Assembly (NCBI GenBank): GCA_016208305.1
Contig: JACQYI010000078.1
Span: 310,001 to 374,000, forward strand
Length of the DNA stretch: 64,000 bases
Direction: 5' to 3'
DNA from: Oscillatoriophycideae cyanobacterium NC_groundwater_1537_Pr4_S-0.65um_50_18
GTDB taxonomy: Bacteria; Cyanobacteriota; Cyanobacteriia; Elainellales; Elainellaceae
The notes under the pieces are model-generated. The model did no database searches. It was given only the letters and a program-made list of their open reading frames with translations, and was not told the origin of the DNA. Positions within the stretch are counted from its first letter, which is position 1. Every line of letters starts with the position of its first letter. This document shows positions 1-64,000 of the stretch, in pieces. Made by a program: the position numbers and the translations under genes.

Positions 1-564
1 CAAATCATCGGCAGCAGCAGTTAATGCCCCATATCGGATGCCGATCGAACCGCTGGGAATCGTAGGAAACACATGTGCCGCAAAGATGGCATCTATCCCT
101 GCCATCACCCCATCTTTGATCATCCAGCCTGCGCCTTGGGCAGTCTCTTCGGCAGGCTGAAACAAAAAGCGGATGTTTCCTGGCAGCGGTTCACCCAATT
201 GCGACAACACCATTGCGGTGCCCAGCGCCACGGTGGTATGCACATCATGTCCGCAAGCATGCATAATACCGGGCTGATGTGAGGCAAAGTCTAGCCCCGT
301 GCGCTCTTGAATCGGCAGCCCATCCATGTCGGCTCGAATCGCCAGCTGCCGCTGATCTGCGCCACTGCCCGCCATTTCGCCGACGACACCCGTCTTGCCC
401 ACTAACTCTTGCACCTGTAATCCGCAGGAAGACAGCACACCTGCCACATAGGCAGCAGTCTGGTATTCCTGGCCGCTTAGCTCTGGGTGGCTATGAATGT
501 GGCGGCGAATTTCGATCAGGCGCGGCGAAAGGTTGGCGACAATGTCTTTGATGCGGCTGAGCAT
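1..564 (-). CDS. M20 family amidohydrolase (N-acyl-amino-acid / hippurate hydrolase type), C-terminus beyond window
   Basis: The reverse strand reads openly from an ATG at 564 to the window edge (188 codons, no stop), so the gene is partial at its 3' end. The N-terminus MLSRIKDIVANLSPRLIEI, followed by RRHIHSHPELSGQEYQTA, is the standard opening of M20D amidohydrolases. The metal-binding segments are visible as RADMDGLPIQE and HACGHDVHTT (His-Ala-Cys-Gly-His-Asp), followed by FQPAEETAQGA with the catalytic Glu pair. Members cleave N-acyl or amide groups from amino acids and use two metal ions. The missing part would carry the dimerisation lid and the last metal ligand. The exact substrate cannot be told from sequence. 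Confidence 0.93.
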   Translation of the reverse strand, partial: MLSRIKDIVANLSPRLIEIRRHIHSHPELSGQEYQTAAYVAGVLSSCGLQVQELVGKTGVVGEMAGSGADQRQLAIRADMDGLPIQERTGLDFASHQPGIMHACGHDVHTTVALGTAMVLSQLGEPLPGNIRFLFQPAEETAQGAGWMIKDGVMAGIDAIFAAHVFPTIPSGSIGIRYGALTAAADDL

Positions 565-639
565 GTGAAGGCGATCGGGTGAAGGGGTTTACCCCATGAT
601 AAAGAGTGCAAGCTAGAATTCCCCTGCCCAGCGGGATTT

Positions 640-960
640 TCATTTTGGCGCTACCAGACTCTCAAAGCAGACGGCCAGTAAATCCTGATTGAGTCGGTAA
701 TACCGAGTTTGCCCATCTTTGCGGGTATGCACTAAGCCGGACTCTGACAATATTTTAGAATGATGGCAAAGCAGCGCCAGACTAATTTCAGCCTGGTTGG
801 CAATTTCTGAACTGCTCATTTCACCCTGTACCGACAGCAGTTCTACGATCCCCAATCGGGTAGGGTCGGCCAGAGAGGCAAAAATTTTCGCTCTTTGTTC
901 GGTGTCGCTTTTGGCGATCGCTGCCGTAGAAAAAGTTGATCTAATCTCGTGACCAGGCAT
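640..960 (-). CDS. ArsR/SmtB-family winged-helix repressor, RexT-like
   Basis: This 106-residue protein has a winged-helix fold: FASLADPTRLGIVELL in the first helices, the recognition helix near residues 60-72 (ISLALLCHHSKIL), and a wing at GQTRYYRL. It lies divergent from a thioredoxin gene of the A2 type. In Anabaena the ArsR-type regulator RexT controls trxA2 and responds to oxidants, so the pairing suggests the same role here. Only two cysteines are seen (about residues 65 and 98), one in the recognition helix and one in the last helix. As I recall RexT uses a vicinal cysteine pair, which is not present here, so the sensing chemistry may differ. No classic ELCVCDL metal box is present. 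Two matching palindromes in the divergent promoter region are likely operators. Confidence 0.8.
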   Translation of the reverse strand: MPGHEIRSTFSTAAIAKSDTEQRAKIFASLADPTRLGIVELLSVQGEMSSSEIANQAEISLALLCHHSKILSESGLVHTRKDGQTRYYRLNQDLLAVCFESLVAPK

Positions 961-1223
961 GGAATTTTACTTGCTAAATAATTACTGAACCAAGCATTTA
1001 ATAAGGATTTGAATTGTACTCCCATTTTAGAGGGTGTTGTCTTGGAAGTCGTTAAATGCTGCTCTCCAAAACATCGGTGGCCGTGAGGTCAAGATTTTTG
1101 AGATGCCCCCATCTTGCACCTTTCTCAATCTGCGGGTTTCAGCGGCGCGAACCCTCACCCACCTTCACCAGAATGTGGCGCAAGATAGGCGATGACTCAA
1201 CATTCCAGCCCTTGGTATTGAAA

Positions 1224-1292
1224 TAGTTAAACAACTACTTGACTTTCCAGTGTAGTATCTTCTACTATTATATTCAAATGGTTGTTTAACTA
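1224..1292 (+). promoter_or_regulatory. Thioredoxin promoter flanked by two palindromic operator-like sites
   Basis: A good -35 box (TTGACT, 1239-1244) and -10 box (TACTAT, 1263-1268) are separated by 18 bp. Two copies of one imperfect palindrome bracket them: TAGTTAAACAACTA at 1224-1237, just before the -35 box, and TGGTTGTTTAACTA at 1279-1292, just after the expected start of transcription. The 10-bp cores GTTAAACAAC and GTTGTTTAAC are exact inverted copies with centres 55 bp apart. This fits operators for the divergent ArsR-type repressor. The assignment is inferred from layout. Confidence 0.6.
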
Positions 1293-1298
1293 CTTCAC

Positions 1299-1357
1299 AA
1301 AAGCAGCTTGACAAAAGCGGCCATGAAAAAAGTAGCCATGAGAAAAGCAGCCATGAG
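1299..1357 (+). repeat. Four tandem ~15-bp units in the thioredoxin leader
   Basis: Units at 1299-1312, 1313-1327, 1328-1342 and 1343-1357 follow AAAAGCRGCCATGAR; the first is one base shorter and more diverged. Each later unit carries an ATG, giving three start codons in one frame upstream of the thioredoxin start. That frame overlaps the start of the thioredoxin gene and stops shortly inside it. Confidence 0.8.
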
Positions 1358-1375
1358 AAATTTGGAGGTACTCCT

Positions 1376-1762
1376 ATGGACAAGACACTCACCGATGCGA
1401 CGCGCCACTCTGCATCCGTCATAACCCTCACAGATGACAGCTTTCAGCAAGAAGTGTTATCCAGTACGCAGCCTGTTTTAGTAGATTTCTGGGCACCCTG
1501 GTGTGGCCCCTGTCGCCTGATTGCCCCCATCATTGAATCTTTGGCGGCAGACTTTGCCGATCGCGTCAAAGTGGCCAAGCTCAATACCGATCAGTTCGAT
1601 CGCATTGCCACTCAGTATCAGATCCATGCCATTCCGACGCTGCTGATCTTCAAAGACGGTCAAATTGTCGATGAAATTGTGGGCGTGCTGCCTCAGAAAG
1701 AGCTGGCCGACAAGCTGAATGCGGTTCTGGCCGATCGTCAGCCTGTCTCTCAGGTCGCTTAA
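1376..1762 (+). CDS. trxA2: Thioredoxin (A2-type)
   Basis: This 128-residue thioredoxin has the active site WCGPC in FWAPWCGPCRLIAPI and the cis-proline loop IHAIPTLLIFKDG. A roughly 20-residue N-terminal extension precedes the fold, making it longer than the usual 105-110 residues. It reduces disulfides in target proteins in the cytoplasm. The start is preceded by GGAGG, and GGAG-GTA-CTCC can fold on itself just before the ATG, so the ribosome site may be partly hidden. A regulated promoter with two palindromes lies upstream, and a RexT-like repressor gene is divergent. The symbol rests on this synteny and is less sure than the family. Confidence 0.9.
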   Translation: MDKTLTDATRHSASVITLTDDSFQQEVLSSTQPVLVDFWAPWCGPCRLIAPIIESLAADFADRVKVAKLNTDQFDRIATQYQIHAIPTLLIFKDGQIVDEIVGVLPQKELADKLNAVLADRQPVSQVA

Positions 1763-1817
1763 TCGATCGCTGTCTCTGAACACAGACCGCTGAAATTAGA
1801 TCTCTAAAACGGCCTCC

Positions 1818-1852
1818 GATGCCTGTAGGCTAAATCCTGGCTTACAGGCATC
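1818..1852 (+). promoter_or_regulatory. Intercistronic hairpin between thioredoxin and flavin reductase genes
   Basis: Arms at 1818-1830 and 1840-1852 pair over 13 bp with one mismatch around a 9-nt loop. The stem is followed by A6, not by a T-run, so it does not look like a standard terminator. It may stabilise or partly separate the two messages. Confidence 0.45.
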
Positions 1853-1915
1853 AAAAAACTCGGCATTGCTGATTTCTGCACAAACCTCTGCACTAAACTT
1901 CTACACAACCTTCTT

Positions 1916-3019
1916 ATGGCGAACGAACTCTCTCTCTTTTCTCCGGTTAAGCTAGGTCGCTATGAGTTGCCCAACCGCATGGTGATGGCTCCTTTGACCC
2001 GCAATCGAGCAGGCGAGGGCAATGTGCCCAGAGTGCTAAACGCTGAGTATTATGCACAGCGGGCTTCTGCGGGACTGATTGTGTCTGAAGCCACCCAAAT
2101 TTCTCCTCAGGGATTGGGCTATCCGCTGACGCCGGGTATCCATTCTTCTGAGCAGATTGCAGGATGGCAGCTTGTTACTCAGGCTGTTCATGAAAAAGGC
2201 GGACGGATCTTCCTGCAACTCTGGCATGTGGGGCGGATTTCGCATCCGTCTTTGCAACCCAATGGAGAACTGCCCGTTGCCCCTAGCGCGATCGCGCCTC
2301 AAGGCATGGCTAGCACCTTCACAGGCGAACAGCCCTTTGTCACGCCACGCGCCTTGGAGCTTGATGAAATTCCTGGCATTGTGGCTGACTATCGTCAGGC
2401 TGCTGAGAATGCCTTGACAGCAGGGTTTGATGGCGTAGAGGTGCATGGGGCAAACGGCTATTTGCTCGACCAGTTTTTACAGGATGGCTCGAACCACCGC
2501 ACAGATGCCTACGGCGGCTCGATCGAAAATCGGGCGCGTTTGCTGCTGGAAGTGATGGAAGCAGTGGTAGGAGTTTGGGGAAGCGATCGCGTGGGGGTGC
2601 GACTCTCGCCCAGCGGCACGTTCAACGACATGGCAGATTCTGATCCGACAGCGCTTTTTGGCTATGTGATCAGCGCCCTGAATCGATTTGATCTGGCCTA
2701 TCTGCATCTGGTTGAGCCGCGCTGGACGAGCGAGACGACTGAGACAGATTTGGGTGCGTTAACTGCCAGCGCCTTCCGTCCGCTCTACAGTGGCACGCTA
2801 ATTGCGGCGGGCGGGTTCGATCGCGATCAGGGCAATGCGGTGATTGCGGCAGGCAAGGCTGATCTGGTGGCCTACGGACGGCTTTACATCTCTAACCCTG
2901 ACCTAGTTGAGCGGTTTGCAGCCAATGCAGCGCTAAATCCTTACGATCGCTCTACGTTTTATGGCGGCGACGAACGGGGCTACATCGATTACCCAACGCT
3001 TGCCCTGCAAACAGCTTAG
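1916..3019 (+). CDS. Old yellow enzyme family FMN oxidoreductase (alkene reductase, NemA-like)
   Basis: This 367-residue TIM-barrel flavoenzyme matches the family length. Visible marks are the start FSPVKLGRYELPNRMVMAPL, then NRAGEGN, FLQLWHVGRISHPS, and the FMN/substrate region VHGANGYLLDQFL followed by DAYGGSIENRARLLLEV. Late in the barrel IAAGGFDRDQGNAVI and DLVAYGRLYISNPDL bind the FMN phosphate. Such enzymes reduce activated C=C bonds of enones, maleimides and nitro compounds with NAD(P)H. It follows the thioredoxin gene in the same direction with a hairpin between them, and a terminator lies directly after it. The pairing suggests an oxidant/electrophile response unit, which is inference. 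Confidence 0.93.
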   Translation: MANELSLFSPVKLGRYELPNRMVMAPLTRNRAGEGNVPRVLNAEYYAQRASAGLIVSEATQISPQGLGYPLTPGIHSSEQIAGWQLVTQAVHEKGGRIFLQLWHVGRISHPSLQPNGELPVAPSAIAPQGMASTFTGEQPFVTPRALELDEIPGIVADYRQAAENALTAGFDGVEVHGANGYLLDQFLQDGSNHRTDAYGGSIENRARLLLEVMEAVVGVWGSDRVGVRLSPSGTFNDMADSDPTALFGYVISALNRFDLAYLHLVEPRWTSETTETDLGALTASAFRPLYSGTLIAAGGFDRDQGNAVIAAGKADLVAYGRLYISNPDLVERFAANAALNPYDRSTFYGGDERGYIDYPTLALQTA

Positions 3020-3049
3020 GATTTTCACAGAAATAACCTGAAGAACTTT

Positions 3050-3091
3050 TTTGAGAGTGGGTAGCGGGGCTGCCTGCTCTCAAATTTTTTT
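3050..3091 (+). terminator. Rho-independent terminator after the flavin reductase gene
   Basis: A 16-bp stem (3050-3065 with 3069-3084, a few G-T or mismatched pairs) with a GGG loop is followed by seven T residues. It ends the thioredoxin/flavin reductase segment. Confidence 0.8.
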
Positions 3092-3217
3092 GGCTTTCCT
3101 TCTGTAAGCAGCCTTGGGAAGCGCGAATTTAATCGCAAGTGAGGTAGAGCTTCTCTGGCAAATAATCGCCTTGTTGCCTTAAAACGCTAGGGTAGAGGGG
3201 TAGAGCCGGAAAACCCT

Positions 3218-4159
3218 GTGAGTTTAGAGTCTGCCGATCCAATTGAGTTGCCAATTGAGTTGCCTATTGAGCCGCCTGCTGAGCCATCGGCTCCTGAGTT
3301 TGCTCATGTGCCTGTCTTGAGCCACGAGCTGATAGAGGGCTTGGCATTGCAGCCCTACGGACATTATCTGGATGCTACTGTCGGGGGCGGCGGCCATAGC
3401 CGTTTGATTTTGGCGGCCTTCCCAGAGGTGACGGTGACGGCGATCGATCAAGATGAACAGGCGATCGCGGCTGCAACTGCTAATCTGGCTGAGTTTGGCG
3501 ATCGCGTGCAGTTTTGTCACACTAACTTTGCCGAGTACGATCCGGGCGATCGCCTGTTTGATGGCATCATTGCAGATTTAGGCGTCAGCTCAGCGCAGTT
3601 TGACAGAGGCGATCGGGGCTTTAGCTTTCGTCATGCGGCTCCGCTGGATATGCGAATGAATCAGCAGCAAGACCTCACTGCCGCAGAGATCATCAATACC
3701 TGGGATGAGGTAGAGCTGGCGCGCATTTTCTACACCTACGGCGAGGAGCGGCTGTCTCGCAAGATGGCACGACGCATTGTAGAAAAGCGCCCGCTGCATA
3801 CGACCGATCAACTCGCAGAGCTGATTTTTTACTCGGTACCCCATTCCTATCGATATGGACGCATCCATCCGGCGACACGCGTGTTTCAGGCCTTGCGGAT
3901 TGTGGTGAACCGAGAGCTAGAGGTCTTGGAAACGTTGATTCAAACTGCTCCCCAGTGGCTGAAGCCAGAGGGACGGATTGGCATCATCAGCTTTCATAGC
4001 CTAGAAGACCGGATTGTCAAACACCGTTTTAGAGAATCTGAAGTCCTGCGGGTGCTAACGAAAAAGCCGATCGTGCCGACAGAGCAAGAAATTAGAGACA
4101 ATGGGCGATCGCGTTCGGCAAAGCTGCGGATTGCGGCCAGACGCAGCGAGTCAGATTAG
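3218..4159 (+). CDS. rsmH: 16S rRNA (cytosine1402-N4)-methyltransferase RsmH
   Basis: The protein methylates C1402 of 16S rRNA with S-adenosylmethionine. Motifs include [13 protein letters not shown], the SAM loop [38 protein letters not shown], and the RsmH signatures [14 protein letters not shown] and [18 protein letters not shown]. The length, 313 residues, fits the family. The start is uncertain: a GTG at 3218 gives an extension with four degenerate 12-bp repeats encoding [20 protein letters not shown] at 3308, just before PVLSHEL, would give a protein lacking most of the usual N-terminus. The stop overlaps by 4 bp the stop of the convergent bilin lyase gene. Confidence 0.96.
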
Positions 4160-4755
4160 CTTGCCGCTCTAGACGCATTCTCCTGCACCATGTGATCCAA
4201 GTCTGCGTCCGTCACCCAGCGACGTTCAGAGCAGTAGGTCATCAGGTAAATGCCGTTCATCATTCGCACGGTGCTTACCCGCACGCGAAAATCATGGGTA
4301 ATGAACCAGCAGCGCTCTTGTCCCTGGTTATTGTCATAATCAGTGTCGATCGTCAAAATGCCGTCTTTGCCAAACCAGTAGCGGCTAACCACCGGAATTT
4401 TTTCGACATAGCCCTGGTTGCGTAGCAACTTGCCCGATCGCCCGCTCGCATCATCCGGCACATCTACCAGCACAGCCGCCTTGTCAGGATCAGGATCTTG
4501 GGTATCGTCATGGGCTTGCCACATAAAGCTAGCTCCCCCCTGAGCGTTGGCGGGATCAATGCCTTGAGGTTGGCAAATGGCGCTAATTCGCGGGTCGTCT
4601 GCCGCAACCATGCCCACATAGAGCTTAGATTCGCCCGACTCATCGGCCACCGCATCAAAGTGATGGACTGTGCGCTGGGTAAACCAAACGCCTGCACTCT
4701 TCTGAAAGAATTCCATCATGGTCATGGGTGATGCGATCGTGGGGGTGGGCAGCAT
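4156..4755 (-). CDS. Phycobiliprotein lyase, CpcS/CpeS(-U) family
   Basis: The 199-residue protein begins its conserved part with [21 protein letters not shown] and ends with [18 protein letters not shown], both typical of the S/U-type lipocalin-like lyases that attach phycocyanobilin or related bilins to cysteines of phycobiliproteins. It is longer than many CpcS proteins because of an insertion near residues 85-115 rich in Asp ([10 protein letters not shown]). The ribosome site AAGGAG is well placed before the ATG at 4755. Which subunit and cysteine it serves, and whether it needs a CpcU-like partner, cannot be read here. No phycobilisome structural gene lies nearby. Confidence 0.85.
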
Positions 4756-4820
4756 AAAATCTCCTTAATCAGTTCGCCTTAAGCGGTCAGGGCATATAAA
4801 ACGCCGCACTCTTCTGATTG

Positions 4821-4890
4821 TCGCCCATATCTCGCCCATATCTGCCGTCTAGAATTGCCGCCCAGAATTGCCAGGGATCGCCAGGGATCG
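4821..4890 (+). repeat. Short tandem duplications (11 bp x2 and 10 bp x2)
   Basis: TCGCCCATATC is duplicated head-to-tail at 4821-4831 and 4832-4842. CCAGGGATCG is duplicated at 4871-4880 and 4881-4890, just before the pentapeptide-repeat gene. Confidence 0.85.
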
Positions 4891-4972
4891 CAGACAAGAG
4901 ATTGTCGATCGCGCACGGTACAATACTCGCAGCGCTGTGTTTGCTATTGGTTTAATATTGCGATTTCACTTC

Positions 4973-5815
4973 ATGTCAAATCAGGCCATGTCAAGTCAGG
5001 AGATTCCTAAGACCCCTCAGCAGGTTCTGCAAATCCTGGATGCAGGAGGTAACCTCAGCCATGCTGATCTGAGCTGTATTGATCTGTACCAGTTCAATTT
5101 CAGCGGGCTTGATCTGCAAAAGGCAAATTTGCACAAGGCCACTTTGATTCGCGCTAATCTCAACGCTGCCAATCTCAACACTGCCAATCTCAGCGCTGCC
5201 GATCTGCGGGGTGCTGCTTTGAGCAAAGCCCAGCTGCGGCAGGCCAACTTACAGGGTGCCTGCCTGTATCGAGCCAATCTTTGCGGTGCCGATCTCAGCA
5301 GCGCTGATTTGACAGGGGCTAAGCTGCAAGGAGCTAGATATGACAGCCAGACTCTTTTCCCAGAAGGGTTTGCCTACAAGTCTTGTGGCGCGATCGGCTG
5401 CCATGCCCATCTCAATGGCGCACCGCTCAACACGGCTAACTTGCGAAACGCTGACTTGCAGGGGGCAAATTTGCTAGGAGCCTATCTAGGGGGTGCTGAT
5501 CTGACAGGGGCAAACCTGCAAGGGGCAAAGCTGAGTCAGGCCGACTTGCGTCGAGCTTGGTTGACGGGCGCTTTTCTACGTCAGGCAAGGCTGAATGGCG
5601 CTAACCTCGCTGGGGCAGACCTGCGAGCCGCAGACCTGACCGGAGCAGAATTTGAGCAATTTGAAAGCATTGCCGGAGCCGATTTTACTCAGGTTCAGGG
5701 CATGAGCGAGAAAATGCGATCGCGACTGCTCAGCCACCCTGACCAACAGCTCGACACGCCTCATCCGCTGACTCGCCGCACCCCCAGAGACAGCTTGAAG
5801 GGCTTAGTGATCTGA
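4973..5815 (+). CDS. Pentapeptide-repeat protein
   Basis: The protein is built largely of A(D/N)LXX pentapeptides in two blocks: about residues 30-125, then a 30-residue break around YDSQTLFPEGFAYKS, then about residues 150-230. Such repeats fold as a right-handed quadrilateral beta-helix. The short N-terminal segment SSQEIPKTPQQVLQILDAGG is a common cyanobacterial lead-in. I chose the ATG at 4973 (280 residues); the frame stays open upstream to a TTG at 4868, but that stretch reads unlike the family. A second ATG at 4988 is possible. The 3' end overlaps the convergent small gene by 12 bp. The role is unknown. Confidence 0.88.
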   Translation: MSNQAMSSQEIPKTPQQVLQILDAGGNLSHADLSCIDLYQFNFSGLDLQKANLHKATLIRANLNAANLNTANLSAADLRGAALSKAQLRQANLQGACLYRANLCGADLSSADLTGAKLQGARYDSQTLFPEGFAYKSCGAIGCHAHLNGAPLNTANLRNADLQGANLLGAYLGGADLTGANLQGAKLSQADLRRAWLTGAFLRQARLNGANLAGADLRAADLTGAEFEQFESIAGADFTQVQGMSEKMRSRLLSHPDQQLDTPHPLTRRTPRDSLKGLVI

Positions 5816-6016
5816 TTTAACGGTTTCCCAGTTTTTCTTGAGCAATGCCATGAAGGTGGCGATTCCCTTAGAAAAGTCTTGTGGATCGGGTAACACGTAC
5901 TGCGGAAATTCTTCATAGGGTCGCCACGGCTCTGAAGGGTTGTGCCGCAGGTGCAGGATGCGATCGGAGCCTTCCCGCTTCCAGAGCATTTGACCGCCAG
6001 TTGGTATCGTAGTCAT
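5804..6016 (-). CDS. Small conserved hypothetical protein
   Basis: This 70-residue protein opens MTTIPTGGQMLWKREGSDRI and contains LHLRHNPSEPWRPYEEFPQYV and a basic C-terminal helix MALLKKNWETVKSDH. It has no membrane segment or cysteine. The composition and clean reading frame look like a genuine small gene, with AGGAG just upstream of the ATG (reverse strand). Its end overlaps the convergent pentapeptide gene by 12 bp. I do not recognise a named family. Confidence 0.7.
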   Translation of the reverse strand: MTTIPTGGQMLWKREGSDRILHLRHNPSEPWRPYEEFPQYVLPDPQDFSKGIATFMALLKKNWETVKSDH

Positions 6017-6464
6017 GGTTCCTCTCCTAACTAAACGACAATATTGAGCGAGATAGTCGAATGAGACAGTTGAATGAGACTGTGAGACAAAACGGTAGAG
6101 GCGATCAACTTTCAGCGCTTGCTAGTTCGCTTGTTTCTTACCTTTCCCTGGTTGGCAGTTTAATCGTTACATCCTGTGAAAAAAGTTACAGAAGTCCTAG
6201 ACTTTTTTACCAAGATGTGCATTTGATAAATCTAATATAGAATATCCTTTCTGAGATGGACTGCCCCATAAGGGGGAGGAAAATTCTGCCCCGATCGAAA
6301 AAATAGACGGCTGCTTCGATCAGCGATCGCCCCTATATCAGCGTTCTGAAGCATTTTTAGACTTTTCAGTCAGAGGACAGAGGTTTTTTGAAGTAATTCC
6401 TTATAAAAGCTCGTCTTTCCGTCAGATTATTTCCATTACCGGATTACGCTTAGGTTTGGCTTTC
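6017..6464. other. Intergenic region, no gene seen
   Basis: This 448-bp gap separates two genes that both read leftward. It is AT-rich around 6190-6250 and contains two HIP1-like sites. The stretch next to 6016 should carry the promoter of the small gene. I see no RNA gene or clear terminator. Confidence 0.5.
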
Positions 6465-7691
6465 TTAGGGGACATTCTCCAACACGGCCAGCACAGCCTT
6501 GGGCGAAAGCTTGTCTTTGAACCAAATCATTCGGGCAGGCGTATCGGCAACTTTAACCCCCGCCTTCTCTAAATTAAGCCGCTCTGAGATCGCCAAAATC
6601 AAGTTATCGCAACCCGACTGCCGCACCTGCGAGAACTTTTTGCGCAGATATTCAGGTCGCCAGTAGCCGACAATCTCTAGCAAAAACGATCGCCCGTCAG
6701 GATGCACCAAGCGAAAATCAGGGATCATGACGCTACCCGGAATCGGCAGCAAATCGACTTCCCGTTCTAGCATCCATTCGGTATTGAGGGCAGCCCAGCG
6801 ATCGCTAAAAGCAGCCTCTAACATGCTGTCGTAAGGCTTGCCTGGAGGATAGTGGCTCACCAGTCCGCAGCCGCTATCGAGGCTAAAGCGGCGCATTTTT
6901 GTGGCTTTGGTATAGGGGTCTTTGAGGTGCAGCTCTGCGCTGAGGCTCCACTTGGTCACATGCAGCAACGCCGGGATCAGCTTTGCAATGTCTAGGCCGT
7001 AACGGGTGCTGGGTTTGAATAGGCTGGTGGGGCCATCAATGGCGATCGTAAATCCATGATCGGCATCGCCCTCAATGTAGGTCATCAAGCCAAACAGCTT
7101 CAGGTAGCGAAACAGCAGTTTATATTCTCCCGGATCGTTACGATGCGCCGTGATTTTGATCTGGCTAGCCTTATAAAAGATGCCCTGCACCTGCGACAGG
7201 TTGTAGCGATGCAGGAGAGCCTCTGGCGTGGGAGCCTCAAACTGGGTGAGAATCCGATTCTCCATGAGGTCTGCATACAAACCGCTCTGAATTTGAGGTG
7301 GCAAGACCTCCTGCCCTAGCTCCTGGCTAAGCTGAGCCGCCAATCGGCTGAGGGTGGCTATGGCCGTTTGGGGTAGGGGAGCCGCCTCAGCCGAGAGGGC
7401 AAACACACGCTGCCGTAGGGCGATCGGATCGAGCGGACTGACGATTTCGAAGGTGCTGAAGGCTTCGCTCTTGAGCAGATGCGCCAGCCCCCGCTTAATG
7501 CGGTAGTTGGTTTCTTCGCCCTCTAGTTCCAAAAGCTGGCGATCGAGTTCTCCTTGGGTCTTGCCCTGGCAGCCTTGAAATAGGGCAATCAGCTCAGTGG
7601 CGATCGCCCCATTAGCTTTGTCAATAGATAGCCGTTTTGGCGCAATTTCTTCACCATTTTGGCGAGAAATGAGTAGCTCAGTCGGCAGCAT
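6465..7691 (-). CDS. DUF790 family protein, Bax1-like (XPB-associated) nuclease
   Basis: This 408-residue protein matches the DUF790 family: start MLPTELLISRQNGEEIAPK, middle FYKASQIKI and FRYLKLFGLMTYIEG, and a C-terminal PD-(D/E)XK-like core with MIPDFRLVHPDG then FLLEIVGYWRPEYLRKKF. In archaea the homologue Bax1 is a structure-specific nuclease that partners the XPB helicase. Cyanobacteria often carry both genes together; here no XPB-like helicase is in the window. The ATG directly follows the TAA of the upstream glycosyltransferase gene without a spacer, so the two are probably translated together. Nuclease function is by family; the Asp and Glu of the core are present. Confidence 0.8.
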   Translation of the reverse strand: MLPTELLISRQNGEEIAPKRLSIDKANGAIATELIALFQGCQGKTQGELDRQLLELEGEETNYRIKRGLAHLLKSEAFSTFEIVSPLDPIALRQRVFALSAEAAPLPQTAIATLSRLAAQLSQELGQEVLPPQIQSGLYADLMENRILTQFEAPTPEALLHRYNLSQVQGIFYKASQIKITAHRNDPGEYKLLFRYLKLFGLMTYIEGDADHGFTIAIDGPTSLFKPSTRYGLDIAKLIPALLHVTKWSLSAELHLKDPYTKATKMRRFSLDSGCGLVSHYPPGKPYDSMLEAAFSDRWAALNTEWMLEREVDLLPIPGSVMIPDFRLVHPDGRSFLLEIVGYWRPEYLRKKFSQVRQSGCDNLILAISERLNLEKAGVKVADTPARMIWFKDKLSPKAVLAVLENVP

Positions 7692-8879
7692 TTACCACCC
7701 CGCTGCTGCCCGCTCATGCAGCACTCTGCCACAAACCGCCTCGGTCTGCTGAGCCAGCTTTGCCCAGTTAAAGCGGCGATCGAGGTCATCATAGGCATTC
7801 TCAGTCAAAAACCTGGCGTACTCTGGGTTTTTCAAGACTTCTACAATGCCCCAGGCGATCGAGTCGGCATTGCCAGTGCGCGTAACAATTCCCGTTTTGG
7901 TATGACGCACCACCTCAGGTAGACCGCCCGTATCGGACACGACGACGGGTACCCGCGCCGCAAAGCTCTCTAGCGCCACAATGCCAAACGGCTCATAAAG
8001 GCTGGGGAACACGGAACAGTCGGCAATGCCGCGAAACTGATTGAGATCTTCTTCAGACATAAAGCCTGTGAAATAGCACTTGTGCCAAATGCCTAGATCC
8101 CAAGCTAGCCGCTTTAGCCCATCGGCATTGCCGCCGCCAATAATCACAAACTTCGCCTTACCTTCCATTTCCCACAGCACTTTGGGCGCTGCGCATAGCA
8201 GCAGATCGACCCCTTTTTCGTAGGTTAGGCGACCGACATAGTAGACAATTTTTTCCTGATCGGCCGCAAATCTACGACGCAGCCGTCGATAGTCAAACTC
8301 TTGTCGAGGCTGTTTCTTCTCCAGACAAATGCCGTTATACACTACGTCGATTTTGTTCCAGGGGCAGGAGAGGGCGCGCTCTACTTCTAGCCGCATATAG
8401 TTGGTACACACAATCACCCGCCATGCCTCAGCCACAAGGCTAGCTTCTCTCTCGTTGATGTAATGATTGGTTTGGCTATGAACACCGTTATAGCGTCCAT
8501 GCTCAGTGGCGTGGATGGTGGCAATCAGCGGAATTTTGAACAGGTGCTTGAGGGCGATCGCAGCATCAGCCACCAGCCAATCATGGGCATGAATGACATC
8601 AAACGCCCCTTCTTCAGCCAGCATCTTGCCGCCATGCCGCCCCATGCTGTCGTTCATGTTGGCGATCCAATGAAAAAAGTCGTCGCCTCCGGTAACGGCA
8701 ACCCGATGCACCTGCACGCCATCCACAACTTCATAGTGGGGAGCCTGACCAAACTCTACAGTCAGCAGATGAATCTCATGCCCAAGTTTGACCATTTCGG
8801 GGTAAAGCTCTGAAACATGGCGCGCAATTCCACCCACAATTCGCGGTGGAAATTCCCAAGCCATTGCCAGAATTTTCAT
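7692..8879 (-). CDS. GT4 family glycosyltransferase
   Basis: This 395-residue GT-B glycosyltransferase starts MKILAMAWEFPPRIVGGIARH, where the Gly-Gly loop binds donor phosphate, followed by VIHAHDWLVADAA. The C-terminal half has YVGRLTYEKGVDLLL, VIIGGGNADGLKRLA, and the nucleotide-sugar site FPSLYEPFGIVALESFA (E-x7-E). It resembles bacterial glycogen-synthase-like or trehalose/sucrose-type GT4 enzymes but the acceptor cannot be assigned. It heads a two-gene unit with the DUF790 gene. A palindrome overlaps the probable promoter about 92 bp upstream. Confidence 0.9.
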   Translation of the reverse strand: MKILAMAWEFPPRIVGGIARHVSELYPEMVKLGHEIHLLTVEFGQAPHYEVVDGVQVHRVAVTGGDDFFHWIANMNDSMGRHGGKMLAEEGAFDVIHAHDWLVADAAIALKHLFKIPLIATIHATEHGRYNGVHSQTNHYINEREASLVAEAWRVIVCTNYMRLEVERALSCPWNKIDVVYNGICLEKKQPRQEFDYRRLRRRFAADQEKIVYYVGRLTYEKGVDLLLCAAPKVLWEMEGKAKFVIIGGGNADGLKRLAWDLGIWHKCYFTGFMSEEDLNQFRGIADCSVFPSLYEPFGIVALESFAARVPVVVSDTGGLPEVVRHTKTGIVTRTGNADSIAWGIVEVLKNPEYARFLTENAYDDLDRRFNWAKLAQQTEAVCGRVLHERAAAGW

Positions 8880-8970
8880 TGCCCCTCGCCCCTTTGCTGA
8901 AGAATGCCCGATCGCTTTACATAGCTTATTCTATTCACCCGATGCGCTCTCGGATTTTCGCCATATAAAG

Positions 8971-8988
8971 TTGTACAAATTTGCACAA
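8971..8988 (-). promoter_or_regulatory. 18-bp operator-like palindrome upstream of the GT4 gene
   Basis: TTGTACAAATTTGCACAA is a perfect palindrome except for one base pair. On the reverse strand it ends close to a TATATG-like -10 box, so it overlaps the expected -35 region of the glycosyltransferase promoter. The binding protein is unknown. Confidence 0.4.
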
Positions 8989-9782
8989 GTGTAGCTGATT
9001 GTTAAGGTTTTCAGCTCCCTCGTTATGCATAATGGCAACCCCTATGAGCAGGCGTCCTGCACCAGATTGCCGAATAGCCCATCTCTCTAGAACTTACAGG
9101 CTGTCTAAAGGCTTTGCCGCTTATCTTGCCCTGTGATAGAGCCGTAGCCGTCATTTGTAGGAGGTTTGGGGGATGCCTTACAAAAGATTCCCCAAAAAGA
9201 TTCTCCATCTTGACCTCTGCGGCGATCGCTATTATCAACCCCTATTGTGACTTTGCCTGAATAGCGCTGAATTGCTATCAGGATTTTGCAAAACTTGACG
9301 CTAGACGGCTTTTATCGGGAGGAGAAAATATTCTGTTATCCACTCTACCGAAGCTGTAATCACCAAAACACGCTAATCTACTAGTAAATCTGTCAAAATA
9401 GTTAAGAAATCTATATGTTCAATGAACTAACTGAACAAAATTTCACAGGATAAGGCTTCACGGCTCTAGTCTCGACCGATATTCAGCTTTGATCAGCATC
9501 AGCCTTGACCAGCATCAGCCTTGACTCGTGGGTGGCTCAATCCCTCGGTGACTTAATCTGTCAGTGACTTAACAGGAGATATTTCAGTCCTGTGCCCAAA
9601 AGCCTACCCGTAGCCCATTCTGTAGAGGGCAGGGTTTACTTCACTTACGGGACATCTAGGCTCTGGGTTACAAAGCGCCCGTTCACGCAGCATCTCCTTA
9701 TAAATAAAGAGCGCCCCGCTCACAAAGCCTTTGGCTCTGGCGCGATCGCACCGTCTAGGCTCTAGCGTTTACACCCTAGTTC
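8989..9782. other. Long intergenic region before sasA, no gene seen
   Basis: About 790 bp without a credible gene. It includes a 16-bp tandem duplication, CAGCATCAGCCTTGAC, at 9494-9509 and 9510-9525. Short open frames in it lack ribosome sites and family features. The promoters of sasA and the GT4 unit must lie at its two ends. Confidence 0.5.
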
Positions 9783-10988
9783 ATGAACCAACTTCATATG
9801 GAGGCATCGCAAAACCAAGACTTGGCTGCTGAAGCTCCGCTCCAGCTAGTGTTGTTTGTTGACAAACGCCCTAGCTCGAATGAGAGAATTCGGCAAATTC
9901 GCAGTTGCCTTAGGGATCTAGAACCTGAATGTGGCTACATGCTTCAAGTCGTGGATGTGACCGAGCAACCTCATTTGGCAGAGCAGTTTCGGCTGGTGGC
10001 AACGCCTTCTTTGATCAAGCTGCATCCCCTCCCTCGCCAGACCTTAGCTGGCAGCAATCTGGTCGCCCAACTCGAAAATTGGCTCCCCCGCTGGCAGCGA
10101 TCGGTCGAAGAATATCTCAGCAAGATCGATCACGACCCAGAAGAAGCCAAAGCAGCGGCAGCAACAGAACAGATTCAGTCGATAACGCGCACCGCAGAAC
10201 TGGTTCAACTGTCGGATGAAATATTTCGCTTACAAAAAGAAAAAGAGGCTTTGCTGGCTCAGCTGCAATTCAAAGATAATTTGATTTCCATGCTGGCTCA
10301 TGATCTGCGGAATCCTTTAACGGCCGTGTCGATGGCGCTAGAAACCCTAGAGATGGGCAACAGCTCTAAAGACGAGCAGGTGCGATCGCGTCTTAACCCC
10401 AAGCTGATCACCCAACTCTTACGCCATGCTCGGACGCAGACCAAGGCGATCGATCGGATGATTACTGATATTCTTCAAGCTGCCAGAGAGCGCAGTGCCG
10501 AAATCCGCATCCATCCCCAAGAGCTAGATTTGGTGGATCTCTGCGCCGAAATTGTCGATCGGCTACAAAGCCAGTTTCAGGTCAAGTCGCAGCAGATTTG
10601 TACCGATCTACCTTCTGACTTGCCCAAGGTTTATGCTGACCCAGAGCGCGTTCGCCAGGTCATCATCAATTTGTTAGACAACGCTATTAAGTACACACCC
10701 GAAAATGGTGTGATTCAGGTTGCTGTTTTACATCGCACAACGCAAAAGGTGCAGGTCAGCATTAGCGATAACGGACTGGGCATTCCGCTAGAAAATCAGC
10801 AGCGCATCTTTGAGGATAGATTTCGGCTTAAGCGAGATGAAGCCAAAGACGGCTACGGCATTGGGCTGGCACTCTGTCGCCGGGTCGTGCAGGCTCACTA
10901 TGGGCAGATCTGGGTAGATTCGCAGCCTAACCAAGGGAGTAACTTTCACTTCACGCTGCCTGTGTTTCGGGAGAGTCTGTTCGCCTGA
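9783..10988 (+). CDS. sasA: Circadian clock output histidine kinase SasA
   Basis: The 401-residue protein has an N-terminal KaiB/thioredoxin-like domain (about residues 20-105, LQLVLFVDKRPSSNERIRQI then VATPSLIKLHPLPRQTL), the region by which SasA binds KaiC. A coiled linker leads to the dimerisation and phosphoacceptor helix (FKDNLISMLAHDLRNPLTAV, His in AHDLRNP). The ATP domain has INLLDNAIKYTP (N box), ISDNGLGIP (G1) and DGYGIGLALCRRVV (G2). Length and order match SasA of other cyanobacteria. It passes phosphate to RpaA in response to the KaiC cycle. None of kaiABC or rpaA is in the window. Confidence 0.96.
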   Translation: MNQLHMEASQNQDLAAEAPLQLVLFVDKRPSSNERIRQIRSCLRDLEPECGYMLQVVDVTEQPHLAEQFRLVATPSLIKLHPLPRQTLAGSNLVAQLENWLPRWQRSVEEYLSKIDHDPEEAKAAAATEQIQSITRTAELVQLSDEIFRLQKEKEALLAQLQFKDNLISMLAHDLRNPLTAVSMALETLEMGNSSKDEQVRSRLNPKLITQLLRHARTQTKAIDRMITDILQAARERSAEIRIHPQELDLVDLCAEIVDRLQSQFQVKSQQICTDLPSDLPKVYADPERVRQVIINLLDNAIKYTPENGVIQVAVLHRTTQKVQVSISDNGLGIPLENQQRIFEDRFRLKRDEAKDGYGIGLALCRRVVQAHYGQIWVDSQPNQGSNFHFTLPVFRESLFA

Positions 10989-11043
10989 TATATTCGCCTG
11001 ATCTAGCGCGTGAGCCGTTGCTGGAGATGGCGATCGCTTGCCC

Positions 11044-11583
11044 TCAGTGGTGAATTTCTAAATTCATGACGTACTGACCGATTTGAATCTTGTCTGACCA
11101 CAGCTCATACTCAATCCGCAGATGTTCTGGCAAATGTTCTGGCAGATCGCTTTGTCGCAAGACCAAACTGCGGGTATAGTTTCGCAAGCGGATTTGTCCA
11201 CTGTTGTTGATGTTTCGGGTGGAAAGCATTCCGACCATTGTCTCTGTTTGCAGCCAGTAGCGGCTGACGCCATAGACGCCTTGCTCCCAAAAGTGCCGAT
11301 AGCTAAACTTGCCGTTGCCCTGCATCGTCATCGTGACACGATAGGGAGACACTTCGAGCCAGAGTAACCGAGGGGTGGCGGGGCTACCGCTGACCGAGGT
11401 TTCCCAGGCGGCAATTTGCTGAGCAAAGGGCTGAGCTTCTTCGACCAAAGGCTCGGTGAGCAGGATGTGAAAGCGATCGCGCTCTTTTTGATAAAGGGTG
11501 GCACTGGTTTCTAAAGTTGACCCGATCGGTAGATCAAATGAGGTCAGAGACAGGCAAACAGTTTTGTGATGTTGGGTAAGCAC
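11044..11583 (-). CDS. Conserved hypothetical protein
   Basis: A 179-residue soluble protein, rich in beta-type sequence: LLWLEVSPYRVTMTM, FSYRHFWEQGVYGVSRYWL, TRNINNSGQIRLRNYTRSLVL and ELWSDKIQIGQYVMNLEIHH. The pattern suggests an antiparallel barrel, perhaps lipocalin-like, but no family motif is clear. A 12-bp duplication in the DNA gives LPEHLPEH near residue 155. It lies convergent to sasA with a 55-bp gap. Function not recognised. Confidence 0.7.
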   Translation of the reverse strand: MLTQHHKTVCLSLTSFDLPIGSTLETSATLYQKERDRFHILLTEPLVEEAQPFAQQIAAWETSVSGSPATPRLLWLEVSPYRVTMTMQGNGKFSYRHFWEQGVYGVSRYWLQTETMVGMLSTRNINNSGQIRLRNYTRSLVLRQSDLPEHLPEHLRIEYELWSDKIQIGQYVMNLEIHH

Positions 11584-11663
11584 TGGAAAAACGGTAGGAT
11601 GACTAACGCTACGCTTGATTCATGTCTGAGTAGATGTTTGAAAAGTATCAAATGTTCTGCATG

Positions 11664-11745
11664 CGCCCCCCAACCCCCCAATTCTGGGGAACTTTTGAAC
11701 CAGGTTTTGTTTAAAGTCCCCTAGAATCGGGGGATTTAGGGGGCG
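11664..11745. repeat. Dispersed-type inverted repeat (C-run / G-run palindrome)
   Basis: A left arm rich in CCCCCC with AATTCTGGGG (11664-11692) pairs with a right arm CCCCTAGAATCGGGGG plus GGGGGCG (11716-11745). Sequences of this type (CCCCC..ATTCTGGGG) are common interspersed palindromes in cyanobacterial gaps. The apparent short open frame across it (NPPILGDF, PRIGGLGG) is a by-product of the repeat. Confidence 0.65.
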
Positions 11746-11847
11746 GTTCGGATAGCAATTTTGACTTTTCAAAGATTCTCTAAGTGGGTTTGAGTCTTGA
11801 GGGTTGATGTCAGACGAACTGATGTCAGGCCGCTTATTCAAAACCTA

Positions 11848-11877
11848 ATGTTCAAAACCCTGATGTTCAAAACCCTG
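11848..11877 (+). repeat. 15-bp tandem duplication upstream of aroA
   Basis: ATGTTCAAAACCCTG occurs at 11848-11862 and 11863-11877, flanked by partial copies. It offers extra in-frame ATGs before the likely aroA start. Confidence 0.85.
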
Positions 11878-11910
11878 ATGGGTTTCAATCTCCCTAGCCA
11901 GTTTATCCCA

Positions 11911-13254
11911 ATGCCAAGCGTCATCATCACCCTGAATTCTACTGAAACTCACCATTCCCTCACAATTGAGCCACCCTCAACTGGGCTGGCTTTGCAGGGA
12001 TCAATCAAAATTCCTGGAGACAAGTCGATCTCCCATCGGGCGCTAATGCTAGGGGCGATCGCCCAGGGAGAAACCCGCATTCAGGGGCTACTGCTAGGCG
12101 AAGATCCCCACAGTACGGCTCACTGTTTTCGAGCGATGGGAGCCGACATTTCGCCGCTCAATTCAGAGCTGGTTACGGTGCAGGGTATTGGCTTAGGGCA
12201 GCTTCAGGAACCCGCCAACGTTTTAGATACAGGCAACTCAGGCACTACCACTCGGCTGATGCTGGGGCTATTGGCCTCGCAGCCCGATCGCTTTTTTACG
12301 GTTACGGGAGATGCCTCGATTCGATCGCGCCCTATGTCGCGGGTGATCCAGCCTTTGCAGCAGATGGGCGCACAGATTTGGCATCGCGCCGGAGGGCTGG
12401 CTCCATTGGCGATTCAGGGGCAGAGGCTCCAGCCCATTCACTACCAGTCACCGATCGCCTCTGCCCAAGTCAAGTCCTGTATTTTGCTGGCAGGATTGCT
12501 GACCGAGGGCAAAACTACCGTCACCGAACCTGCCCTCTCGCGTGACCACAGCGAACGTATGCTGAAGGCATTTGGAGCCGAGATTGCGGTCGATCCCGAA
12601 ACCTGTAGTGCTACGGTCAGGGGTGGCTCGTTGCTCTACGGGCAAATGGTAATTGTGCCGGGAGACATTAGCTCTGCGGCCTTTTGGCTCGTGGCTGGGG
12701 CGATCGTCCCTGGCTCGGATTTGACGATTTTGAATGTGGGCGTTAATCCTACTCGAACGGGCGTTTTAGATGCGCTGATGGCGATGGAGGCTGACGTGAC
12801 GCTGGAGAATTTACGAGATGTGGCAGGAGAGCCTGTGGCCGATCTGCGCGTGCGGCACAGCGCCCTTAAAGCCTGTACGATCGCCGGAGACTTGATCCCC
12901 CGCTTGATTGATGAGATTCCGATCCTGGCGGTGGCGGCGGCCTTTGCCAAAGGCACGACTGTGATTCGAGATGCGGCAGAGCTGCGGGTTAAGGAGAGCG
13001 ATCGCCTCAACGTCATGGCCACTCAGCTGAGCCGGATGGGAGCCGCTATTACGGAGCTGCCAGATGGGTTGGAAATTACGGGGGGGCAATCCCTGACGGG
13101 TACCGCTGTAGATAGCTATACCGATCACCGCATTGCCATGAGTCTGGCGATCGCTGCCCTCGCCGCCCAAGGCACCACGACGATTCACCGAGCCGAAGCT
13201 GCTGCCGTTTCTTACCCAGACTTTACAGCCACCCTGCGACAGATCTGTGGCTGA
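11911..13254 (+). CDS. aroA: 3-phosphoshikimate 1-carboxyvinyltransferase (EPSP synthase)
   Basis: It joins shikimate-3-phosphate and phosphoenolpyruvate in aromatic amino acid synthesis. Signatures are [64 protein letters not shown] and [13 protein letters not shown]. From the ATG at 11911 it has 447 residues, close to the family's 430-450. The frame is open upstream to 11797, but that part contains a 15-bp duplication and reads like non-coding sequence, so I reject the longer start. It stands alone, after a palindromic repeat. Confidence 0.95.
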
Positions 13255-13364
13255 GCTGCGGTTATCAATATCTTTGAAGGACGACCGAGAATTATTCATG
13301 GGCTGGGAATACTGGAGAAAAGGCTCAGTCATTAGGCTCCGAGCGGTCGTCTCTTCAGTGTTTT

Positions 13365-13835
13365 ATGTGGCACAGGCTTAAAAATTATCTCTCTAGCCTT
13401 TGGACTTATAACGTTTTAAGTCCAGACCTCAGGGTGCGACGACGGGTGAAGCGATCGCTGCATCATCGCCCTGCCTTGACTCCGGATGAATGGTTCACCG
13501 TCCATTACAAGCAACAAGACATTGCCCCCGTCATTGCTGCTTTCGCTTACGAACATTTAGAACAGTATTCTGGGCTAACGATAGGCAAGGTTTTGCCGAG
13601 CGATCGCCTTGAGGAAGATTTGCACTGGACACAAATCTGCTGGTTTGACTGGGAGCTGAGTCTTTGTGAAGATTTCTATGACTGCTTTGAGGTGGATATT
13701 AGCGATCGCCTAGATGTCTCTTGCCTCTCTACGCTGCAAGATTTAATGGATTTTCTCAATCAAAACAGGACAGATCCACACCTAGATCGGTTGGATCAGC
13801 TAGATCAGCTGGATAAACAGGAACAGACAGGCTGA
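13365..13835 (+). CDS. Conserved hypothetical protein, possibly a degenerate acyl-carrier-like fold
   Basis: This 156-residue protein has a basic N-terminus (LRVRRRVKRSLHHRPALTPDEWF) and a segment near residues 60-135 laid out like an acyl carrier protein: LPSDRLEEDL, then WFDWELSLCEDFYDCFEVDI, then STLQDLMDFLNQ. In a true carrier a DSL serine would precede the second helix; here FDW stands in that place, so no phosphopantetheine site is seen. The acidic/leucine tail LDRLDQLDQLDK comes from a short DNA repeat. The fold match is my inference; function unknown. Confidence 0.65.
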   Translation: MWHRLKNYLSSLWTYNVLSPDLRVRRRVKRSLHHRPALTPDEWFTVHYKQQDIAPVIAAFAYEHLEQYSGLTIGKVLPSDRLEEDLHWTQICWFDWELSLCEDFYDCFEVDISDRLDVSCLSTLQDLMDFLNQNRTDPHLDRLDQLDQLDKQEQTG

Positions 13836-13878
13836 AACTGCTGAATTTTGACGGGTTCTTTCCTAAGCGCTACATTTC

Positions 13879-14076
13879 AGGGTTTTGTGGCGCGCACTAC
13901 AAAACCCTAATTTTCAAAGCTGTATCGAGGCAAATGTTTTGTAGGAGGAGGACTTTCCCAGGCTCTTTTGCACAACTTTTCTAAAATCAGCAGGGCCCAA
14001 TCTTCCACCTACATGTTCAAAAGGCAACTTTTATATTAAGCTGATATAATCGCTATTGAGAAAGAAACTCAATAGC
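13879..14076 (+). promoter_or_regulatory. Hairpins and -10 box upstream of the 2Fe-2S protein gene
   Basis: A stem-loop at 13879-13908 (10-bp stem, 10-nt loop, then AATTTTC) may end transcription of the previous gene. A TATAAT box lies at 14045-14050. Starting two bases later, a 9-bp inverted repeat (14052-14060 with 14068-14076, loop AAAGAAA) would form a hairpin at the very 5' end of the transcript. No convincing -35 box is seen. A further imperfect repeat pairs 13940-13952 with 14001-14013. Confidence 0.45.
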
Positions 14077-14188
14077 AAAGCAAGTATTTAGAATAAATAA
14101 AGCCCTCTCCCCTTGATATACACCAAATTGACCTTTTGATAACAAGAAAATTTACTTCAAACTCCTTCTAACTGAGACCCTTAACTTT

Positions 14189-14932
14189 ATGAGCAAATTC
14201 AACCGCGCCTTGCAGCTTCAATCCTCCGATCGCTACGCCGATCGCCATCGGGACTCCCACAGCCGTGACCACTCGCCAGAATTTCAGTTAGAGGGCAGGT
14301 TTCTAGGCTTTGCCGCTGAAGAGGGCAGCTATAAGCTCAAGTATCTCCGCATTGCCACTGCTACAGGAGAACTGCAAATTAAGCTAGCCAAAGAGCTGCG
14401 ATCGTCCCTTCTAAGAGAGCTGACGCCGGGAGAATGGATTCAGGTGCGGGGCTACCAAAAGCTCAAAGCAGAACAGGGTACGGTGAAACTCAAAGCCTAT
14501 GAAGTGACGGTGGCTGTCTCTCAAGAAACGCTCAAAGAAGCGCCTTTACCTAGCAATCTCTATCCGATGACGCAGTTTGAGATCGCGCCTGTCGGCTCTA
14601 AACTATCGAATTCTAAACCCCCTGCCTCTAAACCCTCAACGACTCCTCAAATTGCTGCTCCGACGGCCTGCATTTTGATGTGCCAAAAATCAGACTGCTG
14701 TAAGCGGGGCAGCCGTGAAGTCGCTAAGGCGCTGCAAGCTGAGTTGAGCGATCGCGGCTTGGCACAAGTCACCGTTAAGGCAACGGGCTGCATGAAGCGC
14801 TGCAAAGAGGGCGCTAATGTGGTGATGCCTGACAAAACGCGCTATACGCGGGTGCGCCCTGAGGAAGTTTCGGCACTGGTCGATCGGCATTTCTCAGAAA
14901 CCTTAGTGGCGATCGAATCTAAATCAGCCTAG
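14189..14932 (+). CDS. Thioredoxin-like [2Fe-2S] ferredoxin domain protein with N-terminal OB-like domain
   Basis: The 247-residue protein has an N-terminal beta domain (about residues 30-115: LEGRFLGFAAEEGSYKLKYLRI, then GEWIQVRGYQ), a Pro/Ser/Lys linker (135-155), and a C-terminal thioredoxin-like ferredoxin domain. The domain has CQKSDCCKRGSREV and TGCMKRCKEGANVV, giving the four cluster cysteines and VRPEEVSALVDRH at the end. Such domains bind one [2Fe-2S] cluster; partners are unknown. The N-terminal domain may bind nucleic acid or regulate the cluster domain, which is inference. A strong terminator follows. Confidence 0.85.
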   Translation: MSKFNRALQLQSSDRYADRHRDSHSRDHSPEFQLEGRFLGFAAEEGSYKLKYLRIATATGELQIKLAKELRSSLLRELTPGEWIQVRGYQKLKAEQGTVKLKAYEVTVAVSQETLKEAPLPSNLYPMTQFEIAPVGSKLSNSKPPASKPSTTPQIAAPTACILMCQKSDCCKRGSREVAKALQAELSDRGLAQVTVKATGCMKRCKEGANVVMPDKTRYTRVRPEEVSALVDRHFSETLVAIESKSA

Positions 14933-14969
14933 TACTCTGTGATGCAGCTATGCTCATTTTGAAACAGAG

Positions 14970-15006
14970 CCAGAAAAAAGCCCGCCGCAGGCGGGCTTTT
15001 TTCTGG
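14970..15006. terminator. Bidirectional rho-independent terminator
   Basis: A perfect 17-bp stem (CCAGAAAAAAGCCCGCC paired with its complement) with a GCA loop. Both strands present a GC stem followed by T6. It lies between two convergent genes and serves both. Confidence 0.93.
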
Positions 15007-15057
15007 CTTTTTGGGGGAGGGTGCAAAACGTACCCTCCCCTAAATCATGGCTGTGCG

Positions 15058-15861
15058 TTAAACAAATCTGACGTAGTTTGTGTTGAGCGCCAGCCCATCT
15101 GTGTCTACAAAGACGGCAATCACATCCTGAGTGCCTGCCAGCCGCAGCACTGTGTCATTGGCCGCAGCACCCAAGCCAAAGTTCTCCTTACTGAGACTGT
15201 ATTCTATCTCACCCCCGGAGAGCTGCACTTTGTCGAGTATCTTGTTGAAGTCGCGAATCTCTGCAAAGCCTGATCCAGGGCCATCATAATATTTGTTGTT
15301 GTTCACGCCCAAGATAAAGGTATCCAAAGAGACGCTGCCATCCAAGATGTCTCGCTCGCTGCTTCCTCCGCCAAAGCCGTTGAGCGTGACGGTACCGACC
15401 CCTTCCGATCGCAGGAGATCATCCCCAGCGCCGCCGAAGAGTTCATCGGTGCTGCCAAGGCTGCCGCCAATGAGGGTATCGTTTCCGGCACCGCCAAACA
15501 GCTTATCACTCCCTGCCCCACCATCTAGCGTATCGTTTCCAGCATCGCCATACAGTTTGTCATTGCCCAATTCTCCTTTCAGCAGATCGTCGCCATCTCC
15601 ACCCTTAAGCAGATCATCGCCAATGCCGCCGTACAGCTTGTCATTGCCGTTATCGCCATAGAGCTTGTCGTTCCCCTCTTCGCCATACACGCGATCGTCT
15701 CCGTCATCGCCATGCAGAATGTCTTTACCCAAGCCTCCCCGAATTTCATCATTGCCCCCTCTAGCCCGAACGTTGTCATCTCCAGATAGGGCACGAATTA
15801 CATTGCTACCGTCAGAATCTGTGAAAATATCATCACGCAACGAGAGAATTACATTGGCCAT
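15058..15861 (-). CDS. Calcium-binding RTX repeat protein, secreted
   Basis: The 267-residue protein starts [18 protein letters not shown] and then has about 12 nonapeptide repeats of the GGxGxDxLx type ([20 protein letters not shown] and following, residues 30-150). The last third, from [16 protein letters not shown], is a non-repeat C-terminal region with [13 protein letters not shown], typical of the end of RTX proteins that carry the type I secretion signal. It has no signal peptide. Each repeat pair binds Ca2+ in the beta-roll. AGGAG precedes the ATG. It is the smallest of the RTX proteins in this window and lacks an adhesive body. Confidence 0.9.
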
Positions 15862-16308
15862 AACAGGTCTCCTTTTTCAGTGACGTAGAATCTAGCTGGG
15901 CGGTGGGGAAGTTCTTCCTTGCCGTTTGGGCTATGACATCAAGATAGGTTTTGGGTTGAGAAAAGTCGGTCTGAAAAAGTCATGACTCTAGTCTGGTTCA
16001 AAGTCTGATCAAAGTCTGGAAAAGTCAGAACCTCAGGATTGTGGATGCAATACCCTGCGTAGGTTGGGTTGAGCTTTGCGAAACCCAAAGCCTGAGACAA
16101 TGTTGGGTTACCCTGCGGGAATCAAGCTACGTGCCTCAACCCAACCCACAAAAATCTGAGGAACTAGCAAATACTTTGAACTATGGGGTAGACAATAAAG
16201 CGTCAAAACCTTGAGAGGAAATAGAAAAATAAGATACTCTTCTGGTGACTGTTGGTGGGGCTGCGGGAGAGTCAACTTCCTAACCTGTTTTAAAGAATAT
16301 TGAGTTAA
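15862..16308. other. Intergenic region with an interspersed inverted repeat
   Basis: This gap between divergent genes holds a repeat with arms GTAGGTTGGGTTGAG (16060-16074) and CTCAACCCAACCCAC (16136-16150), a type often scattered in cyanobacterial gaps. A short direct repeat around CAAAGTCTG lies near 16000-16020. No gene is seen. Confidence 0.6.
16060..16150. repeat. Interspersed inverted repeat of the GGTTGGGTTGAG type
   Basis: Arms of 15 bp with one mismatch enclose 61 bp that contain a second inverted pair (GAAACCCAA at 16081-16089 and TTGGGTTA at 16104-16111). It resembles a miniature mobile or palindromic element. No target duplication is obvious. Confidence 0.6.
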
Positions 16309-17859
16309 ATGAAGCAATCAAACATACGTTCTCGATGGATGCTGGTACTGCTAGCAACGCTGGCGTTAGGCATTTTTTTTCGCGTTACCCATATCGATCG
16401 AAAAGTTTACTGGCACGATGAAGTTTTCACCTCCATACGGGCATCTGGCTATGTTGAGGAGGAAATTGTGGCGCAAGCTTTTTCAGGACTGCCGATCGCC
16501 CCCAGTGACCTGTTGCAGTACCAGAAACTCACGCCCGATCGCAGTTGGCGAGAAACCTGGCATGCCCTGACGACCCACCCAGAACACCCACCGCTCTATT
16601 ACCTGCTGTCTCGCCTTTGGATGGAAGGGTTTGGCAGCAATCCTACCGCTACACGTAGCCTATCTGTCCTGTTTAGCCTGCTTGCGTTTCCGGCTCTGTA
16701 CTGGTTGTGTCAAGAACTATTTGGCAGCGCTGAGGTGGGGTGGATGGCGATCGCCCTCTTTGCCGTCTCTCCCTTTCATGTGCTTTATGCTCAAGAGGCG
16801 CGTCAGTCGAGCCTGTGGACGTTGGTGATTTTGCTATCAACGGCCTTGCTGTTGCGTGCCCTGCGCCGTCAGACTTGGGCAGATTGGGGGCTGTATGCGC
16901 TAACCGTTGCCCTTAGCCTTTACACCTTTCTACTGTCGGTGCTTTTGCTGCTCTGTCACGGCCTGATTGTGCTTCTAGCACGTCCTTTTGTGGGGCGATC
17001 GCTCCAGCGGTTTCTGCTGGCGCTGGGGATGGGCGCGATCGCGTTTGTCCCTTGGCTGAGGGTGATCATTCAAAATCAGTCTGAGATGCAATCCAAAACC
17101 CTATGGATGAAAGCATCGCCGCCTAAATCACTGCTGATCAAGTTTTGGGGGCTACATCTCAGCAGCGATTTTGTCGATCTGGGATTGCCGCTAGACCACT
17201 TTTACACCTTTGCAGTGCCACCTTTGATTCTCATCCTGTTGGGTGTCTCTCTTTGGGTGCTTTGCCGTCATCAGCCGTTTCAGACTTGGTTCCCGGTGGT
17301 CTTGCTGGTTGGGGTTCCGGCGATCGCGCTCATGCTGCCCGATCTGGTGCTGGGAGGCCAGCGATCGATTACGACGCGCTATTTTGCCCCTACGTTAATT
17401 GGCGTGCAGTTGGCGGTTGCCTATCTGATCATGGACTGGATGCGGCATTCCTCTCACGGGAAGCGATATCTGGGTCGGGGTTTGCTGGCGCTCTTGCTGA
17501 CCGTGGGCGTGATTTCCTGTAGTCTGAGCTGGCAAGCTAAAGCCTGGTGGAGCAAAGGAGTTAGCAGCGCCAATATTGAGGTGGCAGAGTTTCTAAATCA
17601 GCTGCCTCAACCTACGGTCGTTAGCAGCTTGGGCGACACCACCCTCGGCAATGTCATTTCTCTCAGCTATTTGCTCAAAGAGAAAGCCCGCTTGCAGCTA
17701 GTGGTCGAACCCAATATTCCCAACTTAGCGGGTGGAGGCGATCGCTTTCTGTTTCATCCCTCAGAGCCGTTAATCCAAAGACTCCAGGACACCTATTCTC
17801 TCAAACCTGAGCCGATCGCGCAGTTTAAGGGAGAATTGCTCAGGCTGGTTGACTTTTAG
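16309..17859 (+). CDS. GT39-type (PMT-like) integral membrane glycosyltransferase
   Basis: The 516-residue protein has a first membrane helix (WMLVLLATLALGIFF), then the catalytic loop VYWHDEVFTSIRA with the Asp-Glu typical of GT-C enzymes. HPPLYYLLSRLW and YAQEARQSSLW are further family marks. About ten more hydrophobic helices follow, to about residue 405, then a soluble C-terminal domain (residues 415-516). Enzymes of this kind transfer sugars from polyprenyl-phosphate carriers to proteins or lipids at the outer face of the membrane. Substrate not known. No sugar-synthesis cluster surrounds it. Confidence 0.88.
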   Translation: MKQSNIRSRWMLVLLATLALGIFFRVTHIDRKVYWHDEVFTSIRASGYVEEEIVAQAFSGLPIAPSDLLQYQKLTPDRSWRETWHALTTHPEHPPLYYLLSRLWMEGFGSNPTATRSLSVLFSLLAFPALYWLCQELFGSAEVGWMAIALFAVSPFHVLYAQEARQSSLWTLVILLSTALLLRALRRQTWADWGLYALTVALSLYTFLLSVLLLLCHGLIVLLARPFVGRSLQRFLLALGMGAIAFVPWLRVIIQNQSEMQSKTLWMKASPPKSLLIKFWGLHLSSDFVDLGLPLDHFYTFAVPPLILILLGVSLWVLCRHQPFQTWFPVVLLVGVPAIALMLPDLVLGGQRSITTRYFAPTLIGVQLAVAYLIMDWMRHSSHGKRYLGRGLLALLLTVGVISCSLSWQAKAWWSKGVSSANIEVAEFLNQLPQPTVVSSLGDTTLGNVISLSYLLKEKARLQLVVEPNIPNLAGGGDRFLFHPSEPLIQRLQDTYSLKPEPIAQFKGELLRLVDF

Positions 17860-17991
17860 CTGTCATTGATCAAAAGCTCAGTGGGCTGCCCTCTGATGCT
17901 CAAAGCTAACAGCAGATGAACTTCTGCCCCTCTTTTGAAGGGTCATGAAAAGCGTATGCTTTAAATCTGGGTCAATTTTTATTCTCTGCTC

Positions 17992-18786
17992 ATGACTGAT
18001 ACTCTTCCCCTCACGGGTAAAACAATTTTGATCACGCGGGCTGCCGGACAGTCTAGCCAGTTTACGCACCTGTTGCAGCAGCAGGGCGCGACGGTAGTAG
18101 AAATGCCTGCCCTAGAAATTTATCCGCCCTCAAGCTGGGAAGCTTTAGATGAAGCGATCGCTCAGCTCCACACCTTCAATTGGCTGATTTTGACCTCTGT
18201 CAATGCCGTAGACTATTTTTTTGAGCGGCTGATGGCTCAGGGTCAAGATCTAGCGCTATTGGCACCCTTAAAGATTGCTGTGGTTGGCCAAAAAACCGCA
18301 GCTCGGCTGATGCAGCGAGGCGTTGAGCCAAACTTTATTCCGCCTAGTTTTGTGGCCGATTCTCTGGTGGAAAGCTTTCCCGATCGCCGCCATCTGAGCA
18401 AAATGAAGATCCTGTTTCCCCGTGTCGAAACCGGAGGGCGAGAGGTGTTGGTGAAAGAGTTTACGGCAGGTGGCGCAGCAGTGGTTGAGGTGGCGGCCTA
18501 TCAGTCGGGCTGTGCCCGTGCGATCGCGCCTGAAGTCGCTGAAGCCTTGACGCAAGCCAAAGTTGAGGTGTTGACCTTTGCCAGCTCTAAAACCGTAGAA
18601 TGCTTTGCTCAGATGGTCAAAGCGGCTTTACCCAATTGGCAGCCCACCCCCTGCATTGCCTCTATTGGCCCACAAACCTCGGCAGCCTGTCAGACGCAGT
18701 TTGGCCGGGTGGATATTGAGGCTGCGGAATATACGCTAGAGGGACTAACGCAGGCGATCGTCGATTGGGCGAGTGCGCATGGGTAG
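17992..18786 (+). CDS. hemD: Uroporphyrinogen-III synthase
   Basis: The 264-residue protein fits HemD: GKTILITRAAGQSSQFTHLL at the start, WLILTSVNAVDYFFERL, IAVVGQKTAARL, ILFPRVETGGREVL, EVAAYQSGCA, LTFASSKTVECFAQM and IASIGPQTSAACQ. It closes and flips ring D of the tetrapyrrole precursor for chlorophyll, haem and bilins. Its end overlaps the start of coaE by 8 bp if the ATG at 18779 is used, indicating translational coupling. Confidence 0.94.
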   Translation: MTDTLPLTGKTILITRAAGQSSQFTHLLQQQGATVVEMPALEIYPPSSWEALDEAIAQLHTFNWLILTSVNAVDYFFERLMAQGQDLALLAPLKIAVVGQKTAARLMQRGVEPNFIPPSFVADSLVESFPDRRHLSKMKILFPRVETGGREVLVKEFTAGGAAVVEVAAYQSGCARAIAPEVAEALTQAKVEVLTFASSKTVECFAQMVKAALPNWQPTPCIASIGPQTSAACQTQFGRVDIEAAEYTLEGLTQAIVDWASAHG

Positions 18787-19384
18787 GCGCATTATTGGGC
18801 TTACAGGCGGTGTGGGCATGGGCAAAAGTACGGTTTCAAACTACCTGGCGCGTCGTTTGCCTGTCTTGGATGCCGACCTCTATGCCCGTGACGCAGTGGC
18901 GCTAGGTTCTCCGATTTTGGCAGCGATTGCCGATCGCTATGGAGCTGACCTTTTGCTGACAGAGGGGACGCTCGATCGCCGCCGTCTGGGGGAAATTATC
19001 TTTAGCGATGCAGTTGAGAAGCGATGGCTAGAGCAGCAGATCCACCCCTATGTGCGCGATCGAATTAGCAGCGAACTACAAAGACTGAGCGATCAACCGA
19101 TTGTGGTAGTAGTAGTGCCGCTATTATTTGAAGCCCAAATGACCGATCTAGTGACCGAGATCTGGGTGGTGCGATCGGATGGGGTGCAGCAGCAGCAGCG
19201 GATGATAGAGCGCGATCGCCTGACGCCAGAGCAAGCCCAGATCCGCATCGACAGCCAAATGCCGATCGCGCAGAAGATCGCGCAAGCCGATGTCGTGCTG
19301 GATAACTCGACGACGTTGGAAAGCCTCTATCAACAGGTCGATCGGGCGCTCATGCCTGGAGAACGGAACGAGCCGTTTCAATAA
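18779..19384 (+). CDS. coaE: Dephospho-CoA kinase
   Basis: The 201-residue P-loop kinase has IGLTGGVGMGKSTVSNYLA at the N-terminus, LDADLYARDAVA, then EQQIHPYVRDRI and VVVPLLFEAQMTDLV with the lid and sugar-binding segments. RMIERDRLTPEQAQIRIDSQ is the usual C-terminal signature. It adds the 3'-phosphate in the last step of CoA synthesis. A GTG at 18773 is an alternative start two codons earlier. Confidence 0.95.
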   Translation: MGRRIIGLTGGVGMGKSTVSNYLARRLPVLDADLYARDAVALGSPILAAIADRYGADLLLTEGTLDRRRLGEIIFSDAVEKRWLEQQIHPYVRDRISSELQRLSDQPIVVVVVPLLFEAQMTDLVTEIWVVRSDGVQQQQRMIERDRLTPEQAQIRIDSQMPIAQKIAQADVVLDNSTTLESLYQQVDRALMPGERNEPFQ

Positions 19385-19449
19385 GCGCAGTATCTTCTAA
19401 CTCAATCACAGACATAACTGTGACCCTTCCAGATATGAATCTGGCCATC

Positions 19450-19491
19450 ATTGAGAGTGCATTATTGAGAGTGCATTATTGAGAGTGCATC
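19450..19491. repeat. 14-bp unit repeated three times at the end of the TetR gene
   Basis: ATTGAGAGTGCATT occurs three times head-to-tail (19450-19463, 19464-19477, 19478-19491, last base changed). The array abuts the stop codon of the leftward TetR-type gene. Confidence 0.9.
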
Positions 19492-19492
19492 A

Positions 19493-20296
19493 TTAAAAGC
19501 TAGCCTCTACAAACTGCTTACCGCAGTCCTTACAGCGATAGCACTGCTTTCCCCGACGGTGCCCATTTTTAGACAACTGCTCAGATTGACAGTGAGGGCA
19601 AATCATTACTTTCATTACATGATTGAACCGATCGCCCTGCATAGATGGCTCTAAATATGACACTAGCAGATCTTCAATTTGTTGAATCAACTGTTGACGG
19701 TACTCCTGATCCGGGCTGCGAAGCGCTGCCAGCATCACTGCATTGCTGCTGTGGACACAGACTTCTGCGAGTAGGTTGCACTGTTCCTGGGGTAGGGTAG
19801 GCGTTCTTTGTTTCAGAATAGCTGCCATGAACTGAATCGCGTCCTGGGTCATGCTTTCATCGATCGATTGAAAAATCTGCCGAGACAGATAAAATTGCAC
19901 AAACACCACACGCGAGACAGGTTGCTGAAACAGGTCTACCATCGCCGTGACCAGAGCATGAATCATCTGGCGCAGGGGTAGTTGAACGATAGCGGGAATG
20001 TCTGCCTGTTTCCAAAAGGCATTGACTCGTTCGGTATGGCGTAGCTCCATTGCCTTAAAAATGGCAGCTTTATCGGGGAAAAACTGATAGAGAGAGCCGA
20101 TCGCCGTTCCTGCTTGGGCTGCGATCAGATGCGTTGTTGCCGCCTCATAGCCCACCTCATCAAATACGGCAGCGGCAGCATCCAGGATTTTTTCGACCCT
20201 GGCCTTACCGCGCTGCTGCTTGGGCTGACGACGCAAGTTAATGGCCGATTGCGTGCCAGGGGGTTCAACACTTGACGAATGTGAATGTTCTGTCAT
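19493..20296 (-). CDS. TetR-type regulator with a C-terminal IS1-like zinc ribbon
   Basis: The N-terminus is a TetR helix-turn-helix (RVEKILDAAAAVFDEVGYEA, then AAQAGTAIGSLYQFFPDKAA, about residues 33-80), followed by a helical ligand-binding domain to about residue 225. The last 40 residues are unlike TetR: ICPHCQSEQLSKNGHRRG then KQCYRCKDCGKQFVE, a CxxC-CxxC zinc ribbon of the kind found at the N-terminus of IS1-family transposases. The decayed IS1 element at 28.97 kb has the same pattern. I chose the ATG at 20296 (267 residues); a longer frame to 20392 would overlap the divergent gene. It lies 52 bp from that Rieske oxygenase gene and probably controls it. Confidence 0.85.
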   Translation of the reverse strand: MTEHSHSSSVEPPGTQSAINLRRQPKQQRGKARVEKILDAAAAVFDEVGYEAATTHLIAAQAGTAIGSLYQFFPDKAAIFKAMELRHTERVNAFWKQADIPAIVQLPLRQMIHALVTAMVDLFQQPVSRVVFVQFYLSRQIFQSIDESMTQDAIQFMAAILKQRTPTLPQEQCNLLAEVCVHSSNAVMLAALRSPDQEYRQQLIQQIEDLLVSYLEPSMQGDRFNHVMKVMICPHCQSEQLSKNGHRRGKQCYRCKDCGKQFVEASF

Positions 20297-20348
20297 ATTT
20301 TTAAAACACGACGGATCTTTCACAATTTTATCTTCAACGGAGAACACT

Positions 20349-21344
20349 ATGCAGTCGATGCTTCCGGGTGCGCCTTGGTTATTGGCGCACAAGTCGATGC
20401 TGAATGTGAATCAACCTCAAAAAATTTCTCTGTACGGGGTTGACTATGTGATGTGGAAAGACAAAGCGGGAGCCATTCAGGCGTTACCCAATGCCTGTCC
20501 TCACATGGGGGCAATGCTGTCAGAAGGCTGGTGTGACGTGCAAAAGGATGGCATGAGTACCGTCGTTTGTCCGTTTCATGCCCTGCCGTTTGATGCAGAA
20601 GGCTGCACCGTTTTACCTGGCGGCAAGAAAACATTACCTCAATTGAATCCTCTGTCGCTGATCATTCAGGGTGACTTTATTTGGTCGTATGGGGGATATG
20701 AACCGAAGATTCCTATTCCCACTGTGCTAAATGAAATTGCGAACCTATATTCCTTTATTGGACATACAGCCGATCGCCGTATTGAAACAGATTTGTTATC
20801 CCTGCTGCTCAACATGCATGATTACAACCATCAAAATGGTACCCATCGAGAGCTGTTTCGCATTACGGATATCGAGTTTCATCAGTTTATCGATCGCGGA
20901 CATCAGTCCGATGCCTTCTATGACATGCCTACTGCACCCTATAGCCTAATGGAAAAGTTGAGAAAACCAGATTTGTGCTTACTGCCTGCCACAATTAAAG
21001 CGCATCTAGAAAATCACTTTCCGTCTCTGGTGATCTTTCATGGAGAGATGCCGTTGGGTAAAGCCGCCCAGTGTCATATCTTTGTGCCGGAAGCTGAGAA
21101 TCGAACCCGGACTTATATTTTATTATTTGGTCAGGCCAAACATGCCATCTTTAAACTGCTTGGCGGTACCTATCTCAAATTTGGCAAGGTCGTTGTGGAT
21201 CAAGATGCAGATATTTTAGGCAAGATTTATCCAGGCACGCCTCAGAAAATCAAGCTAAATAACGAAGTGGGGATGGACTGGGTGCGACGAAATTTTGAAA
21301 GTTTCCCCGATATTGTCGCACCTAACCTGAGCCGATTGTCCTAA
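20349..21344 (+). CDS. Rieske [2Fe-2S] non-haem iron oxygenase
   Basis: A 331-residue protein with an N-terminal Rieske domain: ACPHMGAMLSEGW and VCPFHALPFD supply the Cys-His and Cys-His ligand pairs (about residues 48-90). The catalytic part has LLNMHDYNHQNGTHRELF, which carries His and Asp residues in the arrangement used for a mononuclear iron. It belongs with aromatic-ring or small-molecule oxygenases of the phenylpropionate dioxygenase type. No ferredoxin reductase partner is adjacent. The start at 20349 follows GGAG and leaves room for the divergent TetR gene. The substrate is unknown. Confidence 0.87.
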   Translation: MQSMLPGAPWLLAHKSMLNVNQPQKISLYGVDYVMWKDKAGAIQALPNACPHMGAMLSEGWCDVQKDGMSTVVCPFHALPFDAEGCTVLPGGKKTLPQLNPLSLIIQGDFIWSYGGYEPKIPIPTVLNEIANLYSFIGHTADRRIETDLLSLLLNMHDYNHQNGTHRELFRITDIEFHQFIDRGHQSDAFYDMPTAPYSLMEKLRKPDLCLLPATIKAHLENHFPSLVIFHGEMPLGKAAQCHIFVPEAENRTRTYILLFGQAKHAIFKLLGGTYLKFGKVVVDQDADILGKIYPGTPQKIKLNNEVGMDWVRRNFESFPDIVAPNLSRLS

Positions 21345-21581
21345 TCAGCTTGAGCCGGGTTTTAAGGATACCGAGTTACGGATACGGTCAAAATCTTATA
21401 TTTTCGTCAACCTGATGTAGATTGAGGCGCTTCAGAGCCGTTATTGGGCACTCTAGGGAGCGTGGATTAAATCAATCTAGACGTTTGGGTGTGGCAGCAC
21501 AGCATTGCGTCACTTCCAAAAGCAACCGTTTGGGTCGGATTGAATCCCTGTTCCTGACAATCAACAGGTGAGAACTAGTAC

Positions 21582-22895
21582 ATGGATAAATCCATTATTC
21601 AGCTGATTGACGAGCTACCGGCTGACAACATTACAGTCAAAGTCCTCAAAGCGCTTGATTTTGTCGTCCCAGGTCAGTGGGATAACCTCGTCGGATTTAA
21701 TCAAAGCGTCCGTGCGATCACGGGAGAGACAGACAATACCGTTATTCAAAAAATTAGCGATCGCGCTCAGGCACTTTACCGTGACCCGCAGAAAGGCTAT
21801 CAGACTGCTATTAGGCTCTATCAAACCATTGATAAAGCAGACACCGCCATGGCAGCCGCAGCCCTCGCCAATAAAGTTGGTGAAAAGATTCAATTTCTCT
21901 CGTTTCTCAGCAACATTACACCCAAGGCTGACACCACTCAAAGCATTGATTTGGTGCTAAAAATTGCGGTAGAAATCATTGCCTTCTGCAACCTGAACGG
22001 CATACCTCAACCGAACCCTCAGATGTTTGCGACATCGCTAGCAGACAACTACAAAGGCGCATCTCTAATGCGTATGATTGCTTTGGTCTGTTTGGATGGC
22101 ACTTTACCCTTAGGTCCCAATTTTCTCAGCAAAATTCAAGAGATTATCAATAGTGCAGATGTCAGCGTGATCACGCAACATCCCCTATTTTTAGCGGTTG
22201 GCAACTTTCTACCAGGCAACAATCCCTCAGATAAGCTGGGTTTTATCAGACAGGGATTTAACTCCATACAAGGCTGGATGGGTAATCTAGTTGCCAACAC
22301 AGGGATTACGCCCCAATCGATCTCCAGTCATCTGGGCAACTTTATCCAGGTTGCCGATGATAATTTAGACGTTGTGGCAGCATTTCTAGATCAGACCACC
22401 AATTATTACGAACATACTGGCATTCAAACGGTTGCCCGCAGTCTGATTTTAGAAGCGCACACCCTCGTTAAAGCCGATATAGCAGCACAGGTTCATCAGG
22501 CAGCCCAGCCTTCCGCCAATGCCAGTTCAGCTCCCAATGCCAGCCCATCTGCCTATACCGTGGGTCAAACTGTAGAAGCCTGGTCTGAGGATGACGAAGA
22601 TTGGTATCAATCGACCATTGAAAAAATTGACGGTGATCAATTCCTGATTCATTACGTAGGCTACGGCTCATCGGATGACGAATGGTTAAGTGGAGATGAC
22701 CTCCGCATCCGCGATCGCAAAGATGCTGATAAAAATGGCTTTGCGGTCGGGCAAAAAGTCAAATGTTGGGATGACGAAGAAGAAGCTTGGTATTCTGCCA
22801 CAATCCAAAAGATTCAGGGTAAGCAGTATTTTATTCACTACATCGACTATGATTCTTCCCACGACGAATGGGTTGATCAGGACGAGATTTGTTAA
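21582..22895 (+). CDS. Protein with two C-terminal Tudor/Agenet-like domains
   Basis: The 437-residue protein has a helical N-terminal part (residues 1-300) without a family I recognise; it includes LNGIPQPNPQMFATSLADNY and GNFLPGNNPSDKL. After an Ala/Ser/Pro linker come two related barrels: VGQTVEAWSEDDEDWYQSTI with FLIHYVGYGSSDDEWL (about 326-375), and VGQKVKCWDDEEEAWYSATI with YFIHYIDYDSSHDEWV (about 388-435). The pattern VGxxVxxW..D..WY.A.I..I.....IHY.G(D)....DEW is that of Tudor-knot/Agenet domains that bind modified side chains in eukaryotes. No membrane segment or signal peptide. A terminator follows. Confidence 0.8.
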   Translation: MDKSIIQLIDELPADNITVKVLKALDFVVPGQWDNLVGFNQSVRAITGETDNTVIQKISDRAQALYRDPQKGYQTAIRLYQTIDKADTAMAAAALANKVGEKIQFLSFLSNITPKADTTQSIDLVLKIAVEIIAFCNLNGIPQPNPQMFATSLADNYKGASLMRMIALVCLDGTLPLGPNFLSKIQEIINSADVSVITQHPLFLAVGNFLPGNNPSDKLGFIRQGFNSIQGWMGNLVANTGITPQSISSHLGNFIQVADDNLDVVAAFLDQTTNYYEHTGIQTVARSLILEAHTLVKADIAAQVHQAAQPSANASSAPNASPSAYTVGQTVEAWSEDDEDWYQSTIEKIDGDQFLIHYVGYGSSDDEWLSGDDLRIRDRKDADKNGFAVGQKVKCWDDEEEAWYSATIQKIQGKQYFIHYIDYDSSHDEWVDQDEIC

Positions 22896-22925
22896 TCCAT
22901 AAACAAACGCCACTTTGACAGGTCT

Positions 22926-22966
22926 AAAACTCAAGAACCTTACCCCGTAAGATTCTTGAGTTTTTT
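22926..22966 (+). terminator. Rho-independent terminator after the Tudor-like gene
   Basis: A 12-bp stem AAAACTCAAGAA/TTCTTGAGTTTT extended by a further imperfect 6-bp stem with a CCC loop, ending in T6. Confidence 0.85.
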
Positions 22967-23090
22967 AATAGCGATGGCGATCGCCCAATTTCTTTGCATC
23001 AATACTTTAGGATGGGCGATCGCACTCATGCTTGTTTGCCCATTGCAACCCACAGATCAATCTGGCAACAACCTAATAGAGAATTAAGAA

Positions 23091-23175
23091 ATCTAACGTT
23101 TTGGCTGAACGGCTGCAAACAACTTTTGCAACACTACCAAGATCTCTCAGCAGTCCGCTCCATCCGGGTCGGTAT
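23091..23175 (-). other. Possible degenerate attC-like site after the APH-like gene
   Basis: On the reverse strand the segment after the kinase gene has GAGCGGACTGC, a spacer, then GCAGCCGTTCAGCC and AACGTTAGAT. The two inner boxes are imperfect inverted copies and the last has the GTTAGAT form of an attC right end. The matching left box is poor. A GGTAGTGTTGCAAAAG sequence inside (23123-23138) instead resembles an insertion-sequence end of the IS6 type, so the call is weak. Confidence 0.3.
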
Positions 23176-23186
23176 GCCGCGATCGC

Positions 23187-24209
23187 TCAATCGATCAATT
23201 CAACATTCTGCAAGTTCTCCAACGAAAGTAGATGGTGCAACACATGGTCATTTAAACCAAACTCTGTTGCTGCTTGTAGCCCATCCAGGACTTCTATCAT
23301 ACAAATGCACCGCATGACTGGCACCAGCAGATCAAACTCCTCAGAGGGAACGGGTCCACCGGCTGCTTGATAGGCTTGCAGAAATCTCACAGCCTTCTGA
23401 TAATCCAGCCTATGCTGACGCTTGTTCTTGCCAAAATCCCATGTCGCTCGACCTAAAGCATAGAATAGCCACTCGGCTTTGCATCCGTCCCAGTCCACTA
23501 CTGCACTAATCTGACCATCTTTGACCAGAATGTTGTTGCACCAGTAATCACAATGAGTAGGCGCAAAGAGTAGCGATCGCCCCGAATCTTGCAACCTAGC
23601 GACCCAATCTCGCAATACCTCTCTTTCCTGAGCAATGAATGTCCGTTTGGCAAAAATCTGCTCAGTGAGGGCACGCTTATCTGGGTCACTGACTGTTTCG
23701 AGAAATGCATCTGCCCGATGAAACAGTAGATTTTCGACCTCATTCCATCGCCACCAATGATTATTCTCCCAATTCAGCTCACAAAACCGGGGTTTATTGG
23801 GTCTTGGGCTTAAATCTGGATACTCTAGTCCAACCCGCTGCAACCGAGCGAACATTCGAGCCGCAGTCATGCACTCGGCTTCATTTTCATCGTCCAGCAT
23901 TCGCCCTGGCATGAAAGGAAATAGGGTAATCAGCGCACCATCATGCTGAAGATAAGTCGAACCATCATGAGTGGCAATCGGGGCTGGAACTTCTGGAACC
24001 CGTTGGCTGACGAATTGCAGCAGCCGATGTTCATAGGCAAGCGACGCTGCGGTATTGGTTGGATGGCTGATTCGTAGGACAAAAGCACTTCTATCACAAT
24101 TGAGACGAAATACTTGGTTCCACTCTCCACCCGTTAAAGTATCTATATTTTGAATACTCCCCACTGAATAGCATTCTTCAATTAATCGATAAAGCTGTGG
24201 AGAAATCAT
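23187..24209 (-). CDS. APH-family kinase (aminoglycoside phosphotransferase / homoserine kinase II type)
   Basis: A 340-residue kinase-fold protein. It has LTGGEWNQVFRL with the phosphate loop, FVLRISHP with the Lys/Arg position, LITLFPFMPGR as hinge, the catalytic segment THCDYWCNNILV (HxD....N), and the metal segment AVVDWDGC. The family phosphorylates aminoglycosides, homoserine, choline or other small alcohols. The catalytic HGD is HCD here, which is found in divergent members. It lies downstream of the VOC gene in the same direction, with an attC-like site between them. Confidence 0.85.
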   Translation of the reverse strand: MISPQLYRLIEECYSVGSIQNIDTLTGGEWNQVFRLNCDRSAFVLRISHPTNTAASLAYEHRLLQFVSQRVPEVPAPIATHDGSTYLQHDGALITLFPFMPGRMLDDENEAECMTAARMFARLQRVGLEYPDLSPRPNKPRFCELNWENNHWWRWNEVENLLFHRADAFLETVSDPDKRALTEQIFAKRTFIAQEREVLRDWVARLQDSGRSLLFAPTHCDYWCNNILVKDGQISAVVDWDGCKAEWLFYALGRATWDFGKNKRQHRLDYQKAVRFLQAYQAAGGPVPSEEFDLLVPVMRCICMIEVLDGLQAATEFGLNDHVLHHLLSLENLQNVELID

Positions 24210-24273
24210 GCTTCCTGTTTTTGTTTAGAAAAATGCTTCAAGCTTTTTTCTGTGTGATCTTGACATCAGTATT

Positions 24274-24381
24274 GACCTAACTGATAACCCAGCGGCATGA
24301 CGACCCCGCTCACTGGACGCAGATAACCTCTCGACCAACCAACCAATCTCATCGTTCCGGTGTAGCGACTGGTTAGGTGGC
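24274..24381 (-). other. attC-like recombination site between the VOC and APH genes
   Basis: On the reverse strand the 108-bp segment begins GCCACCTAAC and ends GGGTTATCAGTTAGGTC. The ends carry RYYYAAC and GTTRRRY boxes in the right orientation to follow the VOC gene, and inner arms CACCGGAACGATGA and TCGTCATGCCGCTG are imperfect inverted copies. The left box is an exact complement of GTTAGGTGGC at 25157-25166 on the other side of the VOC gene, as the rule for integrated gene cassettes requires. Confidence 0.5.
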
Positions 24382-24389
24382 GATTTACC

Positions 24390-25061
24390 TTACCAACTCA
24401 TAACAAGCGGCAATCCGGATCGAAAATCTACCTGTTTCCCTTGTACTTCTCCATCGAACCCAAGCTCTATAAAGTACTCCGTTCCTACCCGTAGCTTTAT
24501 CTGCTTTGTATTAACCACTGCTTGAAGTTCAGGTGACACATTATTTGCAGCAGGGCTGACCAACTCTACACGAGTAATTTCGCGTAAACCGATACTATGA
24601 TCGAGAGGTTGTGACTTCTCAACAGGATAGCGATCGGGACGTTGACCAAAGGGAGTCTGAAACAGCAACGGCTCAGTCAACACATCACTATTCTTTCCAA
24701 CCTTAATACTCATTGTTTTAGGTAAATAAGGCGGGTGATAGGCCCAACTGGAAAATGCAACTGTGGCATCAGAACCTATGACCGGACGCAAACAGATCCC
24801 AAATGGACATGCGCCATTGCTCCGATGCATCCATCGATCCCAAAGACGAGTGGGACGAATTAGCTCAGACCTTGCCTCTTCTGGATCGTGAACCCACAAC
24901 AACTCCAGCATTGCATTATGAAAGAAGAAACGGCGATTGGTTGTGCCCTGACCAGGATGGGTATTAGAGGTTCCCTCCACCAAACCGAATGATACTAGGC
25001 GCTCAGCTTCATAAGCACCAATGTCAGTCCAGATAAAGAGATGATCTAATTCAAATGCCAT
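24390..25061 (-). CDS. VOC-superfamily protein (glyoxalase-like domain)
   Basis: The 223-residue protein starts FELDHLFIWTDIGAYEAERL with the first His of the fold, then HPGQGTTNRRFFFHNAMLELLWV, a typical glyoxalase-like_3 beginning. The second half has PLLFQTPFGQRPDRYPVEKSQ, and a final motif GTEYFIELGFDGE. Metal-dependent lyases, dioxygenases and resistance proteins share this fold; the reaction cannot be told. It sits inside what looks like a mobile gene cassette of about 885 bp (24281-25165). Confidence 0.8.
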   Translation of the reverse strand: MAFELDHLFIWTDIGAYEAERLVSFGLVEGTSNTHPGQGTTNRRFFFHNAMLELLWVHDPEEARSELIRPTRLWDRWMHRSNGACPFGICLRPVIGSDATVAFSSWAYHPPYLPKTMSIKVGKNSDVLTEPLLFQTPFGQRPDRYPVEKSQPLDHSIGLREITRVELVSPAANNVSPELQAVVNTKQIKLRVGTEYFIELGFDGEVQGKQVDFRSGLPLVMSW

Positions 25062-25156
25062 AGCTTCAAAGCCACATGAGGATGAGCTTACTCAACTTCT
25101 TACGTTTAATGAATCCAACAGACAAGTTCTAATCGCCGACAATACCAATGACTTGA

Positions 25157-25166
25157 GCCACCTAAC
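25157..25166 (-). other. Probable upstream boundary of the VOC gene cassette
   Basis: On the reverse strand GTTAGGTGGC occurs about 95 bp upstream of the VOC start and is the exact complement of the left box of the attC-like site after that gene. In integrated cassettes the first bases after the crossover G match the complement of the cassette's own left attC box. Confidence 0.45.
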
Positions 25167-25183
25167 TATTAGTAGACGGAAAG

Positions 25184-25310
25184 TTTCCGCATATCCACTC
25201 TAAATGAGGTGGATCGCCAGATGATTTCTGCATATCACCCCAAATTAGGTGGATCGCAGGAATCTTTCCGTATATTATGCCAATTTAAGGTGGATCGAGA
25301 GAATTTTTCC
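25184..25310. repeat. 41-bp degenerate tandem repeat, three units plus a fragment
   Basis: Units start at 25184, 25225 and 25265 with a truncated one at 25306 (period 40-41). Each begins TTTCYGYATAT and has AGGTGGATCG about 20 bp later, then ends GAAT or a variant. The three units are contiguous with no unique spacer. The core TTAGGTGG resembles the left box of the nearby attC-like site. Confidence 0.8.
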
Positions 25311-25595
25311 GCCGATCTTCAGATGTGTACGGGAAAGTTTGTAGGTATTATTAAGCACATAGTATGTTGCTCTAGTGGATATGTAATTAGGTCACGCATT
25401 TAATCACCGAATTTTACGTTAAGCGAGTCACGAATAACCGAGCCAAGTTTATCCCCGTCATTCTCTCGCCCTTCGCTAACGGCAAATATATGACGGTCTT
25501 GGTGCGGTAACAATTAGGGAGTCTGGAAGCCATAGCACGACTCCTAACTCCCCACTTCCATAACGCAAAAAGCTAGCGATCGCCTTTCCAACGGG

Positions 25596-25741
25596 TTAGA
25601 CCGTGACAAAATCGGCAGCAGTCATCAGGCTGGAGTTCACGCCCGTCACGGTCGCCAGAATAGGGGTGCCCACCTTGATCTGAGTCTTGCTGCGTGCAGA
25701 GAGCCTGCGCCGTCGGTGTTGGTGACGGTGAAGGTTGCCAT
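25596..25741 (-). pseudogene. Remnant of a surface-protein gene: first and last codons fused by an internal loss
   Basis: On the reverse strand AGGAG and an ATG at 25741 begin MATFTVTNTDGAGSL, the usual start of cyanobacterial CSLREA-type/RTX surface proteins. A frame change follows within about 10 codons, and then KVGTPILATVTGVNSSLMTAADFVTV runs to a TAA at 25596, which reads like the extreme C-terminus of the same class. Everything between has been lost. It lies 57 bp after the DUF4347 gene in the same direction. Confidence 0.6.
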
Positions 25742-25797
25742 TAATGAGACTCCTAAAAAATAAGGCAATGATGGGTTGAAAATGGCTTGAGCAGAGG

Positions 25798-28635
25798 CTA
25801 TGCGATCGCCAAGTTGACCAAGCTACCGCTGTACCCCGTTATCTCAATCACCCCATCACTGGCGGCTTGAAACCCAGCGCTACCATTGTTGAGCGCCAAA
25901 AAAGTGCGATCGCCAAAGCTAAAGGTAGCCGCTTGGTTAGCCCCGAAACTGCCCCCCGTAAGCACGCCGCTCAAGCCCGCCTGAGTGAGGCTGGTTACTG
26001 CACCCAGTTCAGCGACATTGGCGGCGCTGACCGTGGTGGGGCCGTCAATGATATCGGTGCCAATTTGCAAGTCTGTGATGCGATCGAAATTGGCTAGCAG
26101 TGAATCACTCAGCGCAAAGCGGAAGGTGTCGGAGCCATTGTCTCCGGTGAGCAGGTCGCCCCCAGCTCCGCCAACTAAGGTGTCGTTGCCGTTGCCGCCC
26201 AGCAGCGTGTCACCGCCCGCGCCGCCGTTGAGGATGTCATCGCCATTGCCACCGTTGAGGGTATCTCGACCCAAGCCACCGTTGAGGGTGTCTCGACCGT
26301 TGCCCCCATTGCGGTTGATGCCAGCTACAGATGCCACATTCACCGTGACCTTACCAATATCTATGAGGCCACCGTCGCTGACGGTGTAATTAAAACTAGC
26401 AGCCCCAGTAAAATCGCTGGTGGGTGTGAACAGAAGGGAACCGCTGTTGATGATACTGATGGTACCGCCATTACCCGCACTCAGGTTAGTGATACTCAGG
26501 GGGTCGCGATCGGGGTCAGAATCATTGCCTAGCAAGGTTGAAAAATTGATGCTGAGGGGCGCATTTTGGCTAGTGTTGAGGACGTCAGGGTTAGCGATCG
26601 GGGCTTCGTTGACGTTGTTCACAGCGATCGTGAGAGACTTTTCATAAGAGGCTCCCTCAGTGTCGGTGGTTTTGACCCGAATGCTGTAGCTGGCATCGGC
26701 CTCGAAGTTAGGCGAAGCATTGATTTTGAGCTGGTTGCCGTCGAGGGTAAAGGCGGCGTTGTCGGTGTCACCTGCACCGGAAACAAACGCATAGGTGAAA
26801 CTGCCACCCTCAGCATCGGTAGTCAAGAGAGTGCCAACAATGGTTCCCGGAACTACGTTTTCATCCACGGTGGTGGCACTAAGCGCCAGATCAGTAGGAG
26901 CAGTGTTCTCCAGCAGGTCATTCACGCCAATGGTGACGATTTCTTCGTAGGACAGCCCGCCCGCATCAGTGGTTTTGACTCGGATGCTGTAGCTGGCATC
27001 GGCCTCGAAGTTAGGCGACACGTTGATTTTGAGCTGGTTGCCGTTCAGGGTGAAGGTGCCATTATCGTCAGCGCCTGTGCCAGAGACGAGCGCATAAGTA
27101 AAGCTGCCGCCTTCGGCATCGGTGGTCGAGAAGGTGCCCACAACGGTTCCCGGAGCCACGTTTTCATCCACGGTGGTGGCACTGAGCGCCAGGTCAGTAG
27201 GAGCGGTGTTAGAAGGAGGAGTGGTGTTAAGCAAGATTGAGACGGTGTCCCTATTAGTGCTTGCGGTCGCCAAATCTGGCCTGCCATCGCCGTTGAAATC
27301 CCCAATTGCTACAGAACTAGGCTGAACGCCCGCTCCAAAACTGATGGCGGGATCAAAGCTCCCAGAACCCGTACCCAACAGCACGGAGACCGTGTTAGAA
27401 CTTTGGTTTGCGGTCACCAGGTCGGCCTTGCCATCGCCATTGAAGTCTCCAATCGCCACACCTTGGGCGTTCGTGCCCACCCCAAAGCTGGTGGCAGCTC
27501 CAAAGCTACCAGACCCCGTGCCCAACAGTACGGAGACCGTATTAGAAGTCTGGTTTGCAGCTACTATATCCGCTATGCCATCGCCATTAAAGTCCCCAAC
27601 CGCCAGGGAAGAGGGAGTATTGCCTGCCGCAAAGCTGGTGGCAGCTCCAAAGCTACCAGACCCCGTGCCCAATTGCACGGAGACGGCGTTGGCACTGGGG
27701 TTTGCGGTTACCAGGTCAACCTTGCCATCGCCGTTGAAATCCCCGATCGTTACAGAAAAGGGGCCAGGAACCGCCGCAAAGTTGGTGGCGGGGCCAAAGC
27801 TGCCAGTCCCCGTGCCCAAGAGCACAGAGACATTGGCGGAATTAATGTTTCCGGTCACCAAATCCGCGATGCCATCGCCATTGAAGTCCCCGATCGCTAC
27901 AGAAGCGGGATCACTGCCCACCCCAAAGCTGGTGGCAGCTCCAAAGCTGCCCGACCCCGTGCCCAAGAGCACAGAGACATTGGCGGAAAACAGGTTTGCG
28001 GTCACCAGATCCGCGATGCCGTCACCATTGAAGTCCCCGATCGCCACTTCACTAGGAGCATCGCTTACCCCCAAGTTGGTGGCGGGGTCAAAGGAGACGA
28101 ACACGCCTGGGTAGGCTTGCAGCACAGTGGGGGCAAAGGCAACCGTAGGGGTGGGGGTGCCCCAGTGTGAGGCTAACTGCCAGGTTCCGCCTCGTTCGGC
28201 ATTGCCTACCACTTGGGCAGATGCGGCGATGCTGGCCTGGGTGAGGCCATGCAGCTTGGAGAGAAATTCTGCTCCGGCATCTCCGGCGGCGACATTGCAC
28301 GCATAGAGGTGGAGTTGGGGGGTGAGAGCTGCGGAAAACCAGGCTTGCAGGTAAGAGGTGTAGTGGGCGAGAGTATCGAGGCTTAGCTGGGTGTTGCCCA
28401 ATTGCAAGCAGCCGGGGGAGCCATGTGCCACCAAGTGAACCGTGCAAATGTGGGGACGGCTTTGCAGGGCGACGGTGATTTGCAACATGCCATCCTGCTG
28501 AGGATCGAGGACAAGCGCTTCGACTCCGGGCTGCACGCCGTTGAGCAGCAGCGCTAGACTATCAACATTGGCATCGATAAAGGCAATAGTCTGCGTAGAC
28601 TGGGGCAAGGCAACAGAACCAGGCATTGACGGCAT
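25798..28635 (-). CDS. DUF4347 surface protein with FG-GAP, cadherin-like and RTX repeats
   Basis: From the ATG at 28635 (GGAG 6 bp before it) the protein has 945 residues; open frame continues to 28764. Order: DUF4347 (about 8-175) with [15 protein letters not shown] and [14 protein letters not shown]; six FG-GAP/VCBS repeats each with GDFNGDGxxDLVT (about 180-480); two cadherin-like repeats ([17 protein letters not shown], to about 670); one big domain starting [11 protein letters not shown] (to about 770); RTX nonapeptides ([20 protein letters not shown] and on); and a C-terminal domain with [16 protein letters not shown] and [20 protein letters not shown], the 'bluetail' type of cyanobacterial surface proteins. 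No signal peptide. His and Cys of a caspase-like site are kept in the DUF4347 part. Confidence 0.85.
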
Positions 28636-28926
28636 AGAATGCTCCAAAATGTAAGCTTGATGCGATAAATTCATCACAAAATTGGCCGCAGCAATTTGAC
28701 CGGAGTGAATTCCAGTTAAATGTTGCGGCATCCAAGGTTTGACGTTAGCCAAACCCAAGCCCAAAGGCTTAAGTTAAAGAAACAACTTTTCTACATAAAA
28801 TACGTGATTGCACGGAGATACTCAACCCATAGAGTCCAAATCTTTATGTCAGGTTCATCATGAGATACTGGCGAACGACTCTTATGCTGGCTGAACCGAT
28901 CGCACGTCTATTTTGTAAGGGTAGCG

Positions 28927-29549
28927 GGCGTTGCATAACGAGAATATGAAGTCAGAGTGAGACCAGTGCAATGTCCTGCATGTGGCTCAACCAGTATCAG
29001 TAAGAATGACAAGCACAGAGGGAAACAAAATGACCTCTGTAAAGCCTGTCGTCATCAATTTATTGAAACCTATGCCCCGCCTTCTCCGTATTCCGATGAA
29101 TTCAAGCGTGAATGCCTCAAAATGTAGGTCAACGGCATGGGATTTCGAGGCATTGAACGGACTGCCGTTGACCACTTCCGAAAAGGGATCTTAGGGTGGG
29201 TTCTGGGCGACCTAGTGCGGAGACATTTCGACCTTTGGGAGCGATCGTTTCGACTTAGCAATGCTACTTTTATGTCACTGTTCGCGTAGCGTTGCCGAAG
29301 GCATTAGGTTGGAGTGTTTATCCGGGTTTCATTCCAGACGGAGACCCAATTGTGAGCAAGACCTACATGACGCGAGTTAAGGGAGAAAACACGCGATTGC
29401 GGCACGACCTTGCTCGGTTGCATCGCAAGACATTGTGCTATTCCAAATCCGTAGAGATGTTGAAGTACTCGATCCGATTGCTACTGCCCTATCTCAGATT
29501 TAGTGGTGTACCTGTCCCTCAGTGAATCATATTCCTATGCAGCAACGCC
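28927..29549 (+). mobile_element. Decayed IS1-family insertion sequence
   Basis: Terminal inverted repeats are recognisable: GGCGTTGCATAACG at 28927-28940 and, reversed, GGCGTTGCTGCATAGG ending at 29549, both followed inward by AATATGA. Inside, a zinc-ribbon frame from GTG 28966 (QCPACGSTSISKN, then KHRGKQNDLCKACRHQFIE) stops at 29127. After it VNGMGFRGIERTAVDH and GWVLGD follow the IS1 order, broken by frameshifts, and the end is the catalytic C-terminus. No intact transposase and no clear target duplication remain. Confidence 0.8.
28966..29525 (+). pseudogene. IS1-family transposase, broken
   Basis: Three pieces in different frames: an InsA-like zinc ribbon ending at a premature TAG (29125-29127), a middle piece with NGMGFRGIERTAVDHF, and a C-terminal piece (from about 29307) with WSVYPGFIPDGDPIVSK, TRVKGENTRLRHDLARLHRK and LCYSKSVEMLKYSIRLLL. 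The last is the conserved end of cyanobacterial IS1 transposases. Gaps and frame changes make it inactive. Confidence 0.85.
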
Positions 29550-29691
29550 AAAATCCCAATAACCTAGGATCTATCTACCAGATTGGAGAAATAGCAGCAA
29601 GGGTAGAGTAATACGAACATCGACGGTACGTTTATTCGATCGAGCAATGCACCCTACATGCTAAAACAAACTAGAATTCAAGTAAATCTTG

Positions 29692-30087
29692 ATGCAGTCA
29701 GACGTTATGCGCCCAAGGGTTTACTACTTTGAGATTCCCGTCAGTGATTTGGAGCGTGCAATCACATTCTACAGCGCAGTTTTTGGTTGCGAATTCGATC
29801 GCGTTGATGTTGATGGCAACCAAATGGCTAACTTTCCCTCATTAGCGGGAGGATCTGGGGCATCTGGGGCTTTAGCTAAAGGAGATAGCTATATCCCAGG
29901 CTCACAAGGGATTCGAGTTTACTTTGACACCGAGAGCATTGACGAAACGCTTGCTATGGCGGTTGCTGCGGGCGGAAAGGTACTGTATCCCAAAACATCT
30001 ATTGGCGAGCTTGGCTGGGTGGCTGAGTTTGAAGACAGTGAAGGCAATTGCATTGCTCTAAGCCAACCAGTATCAACTGGTATTTAA
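29692..30087 (+). CDS. VOC-family protein (glyoxalase/bleomycin-resistance-like)
   Basis: A 131-residue single-domain VOC protein: RVYYFEIPVSDLERAITFYSA at the start, VFGCEFDRV, GIRVYFDTESIDETLAMAVAAGGKVLYPK, and LGWVAEFEDSEGNCIALSQP at the end, with the Glu of the metal site in DSEGN. The start is uncertain: TTG 29689, ATG 29692 or ATG 29707. The last lies within CAGACGTTATGCGCCC, which looks like the right end of an attC site, suggesting a former cassette gene. TAAAGTCTGG is duplicated over its stop codon. Confidence 0.85.
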   Translation: MQSDVMRPRVYYFEIPVSDLERAITFYSAVFGCEFDRVDVDGNQMANFPSLAGGSGASGALAKGDSYIPGSQGIRVYFDTESIDETLAMAVAAGGKVLYPKTSIGELGWVAEFEDSEGNCIALSQPVSTGI

Positions 30088-30243
30088 AGTCTGGTAAAGT
30101 CTGGGAAGCTGATAAAGCGCGGGTGATCTTGTCCTTCCGATCGAATTTAATCAACCGTAGCTCCACGACAAAACAAGACGATCGCCCTTCTAATCAGCGA
30201 TCGCCTTTGTTGTTCTAAATCAAACTATCTACGCTCTCAAAAA

Positions 30244-30762
30244 TTAAACCTTGGCTTCTAGCGACTTCAGGTACTCGGTGTTCACGCCCGACTCCCGGAT
30301 CAGGGAAACCTTGCCTGTGCGCGCCACTTCCCTTAGTCCAAAGCGATTTAAAACCTGGACGATCGCCACCATTTTGCCCGGATCGCCTACCACTTCTAGC
30401 GTCAAGGAGTCTTCGCCCACATCGACTACTCGCGCTCGAAAGATTTGGGCGAGTTCAATAATTTCAGCCCGGTTAGCGCTAGTGGCATTCACCTTCATCA
30501 GCATCAGCTCTCGCTCGACGCAGGGCACCTCGGTGATGTCTTGCACTTTCAGCACGTTAATCAGCTTGTAGAGCTGTTTCGTCACTTGCTCAATGGCGCG
30601 ATCGTCCCCCGGCACCACCATAGTGATGCGCGAATAACCAATCTGCTCGGCTGGCCCGACCGCTAGGCTTTCAATGTTAAATCCGCGACGGGCAAACAGC
30701 CCCGCGATCCGCGTCAACACCCCAGCTTCATCTTCAACCAAAACGGAAAGCGTATGTTTCAT
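30244..30762 (-). CDS. ilvH: Acetolactate synthase small (regulatory) subunit
   Basis: The 172-residue protein starts [20 protein letters not shown] with the ACT domain ([15 protein letters not shown]), then [19 protein letters not shown] and [19 protein letters not shown], and a second ACT-like C-terminal domain with [15 protein letters not shown]. It gives valine feedback and full activity to the catalytic subunit of branched-chain amino acid synthesis. I prefer the ATG at 30762; an upstream ATG at 30801 adds 13 residues that do not look like the family. Two overlapping hairpins lie in the leader. Confidence 0.95.
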
Positions 30763-30883
30763 ATGCGGCCCCAATAATTCCCAGATGGCTCCTTTCGCCA
30801 TAGACCCCTGAGCATAAAATCTCTAGACAAGAGCGGCAATAACCGAGACCTTTGCTAAACTTCATGGTTGTTGGACAAAGCTA

Positions 30884-30916
30884 CCCTTAGGGTTAAGCTA
30901 AGGGAAAACTTAGCTT
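30884..30916 (-). promoter_or_regulatory. Two mutually exclusive hairpins upstream of ilvH
   Basis: CCCTTAG/CTAAGGG (30884-30890 with 30898-30904, 7-nt loop) and AAGCTAAG/CTTAGCTT (30895-30902 with 30909-30916, 6-nt loop) share the same middle arm, so only one can form. They lie about 120-155 nt before the ilvH start on the reverse strand. An attenuator-like switch is possible; no branched-chain-rich leader peptide is seen. Confidence 0.35.
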
Positions 30917-31283
30917 GAAGCACCATTAGCAGCGCTTTCGATCCATTTTAGAAGTCTAGCTATGAATCTTCATTGAGTCAGAGAAGTCAGATTTCTGATC
31001 ATACCGCGACTCGGAGCGGTGGGAGCGTTTTTGTCTGGGGCGATCGCCACGCTTGTGGCCATTCGTTCCTAAGAGGCGGGTTATGTCCTGTGCATCAAAA
31101 ACCTGCGCAGCAGAGGCAGAACCTGGCTTGTCTTGTTAGCACACTTGCCAAATGTTTACCACATAGACTCTATGAAATTACTGTAATTGTTGCATTTCAT
31201 GTGGGTACCCTCAGAGTCAGAGGGTTCATCTTACCTTTCCGTCACGCTTTCCATCCACGAGTTCCATCAACGAGACCTGTGCT
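30917..31283. other. Upstream region of the giant adhesin gene
   Basis: About 370 bp without a gene. It should hold the promoter of the 3004-residue protein. The Shine-Dalgarno sequence before 31284 is weak (CGAGA, 9 bp before). I see no further repeats. Confidence 0.4.
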
Positions 31284-34200
31284 ATGCCCGTTACTCCTAC
31301 CGGCGGCGAACTTCATATCAACACCACCGAAACAGCCGATCAATCGACTGCTTCGGTGCAGGTCACACAGCGGCGACCGATCAAAGCCATCGCAATGGAC
31401 CCCAACGGGGGCTTCGTCGTGGTTTGGTCAAGCCAAGGGCAAGATGAGCCGAGTAGTCCGATTGGCTGGGGGGTTTACGCCCAGCGCTATGATGCAACGG
31501 GCAATAAGCTCGGCACAGAGTTTCTGGTCAACACTCGAATTTCAGGCGATCAGCTCAGCCCCTCGATCGCGATGGATGCCACGGGAAACTTTGCCATTAC
31601 TTGGACAAGTACCCCAGCCAGTCCTGCCGATACCAGTGCGGCTGGCGTGTTTGTACAACGCTATGACAAGGATGGGGTAGCGCAAGGCGGCGAAACGCTG
31701 GTCAATACCTACAAATTTGACAGACAGCAAAACTCCTCGATCGCCATGAATGCGACAGGGGGATACGTCATCACTTGGTCGAGCGAGCTTCAGGACGGAG
31801 ATGGTTGGGGCGTTTATGCCCAGCGATACAACGCTGACGGCAGTCTTAACGGGACAGAGATTGCCGTTAACCCGCGAGCAACAACCGATATTAACGCGGA
31901 TATCGATACCGAGCCTGTCCTGGGTGATCAACAAAGCTCTTCGGTGGCGGTGGCTCCAGACGGCAGCTTTGTCGTGGTTTGGGAGAGCAATGGCCAAGAT
32001 GGAGATGGCTGGGGCATCTATGCCAAACGCTACAGTGCGGCAGGAGAACCTATAGGCAATGAATTCATTGTCAACACCACCACTACCCGCAGCCAGCGTA
32101 ACCCCAGCGTAGCGATCGATACGGACGGCAATTTTGTCGTGAGCTGGACTAGCGATAACGGCTTAACAGAAGGCCAGGAAGTCTATGCCCGTCGCTTTGG
32201 GGCAAATGGCGCACCCCTCACAGCCGAGATTAAGGTTAATGCCAATCCCTTTGGCGATCAGCAATATTCCACCGTCACAATCCTGCCTGTTAGCACCAAC
32301 GTGCCAGCAGGGGGCTTTGCCGTCACCTGGTCTAGCACTTCGGGCGAAGGCACAGGCGGCGGCAACGGTGTTTTTCTCAAGCGCTATAGTTCGTCAGGCG
32401 TGCCGCTAGAGGACGAAATTCAGGTTAACACCTATACGATCGGTGATCAGTTTTTCTCCTCTGCTGCCTCAGATAAAAACGGTAATTTGACGACCGTGTG
32501 GACGAGTCAAAATCAGGATACTGACTCGGCAGGCGGTATTTATGGGCAAAGATTTCTCGCTACGGCCAACATTAACGCGGCTCCGACCAACTTAGCGCTT
32601 GCCCCCGTCAGCGTTGACGAAAATGTTGCCGATGCCACGCCCGTGGGTTCTTTTACCACTACTGACCCTAATCCGGGCGATACCTTTACCTATACGCTGG
32701 TACCGGGAGCAGGCGACACCGACAATGCCGCCTTCTCGATTTCTCCCAGCGGGCAGCTGTTAATCAATGCATCTCCCAACTTTGAGGCAAAAAGCAGCTA
32801 CTCGATCCAGGTCAGAACCACCGATCAGGGCGGTCTGTTTTTTGAGAAATCTCTCAATATCACGATCGAAGATGTCAATGAAGCCTCAACCGATCTCTCC
32901 TTCAGCATTACCAGCGTCAATGAGAATACCCTGGCCAATACCGAGATTGGCACCTTCAGTACGGTTGACCCCGACACAAACGACAGCTTTACCTACACGC
33001 TGGTGGCAGGTGCGGGAGCTACGGATAACGCGAAGTTTTCGATCGCAGGCAACACGCTAACGCTGCTGGAATCGCCTAACTTTGAAACCCAGCCGTCTTA
33101 CTCTATTCGAGTGCGATCGGTCGATCTGGGCGGCTTCGTTGTTGAAAAAGTTGTGACGATCGGCGTTAACAATGTCACAGAATCTCCGACCGATCTGGCG
33201 CTTAACCCAACTGAAATTAATGAAAATCAGCCTGCTGGCTCAGTTGTAGGCACCTTTAGCAGCGTTGACCCGGATGGCCCTGGCAGCTTTACCTATACTC
33301 TGGTGACGGGTATAGGCAGCACCGACAACGCGGCCTTTACAATTTCTCCAACGGGGCAGCTCTTAATCACGGCTTCTCCAGACTACGAAACCCAGTCTGC
33401 TTACGCCATTCGGGTGCGCACTACCGATTCGACCGGGCTATTTTTTGAAAAAGCGCTGGCGATCGTCGTTAAAGATCTGAATGAAGCGCCCACCAATATC
33501 GTCCTTGCGCCAGACAAGATTGACGAAAACGTCCCTGCTAACTCGCTCGTTGGCAACCTTGCCAGCACTGACCCTGATAGTGGCAACACTTTCGAGTATG
33601 CCTTGGTGACGGGAGCAGGCGATACCGACAATGCGGCTTTTACCCTCTCTACGGCTGGTGCACTTAGCATCGTCAGCTCGCCTGATTTTGAAACTAAGGC
33701 AACCTACTCGATTCGGGTGCGCACCACAGATCAGAATGGGCTGCCATTTGACAAAATTCTAACGGTCGGCATTAACAATTTAACGGAAGCCCCCGGCAAT
33801 GTGGCTCCGACCGATCTCAACCTAGCGCCTGCCAGCATCGCCGAAAACACGGGTGACAATGCTGCGATCGGCACCTTCACCAGCGCCGATGTCAACGCAG
33901 GTGACACCTTTACCTATACCCTGGTGACGGGAGCGGGTGACACTGACAATGCTGCTTTTACCATTGTTGGTGACCAACTTCAAATCATCAGCTCGCCTGA
34001 CTTTGAAGCCAAAAATAGCTACTCCATTCGAGTTAGAAGTCGGGATGCGGGTGGACTTAGTTTTGACAAAGCTCTGACCGTCACCATCACAGGGGTTAAT
34101 GAAAAACCGACCGATATCGGCCTCAGCAGCCTTACCGTTCCTGAGAATGTGCTAGATGCTTCGCCCGTGGGCACCTTCACCACTACTGACCCCGACACAG

Positions 34201-37200
34201 GCGACACCTTTACCTATACCCTGGTGGCGGGTACTGGCAGCACCGACAATGCCGCCTTCACGATTTCTCCCACGGGGCAGCTCTTAATTAACACCTCTCC
34301 CAACTTTGAGGCCAAACCCAACTACTCGATTCGGGTGCGATCGAGCGATGGTACTCTCAGCACCGAGAAGATTTTGGCGATCGCGGTTGGTGACTTAAAC
34401 GAAGCGCCCACAGAGATTAAGCTGCCTCCAGGGGGCGTTGATGAAAATATCGTTGCGGGCTTTTCGCTAGGCAACCTACAGGCGATCGACGAAGATGCCA
34501 ACGAAAACCATAGCTATAAGCTGGTGGCGGGGGTAGGAGATACCGACAATGGCGTATTTACCCTAACCCCGGCTGGGCAGCTCATCATTAACGTTTCGCC
34601 CAACTACGAGACGAAGCCGACTTACGCCATTCGGGTAGAAACAACGGACAAAGGCGGCTTGAAGTTTACCCAGGCTCTTACGGTTCAAGTCAACGATATC
34701 CCCGAAGATAACAGCCCGACGAACCTTCTGATTAGCAACAGCAATATCAACGAAAACGGAGCACCCAATGCGCTGATCGGGACGCTGACGACGATCGATC
34801 CTGACAGCACCTCTTTTACCTATACCCTAGTCAATGGATTTGGGGATAATGCCGCCTTTACGATCGGCGGTGCCAATGGCGATCAGCTGTTTTTGAGCAA
34901 TCCAGCAGACTTTGAAACCAAGCCCAGCTATTCCATCAAAGTCCGCACCACAGACACCACGGGGAGTAGCCTAGAAAAAACGCTCACCATCAACGTTATC
35001 AACGTTAACGAAGCGCCTACCAACCTCAGCCTGAGCAATCTGGCCGTGGATGAGAACGTCGCTAATCCGGTGATTGGCCTGCTGAGCACGACCGATCCTG
35101 ACATTGGCGACACCTTCACGAATACGCTGGTCAATGGCTTTGGCGATAATGCCGCTTTTACCATTGCTGGCAATGAGCTACGGATCAACACGCCTCCTAA
35201 CTTTGAAGCCAAGCCGTCCTACAGCATCCGTGTCACCTCTACCGATGCGGGCGGACTCCCCGTTACCAAAGACTTTTCCATTACCATCAGAAATCTGCCT
35301 GAAGCGCCCACCGATCTGGCTCTCAGTGCTACTAGCATCAATGAAAACCAGCCCGTGGGTACGGCGATCGGCACCCTCAGCACGATTGATGATGACTTGG
35401 GAGACTCCCATCAATACTCACTGGTGGCAGGTATTGGCAGCACCGATAATGCCGCTTTTGAACTTGTGGGGAATGAGTTGCGGATCAAAGCTATCCCTGA
35501 CTTTGAAACCAAGCCTAGCTATTCGATTCGGCTGAGAACCACCGACTCTACAGGGCGTACCTTCGACAAGGTATTCTCGATTCTGGTCAACGATCTAACC
35601 GAAGACGCAGGCACCACAACGCCGCAAGATCTGCAACTGTCGAAAAATGATGTTGATGAGAATCAGCCTGTAGATACGACCGTTGGCACGTTTAGCACAG
35701 TCGATCCTGACAACGGCGAAAGCTTTACCTACTCTCTCGCGACAGGGACGGGCAGCACCGACAATGCCGTCTTCAAAATCGTCAACAATGCGCTACAGCT
35801 CAACGCTGTTCCCGATTTTGAAGCCAAACCCAGCTACTCAATTCGGGTGCGCACCACCGACAAGGGAGGGCTGTTTTTCGAGAAAGTCTTTGCGATCGCC
35901 GTCAACAACCTGCCTGAGCTACCGGGTCAAACGGCCCCGACTGATTTAGTTCTTTCTAAAGCCGACGTCAACGAAAATCTGCCTGTGGGGACGATCGTTG
36001 GCACCCTCAGCACCGTTGACCCCGATGCGGGAGATAGCTTCACCTACTCGCTAGAAATTGGCGACGGGAGTGATGACAACACCCGGTTTACGATCGTCAA
36101 TAATGAGCTGCGGCTTAATACCGTCCCCGATTTCGAGACCAAGCAAAACTATAAAATTCGGCTGCGCAGCACCGATGTGGGCGGTAAGTTCTTCGACAAG
36201 GTGTTCACCATCACGGTGAATAATCTGCCTGAGCTACCGGGAGATACGCCGCCGACCGATCTCGCTCTCTCTAAAACCGACATTGACGAGAACCAGCCTG
36301 TCAACACGGTTGTGGGCAGCTTTAGCTCTATTGATCCCGATGTGGGTGACACATTCACTTACACCTTGGTGACTGGAGCTGGCAGCACCGACAACGCAGC
36401 CTTCACGATCGCCAATGGCGCACTGCAAATCAACGGCATTCCTGACTTTGAAACCAAAGCCGCCTACTCAATTCGCGTCCGCAGCACCGATGTCGGCGGC
36501 AAGTTTGTGGAGCGTGTCTTTGCCATCACGGTCAATAACCTCTCCGAGACTCCCGGCAGTACGGCTCCCCAAAATCTGCTGCTCTCGCCCAGTACCGTAG
36601 ATGAAAACCGACCTGTTGGCACGGTCGTTGGCACGTTTGCCACCCAAGATCCTGATCCGGGTGATACCTTTACCTACGCCTTGGTAACTGGAACGGGCAG
36701 CACCGACAACGCAGCCTTCACAATTGTGAACGGGGAACTGCGCCTGAATGTGGTTCCCGATTTTGAAACCAAGACTAGCTACTCGGTTCGGGTTCGCACG
36801 ACGGATGTGGGCGGCAAATTTTTTGAGAAAGCCTTCACCGTCGGCATCAATAACCTAACGGAAAGTCCGGGAGATACACCACCGACTGATTTACTGCTCA
36901 GCAATGCAACCGTGGCTGAAAATGTCCCGCCCAATACGGCGATCGGCAGCTTCAGTACGATCGACCCGGATGCTGGCGATAGCCATACCTACTCGCTTGT
37001 GGCTGGCTTTGGCGACAATGCTGCTTTTACCATCGTCGGGGGTCAGCTTCAGATCAATAGCTCCCCTGACTTTGAAACCAAGCCGTCATACAGCATTCGT
37101 GTCACCAGCACCGACATTGGCGGCAAGACCTTTACCAAAACCCTGACTGTCACGGTTCAGAACGTCAACGAAGCCCCGGTGGTTACCCCTTCAGCCGGAG

Positions 37201-40200
37201 CGCTGTCCTATACCGAAGGCAGCGGAGCGGTCAAGGTAGATACGGCCATCAAAGTCACTGATCTCGACAGTGCTAATCTGGCGGGTGCGGTGGTTTCTCT
37301 GGTGGGCTATCTGCCGGGTCAAGATAGTTTGGCCTTCACCAACACCGCCAAAATCACGGGCAGCTTTAATGCGGCGACGGGCAGCCTGACGCTGAGTGGA
37401 GCGGCCACGATCGCTGAATACGAAGCGGCGTTGCAGTCGATCACCTATACCAACAGCAGCAGCAACCCCAGCAGCGCCACACGCACCGTCCGCTTTACCG
37501 CTACCGATGGCACTAACACAAGCAACATTGCCACGCGCTCCATTCAGATTCTGGCGACCAATACTGCCCCCGTTATTGCAACTTCGGCCAGCGGATTAAC
37601 CTATGCCGAAAACAGCGGTGCGATCGCCATTGATGCCAATGTCACCGTCTCTGACATTGATAGCCCCACGTTAGCAGGGGCAACGATCGCCCTCGACAGC
37701 TACGTTGCCCAGCAGGATGTCCTAGGCTTCACCAACCAGAATGGCATTACGGCCAATTTCAACACGACAACGGGTGTTCTCACCCTTTCCGGCATTGCCT
37801 CCTTGGCGAACTATCAGTTGGCGTTGCAGTCGGTTACCTACACCAATACCAGCCGCAATCCTACGACCAGCCGCACGGCTCGCTTTAGCGTCACCGATGG
37901 GACAGCAACCAGCAACATTGCGACCCGTGCCATCCAGATTTCACCGATCAACTCAGCTCCGAGCCTGACGGCCTCGACCAGCGTTCTCACCTACACCGAA
38001 AAAAGTAGCCCGATCGCCCTCGATCCGGCGATTGCAGTCACCGATCCTGATAGCACGGTCTTGGCAGGCGCTACGGTCACGATCTCCGGCTATGTTGCCG
38101 CACAAGATCGACTTAGCTTTAGCAACTTTAAGGGGGTGACGGGCAGCTTCAATACTGCAACGGGTGTTCTTACCCTCAGCGGCTTGGCGGCTCTAGCAGA
38201 CTACCAAACGGCTCTGCGCTCCATCACTTACACCAACATTGGCGATAACCCCAGCAGCGCGAATCGCACGCTCAATTTCACCGTCACTGATGGGGCTGCC
38301 ACCAGCAATTCTGTGGCGCGCACCCTCCAGATCATTACGGTCAACGATGCGCCAATTGTCACGACTTCGATCAAAACGGTGACATTTGCTCGATCGGCTG
38401 GCGCTTTAACCCTCGATGCTAACCTGACGCTGAGCGATGTCGATAGCCCTCAGCTTGCAGGCGCAACGGTGACGCTAGGGGGCTATGTTGCCGGAGAGGA
38501 TGGACTGATCTTCAGCGATCGCGATGGCATTACGGGCAGCTTTAATGCCGCCACCGGAGAACTGACGCTGACGGGTTCGGCCTCGGCTACCACCTATCAG
38601 GCTGCTTTGCGATCGCTGATCTACACCAATAACAGTGAGAGCGAGAGCATTAGTCCTCGAAACATCGAGATTACGGCCACAGATGGCACCGCTACGAGCA
38701 ATCCGGCGACCGCCCGCCTCCAGATCCGCTTTGATCAGAAAAATACGACCCCTAGCCTAGACTTAAACGGTTCTGGCATTGGTCGAGACTTTAGCAATAC
38801 GTTTGTGATTGCTGGCTCTCCGGTCGCGATTGCCTCTAGCAGCGCCCAGCTCACCGATTCCGATAGCCCTACCCTGGTTTCGGCGCAGGTTTCCATCTCC
38901 AACCTGCTTGACGGCAGCAATGAGGAGCTGTTGGTAGACACGATCGGCACAGGCGTTACCGCTTTTTATAATGCAGCCAAAGGAACGTTGAACCTGACAG
39001 GAGCCGCTTCCCCGACGACCTATCTCAAGGTGTTGCGCAGCATTCGCTACCAAAATCGCTCAAGTAATCCCGATCGCACCACACGCATTATGTTGTTCTC
39101 GGTCAACGATGGGACTAACAGCAGCGAACCTGCCCAAACGGCCGTGCAGATTACCCAGATTAACTTGGGCGATGCGTCGGCTCAGGGGGTTTCTTTGGTG
39201 ACAACGATCGCCACAGACTTGATCAACGCGCCGAGCAGCAACGACAGGCTGACCTCGACGCTGGCGAACTTGCAGCAAAATGACCAAGTTGATGGCGGGG
39301 GCGGTTTTGACACCTTCGTGCTCACTCAAGGCGAGGGTGATGCGCTGGTAGATGTGCGCAATTCGGTGAATCAAATCCGGGGGATCTTCAGCGGCATCAC
39401 GGCTCTGACCAACTTTGAGTACTTCGATTTTGGCAGCTTCCAGGGCAATGTTACGCTGCTGGGCAGCGATGCGCTCAACGATCGCCTGATTGCGGGATCG
39501 GGCAACGATTCTCTCAAGGGCGGCGGCGGCAGCGATCGCTTGGTTGGCAACGCAGGCAATGACACCTTAGAGGGCGACCTCGGCCTCAACACGCTAGAAG
39601 GGGGCACAGGCGATGACGTCTATTTCATCAGCAACTCTAGCGACGTGATCGTTGAAGGGCTGAACGAAGGATTTGATAGCGTTTATGCCTCCGTCAGCTG
39701 GACGATGAGTGCAGAGCTAGAAGACCTCACCTTAAGAGAGGAGGCGATCGTTGCTACGGGCAATGACCTAACCAACAAAATCACAGGTAACAGCCGCAAC
39801 AACACCCTACTTGGCAATAGCGGCAACGACATTCTCTTAGGCAATAGTGGCAGTGACAGCCTGACCGGGGGCGATGGCGGCGATGTGCTCTCTGGTGGCA
39901 AAGGGGTAGACCGATTGCTGGGCAGCAAAGGCAACGATCGCCTGACGGGAGAACAAGACAAAGATGTTTTGACGGGAGGGATAGGTAAGGATCGCTTCTG
40001 GCTGACGAGTGCTCGCAAAGCCGATGCCGATAGAATCACCGATTTTCGCGCCATTGACGATACGATTTGTGTCTCCCGCAAGGGGTTCAGCCGCAGCCTT
40101 AAGCTAGGCAGAATTCGGCCTGCTCAATTTCAGTTGGGAGATAGCGCTCAGGACGCAAGCGATCGCTTCATCTACCAAAAGTCTACAGGTGCGCTGTTTT

Positions 40201-40298
40201 TTGATGCAGATGGGGTGGGGGGCAAGGCACAGGTGCAAATTGCCCAACTCACTAATCGAGCCACCCTCACTCGCGCAGATATTTTTGTCATCAGCTAA
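31284..40298 (+). CDS. Giant RTX adhesin with cadherin-like repeats
   Basis: A 3004-residue protein without signal peptide. Residues 20-430 hold seven repeats ending in G(V/I)YAQRYxAxG plus VNT, possibly a seven-bladed propeller. Then come 15 cadherin-like repeats of about 100 residues (APTDLxLSxxxVDENxPxGT..FTYTLVxGxGxTDNAAFxI), each with the DxD/DEN-type calcium ligands; five longer repeats of about 128 residues (LTYTEGSGAVxVD...LAGATVxLxGYVAxQDxLxF...); and RTX nonapeptides with a short C-terminal domain (SARKADADRITDFRAIDDTI, then GALFFDADGVGGKAQVQIAQL). It is expected to be exported by a type I system and to act in adhesion. It lacks the DUF4347 head. Confidence 0.9.
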   Translation: MPVTPTGGELHINTTETADQSTASVQVTQRRPIKAIAMDPNGGFVVVWSSQGQDEPSSPIGWGVYAQRYDATGNKLGTEFLVNTRISGDQLSPSIAMDATGNFAITWTSTPASPADTSAAGVFVQRYDKDGVAQGGETLVNTYKFDRQQNSSIAMNATGGYVITWSSELQDGDGWGVYAQRYNADGSLNGTEIAVNPRATTDINADIDTEPVLGDQQSSSVAVAPDGSFVVVWESNGQDGDGWGIYAKRYSAAGEPIGNEFIVNTTTTRSQRNPSVAIDTDGNFVVSWTSDNGLTEGQEVYARRFGANGAPLTAEIKVNANPFGDQQYSTVTILPVSTNVPAGGFAVTWSSTSGEGTGGGNGVFLKRYSSSGVPLEDEIQVNTYTIGDQFFSSAASDKNGNLTTVWTSQNQDTDSAGGIYGQRFLATANINAAPTNLALAPVSVDENVADATPVGSFTTTDPNPGDTFTYTLVPGAGDTDNAAFSISPSGQLLINASPNFEAKSSYSIQVRTTDQGGLFFEKSLNITIEDVNEASTDLSFSITSVNENTLANTEIGTFSTVDPDTNDSFTYTLVAGAGATDNAKFSIAGNTLTLLESPNFETQPSYSIRVRSVDLGGFVVEKVVTIGVNNVTESPTDLALNPTEINENQPAGSVVGTFSSVDPDGPGSFTYTLVTGIGSTDNAAFTISPTGQLLITASPDYETQSAYAIRVRTTDSTGLFFEKALAIVVKDLNEAPTNIVLAPDKIDENVPANSLVGNLASTDPDSGNTFEYALVTGAGDTDNAAFTLSTAGALSIVSSPDFETKATYSIRVRTTDQNGLPFDKILTVGINNLTEAPGNVAPTDLNLAPASIAENTGDNAAIGTFTSADVNAGDTFTYTLVTGAGDTDNAAFTIVGDQLQIISSPDFEAKNSYSIRVRSRDAGGLSFDKALTVTITGVNEKPTDIGLSSLTVPENVLDASPVGTFTTTDPDTGDTFTYTLVAGTGSTDNAAFTISPTGQLLINTSPNFEAKPNYSIRVRSSDGTLSTEKILAIAVGDLNEAPTEIKLPPGGVDENIVAGFSLGNLQAIDEDANENHSYKLVAGVGDTDNGVFTLTPAGQLIINVSPNYETKPTYAIRVETTDKGGLKFTQALTVQVNDIPEDNSPTNLLISNSNINENGAPNALIGTLTTIDPDSTSFTYTLVNGFGDNAAFTIGGANGDQLFLSNPADFETKPSYSIKVRTTDTTGSSLEKTLTINVINVNEAPTNLSLSNLAVDENVANPVIGLLSTTDPDIGDTFTNTLVNGFGDNAAFTIAGNELRINTPPNFEAKPSYSIRVTSTDAGGLPVTKDFSITIRNLPEAPTDLALSATSINENQPVGTAIGTLSTIDDDLGDSHQYSLVAGIGSTDNAAFELVGNELRIKAIPDFETKPSYSIRLRTTDSTGRTFDKVFSILVNDLTEDAGTTTPQDLQLSKNDVDENQPVDTTVGTFSTVDPDNGESFTYSLATGTGSTDNAVFKIVNNALQLNAVPDFEAKPSYSIRVRTTDKGGLFFEKVFAIAVNNLPELPGQTAPTDLVLSKADVNENLPVGTIVGTLSTVDPDAGDSFTYSLEIGDGSDDNTRFTIVNNELRLNTVPDFETKQNYKIRLRSTDVGGKFFDKVFTITVNNLPELPGDTPPTDLALSKTDIDENQPVNTVVGSFSSIDPDVGDTFTYTLVTGAGSTDNAAFTIANGALQINGIPDFETKAAYSIRVRSTDVGGKFVERVFAITVNNLSETPGSTAPQNLLLSPSTVDENRPVGTVVGTFATQDPDPGDTFTYALVTGTGSTDNAAFTIVNGELRLNVVPDFETKTSYSVRVRTTDVGGKFFEKAFTVGINNLTESPGDTPPTDLLLSNATVAENVPPNTAIGSFSTIDPDAGDSHTYSLVAGFGDNAAFTIVGGQLQINSSPDFETKPSYSIRVTSTDIGGKTFTKTLTVTVQNVNEAPVVTPSAGALSYTEGSGAVKVDTAIKVTDLDSANLAGAVVSLVGYLPGQDSLAFTNTAKITGSFNAATGSLTLSGAATIAEYEAALQSITYTNSSSNPSSATRTVRFTATDGTNTSNIATRSIQILATNTAPVIATSASGLTYAENSGAIAIDANVTVSDIDSPTLAGATIALDSYVAQQDVLGFTNQNGITANFNTTTGVLTLSGIASLANYQLALQSVTYTNTSRNPTTSRTARFSVTDGTATSNIATRAIQISPINSAPSLTASTSVLTYTEKSSPIALDPAIAVTDPDSTVLAGATVTISGYVAAQDRLSFSNFKGVTGSFNTATGVLTLSGLAALADYQTALRSITYTNIGDNPSSANRTLNFTVTDGAATSNSVARTLQIITVNDAPIVTTSIKTVTFARSAGALTLDANLTLSDVDSPQLAGATVTLGGYVAGEDGLIFSDRDGITGSFNAATGELTLTGSASATTYQAALRSLIYTNNSESESISPRNIEITATDGTATSNPATARLQIRFDQKNTTPSLDLNGSGIGRDFSNTFVIAGSPVAIASSSAQLTDSDSPTLVSAQVSISNLLDGSNEELLVDTIGTGVTAFYNAAKGTLNLTGAASPTTYLKVLRSIRYQNRSSNPDRTTRIMLFSVNDGTNSSEPAQTAVQITQINLGDASAQGVSLVTTIATDLINAPSSNDRLTSTLANLQQNDQVDGGGGFDTFVLTQGEGDALVDVRNSVNQIRGIFSGITALTNFEYFDFGSFQGNVTLLGSDALNDRLIAGSGNDSLKGGGGSDRLVGNAGNDTLEGDLGLNTLEGGTGDDVYFISNSSDVIVEGLNEGFDSVYASVSWTMSAELEDLTLREEAIVATGNDLTNKITGNSRNNTLLGNSGNDILLGNSGSDSLTGGDGGDVLSGGKGVDRLLGSKGNDRLTGEQDKDVLTGGIGKDRFWLTSARKADADRITDFRAIDDTICVSRKGFSRSLKLGRIRPAQFQLGDSAQDASDRFIYQKSTGALFFDADGVGGKAQVQIAQLTNRATLTRADIFVIS

Positions 40299-40354
40299 GC
40301 AGAAAACCCCTCTGGTGATTCACAATGAAAGCAAGCTGTTTACAGACTTGCTCT

Positions 40355-41755
40355 ATGTCTACGCTGACTGATGCCCAAAACCTTCTGTCTGACCTGATTG
40401 CCCGCTATCGATCGCAGGTAGACTACCTAGCGATCCGCTTGGAAGAAGCCGAAGGCACCAATATTTTGCTGCGGGGCAATCGAGTTGAAACCCTCAGCGA
40501 AGACATTTCCATTGGCGGGCAGGTGAGAGCCTGCTACAAAGGGGGCTGGGGCTTTGCTAGCTTCAATCGGCTGTCGAGCTTGGTGGCGCGCATTGAAGAG
40601 GCGATCGCCGCGGCTCGGTTAGTCGGTGACGAAGAAACGCTGTTGGCGGCTGTCGATCCAATTCAAGATAGCCGCCATTTGCCCTTGACAGGAACCGATC
40701 CACGCCAGATTTCCCTGGCCGAAAAAAAGGCGCTTTGCAGCCACTATGCTGAGCTGTTGCGTAGTGTAGATCACCGCATTGCCACCACTTCAGTTCGCTA
40801 TGGTGACAGCGCCCAAAAAGTGATTCTCGCCACCTCAGAAGGCACGCTAATCGAGCAATCCTGGGTTGATCTGGAAATGCGGTTTGCGGCAACGGCACGT
40901 AGTGGCGAAACGGTGCAGACCGGACGGGAAACCACAGGCTCTCGCAAAGCCTACGAAGATTTGTCCAGCCTCGATCGGCAGGTCGTAAGTGCAGCACGCC
41001 GCGCCGTAGATGCCTTGGCGCTGCCCTCGGTCAAAGGCAACACCTACACCGTGGTAATTGACCCTATTTTGACGGGGCTATTTGTCCATGAGGCGTTCGG
41101 GCATCTATCGGAAGCCGACATGACCTACGAAAATCCCGATTTGCTGGAAGTCATGACCTTGGGGCGACGGTTTGGCTCTCCCGACCTGCAAATTTTTGAC
41201 GGGGCTGCCCCCGTGGGACATCGCGGCAGCTACTACTATGATGATGAAGGCGTGCCTGCCACCACGACTCAACTGATCGAAGATGGCGTGCTGGTGGGGC
41301 GACTCCACTCTCGCGAAACCGCTGGCAAACTAGATGAAGCCCCAACAGGCAATGCCCGCTGCCTCAGCTATCACTATCCGCCGATCGTCCGCATGACCAA
41401 CACCTGGATTGAACGCGGCAGCACCCCCACCGCCGATCTGCTGGGAGACATTAAGGAAGGCGTCTATGCCCGCAACTGGATTGATGGCATGACCAACGGT
41501 GAGATGTTTACGTTTGCCGCCGGAGAAGCCTGGATGATTCGCAATGGTGAACTGGCTGAACCTGTGCGCGATGTCAATCTCTCAGGCAATGTGTTTACGA
41601 CTTTGGCCGATATTGAAGCGATCGGTGATGATTTTGATTGGGATGAGTCGGGTGGCTGCGGTAAAAGTGGGCAGAGCGGTCTTCCGGTGGGCTGCGGTGG
41701 GCCAAGCCTGCGGATTCGCAATATTGTCGTCGGTGGAGAAGCTGACGAGTTGTAA
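40355..41755 (+). CDS. tldD: TldD-type metalloprotease subunit
   Basis: The 466-residue protein has the TldD/PmbA fold: N-terminal domain with LLRGNRVETLSEDISIGGQV, then the zinc motif LFVHEAFGHLSEAD (HExxxH), and C-terminal RGSYYYDDEGVPA and GGCGKSGQSGLPVGCGGPSL with Cys that may help bind zinc. TldD pairs with PmbA/TldE to cleave unfolded peptides and mature certain peptide antibiotics. The partner gene is not in the window. The ATG at 40355 is preferred to 40325. It is convergent with the giant kinase gene, 14 bp apart. Confidence 0.92.
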   Translation: MSTLTDAQNLLSDLIARYRSQVDYLAIRLEEAEGTNILLRGNRVETLSEDISIGGQVRACYKGGWGFASFNRLSSLVARIEEAIAAARLVGDEETLLAAVDPIQDSRHLPLTGTDPRQISLAEKKALCSHYAELLRSVDHRIATTSVRYGDSAQKVILATSEGTLIEQSWVDLEMRFAATARSGETVQTGRETTGSRKAYEDLSSLDRQVVSAARRAVDALALPSVKGNTYTVVIDPILTGLFVHEAFGHLSEADMTYENPDLLEVMTLGRRFGSPDLQIFDGAAPVGHRGSYYYDDEGVPATTTQLIEDGVLVGRLHSRETAGKLDEAPTGNARCLSYHYPPIVRMTNTWIERGSTPTADLLGDIKEGVYARNWIDGMTNGEMFTFAAGEAWMIRNGELAEPVRDVNLSGNVFTTLADIEAIGDDFDWDESGGCGKSGQSGLPVGCGGPSLRIRNIVVGGEADEL

Positions 41756-41769
41756 ATTCAAGCGCCGAA

Positions 41770-44700
41770 CTACTGCAACTCACCGCTTCTGACTGGGATC
41801 TCAATCACAAATTCTGTTCCCTTGCCCAATTCAGAATTGCAGATCAAATGTCCGCCATGTGTTTCCTCAACAATTTGGCGCGCGATCGACAAACCTAGCC
41901 CTGTCCCTTTCCCCACATCTTTTGTTGTAAACAGATGATTAAAGATCCGCGATCGAATTTCCTCCGGAATTCCCATGCCGCTATCTTGAATCCTAATTAC
42001 CACGCGGGATTGATCTTGCGATAGTGAAGTTGTGATCGTGATCTTCCTGAGGGCGCTGTTAGGGGTGGCTAAATCGTCCTTGAGTTCTTCAAGAGCGTCA
42101 ATGGCGTTCGCCAAGATATTCATAAATACCTGATTTAGCTGCCCTGGAAAGCATTCTATTTTAGGCAAATCAGCATATTCTTTGGTTACTCCGATGGCGG
42201 GTCGCTGTTCGTTAGCCTGGAGGCGGTACTTAAGAATCAGCAGGGTGCTTTCAATTCCCTCATGGATGTCACAGGCTATCCGTTGATCGGTATCGGAACG
42301 GGAGAAAGTTCTGAGGCTGGTGCTGATATGCCGAATTCGCTCGATCGCCCCTTTCATAGAGCCGATCATTTTGGGTAAATCTTTTAATAGAAACTCCAGA
42401 TCGACTGCTGTAGCATGTGCCTGTACTGCCGGAAGCTGCTCAGGATAAGACTGCCGATAGCATTCCATATGAGCCAGCAAATCTTGAATATAGTCCTCTA
42501 TATTTCTTAAGCTGCCTTTCAAAAAGCCAATGGGGTTGTTAATTTCATGGGCAATACCTGCAACTAGGTTCCCCAGCGTCGCCATCTTTTCATTCTGTAC
42601 TAGCTGAAGCTGAGTTTGCTGTACCTGCTGAAAGGAGGCTTGAAGCTGTTGAGACTTTTCCTGCTCGCGTGTGTAGAGACAGGCATTTTCAATGGCGATC
42701 GCGGCTTGTGTGGTCAAGAGTCCTAATAGCTCTAGGCGATCGTGGCTGAACGCTCCCGCAATCAAGTTATTCTCAAGATACAGAACGCCAATGAACTTAC
42801 CTTGATACAAGATGGGGTTACAGAGAATGGACTTAGGCTGATGGTTGAGAATGTAAGGATCAGACTCTGAAATAGGCTCATGAATCGCATTTTTGAGCAC
42901 CAAAGATTGTCGAGTTCTAGCGACATAGTTAATTAAAGAAATCGGCAGATCTTGACTGGTTTCAGTTGGAACAGATTGTAAAATGATCGCTCTCTGATCT
43001 GACTCTTTGGCGATCGCCTCAATTAACAGCTGCCCATCTTTTTCTAGAATCAGCGCCCCCGTTTGAGCGGCTGCATTTTCTAAAATAATGCTCAGCAATT
43101 TCTCTAGCAATTGATGCAGATTCAACTCGCTAGAGATGGCCTGAGCCGCCTTCATCACGGTTGTGAGATCTAAGATATTTTGGCTGCTCGTGGTACCGCT
43201 CGCAGAGTGAGAACGATTTGCCACCAGAGTTTCAGTGGCCTGAACGGGCAGAGCGGTCTGCTGAGTGCCCACGATCAGAGAGGCATATTGGTTTTCGAGT
43301 TGATGAACTTTGGCGATCGCCCCCCAGCGAATATAGCCATAGTAAGCATCGGTCATATAGCCTTGGGCAATATGCTTTTTGTCTTGAGTGAGATAAAACT
43401 TTGCGGCTAGTTCGCTGGCTAAAGCAGCTTCTTGATAGTAGCCTTGAGCCGTTGCGCCCTGAATGGCTCGATCGTAAGCCTGCATAGCCTCATATTTTTG
43501 ATCTTGAATGCGTGCGATTTCTGCGGCTATGAGATCGGACTTGTGCTGATAATTCATTGGGGCTGATGCTGCCCATTGCTGCATCACCTGCTGATGAGCG
43601 ATCGCCTTTTGTAATTGAACTTGCCAGCGATCGGCGTCGCAGTCGGCCAGCAGCGCCAGCGCATGGTAAAAGTGATAAACCGCAGCCAGCACTAATCCAG
43701 CACCGCTCCCCGCGTAATGCGCTGCCATCGCTGCGTTTTCGGTGGCCTGCTGATGTTGCTCAAAGGTATAGCTCAAGATCAGCCTTGCCGTATAAAAGGC
43801 AAACAGCGACTGCTGATTTTGAGCCGTTTCTAAGCGTGGTAGAATCAACGCCTCATCAAAACTTTCTCCCCTCAGCACGCAAGGATCGGCTGCTTTTCCC
43901 TGCAAATTCAGCATCACCTGCTGCCACAACTGCATGTAATAAATTTGAAATTCCTGTTTGAGTTTCAAGAGCAGTTCAATGTAATGAGCCTGGGTTTGGA
44001 TGACGCCCTCTAGAGGCTTGCCGCTAAAAAACAGGTGGGTGCCCAGATTCATTGCGGAGTAGCTCACATAGCCAATATCGCCCGTTTCTAGCCCCGTATG
44101 AATAGATTTTGTCAAAGGAGCAAACGTTGCTTGAATATGCTCTTTCTGATGTCTGACAAAACTTTCAAAGAGCTGATAGAAGCTGCATTCTAGCTCTTTT
44201 GCCTGAAACTGTTCAATCAACGCCAGCGCGATTTTTCCAGAATGATAGGCGCGATCGGACATCTGGATAGCCCCACAAAACCAGGCATAGGCCGTGTAAG
44301 CAAACGCTGCTAAAGCTGAATGCCCGTGTTCGACGCAGAGTTCGAGCTGGGTTAGGACGATCCAGCGGTAGATCTCAGGCTGTGTTTGGTAGGCTGGCGA
44401 TGTCAGGGTGCAGAGAATTTGCAGAGCCGCCATCTGGGTTGGATCAGTCATGCGGGGGCTATGCTTCAGCGCTGCCAAGTCTGGCAACGGGATGGAGTCA
44501 TGGGCTCGATCGAGTTGGCAGGCAATGGGAATCCCCAGCATCGCCAGCGTTTCCAACCCTAGAGCGATCGCCTTCCACATTTGCAATTGGGCAATGTAGC
44601 ACTGAATCTTCAGCTCATAGGCTTTGACCTTGTCGAGATCGTGAGTGGCATGCTGCTCAATTAAATTGACCCACTGTGCCGATTGCCCATAATCCGTGTT

Positions 44701-47181
44701 TAGATAGGCAGCCTCGGCAAGTTCTGTACAGAGTGCCAGGGTCAGATCATAATCGGTTAGCCAACTTCCTGACGGCAAAAGCGCTATTCCTTGCTTTAAA
44801 TAGCTGACCGAGGGTTCATAGGCAGCAGAAGCTTTAGCTTTCTGTCCGGCGATGAGATTGAGTCGAGCCAGCTCGATTTTCTCTGTCGAACTGCTGAGCA
44901 AATCGGCACCGCGATTTAAAGCATTGACAATCTCAAAAATGTTGGCTTCTAGCTCTTGTGCAGATGTGCTGCGCAGCAAAAGCTGCCCCATTTTGAGGTG
45001 GGTCGCCTGCTTCTGAGCATCCGGAATTAAAGAATAGGCGGCCTGCTGCACGCGGTCATGCAAAAACCGATAGGTGACTTTGGTTTGATCAAAGCCCAGC
45101 ATATCCAGTTCGCTATCGGCAAACAGCAGAAGAATTTTGTAATCGTTGTTGAGGGGCAAAATCAAACCGGACTGCAACGCAGGCTGCAAGGCTTGAGCTA
45201 CCTCTAGCGATGAAGTTTCGCTGACCGTTGCCAGCACGTTGATATTGAAGCGATCGCCCACACAGGCCGCCAGCTTCAGTATGGTTTGCGTTGTTTCGGG
45301 TAGCTTCTCAATATTCCCCGCCATCAGATCAACAACGCTCTTGTCAGCAACGCCCGTGGCCTGAATTTTTTCCAGATCCCACTGCCAGTTTCCCTGAGCA
45401 AAGTCAAAGGTCAGCAGATGCTCTTGGTGCAAGGTCTTAAGGATCTGCATCAAAAAGAAAGGATTGCCCTGCGTCTTGTTAAACAGCAGCTCAGCCAAAG
45501 ACTGCGTTGGCTGCAAATCGCTTAAGGTATCCGCCACAATTTGCTGAACATGAGCCATCTCTAGCGGACGCAACACAATGTTGCTAACCGCCACCCCGGT
45601 CTGCTGAATTTCCTCTAGCGTTTTGATTAGGGGATGGATAGGGCTGACTTCATTGTCGCGATAGGCTCCAATCAGCAGAAAATGCTGGCTGTCGGCATGG
45701 GTCATGAGCACCTGAATCAGCTTTAGCGAAGCCGAATCTGCCCATTGCAAATCGTCTAAAAACAGAACTAGCGGATGTTCTGGCTGCGTAAAGACCTGGA
45801 TAAAAGACTGAAAGACCCGATTAAAGCGATTTTGGGCTTCGGCTGCTCCTAGCTCTGACAGGGGCGGCTGTTGCCCCATGATTGGCTCTACTTCGGGAAT
45901 CACGTCAATGATCACCTGCCCATTGCGACCAAGTGCTTGCAGCAACTTTTCTCGCCAATCTTGCAGGCGATCGCTAGGCTCGGTCAGCAGCATCTGCATC
46001 AAAGACTGAAACGCCTGAATCAGCGACGCATAGGGAATGTTGCGCTTGAACTGGTCAAATTTGCCCGAAATAAAGTAGCCCCGCTGCCGCGCGATCGGCT
46101 TGTGAACCTCGTTGACGAGAGAAGATTTGCCAATGCCAGAATAGCCAGAAACCAGCATGATTTCGCTATGGGGGCAAGCGCTATCTGCAATTCGCTCAAA
46201 CGCGCTGAGCAATTTCGCAACTTCTGGCTCGCGTCCATAGAGCTTTTGGGGAATCAGCAATTGTCCGGCGCGATCGCGTGCGCCCGGCATCAAAGGTGAA
46301 ATATCGCCTGTGGCTTGCAGCTGAGCGAGACAAAATTCTAGATCAACCTTGAGTCCGGCAGCGCTCTGGTAGCGGTCTTCTGCATTTTTTGCCATCAGTT
46401 TTTCAACAATTGCGGCGATCGCTAACGGCACCTCTGGATTGAGATACCGCATAGAAATCGGCTGCTTGGCAATGTGAGCATGGACTAGCTCCATCGGGTC
46501 TGATCCCTGAAAAGGCAGCATTCCCGTTAGCATTTCATAAAAAGTAACCCCCAGCGAGTAAAAATCGCTGCGATAGTCTACCGAGCGATTCATCCGCCCA
46601 GTCTGCTCAGGCGACATGTAGGCAAGAGTGCCCTCTAGCTGATTGGGGCTTGTGATCTGAGGGGCTTCTTGCGTGAGGCGAGAGGCAATACTGAAATCTG
46701 TAAGCTTGGCCTCTCCAGTCTGAGGATTGAAGATGATGTTGGCGGGCTTGATATCTTTGTGCAAAATGCCGTGCTGATGTAGCGAAAGCAGCGCTTGAGC
46801 CAGCTGGATGGCAATTTTGAGAAAGGCGATCGGCTGGAGAGGTCGCTGCTGAAGGAAACGCTTGAGCGATTCTCCGCCAAAGTCTTCGTAGATCAGCGCC
46901 AGACGGTTCTGATAGCTGTGTAGCTCATAAACCCTGACAATACCCTCTAGAATCAGCGCTTCTGTGATTTTGTACTCTTGCTTGAGGCGGCTGATTTGCT
47001 CAAGTGTGGGATACTCTGCTTTGAGAATCTTGAGGATAACGGGATGGGGTAGCGTTTGCGAGACCTGAATTTCAGGCTGAAGGTCTTTTCTGAAGGTTTG
47101 CCCCCGATAGACAACCGTATTGACTCCTTCATGCAGCACTTCAGTCAGGTCGTAGCCTGAAAAGGTCAATGCGGACACCAT
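41770..47181 (-). CDS. Trifunctional Ser/Thr kinase – ATPase – GAF – sensor histidine kinase
   Basis: An 1803-residue cytosolic sensor. Residues 8-265 are an eukaryotic-type kinase (ILHKDIKPANIIF; LTDFSIASRL, with DFS in place of DFG; MSPEQTGRMN). A STAND/AAA-type ATPase follows (Walker A SGYSGIGKSSLVNE near residue 345; LVLFLDDLQWAD as Walker B). A long helical region of TPR type runs from about 700 to 1300. GAF lies about 1350-1520, and the histidine kinase has LGNLVAGIAHEINNPIGF (His), DSGMGIPEEI and GKGTGLGLSIARQIVEE. AGGAGGAG precedes the ATG. Such proteins are a cyanobacterial class; signal and partner are unknown and no response regulator is adjacent. Confidence 0.93.
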   Translation of the reverse strand: MVSALTFSGYDLTEVLHEGVNTVVYRGQTFRKDLQPEIQVSQTLPHPVILKILKAEYPTLEQISRLKQEYKITEALILEGIVRVYELHSYQNRLALIYEDFGGESLKRFLQQRPLQPIAFLKIAIQLAQALLSLHQHGILHKDIKPANIIFNPQTGEAKLTDFSIASRLTQEAPQITSPNQLEGTLAYMSPEQTGRMNRSVDYRSDFYSLGVTFYEMLTGMLPFQGSDPMELVHAHIAKQPISMRYLNPEVPLAIAAIVEKLMAKNAEDRYQSAAGLKVDLEFCLAQLQATGDISPLMPGARDRAGQLLIPQKLYGREPEVAKLLSAFERIADSACPHSEIMLVSGYSGIGKSSLVNEVHKPIARQRGYFISGKFDQFKRNIPYASLIQAFQSLMQMLLTEPSDRLQDWREKLLQALGRNGQVIIDVIPEVEPIMGQQPPLSELGAAEAQNRFNRVFQSFIQVFTQPEHPLVLFLDDLQWADSASLKLIQVLMTHADSQHFLLIGAYRDNEVSPIHPLIKTLEEIQQTGVAVSNIVLRPLEMAHVQQIVADTLSDLQPTQSLAELLFNKTQGNPFFLMQILKTLHQEHLLTFDFAQGNWQWDLEKIQATGVADKSVVDLMAGNIEKLPETTQTILKLAACVGDRFNINVLATVSETSSLEVAQALQPALQSGLILPLNNDYKILLLFADSELDMLGFDQTKVTYRFLHDRVQQAAYSLIPDAQKQATHLKMGQLLLRSTSAQELEANIFEIVNALNRGADLLSSSTEKIELARLNLIAGQKAKASAAYEPSVSYLKQGIALLPSGSWLTDYDLTLALCTELAEAAYLNTDYGQSAQWVNLIEQHATHDLDKVKAYELKIQCYIAQLQMWKAIALGLETLAMLGIPIACQLDRAHDSIPLPDLAALKHSPRMTDPTQMAALQILCTLTSPAYQTQPEIYRWIVLTQLELCVEHGHSALAAFAYTAYAWFCGAIQMSDRAYHSGKIALALIEQFQAKELECSFYQLFESFVRHQKEHIQATFAPLTKSIHTGLETGDIGYVSYSAMNLGTHLFFSGKPLEGVIQTQAHYIELLLKLKQEFQIYYMQLWQQVMLNLQGKAADPCVLRGESFDEALILPRLETAQNQQSLFAFYTARLILSYTFEQHQQATENAAMAAHYAGSGAGLVLAAVYHFYHALALLADCDADRWQVQLQKAIAHQQVMQQWAASAPMNYQHKSDLIAAEIARIQDQKYEAMQAYDRAIQGATAQGYYQEAALASELAAKFYLTQDKKHIAQGYMTDAYYGYIRWGAIAKVHQLENQYASLIVGTQQTALPVQATETLVANRSHSASGTTSSQNILDLTTVMKAAQAISSELNLHQLLEKLLSIILENAAAQTGALILEKDGQLLIEAIAKESDQRAIILQSVPTETSQDLPISLINYVARTRQSLVLKNAIHEPISESDPYILNHQPKSILCNPILYQGKFIGVLYLENNLIAGAFSHDRLELLGLLTTQAAIAIENACLYTREQEKSQQLQASFQQVQQTQLQLVQNEKMATLGNLVAGIAHEINNPIGFLKGSLRNIEDYIQDLLAHMECYRQSYPEQLPAVQAHATAVDLEFLLKDLPKMIGSMKGAIERIRHISTSLRTFSRSDTDQRIACDIHEGIESTLLILKYRLQANEQRPAIGVTKEYADLPKIECFPGQLNQVFMNILANAIDALEELKDDLATPNSALRKITITTSLSQDQSRVVIRIQDSGMGIPEEIRSRIFNHLFTTKDVGKGTGLGLSIARQIVEETHGGHLICNSELGKGTEFVIEIPVRSGELQ

Positions 47182-47377
47182 ACTCCTCCTACTTCTCCGT
47201 AGACTAACCAGAGATCGACCTGTTCCGTTGCAAATTTGCTGTTTTTTCCAGAGAGGTGCTGTCCAATCTTCATCCCAAAATCAACCTGCAAATCCTGAGT
47301 TTTACCCAATAATCAAAACGTATGCCTAAGGTTCCCACTTTGGGAGACTAAAGAATCAGGCAGGGTGGTTTCAGTTT

Positions 47378-47466
47378 GGTAATGTTCTAGACATGTTGTT
47401 AATTTTTTTGAAAGGCGCGCGGAGCGCGCCTTTCAAAAAAATTAACAACACATTTGAAACACTACC
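47378..47466. mobile_element. 89-bp palindromic miniature element (MITE-like) with 9-bp target duplication
   Basis: The core is a perfect 27-bp inverted repeat (47394-47420 and 47424-47450, loop GGA) built of TGTTGTTAATTTTTTTGAAA then GGCGCGC. It extends outward by 16 less perfect bases to ends GGTAATGTT and AACACTACC. TTTCAGTTT flanks it on both sides (47369-47377 and 47467-47475). Inverted termini plus an exact 9-bp duplication indicate a transposition event. The GGTRATG end and 9-bp duplication suit the IS1 family, which is inference. Confidence 0.75.
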
Positions 47467-48067
47467 TTTCAGTTTCAGGCAAATTGGAATGCGATCAGAC
47501 TTTAATCGGTAGATGCGAGAGGGTTTGAGTCCAAGTCTTTTTCCAAGATAGCAATTTCACACATAACAACAATGCGATCGCCATTGTGTCTCGGTAAAGA
47601 CATTTTACGGAATCATTCTTTGGCTCAGATACAGGAATCTTTGGCAGTAAGAACCATCAGGATCATAAACCTATGAACCTGAAAACTCTTGCTTGCAAAA
47701 ATCTTGGGCTTGATGCAATTCGCTACCTTAACCTTTGGGTAATCAATCTCTGAGTTGAATGATTTGGATAATTTATTTAAATAATTTATTTGGACAAGGT
47801 TTAATTCGACTGTGAATTTAAATTTGGATGACAATGGACTAGCTTTCGTGAAGCGATCGCTGGCTGAACTCGACACGTCCGGCACTACAATCTAATACAC
47901 AGGCTTACGTATCTTGGACGCAGTCATCCAGTAAATGCAGTGATCGAGGTCACAGCACAGGTTCACGGTACTTCAGATAGGTTAACGAGTTTGTGCCAGC
48001 AATTCTGTATGAACTGCAATCTTGCGTAAGCCCCAATACCTTGAGCGGATAGGGAGGAATAGGCGGA
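47467..48067. other. Upstream region of glgX, no gene seen
   Basis: About 600 bp. It includes an AT-rich duplication (ATAATTTATTT at 47769 and 47781). A short reverse open frame at 47625-47885 has no ribosome site or family features and I do not annotate it. A ribosome site GGGAGGAA ends the region. Confidence 0.5.
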
Positions 48068-50191
48068 ATGACTGAGGATGTTTTACCTGGACTCAGTTTT
48101 CCATTGGGGGCAACAGTGCGAATGGGCGGAACAAACTTTTGTGTCTACTCAAAACATTCGGCCTATTTGGAACTGCTGCTGTTTGATGCCCCTAATGATC
48201 CGCAGCCTGCAAGGACCATCCGGCTTGACCCCAAGCGGCATCGCACATTTCACTACTGGCATGTCTTTGTTCCAGAAGTGCGATCGGGGCAGATTTATGC
48301 CTATCGCGCCCACGGAGCCTATGCCCCTGAAAAAGGATTGCGCTTTGACCCTCAGAAAGTATTGCTTGATCCCTATGCTCGTATGGTCGTGGGCTGGGAG
48401 CACTACAGCCGTGAAGCCGCCATTCTTCCAGGAGACAACTGTGCCTCTGCGCTGAGAAGCGTTGTCGTAGACTCTAGCCTCTACAACTGGGAAGGCGATC
48501 AGCCGCTGCAAGAGCATCACTACAACTGGGAAGGCGACCAACCTTTACGCACTCCTTACTCCCATACGGTGATTTACGAGCTGCATGTCGGCGGTTTTAC
48601 AAAGCATCCTAGCTCTGGCGTCACGCCGAGCAAGCGTGGCACCTACGCCGGATTGATTGAAAAAATTCCTTACCTCAAAGAGCTGGGGGTTACAGCAGTC
48701 GAGCTGCTTCCCATTCACCAATTTGATGAACAGGATGTGCGGCCTGGTTTGACCAACTACTGGGGATACAGCACGATCGCCTTTTTTGCCCCCCATATGC
48801 AATACAGCTCTTGCCGCGATCCGCTGGCGGCAGTGGATGAATTTCGAGACATGGTGAAGGCGCTGCATAAAGCAGGCATTGAAGTCATTCTAGATGTGGT
48901 GTTTAACCATACGGCTGAGGCAAACCACGAAGGAGCCACGCTTTCCTTTCGAGGGTTAGCCAATACCTCCTACTACATTCTTGAAGAAGATAATTTAGCG
49001 CTGTATGCCAACTACAGCGGTTGCGGTAACACCGTCAAAACTAACCATGAAGTGGTGGCACGCCTGATTATTGACTGCCTACAGTATTGGGTTGCCGAAA
49101 TGCATGTGGATGGCTTTCGATTTGATCTGGCCTCGGTGCTGTCTCGAAGCCGATCGGGGCATATTTTAGAAGATCCGCCGCTGCTGTGGGCGATCGACTC
49201 TAACCCCATCTTGGTCAATGCCAAGGTCATTGCCGAAGCTTGGGATGCGGCTGGGCTGTATCAGGTGGGTTCGTTTGCGGGCGATCGCTTTGCTGAATGG
49301 AATGGGCCGTTTCGGGATGACGTACGGCAGTTTATTAAAGGCGATACAGGCAGGGTGAGCAAGGTGGCAGCCAGAATTATGGGCAGCCCAGATATTTATC
49401 CGGCACTCGATCGCGAACCCAATCGCAGTATTAATTTCATTACCTGCCATGATGGCTTCACGTTGAATGATTTAGTGTCTTACAACGAAAAACACAATGA
49501 GGCTAATAAAGAAGATAGCCGAGATGGCAGCAACGACAACTATAGCTGGAACTGTGGACAGGAAGGCGATACTTCAGATCCAGAGATAAAGTTACTGCGG
49601 CATCGCCAGATGAAAAATCTGTTGACGATATTGATGATGTCTCAGGGTACGCCGATGCTGCTTATGGGCGATGAGGTCAGGCGATCGCAGCAAGGCAACA
49701 ACAATGCCTACTGTCAGGACAGCGAGCTAAGCTGGTTTAACTGGGATGCTCTGGAAAAACAGGCTGACTTTCATCGGTTTGTGAAGCTGCTGATTCACTT
49801 CGCTCAGTCTCTAGAAATCTTTCGCTGCGAAGAAATTTTGACCGTGACCTTTGCCAGTTCCAAGCCCCACATTGTCTGGCATGGCACCAAGCTGGGAGAG
49901 CCAGATTGGAGTGAAAATTCTCACAGTCTGGCCTTCACGCTACGCCATCCCGAAGCAGGCGAACATCTGCATGTGATTTTGAATGCCTATTGGGAACCGC
50001 TGACGTTTGAGCTGCCACCGCTCGATCGGGGAGAAGTGTGGCATCGGGTCATTGATACCGCTTTGGCCAGTCCAGATGATATTACGTTTGATCTGGCTGC
50101 GACAGAGGCACCTGCTTCTAACGTGGTGAAGTCCAGCCTGTATCGAGCAGAGGCGCGATCGTCTATTGTGTTGATCGTTAGAGGAGGATAA
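48068..50191 (+). CDS. glgX: Glycogen debranching enzyme (isoamylase type)
   Basis: The 707-residue protein has an N-terminal CBM48 domain (PLGATVRMGGTNFCVYSKHS) and a GH13 barrel: GVTAVELLPIHQFDE, VILDVVFNHTAE, VDGFRFDLASVL (Asp nucleophile), VIAEAWDAAG (acid Glu), NFITCHDGFTLNDLVSYNEKHN, then LLMGDEVRRSQQGNNNAYCQD. It cleaves alpha-1,6 branches of glycogen. Residues about 140-160 contain the segment YNWEGDQPL twice, 13 residues apart, where homologues have one. A strong ribosome site precedes it. Glycogen partners are not adjacent. Confidence 0.95.
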   Translation: MTEDVLPGLSFPLGATVRMGGTNFCVYSKHSAYLELLLFDAPNDPQPARTIRLDPKRHRTFHYWHVFVPEVRSGQIYAYRAHGAYAPEKGLRFDPQKVLLDPYARMVVGWEHYSREAAILPGDNCASALRSVVVDSSLYNWEGDQPLQEHHYNWEGDQPLRTPYSHTVIYELHVGGFTKHPSSGVTPSKRGTYAGLIEKIPYLKELGVTAVELLPIHQFDEQDVRPGLTNYWGYSTIAFFAPHMQYSSCRDPLAAVDEFRDMVKALHKAGIEVILDVVFNHTAEANHEGATLSFRGLANTSYYILEEDNLALYANYSGCGNTVKTNHEVVARLIIDCLQYWVAEMHVDGFRFDLASVLSRSRSGHILEDPPLLWAIDSNPILVNAKVIAEAWDAAGLYQVGSFAGDRFAEWNGPFRDDVRQFIKGDTGRVSKVAARIMGSPDIYPALDREPNRSINFITCHDGFTLNDLVSYNEKHNEANKEDSRDGSNDNYSWNCGQEGDTSDPEIKLLRHRQMKNLLTILMMSQGTPMLLMGDEVRRSQQGNNNAYCQDSELSWFNWDALEKQADFHRFVKLLIHFAQSLEIFRCEEILTVTFASSKPHIVWHGTKLGEPDWSENSHSLAFTLRHPEAGEHLHVILNAYWEPLTFELPPLDRGEVWHRVIDTALASPDDITFDLAATEAPASNVVKSSLYRAEARSSIVLIVRGG

Positions 50192-50367
50192 ATTTTTGCC
50201 ATGTCATTGAGGCGGTTTTTGCGGCCTCCAGCTAGGGATCGTCACAGCAATAGCTCAAAAAAAGTCTTGGGTTGCAATTTTGTCAGGAGCCATAGCACAC
50301 GTCATCTGTAGAGCCTCTGCGTTAGGGAGCTAATAGCGATCGAATACACAGCTATTTAGTCAACACA

Positions 50368-52917
50368 CTATTTAGTCAACATGGTGTATACGCCATCCCA
50401 GGAGGGTGGGGGCGGTTCTTTGGTATATTGTCGGGCGCGATCGATATAGACTGCGATCGCTTTATCTTCTGGTCGAAAACGTTGCGCCTGCTGAAAGTGA
50501 CGAATGGAGCGCTGAAAATCTTGGGCAGTATAGGCATCGCGGCCTGCCTGATAAAGATCGAGAAAGTCTTGGGTCGCCAAGGAGAGCGGCGTGGTGCGAT
50601 CGCCAATTAGCTCATAGATGCGCACGGGTTTGGTTTTGCCTTTGGCTCGAATGCGATCGAGTTCTCGCACCCAGACTTTATCGCGGCAAAGCTCATAGGT
50701 AAACTCGCTGAGGATAATATCACAGCCATATTCTTTGGTCGCGCCTTCTAGCCGAGAGCTAATATCTACGCCATCCCCAATCACCGTATAGTCCATCCGC
50801 TTTTGAGAGCCAATGTTGCCCGATACCACAGCTCCAGAGCTTAAGCCAATGCCAATGCGGATTTGCGGCTGGGAGGTTTGCTGCCGTTCTTCGTTAAAGT
50901 CGGCAAGGCGATGACGCATATCCAACGCAGACTGTACGGCCATCCAGGCGTGATTTTCCAGCGGCAAAGGGGCACCAAACACAGCCATGAGGGCATCGCC
51001 AATAAATTTGTCTAAGGTGCCTTCATGGTCAAATACGGCCTCTACCATCGTGCCGAAGTAGTTGTTCAGCAGCGATACCACCTCCGAAGCCTCCATTTCC
51101 TCAGTCAGGGAGGTATAGCCGCGAATGTCAGAGAACAAAATCGTCACTTCTTTTCGTTCTCCTTCCATCAGCGCCTCATCGCCCAAAGCCATGACTCGCT
51201 CTGCCACTCCCGGATTCATGTAGCGATACATGGTGGTCTTCATCCGTTTTTCTTGGCTGATATCTTCTAGCACCACCAAGCCACCCCGCACACTGCCTTC
51301 AGGGTTGGTCAACGGATTGACCGTGAGGTTGATGCTGCGCTCGACCTTGCGAACCTGGGTCGCAGCAAGGTGCAGATGATCGAAATGAGGCAGCTCACGG
51401 GGATCATTCCAGGGAATAAATCGCTCAGGCGTAGCGCGATCGCCAATCGCCAAAATTAATTCATGGGTTCCCATGCCTTCATACAAACCTACGGTGAGAT
51501 TTTGTTCGGGAATGTAATTCTTTTTGCCTGTGCTCAGGCTAGCCTCTAGATGGGTCTGGAGCAAATCAATCGGTACGATTTCCCAAACGAGACGACCCGT
51601 TAGCTTTTCTACCCAAAACTGAGCTTGCTGGCGATCGGCACTGCTTTGCAGCGAACAGCCCAGCAGGTTGAGCGCTGCATCATTAATCGTGACAATCCGA
51701 CCCTGCATATCGGTAGAGATAACGGCATCGGATAGGCTTTGCAGGATATCTTTTTGATACTGCTTTTCTAACAAAACATGTTCAAAAAGCTGGGCGTTTT
51801 CTAAGGCAATACCCGCCTGAATGTTGAAAGCGCGCATAAATTCTTCATCGGATGCCGTAAAGCTACCCTGTTTTTTGTTGATGAGCTGCGTCACGCCAAT
51901 CAAGGTGCCTTCAGAGTTGTAAACGGGCATACAAAGAATGTTCCGAGTTCGGTAGCCTGTCAAGCGATCGACGCTGGGATCCCAGCGCGGGTCTTCGTAG
52001 GCATCGGTAATATTGAGGCTTTGCTTGGTAGAAGCCACATAGCCGACAATGCCCCGATCGCTGGGCAGGCGAATCTCCATCATGGACAGATCATCGGCTG
52101 TCGCCACTTTTGACCACAGCTCACGCCGATCGCCATCCACCAAAAACAGCGTACTGCGATCGGCTCCCATCAAGTTTTGCGCTTCCGCCATGACGGCTCG
52201 CAGCGTCTTTTCTAGATCTAGACTTTGCCCCAGGCAAGCCGTTGCTTTGAGTAGCGCCGTTACCCCCCGCTGATTGCGGGCTGCCATATAAAAAGAGTTG
52301 CAGCTCTCTAAAATGATCCCCATAGAGGCCGCAAACTCACGAAACCGTCGCTCATCACCTTCACTAAACGGTTCGCTGCCGCGTTTGTTGAGCAACTGCA
52401 CCACGGCAACCACGCGGTTTTTAGTGCTAAAAATGGGCATACAAAGAATATTCTGCGTCCGGTAGCCCGTGCGCTGATCGATATCCCGGTTAAACAGAGG
52501 ATGGCTATAGGCATCGGCAATGTTGAGACACTGCCCTGTAACTGCCACCTGTCCGGCAATACCGACAGTCAGCGGTAAATGAATTTCTAGGGGTTTGCCG
52601 TTGGCATCTTGCGCCACCTTGGCCCAAAGCTGCTGTTTTTCTTCGTCTATTAGATAAATAGTGGTGCGATCGGCCTGAAGAATTTGCCCAATTTTTAGGG
52701 TAAATGCTTCTAGAATCTGCTCTAGCATCGTCTCCAGAGCTTCATTGTTGATCATGTCGATCGCCCGGAGGAATTGCTCAAACTCGCGGGTAATCTGATC
52801 TAACAAATCCACAAACTGCGGTACGGGCAGATCCCTAACTCGGTTTGTCAGGTCGCCTCTGCGGTTCGCCTGAGTCAGGGTGACCAACATACCATTGGAG
52901 GAAGATGCGATTGTCAT
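50368..52917 (-). CDS. GAF-GAF-PAS adenylate cyclase (CyaB-like, class III)
   Basis: An 849-residue cytosolic cyclase. Two GAF domains (about 57-210 and 225-375) each keep the NKFDE motif: NK..RGSEPFSEGDE and NK.KQGSFTASDE; such tandem GAFs bind cyclic nucleotides in Anabaena CyaB1/CyaB2. A PAS domain follows (390-500), then the catalytic domain (about 590-770): VTILFSDIRGYTSL (metal Asp), GTLDKFIGDALMAVFGAP (Lys and second metal Asp) and MDYTVIGDGVDISSRLEG. The Lys and the DYT Thr favour ATP. The usual Asn of the GDxVN motif is Asp here. A TPR-like tail ends the protein. The stop lies in a 16-bp duplication (CTATTTAGTCAACACA). Confidence 0.92.
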   Translation of the reverse strand: MTIASSSNGMLVTLTQANRRGDLTNRVRDLPVPQFVDLLDQITREFEQFLRAIDMINNEALETMLEQILEAFTLKIGQILQADRTTIYLIDEEKQQLWAKVAQDANGKPLEIHLPLTVGIAGQVAVTGQCLNIADAYSHPLFNRDIDQRTGYRTQNILCMPIFSTKNRVVAVVQLLNKRGSEPFSEGDERRFREFAASMGIILESCNSFYMAARNQRGVTALLKATACLGQSLDLEKTLRAVMAEAQNLMGADRSTLFLVDGDRRELWSKVATADDLSMMEIRLPSDRGIVGYVASTKQSLNITDAYEDPRWDPSVDRLTGYRTRNILCMPVYNSEGTLIGVTQLINKKQGSFTASDEEFMRAFNIQAGIALENAQLFEHVLLEKQYQKDILQSLSDAVISTDMQGRIVTINDAALNLLGCSLQSSADRQQAQFWVEKLTGRLVWEIVPIDLLQTHLEASLSTGKKNYIPEQNLTVGLYEGMGTHELILAIGDRATPERFIPWNDPRELPHFDHLHLAATQVRKVERSINLTVNPLTNPEGSVRGGLVVLEDISQEKRMKTTMYRYMNPGVAERVMALGDEALMEGERKEVTILFSDIRGYTSLTEEMEASEVVSLLNNYFGTMVEAVFDHEGTLDKFIGDALMAVFGAPLPLENHAWMAVQSALDMRHRLADFNEERQQTSQPQIRIGIGLSSGAVVSGNIGSQKRMDYTVIGDGVDISSRLEGATKEYGCDIILSEFTYELCRDKVWVRELDRIRAKGKTKPVRIYELIGDRTTPLSLATQDFLDLYQAGRDAYTAQDFQRSIRHFQQAQRFRPEDKAIAVYIDRARQYTKEPPPPSWDGVYTMLTK

Positions 52918-53825
52918 GAGGGTTCACGGGGGCATACTACAGGAGCCAAACCAGAGAAACGCCAAATCAGGAAACAGCGTACGTCATCCCAATAAAAACT
53001 TTTGAAATTGACGAGAACGCAGTCCAGATATTGAAGACACCCTATGTTACGCGGCACAGACTTACAGAATTCTCTTGTCGGCCAGAACACTTTGTCTGAC
53101 AATTTGTCTGCCTCACTCCAGATGGGTAACTGACCCATCCCGCAAGAAACCAAGATTGCTAATCCTAAGGCTGCACATCACCTAATGCTGCCAGTCCTCA
53201 CGCACCACACACCTTTTTTGCACATCTTTGTTATATTGCATCTGCAATACATCTGGCTACCGGGTTTATTGAAGATGCTGCGTTTCCATGTTAGGTAAGT
53301 GTGAATTAAGAAGTTTTACGGTTTCCTTTCTTAGAATCATGTGAATGACATTACAGATTTCATCCGTCCTTTAAAAATCGCTCAAGCTTGCGGATCATTT
53401 AACCTGAAAGACTTTTTGAAGCAGCAGCCTGCTTTTTCAAGAAATCCTTGGCTTGATTCGTCATCTTGAGCAAAACGCTACTTGCAGGTTGTATGTCCGT
53501 AGCCAAGATAGCAGAGTCCAAAACGCCAGCAGTTAGCTATCCTATCGGAGCGCGATCGCTTAGCGCTGTATCTTGAATATAGAAATAGTCTGAACGCCAT
53601 TATCCAAAATGGGCTTTGGATGTTCTGTATCAAAACGGGTTAAAACTCAGTGAATTTGCAGAGCAGAAGGTCCCCAAATACACGCAAATGTTGCATGTAA
53701 ACATTATGAGAATGCTGTTAAATAAAGTTAATAAAATCTTTAGTACATTTGCTTAGAGACTGAATTATTCTGGGTAGTTGACTTATGTCTGGGGAAGTCT
53801 AGCTTAGTCAGCCGATCAAAAAGCC
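52918..53825. other. Long intergenic region between divergent genes, no gene seen
   Basis: About 900 bp, AT-rich near 53690-53760. It holds a 7-bp inverted repeat ATCCAAA/TTTGGAT near 53600 and a weak hairpin near 53410-53440 around GAAGCAG and CTGCTTTTTC. Nothing resembles a tRNA or known small RNA. Promoters for both neighbours must lie at the ends. Confidence 0.5.
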
Positions 53826-54722
53826 ATGCATCAGCCCCAAGAGGATATCGCACCCAAGTCTTCGCCACCCATGATGAATCGACAGATCAGAAATTTAGGA
53901 AGAGGTTTACTGCTGCTAGTTGGCATTGCCCTGTCAGGACTGGTTGTTCTGGAGGCAACCCAACAAATGGTTAGAGCTATAGATTTAAATGGCGTGGATA
54001 GTACCCTTCGTCTGTCACAGCCGTCATCGCCTAAATTGTCTGAGCGTTCCCAGGCGGCGAATCGGGCGATCGCCCAACCGGGAGGTAAAAGTCCTGAAGC
54101 CATCAGCTTTGACATTGGCACTACTCGCTCCAGCACCTCGGCTCTCAATACAGGAACCGCCAATGATGCCCAGCAGCCCCTTTCTCAACTTTCGTCCGCT
54201 CAGGTAGCTGCCTCTGTAAATGCTTGGAATGGAGCCTCTTTCCCCGTCGAAGGTTTTCAAGCTTATACTTCGCCTTTTGGCTATCGACTCTCTCCTAGCG
54301 GCGGCTACAGCCAAGAATTTCACTATGGGCTGGATATGGCAGCGCCTGAAGGCAGCTATGTCCGCAACTGGTGGAGTGGTGAAGTGGTCGAGGTTTCAGA
54401 CAATAGCAATTGCGGTACCTCTGTGGTGGTTGAGTCAGGTAACTGGACACATATCTATTGCCACATGCAAGGGCATGTTGAATCAGATGGTCAGGGGACT
54501 TTTCTGCTCGATCGCGAAGGTGGCATCCAGATCTATCAAGGGCAACAGGTGATTGCAGGCGCGAGAATTGGGCGAGTTGGCATGACGGGACGAACGACAG
54601 GCCCTCACCTGCACTGGGGCTTAAAATATGACGGCAATTGGGTTGATCCGGCCTATGTGTTGAAGGCTATGTACTCTGGACAGGAAGCTGCTGCGCGAGC
54701 CACGGGCGATCGCGTTCAGTAA
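53826..54722 (+). CDS. M23-family metallopeptidase, membrane-anchored or periplasmic
   Basis: The 298-residue protein has one N-terminal hydrophobic helix (LLLLVGIALSGLVVLEA, about residues 27-44), a low-complexity linker, and a LytM domain at about 150-285. The zinc and catalytic residues are seen in EFHYGLDMAAPEG (HxxxD), WTHIYCHMQGH and TGPHLHWGLKY (HxH). It should cut peptide crosslinks in peptidoglycan or act in envelope assembly. The two His/Asp sites appear complete, so activity is likely. The downstream HK gene is convergent. Confidence 0.9.
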   Translation: MHQPQEDIAPKSSPPMMNRQIRNLGRGLLLLVGIALSGLVVLEATQQMVRAIDLNGVDSTLRLSQPSSPKLSERSQAANRAIAQPGGKSPEAISFDIGTTRSSTSALNTGTANDAQQPLSQLSSAQVAASVNAWNGASFPVEGFQAYTSPFGYRLSPSGGYSQEFHYGLDMAAPEGSYVRNWWSGEVVEVSDNSNCGTSVVVESGNWTHIYCHMQGHVESDGQGTFLLDREGGIQIYQGQQVIAGARIGRVGMTGRTTGPHLHWGLKYDGNWVDPAYVLKAMYSGQEAAARATGDRVQ

Positions 54723-54763
54723 TACTTGGGTTCAGTAAGGCTTCCTACAAAATTAGACCCGCA

Positions 54764-56209
54764 TCACGCAATAGGCAGCAAAATTTCAAACTCGGTACGA
54801 TGCGTGCCCATGTTTTCCTGAGCAGAGCCTGTCGTTTCCAGGTTTAAGGAACGAAAGATCAGCTTGCCGCCATGCTTGGCTGTCACAATTTGATAGCTCA
54901 ACCCTAGGCTGGTTTCTTTACTGGCTCGGTTTTCTGCGGACAACGCCTCTTCAATTTGCCTTTTTTTTGCTGCCGAAAGGTCTGAGCCATTATCGGCAAT
55001 TTGAATAGACACCCAATGCTCTTGGCCTGAATTTGCCCCTTCACAGGCAGGTAGTACCTGAGTCTTGACTGTGATTTGTGGCTTAGCCTGAAGCATCTCT
55101 CCCGACTGCTGCCCCAACTCTGCTAAACCTTGGCACACCGATCGATCCAGTAATGCTTCTACGGCATTGGTCAAAATACTGATAAACACTTGGCTAAGCT
55201 GTCCGGCATAGCAAGAAATGGGCGGCAAATGACCGTAATCCCGCACAATTTCGATCTCGCCACTCAGGCGGCTTTTCAGCAAGAGCAAGATGCTGTCTAG
55301 GCATTCATGTAAGTTAGCCGGCTTAGGGTAAACCTCATCCACATGACAAAAGTTTTGCAAACTAGCGGCTAGTTTTTTGAGGCGATCGGCTCCACTCTTC
55401 ATGCTGGTGATGGTCTGGGGCAAGTCTTGGCGCAGATAATCTAGCTCGATGTCGGCTTGCAGTTGGGCGATCGCGCCTGGAAATTTGGCTCCCGCAGTTT
55501 CTAGAACATACTGTTCGTAAGCCTCTAAAAGCCTCAGAATTTGCTGGGTGTAGCTAGAGACATGCACGAGGTTGCCCCAGATAAAGCCCACCGGATCGAG
55601 GATCTCATGGGCTACGCCATCCACTAACCGCCCCAAACTCGCCATTTTCTCAATTTGGATCATCTGGATCTGGGCGCGTTCGTGGCGCACTTGATCTTCT
55701 AGACCTCGAATTTGCCAATAGGCCATGTTGAGTTCGTGAACATCGAGCATCTGATGGGTCGGCGCATCCGCATGAGAATTAGGGGCGTTATGGGCATCAA
55801 ACTGCACAATAATCGGCTCAGCCCGCTCAAGAGGCGATCGCTGTAATGCCATTTTTGCCGCCACTACAATCGGAGTGGTGGCAGGTATCCGTAAACGATC
55901 GCCACGCGTGTAGCGATACAAAACTGAGAGCGGTTGCGACAAAAAGGCCATGCCCTGAGGACGAATCAAGAACTCCAATAGACGCTGCCGCGAAATCATG
56001 CCCAAAAAGCGATCGCCCTCTTGCAAGAGGACTCCAGGCACTATTGGATGGCGATCGAACATATGCGCCAAGGCTTGGCCAGAAACCTCGGCAGATACTT
56101 GGAACTGGTGCAGCGGTAAATCTGCCAGAGTGGATTCGAGAGAAAGCCCCTGGCGGTTAGCCTCAGAAACTGAGGGCAGCGTGAATTCGGCAGGTTGGGT
56201 AAATGTCAT
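54764..56209 (-). CDS. CBS-domain sensor histidine kinase with a degenerate ATP box
   Basis: The 481-residue protein has a CBS-like N-terminal region (about 25-130: HMFDRHPIVPGVLLQEGDRF then LGMISRQRLLEFLI) and a DHp domain with SLGRLVDGVAHEILDPVGFI. The ATP domain has IFISILTNAVEALL as N box, but the G1 box reads IADNGSDLSA, where DxGxG is usual, and the G2 box is ETSLGLSYQIVTAKHGG. The G1 change may lower or abolish ATPase function. DHp and linker resemble the end of the giant kinase in this window. It is convergent with the M23 gene. Confidence 0.85.
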   Translation of the reverse strand: MTFTQPAEFTLPSVSEANRQGLSLESTLADLPLHQFQVSAEVSGQALAHMFDRHPIVPGVLLQEGDRFLGMISRQRLLEFLIRPQGMAFLSQPLSVLYRYTRGDRLRIPATTPIVVAAKMALQRSPLERAEPIIVQFDAHNAPNSHADAPTHQMLDVHELNMAYWQIRGLEDQVRHERAQIQMIQIEKMASLGRLVDGVAHEILDPVGFIWGNLVHVSSYTQQILRLLEAYEQYVLETAGAKFPGAIAQLQADIELDYLRQDLPQTITSMKSGADRLKKLAASLQNFCHVDEVYPKPANLHECLDSILLLLKSRLSGEIEIVRDYGHLPPISCYAGQLSQVFISILTNAVEALLDRSVCQGLAELGQQSGEMLQAKPQITVKTQVLPACEGANSGQEHWVSIQIADNGSDLSAAKKRQIEEALSAENRASKETSLGLSYQIVTAKHGGKLIFRSLNLETTGSAQENMGTHRTEFEILLPIA

Positions 56210-56848
56210 TGAGTCAGCTCAGGGCAAACTTAGGTCAAACTCAGTGCAAACAATTAGTGCAAACAATCGGGGTTAATGAGCATGCTTGTTTCGTCATGCT
56301 TTAGAGTGCCCAGCGATCGCTTGCTCGCGACAATTTTTGAAATTTGTATGAGGGATTTATACGGTCAACTGGGTATATTCCGTTCATGAGCGCTTGATGA
56401 ACTTTGAAAGTTCATGGTTTTAAAAGGTTATTGATGGCTGAGAAAGATTCGGACGGTGAAACCGGACAGCGAAACCTTCAAAGAAATTAATAACAAACCT
56501 AAATCATGAGCGGATTTAAAGGTTTGAACTAAAGCTGTGCTGATTTCACCTCGCTTGACTGTTCAGCTTCATCAGTAGATCACCTTGTAACGTCATGGTG
56601 CTCTAAAGGTAGAGCTTTTCTAAGAGAAAATGCGTTCAAACCGCTATTAGTAGCGCTATCATTGACCGTGAGAAATTTAGATTCTTGTCAATCTAGATTC
56701 TCTCGCGTCAAATCTCATAAGCCTAATCTTGTTGGTGCCTCAGCAAAGTTAGCTCGATGCGAGACTGCTTCCCCAGCTTGCTTGGGAAAATGCATTAATT
56801 CATTTTGCTGCGATCGCTTCCTGAATCCCCTCATTAAGAGCGTTGACC
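56210..56848. other. Intergenic region before the second DUF4347 gene
   Basis: About 640 bp without a gene. AGTGCAAACAATT is duplicated in tandem at 56243-56255 and 56256-56267. Near 56670-56700 TAGATTCT is repeated. No clear promoter boxes. Confidence 0.5.
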
Positions 56849-59800
56849 ATGACTGCTGCGACTGCCTCTACCCTGATCTTTGTTGACGCCACGGTCGATG
56901 ACTATCAGAGCCTTATCCAGGGTGCTAATCCGACTGCCGAAATTGTTGTGCTTGACCCCAGCCAAGACGGCATTCAGCAAATTAGCAGATCGCTGGCGGG
57001 CGATCGGGCGACTCATCCTGCCCTGGTTACTAGCGTTCACATTGTCTCTCACGGCAGCAATGGCAGTCTGCGCTTGGGGTCAACGCCTTTAGACTGGCGC
57101 AGTCTAGGAAGATATGCAGAGCAAATTCAGCAGTGGAGCCAGGGACTGGCTAAGAAGGCCAACATTTTGCTCTACGGCTGCAATGTTGCATCTACTGACA
57201 GCGGCAAAGCTTTTGTCCGGCAAATCAGTCGGCTGACGGGTGTTGCGGTGGCTGCATCCAAGACCTTAACGGGCAGCGCTGCTTTAGGAGGCAATTGGGA
57301 TCTAGAGTTTTCCACAGGCAAGATCGAGACGGCGATCGCTTTTCAGTCAGCAGCTTTAGAAGCCTATAGTGGCGTACTCGGTACTTTCAACGTCAGCACC
57401 TACACTCAACTTAAAGATGCCATCAATGCCGCCCAGACGACGCCGGAAGATGATGTCATCAACCTGACAGGCAACATTAATCTGACGGATAATCTGCCTG
57501 TCATTGCATCCAACATTACTTTTGCGGGCAACAGCTACACGGTGAGCGGTAGCAATACTTACCGTCCTTTTACCGTTAACAGCGGCACCGTCGTTTTCTC
57601 TAACTTAACGATCGCCAACGGTAGGGCGATCGGTTCAACCGGAGCCAATGGGACGAGCCAAGCGGGGGGCGACGGAGGCTTTGGTCGCGGCGGCGGCTTG
57701 CTGGTGAATGGCGGCACCGTGTCGCTAGTTAACGCCAACTTTCAAAGCAATCAGGCGATCGGCGGGCAGGGGGGCACCAGCCTGAGCGGTGCGGGTGGCA
57801 ATGGTGGCTTTGGGCAGGGTGGCGCAGTTTACGTCAATGCCGGAACCTTACGCATCAGCACGACCAGCTTTAGCAGCAACGCTGCGACGGCAGGCGCAGG
57901 TGGCTCAGGAGCCATTAACGGGACGGTCGGGCAGGGCAAAGGTGGGGCAGTGTTTGTCAATACAGGCGCGTCGGTTGTTTCCGAACGCACGCCTGCCTTT
58001 AATGGCAATACTGCGACCAATGCGCTGGCGCTTGAAACCGACAACGCCAATTTGTTTGGAACATTGACGGTGGTGATTCCGCCTACCATTACAGCGATCA
58101 ATCGCGTTCAGCCCGCCATTACGGCAGCCACGAACGTCAGCTATACGGTCACATTTGACCAAGATGTCTCTGGCGTTGATGCGGCAGACTTTACGCTACA
58201 GGCAACCGGAAACATTATAGGGGCGGGTATTGTCTCTGTAACGCCAGTGAGTGCCAGTACCTACACCGTTACAGTCAATACAGGCACAGGCCAAGGTACC
58301 CTCAGGCTAGATTTAGTGGATGATGACACCATCCAAAATGGTGCAAGCGCGCCGTTAGGCTCTACGGGGGTGGGCAATGGCGACTTTGCAGGGCAAACCT
58401 ACACGATCGATAAAACGCCGCCTCAGGTCTTCTCGATTACGCGCAAGGGTAGCAACCCTACGGCAGCAGCGACGCTCACCTATACGGTTATTTTTGACCA
58501 AAATGTGACTGGGGTTGACGCTGCCGATTTTGCCCTAGCGGTTTCTGCTACTCCGCCTGGCTCAACAATTACCGGAGCCAGCATTGCTTCTGTTACGCCC
58601 GTCAATGGCAAGACTTTTGATATTGTCGTCAACTCAGGGACAGGCAACGGCGATCTAGCGCTAAACCTGGTAGATAATGACTCGATCGCCAACACATTGG
58701 GCGTCGTCCTCGGAGGAGCAGGGGCTGCCAACGGCAACTTTTCCGGGCAAGCTTACAGCATTAATAAAACGCCTCCGGCTGTCTCATCGATCGTTCTGGC
58801 TAATCCCAATCCCACTAAGGCGGGTACGGTACAGTACACCGTCACCTTTAGCCAAAGCGTGACGAATGTTGATGCTGCTGACTTCACGCTAACCGCAGTC
58901 GGGATAACAGGAGCCAACATTGCCTCTGTGCAACCTGTCGCTCCTTCTAACACCAGCACTTACACCGTTACCGTCAATACGGGTACGGGGGACGGCAGCT
59001 TGGGGCTAAATCTGTCAGACAATGACACGATCGCTAACAGCTTAGGGGTTGTATTGGGGGGCGCAGGATCAGGCAACGGCAGCTTTACGGGACAAGCCTA
59101 CACGCTGATCAAAAGTAGCCCAGTCGTATCCTCGATTTCGCTGGTGAATCCTAGCCCAACGGCTTCTTCCACCGTAAATTATGCGGTTACTTTCAATCAA
59201 GATGTGACGGGTGTGAATGCCGCTGACTTTGCCCTCACCTCGTCCGGCGTTTCGGGAGCCACCATTACCGGAGTTTCGGGCAGTGGCAAATCCTACACGG
59301 TCGCAGTCGCTACAGGCAACGGCAGCGGTTCTCTAGGCTTAAACCTGGTGGATAATGATTCGATCGCGAACGGGGTCGGGACGGTGCTGGGCGGCACAGG
59401 GTCTGGCAATGGCAACTTCACCGGGCAAACCTATAACGTCAACAAGGTGCCGCCGCGAGCTAGCTCTATCAGCCGTCTGGATACTAACCCCAGCAATGCT
59501 GCCACGGTTAACTTTGCGGTCATCTTTAATGAGAACGTGATTCAGGTTGATGCCGCCGATTTTGCCTTAACAGCCCAGGGGGTTTCTGGCGCTCGGATCG
59601 AGTCTGTTACCCGCGTCAATGGCAGCTTTTATACCGTAGGAGTGAATGCAGGCAGCGGTAACGGCTCGATCGGACTCAGCCTAATCGATAACGACTCGAT
59701 TCTGAATACTCTGGGCGTTGTGCTGGGAGGTGCCGGATCGGGAAATGGCAACTTCTTGGGCGAAGCCTACAGCATCGATCGCACTGCACCCTCGGTAGAC

Positions 59801-60796
59801 ATTGTAGATGTGGCTCCAGACCCACGCCGAGATAAGGTAGACAGCGCTACGCTACGGTTTAGCGAGGCGGTCAGTGGCTTCAATCTATCGGATCTGCGCC
59901 TTACTCGAGATGATGTCAATATCCCTCTCTCAAAGGCCACCCTGACGTCAACAGATGGCATCAACTGGACATTGGGCAATATTCGCAAGCTCACCAACCA
60001 AAAAGGAGACTACTCGCTGACGCTGGTTGCCGGAGAGAGTGGCATTCGAGATGCCGCCGGAAATGCCCTAACAAGCAACGCCACCGATCGCTGGATAAAC
60101 CTCACGACCGTTAACGCCTGCCTCCCTGGAATTGTCCTCAGCGGCACGCGTGGAGCCGATACCCTCAACGGCACAGATGACAACGACACCTTACGAGGCT
60201 TGGAAGGAAACGACACCCTGATTGGTCTAGATTGCCAGGATAGGCTTGTAGGCAACAGCGGTAACGATCGCCTCGTTGGTGGAGAAGGCAACGATACGCT
60301 GTTGGGCGTGGCAGGCAACGATACGCTAGAAGGCGGGCTAGGAGCAGATACGATGGCGGGTGGGCTAGGTGCCGATCGCTACCTCTATGCCGGAAATAGT
60401 CAGGCAGAAGCTCTATCGAACGCTTTAGTCAGCGCGCCTGATCAAGTGCAGGGATTCAAATTTGCTCAAGGCGATAAGTTTCAACTTAATTTTGGTGGCC
60501 GAGGGAGCGATCGCCCTCGGGGATTATTCAACGCAGGTCAGGTTAGGGGCAATAATCTCACTGCCGCCGCCCGCTCAGCCTATGCTGACAAAAATCAAGG
60601 AAGTTCTGGATCTCAATCACTACGAGGCAATGAGGCGGTATTTTTTGGCTGGCGTGGACAAACCTACCTGTCGGTTAATGATAATAGCCAAGGGTTCTCG
60701 GCTTCTCGTGATTTGGTCGTAAATGTTAGCGGCATTGGCTTTAGGGCGGGTGATGCCAGCGCTGGTACGCTGACTACAACCAATTATTTTGCTTAA
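56849..60796 (+). CDS. DUF4347 surface protein with beta-helix, Ig-like and RTX repeats
   Basis: From the ATG at 56849 (an in-frame TTG lies two codons earlier) the protein has 1315 residues. DUF4347 is at about 6-175 with VTSVHIVSHGSNGSLRLG and ILLYGCNVASTDSG. A beta-helix-type region with Gly-rich turns follows (about 180-410), then five repeats of about 105 residues (YTVTFDQDVxGVDAADFTL...GNGxFxGQxYxIxK), a domain starting VDIVDVAPDPRRDK with FSEAVSGFNLSDL, RTX nonapeptides (GTRGADTLNGTDDNDTLRG and on), and a C-terminal region with FFGWRGQTYLSVNDNSQGFS. No signal peptide; type I export is expected. A terminator follows. Confidence 0.88.
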   Translation: MTAATASTLIFVDATVDDYQSLIQGANPTAEIVVLDPSQDGIQQISRSLAGDRATHPALVTSVHIVSHGSNGSLRLGSTPLDWRSLGRYAEQIQQWSQGLAKKANILLYGCNVASTDSGKAFVRQISRLTGVAVAASKTLTGSAALGGNWDLEFSTGKIETAIAFQSAALEAYSGVLGTFNVSTYTQLKDAINAAQTTPEDDVINLTGNINLTDNLPVIASNITFAGNSYTVSGSNTYRPFTVNSGTVVFSNLTIANGRAIGSTGANGTSQAGGDGGFGRGGGLLVNGGTVSLVNANFQSNQAIGGQGGTSLSGAGGNGGFGQGGAVYVNAGTLRISTTSFSSNAATAGAGGSGAINGTVGQGKGGAVFVNTGASVVSERTPAFNGNTATNALALETDNANLFGTLTVVIPPTITAINRVQPAITAATNVSYTVTFDQDVSGVDAADFTLQATGNIIGAGIVSVTPVSASTYTVTVNTGTGQGTLRLDLVDDDTIQNGASAPLGSTGVGNGDFAGQTYTIDKTPPQVFSITRKGSNPTAAATLTYTVIFDQNVTGVDAADFALAVSATPPGSTITGASIASVTPVNGKTFDIVVNSGTGNGDLALNLVDNDSIANTLGVVLGGAGAANGNFSGQAYSINKTPPAVSSIVLANPNPTKAGTVQYTVTFSQSVTNVDAADFTLTAVGITGANIASVQPVAPSNTSTYTVTVNTGTGDGSLGLNLSDNDTIANSLGVVLGGAGSGNGSFTGQAYTLIKSSPVVSSISLVNPSPTASSTVNYAVTFNQDVTGVNAADFALTSSGVSGATITGVSGSGKSYTVAVATGNGSGSLGLNLVDNDSIANGVGTVLGGTGSGNGNFTGQTYNVNKVPPRASSISRLDTNPSNAATVNFAVIFNENVIQVDAADFALTAQGVSGARIESVTRVNGSFYTVGVNAGSGNGSIGLSLIDNDSILNTLGVVLGGAGSGNGNFLGEAYSIDRTAPSVDIVDVAPDPRRDKVDSATLRFSEAVSGFNLSDLRLTRDDVNIPLSKATLTSTDGINWTLGNIRKLTNQKGDYSLTLVAGESGIRDAAGNALTSNATDRWINLTTVNACLPGIVLSGTRGADTLNGTDDNDTLRGLEGNDTLIGLDCQDRLVGNSGNDRLVGGEGNDTLLGVAGNDTLEGGLGADTMAGGLGADRYLYAGNSQAEALSNALVSAPDQVQGFKFAQGDKFQLNFGGRGSDRPRGLFNAGQVRGNNLTAAARSAYADKNQGSSGSQSLRGNEAVFFGWRGQTYLSVNDNSQGFSASRDLVVNVSGIGFRAGDASAGTLTTTNYFA

Positions 60797-60889
60797 GCCT
60801 TGAAAGACAGTGCTTGTGGCGATAGCACCTGAATTTTCTGTAGGCGCATGTCCTCATAGAGGCAATACTGGGAAACTCAAAATATCTTG

Positions 60890-60915
60890 GCTCAAGCGAT
60901 CGCTTGAGCTTTTTT
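60890..60915 (+). terminator. Rho-independent terminator built on a HIP1 palindrome
   Basis: A perfect 20-bp palindrome GCTCAAGCGATCGCTTGAGC (60890-60909) is followed by six T residues. It contains the GCGATCGC octamer at its centre. Confidence 0.8.
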
Positions 60916-60965
60916 AGTATGTATGGCAGCCCTCTTCATAGCACTACGCGCTGAAGCCCTATTAG

Positions 60966-61008
60966 TATTTTCCTGAAAGCCCATCCCTACAAGACTTTCG
61001 GGAAAATA
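60966..61008. repeat. Inverted repeat hairpin after the DUF4347 gene
   Basis: Arms TATTTTCCTGAAAG (60966-60979) and CTTTCGGGAAAATA (60995-61008) pair over 14 bp with one mismatch, with a 15-nt loop. Not a terminator, since no T-run follows. It may be an interspersed element. Confidence 0.55.
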
Positions 61009-61749
61009 TTGCCTTAGCCTGATGAATTGAGCGACGAAATATTTCTGTTCTACTTGGTAGGACTACAGCTAAGGCTATGCGAGCTAAACCATTAAAAATT
61101 CTTTAAACAAAGCTTATTAACCGTGTAAACCACTAGACTTTTCTCTAGCCTCCAATCACATCTCCCACAATCTCAGTAAAATCGCTAACGAGGTGTTCGT
61201 TGCATATTGAATGCGACAAACGCCTAAAGTCTTGGTTGCGTACAATTTGCGTGCAAAATCAGGGCTTTAGAAGCAAAAGGGTTGAATTCTGCGATCGGCT
61301 GAATCTGTATCTCTAGGGAGAATTCAGTATCAATTTTCATTATTTCTATAAAAATTTTGGAGAAAATTAACTGCTGGATATGAGACTCAGTATCAGACTG
61401 AAAAGCGGCATGTCGTGCCTTACGGGGCATGACATTAATCCTTAAATTAAGAAGCCCTGCCAGTATCTTCAGAAGATCTTGCTATTTTCAGAAGCCAGGA
61501 CATGCTCAAATAGATCTTTAGATTAATCTCATAAAATTCACGGATCTTTTGACACATACCTGTGTTCAATTTAACTTAGTCAAGGTATATTTACTGAAGT
61601 TGCTATTGTAGCCATAAAAAATTAGATCCCTGTTCGCTGTTTCTACTGAAGCGCAATGAGAGCGTTACTAAGAGCAGTTTTCGGCTAGTCATTTGTTCTC
61701 TGAGCAGTTCCTTAAGTAGTTTCTTTAAGTCACCAAGAGCATTTCAGCT
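61009..61749. other. Upstream region of the third DUF4347 gene
   Basis: About 740 bp, AT-rich, no gene found. It holds the likely promoter of the downstream gene. AAGAG lies before the ATG at 61750. Confidence 0.45.
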
Positions 61750-64000
61750 ATGACATCCAATCATTTCGGCACTACTTTGTTGGTTGTAGATCCTACTGTG
61801 AGTAGCTATCAGACCCTCAGTAGTAGCGTTAATCCTCAAACTCACGTCGCTATCCTTAGCCCAGATCAAGATGGGATTGCTCAAATTAGCGCTATCCTGG
61901 CTCAGCACAGCGATATTGAAAGTTTACATATCCTTTCTCATGGTGAGGCGGGACAGCTTCAACTGGGTTCTAGCTACCTCACCTGGCAATCTCTTGAAGG
62001 TTACGCCAGCCAAATCCAGGGTTGGGCTAATGCCCTCGCAAGTGGTGCAGAAATTTTGCTCTATGGATGTCGGGTGGCCGCAGGGGCGATCGGTCAGCGG
62101 TTTGTCCAAAAAATGAGTCAATTGACCCAGGCCAATGTCGCTGCATCTGCCCATCTGACGGGTCATTCTGCTCTAGGTGGCGATTGGCGGCTTGAGTTCA
62201 CCACCGGGCCAATTCAAAGCCCGCTCGCTTTCTCTGCTGAGGCGATCGCCTCCTACCCAGGCGTCCTCGTCGTCACCATTAACGAAACTTTTGCGCAAGG
62301 CGATGTTACGGTAACACCTTGGCTATTTGGCGTTGACTCTTCGGCGACAGGTCAAGATCAACCTTATCTCACGGCCAGAACGACACAAGCAGCATCACCC
62401 AATGGGCTTCAGGGCAATCCGCCTGGAAGCACCCCAGATGCAGTAGGAGATGGCACCCTGAGGTTAACCAGTGCCAAAACTGACCAAGCTGCCTTTGTCG
62501 TCTACAATGCGCCAGTCCAAGCAACGGGTGGACTGCAAATCAGATTTGACTTCTTTTCCTATGGGGGAACTGGCGCAGACGGCATCACCTTTTTCTTGAT
62601 CGATGGAGCGGCTTCGCCCAGGGCAGGAGGCGCGTTTGGAGGCTCCATTGGCTATGCTCAAAGAACTACTCCCATAACGGTTGCTGGGATTGAGGGCGGC
62701 TATTTAGGTCTTGCTTTTGATGAATTTGGCAACTTTTCTAGCCCCACAGAAGGGCGGATTGGTGGCCCCGGAAGGACTCCTGATTCCGTTGCTGTCAGGG
62801 GCAGCGCCGCCAATGGCTACAACTACCTGACAGGTACCGGCACACTCCCCTACAGTATTGATAATCCGGGTGCAGCAGCCACTCGCGAGAACTCTAAACG
62901 CACGGCTCAAATTGACCTGACGGCAGCTGGAGTGTTGACAGTGCAGGTCGATGGCAATGGCGATGGTGATTTTGCCGATGCTGGCGAGCAGGTGATCACC
63001 AACTTTGATGTGGCTGCGGTCAATGGCGCACTGCCCACCACCTTCAAATTTGGGTTTGCCAGTGGTACAGGCAGCCAAACTAATATTCATGAAATTCGCA
63101 ACCTGATCATTGATCCGAATCTCGAACCCGAAACAACAGCGACTTCAGTGCAAGTTGCGAAAGGAGCTACGACAGTCCTGACGGGTTTGTCAGCTGTTGA
63201 TCCTGATGGCACGATCGCCACTTACACAATTACAACTTTGCCGGGTGCCGATGCCGGGATTCTGTTTTTGGGCAATCCTGCCGCAGGCGGAACGCCCGTT
63301 ACCGCAGGCCAGGTTCTTCAGCCTAACCAAGTCTCACAGCTGTTCTTTCAGGCATCCCCTAACTTTGTCAGCGGCAGCTTTGCCTATACCGCTACAGATA
63401 ATCGGGGCGGAAGTGACCGAACGCCTGCCACAGTCTCTCTAACGCTTCCGGGCGCCAATCAACTACCCGTGGCGGGCAATGGCAGTGTTGATCAGATATC
63501 TCCCAACATCCCTAAACGCGTGACTGGGCTGACGGCTACTGATGCTGATGGCACGATCGCCTCCTTCACCATCCTCACCGTACCCGATGCTGCCAACGGC
63601 ACCCTCTTTCTGGGCAATCCAACGACAGGGGGTACAGCTATCCAGGCTGGGCAGCAGTTGACTCCAGCGCAGGTCAACCGGATCTTTTTCCAAGCCACAG
63701 ATACCTTCAATATTGCGACTTTTACCTACACTGCTACAGATAACTTGGGTGCCAGTGACCTCACGCCAGCCACCATCACCCTAAGAGGCGTTCGTAACGC
63801 TCCTGAGTTTGATGATTGCATCAAAGGACGCACGCTCAGAGGAAATAGCTCAGGGCAGACTTTGCTCGGCGGCAATCGGGCAAATCGCATCGTTGGTTTT
63901 GCAGGTAACGATCGCATCAGAGGTCGAGCTTGTGGCGATCGCATCGATGGGGGTCGGGGTAGCGATCGGATCTCAGGGGGCAATGATAATGACACCATTC
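61750..64000 (+). CDS. DUF4347 surface protein with L-type lectin domain, C-terminus beyond window
   Basis: The frame runs from an ATG at 61750 to the window edge (750 codons, no stop). DUF4347 is at about 5-170 with SLHILSHGEAGQLQLG and ILLYGCRVAAGAIG. An L-type (legume-like) lectin domain follows at about 175-455: QIRFDFFSYGGTGADGITFFL and GGYLGLAFDEFGNFSS give the sugar-binding Asp and Asn pattern. Then come two cadherin-like beta domains (starting about 470 and 575) and the start of RTX repeats (GGNRANRIVGFAGNDRIRG) at about 700. No signal peptide. The RTX start and gene order imply type I export; the rest of the C-terminus is not visible. Confidence 0.87.
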   Translation, partial: MTSNHFGTTLLVVDPTVSSYQTLSSSVNPQTHVAILSPDQDGIAQISAILAQHSDIESLHILSHGEAGQLQLGSSYLTWQSLEGYASQIQGWANALASGAEILLYGCRVAAGAIGQRFVQKMSQLTQANVAASAHLTGHSALGGDWRLEFTTGPIQSPLAFSAEAIASYPGVLVVTINETFAQGDVTVTPWLFGVDSSATGQDQPYLTARTTQAASPNGLQGNPPGSTPDAVGDGTLRLTSAKTDQAAFVVYNAPVQATGGLQIRFDFFSYGGTGADGITFFLIDGAASPRAGGAFGGSIGYAQRTTPITVAGIEGGYLGLAFDEFGNFSSPTEGRIGGPGRTPDSVAVRGSAANGYNYLTGTGTLPYSIDNPGAAATRENSKRTAQIDLTAAGVLTVQVDGNGDGDFADAGEQVITNFDVAAVNGALPTTFKFGFASGTGSQTNIHEIRNLIIDPNLEPETTATSVQVAKGATTVLTGLSAVDPDGTIATYTITTLPGADAGILFLGNPAAGGTPVTAGQVLQPNQVSQLFFQASPNFVSGSFAYTATDNRGGSDRTPATVSLTLPGANQLPVAGNGSVDQISPNIPKRVTGLTATDADGTIASFTILTVPDAANGTLFLGNPTTGGTAIQAGQQLTPAQVNRIFFQATDTFNIATFTYTATDNLGASDLTPATITLRGVRNAPEFDDCIKGRTLRGNSSGQTLLGGNRANRIVGFAGNDRIRGRACGDRIDGGRGSDRISGGNDNDTI

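Follow-up and report, generated by a model that had tools for sequence, protein, structure and literature searches.

A TetR gene with a zinc ribbon beside a Rieske oxygenase gene

The window, that is, the whole stretch of 64,000 nucleotides analysed here, carries on its minus strand (19493..20296) a gene for a TetR-family regulator of 267 amino acids with a C-terminal zinc ribbon and on its plus strand (20349..21344) a gene for a Rieske oxygenase of 331 amino acids (PF00355, 51.3 bits). The genes are divergent and 52 bp apart (20297-20348), with the Rieske ATG at 20349, as given in the preliminary description. The Rieske protein has remote relatives only, both in the PDB and among proteins of named function. 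The regulator is composed of a disordered N terminus, TetR_N, TetR_C_15, a short linker, and the zinc ribbon. TetR_N is the N-terminal helix-turn-helix domain of TetR proteins (PF00440, 53.9 bits versus a cut-off of 24) and TetR_C_15 the all-helical ligand/dimer domain (PF17918, 85.6 bits versus a cut-off of 26.8), an assignment with which the predicted model and the fold neighbours agree. Residues 27-221 share their fold with the TetR/AcrR repressors EthR (Z 17.9), DesT (Z 17.0), and FasR (Z 16.5), but these proteins end after the ligand domain, whereas the TetR protein of the window continues into the ribbon, outside the aligned structures; the fold search with whole models aligned the TetR body only (to about residue 226) and is uninformative for the ribbon and for the winged helix of relatives described below. 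The divergent pair of a TetR and an oxygenase gene is reminiscent of the EthR gene, which sits beside that of the monooxygenase EthA.

The C-terminal end of the TetR protein reads MICPHCQSEQLSKNGHRRGKQCYRCKDCGKQFVEASF. As had been claimed from the letters, it is a zinc ribbon of the IS1 transposase type with four cysteines: residues 233-264 match the NCBIfam model NF050000 (IS1_IS1595_Zn) with an E value of 1e-13 and 51.6 bits (cut-off, 28), and AlphaFold2 predicts three strands (pLDDT of 84-91) for the ribbon (residues 231-267; 19496..19606, minus strand), preceded by a linker with a pLDDT below 50. With the Pfam model of the InsA ribbon, the tail scored under the model's cut-off. The CxxC-18-CxxC spacing and the motif are those of the N terminus of IS1-family transposases and InsA (NF033558, NF050000). 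Unlike these proteins, the TetR protein stops after the ribbon, which stands behind a TetR body, and both the helix-turn-helix and the DDE domain are absent; moreover, its gene is present in a single copy, has a fixed neighbour, and is not followed by an IS remnant. Among the papers searched, we found none on TetR proteins with a C-terminal zinc ribbon.

A degenerate IS1-family transposase is encoded elsewhere in the window (28957-29525, plus strand), with a ribbon at one end and the C-terminal catalytic end at the other. The stretch 28957-29127 matches NF050000 (41.2 bits), 29292-29525 aligns to the IS1 transposase model at the latter's C-terminal end, and an in-frame stop marks the decay of the element. 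The match of both ribbons to one model bears out the earlier observation that the remnant's ribbon (28,966-29,075) and the TetR tail follow the same pattern. The tail is 52% identical to the remnant versus 51-60% to other IS1-type ribbons of the genome; hence, nothing singles out the remnant as its source, and a local origin from the element at 28957 is unsupported. IS1-type open reading frames of related genomes that share the CxxC-18-CxxC spacing and the motif are up to 71% identical to the tail. Cyanobacterial IS1-type elements (L254-L257, L264-L266, L268, L270, L272, and L273) share ends of the form GGCGTTGCATAATnAAgGATGAaTT.

Distribution, conservation, and history of the tail

Full-length homologues including the tail were found in many families when 60 related genomes were searched (47-80% identity), and scanning public genomes brought up 80 loci, almost all of them cyanobacterial, with carriers in Leptolyngbya, Nostoc, Microcoleus, Pseudanabaena, Acaryochloris, Nodosilinea, one Gloeobacterales MAG, and others. 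The occurrence is patchy, with 15 positive genomes out of 386 sampled over the phylum (E value of 1e-40) and 81 out of 390 genomes of the class when a body-only query taken from a winged-helix member was used. After deduplication, the set contains 92 distinct TetR proteins with a ribbon, 1 with a ribbon plus helix-turn-helix, 14 with a winged-helix-like tail, and 26 short proteins, some of which are fragments. A search for the tail in other cyanobacteria with the same neighbour, as suggested before, was positive: a divergent Rieske gene adjoins the gene of the ribbon protein at 89 of the 92 loci, and the other 3 lie at contig edges. TetR and Rieske are the sole genes common to all of the 54 longest loci (the next commonest neighbour is found in 8), indicating that these two genes move, or are retained, together as a unit. 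The TetR-ribbon gene is thus tied to one conserved gene pair, as opposed to the varying places of a mobile element. The Rieske proteins beside ribbon-tailed TetRs fall into two types, one at least 58% and the other less than 50% identical to the Rieske protein of the window. Other relatives, not part of the Rieske set, adjoin genes that, as named from sequence, are cytochrome P450-like or alpha/beta-hydrolase-like.

Closer inspection of the ribbons revealed that all 93 ribbon-bearing homologues retain the four cysteines with their 18-residue spacing, and therefore, the pattern is not a product of chance. Along with the cysteines, an N, a G, and two Q are unchanged throughout the 93 ribbons (N244, G245, Q251, and Q261 are the invariant residues, next to the four cysteines, in 44 aligned sequences), and the basic or polar residues of KNG-x-RR-GKQ, typical of transposase ribbons, are as conserved as the cysteines. 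A fifth cysteine (position 19) is nearly fixed in one clade (79/93), where the other clade has Arg. Omega, determined by a counting method over 497 pairs, rises from the DNA-binding domain (0.027) through the ribbon (0.051) and the ligand domain (0.086) to the linker (0.41); of these values, only the ranking is usable since the pairs are non-independent and synonymous sites are near saturation. The linker ahead of the ribbon and the residues behind it are unconserved, and the stop follows 5 to 31 residues past the last cysteine in all but one of the 93 ribbon proteins. No transposase relic was found 3' of the stop within 330 bases at the 93 ribbon loci, where matches were no better than in the reversed control. 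As judged from these comparisons, the ribbon tail is under strong purifying selection. The earlier proposal that a transposase domain was captured by a regulator gains from both lines of evidence, the selection and the occurrence of the tail with the same neighbour over many genera.

In a tree of 131 TetR bodies (tails excluded), a single group of 112 (support of 100/99) unites the Rieske-linked proteins with their close kin; within it, ribbon and winged-helix tails are interleaved (8 label changes for the ribbon and 3 for the winged helix). The winged-helix-like C-terminal extension stands in for the ribbon beside the same type of Rieske gene (L027, L028, L098, L122, L125, L129, L130, L131, L136, L146, and others); it matched no family in Pfam or NCBIfam, and its predicted model has three helices and a two-strand wing. 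One protein on a long branch, L101 (4001-4753 and beyond), is a TetR fused to an IS1 ribbon plus helix-turn-helix and is the only member to keep the latter in frame; its tail matches positions 1-81 of the IS1 transposase model with 89 bits, which is under the full-length cut-off. The L101 gene is divergent from a cytochrome P450-like gene. With a predicted winged helix or an IS1 ribbon plus helix-turn-helix at the same place, the addition of a second DNA-binding-type domain is a recurrent event in this family. Four of the Rieske-linked proteins have become tailless (L023, L094, L096, and L117), and some lineages can thus do without the tail; in L094 (L189), the linker is split by an element that carries a DUF772 transposase, and the ribbon persists downstream as a separate open frame (about 3150-4470 of L189). 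The junction VMKVM is common to both ribbon clades, and the AU test does not reject a single clade of tails (p values of 0.285 and 0.262, from 35 columns that give little resolution); separate captures in the two clades, which were also considered, are not shown by this test. We favour a single capture of the ribbon, followed by replacements and losses.

Predicted operators and the proposed role of the tail

The 52-bp gap and the start of tetR hold two 20-bp palindromes of the form RYGA-N8-TCRY. Predicted operator 1 (20279..20298, ATGTGA-N8-TCATAT) lies over the tetR start codon and inside a sigma-70-like Rieske promoter (20272..20299, plus strand, TTGACG-16-CATATT), and predicted operator 2 (20306..20325, ACACGA-N8-TCACAA) is 27 bp away. 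The promoter scan gave 2 hits versus 0.0 expected from shuffles, and the Rieske promoter is conserved in the alignment. Two operators, with a spacing of mostly 27 bp, are present at 81 of the 89 Rieske-adjoining ribbon loci (shuffles, about 0.03 per locus). In the whole 6.9-Mb genome, the only tandem operator is that of the Rieske/tetR promoter (0 in the control), as would suit a regulator that acts only locally. Winged-helix members beside a Rieske gene mostly have one operator (8/9), and two, again 27 bp apart, lie upstream of the genes of the tailless relatives L199, L201, and L202. Since tailless relatives carry the same palindromes upstream of their genes, it is probably the TetR body, rather than the tail, that reads the operators, and the tail would be unnecessary for their recognition. 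A ribbon-specific motif was sought in the promoter alignments and none was found, and the outer half-sites TGTGAA/TTCACA, tried as ribbon sites, fall within the 20-bp palindromes, which are shared with tailless and winged-helix relatives. For the same reason, the idea in the preliminary description that the tail contacts 20297-20348 received no specific support.

Our model, to which we give about an even chance, is that of a local autorepressor that has kept a captured IS1 ribbon as a second module, tethered to it, for contact with DNA. Long ago, a TetR repressor of the oxygenase gene would have captured the first ~33 residues of an IS1-type transposase, comprising the zinc ribbon but neither the helix-turn-helix nor the catalytic domain, and retained them as an accessory module. 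One TetR dimer may bind per 20-bp palindrome, operator 1 covering the Rieske promoter and the tetR start and operator 2 lying just upstream of tetR, and the dimers would repress both genes until they are released by a ligand, perhaps the substrate or product of the oxygenase. The ribbon, on its disordered linker of ~8 residues, is expected to bind zinc and could add a second, low-specificity DNA contact beside the operators, thereby stabilising the two dimers on the tandem site. In InsA of IS1, the zinc finger and the helix-turn-helix are both required for binding to the inverted repeats (PMC12428005), and therefore, the ribbon alone more likely adds affinity than specificity. The elements on which this model is built, the TetR body, the ribbon and the selection on it, the strict divergent pairing with Rieske, and the two palindromes in the promoter, are established at the level of sequence. 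Against a second DNA contact speak the absence of InsA's helix-turn-helix, the sharing of the operators with tailless relatives, and the four losses of the tail.

It is imaginable, though unlikely in our view, that the ribbon does not contact DNA but is a metal or redox sensor that informs the repressor of zinc, iron, or thiol oxidation. The four invariant cysteines, the additional one in one clade, and a neighbour that needs an iron-sulphur cluster would be consistent with such a role. However, a pure metal sensor would not need KNG-x-RR-GKQ residues as conserved as the cysteines, the fifth cysteine is Arg in the other clade, and the ribbon's place beside the same Rieske type can be taken by winged-helix tails. 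Zinc ribbons often bind proteins, and the promoter lacks a ribbon-specific DNA motif, so the tail might also bind a protein partner, such as RNA polymerase or another regulator, instead of DNA; yet the ribbon derives from a DNA-binding module, and its replacements (the predicted winged helix and the ribbon plus helix-turn-helix) are all of the DNA-binding type, which makes this rather improbable.

The junction element and the significance of the capture

The join of TetR body and ribbon is marked by a 16-base element, GTAATGAAAGTAATGA (19603..19618, minus strand), which is constrained at synonymous sites and also present at 92 homologous loci. V227 is encoded by GTA in 90 of 91 genes and V230 in 91 of 91, although, over the whole of these genes, 27% of the valine codons are GTA; on the tree, the two codons changed 1 and 0 times, whereas nine further conserved valine codons changed 19 to 35 times each, and the median for 136 conserved codons was 21. 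The constrained stretch extends from the third base of codon -7 through codon -1 (ATA or ATT, never ATC), has A/T third positions throughout these codons, is free of C, and contains two 9-bp direct repeats, A(T/A)GTAATGA, with two in-frame ATGs. Apart from the N terminus, which the operator overlaps, it is the strongest synonymous constraint of the gene. It is missing from winged-helix and tailless members; in L055, the protein repeat at the junction is expanded to VMKVMKVM. To judge from the codons, selection has kept the exact DNA letters at this join. Two candidate explanations were rejected: IS1-type elements of cyanobacteria have ends of approximately GGCGTTGCATAAT..GATGA, and the likeness of the junction element to a piece of such an inverted repeat is not significant (p values of 0.06 and 0.13 versus shuffles), and a +1-frame reading upstream, if shared, is open for a median of only 11 codons. 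Tentatively, and with some doubt, the element may act at the level of nucleic acid, either by providing an internal start from which a free ribbon is made or by being bound by the ribbon or another factor, and would then be an autoregulatory switch within the coding sequence.

An internal start at the ATG of GTAATG would yield a free ribbon of 38-40 residues with a modulating effect on the repressor, an arrangement similar to that of InsA and InsAB' in IS1. The constraint on an element with two in-frame ATGs, its lack of C, and its A/T third positions in codons -7 to -1 could be explained in this way, and IS1-type open reading frames begin with MxCPxC at the corresponding place. However, a Shine-Dalgarno-like sequence upstream of the junction ATG was found at 0 of 92 loci, which rejects a start of that type, and a start codon would not demand that the preceding codon be GTA over GTT; we consider the internal start decidedly improbable. 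That the tail arose by accidental read-through or as a recent, functionless insertion near the stop, the other origin considered in the preliminary description, is refuted by the conservation data: four tailless members and the unconserved residues around the ribbon could be read in its favour, but 92 distinct proteins in many genera carry the tail, 89 of them beside a divergent Rieske gene, under strong purifying selection (omega of 0.05) with all four cysteines kept in 93/93 and no transposase remnant downstream.

In animals, host regulators are well known to have captured DNA-binding domains of transposases; in bacteria, to our knowledge, such events have rarely been documented. Prokaryotic transcription factors recruited from mobile elements also bring a DNA-binding domain of such an element into host gene regulation; the examples considered here from a review of them are of the Xre and ribbon-helix-helix types, not a transposase ribbon joined to a TetR (PMC8987985).

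In sum, the sequence comparisons support an ancient capture, that is, TetR repressors with a zinc ribbon taken long ago from a transposase. The capture is old, common to many cyanobacterial genera, and bound to one target gene. The junction element adds a constraint at synonymous sites within the coding sequence; if it acts as considered above, the capture of a transposase domain would also have created an autoregulatory switch inside the coding sequence. The sister proteins with a winged helix or without a tail provide a natural experiment on the effect of an added domain on a repressor.
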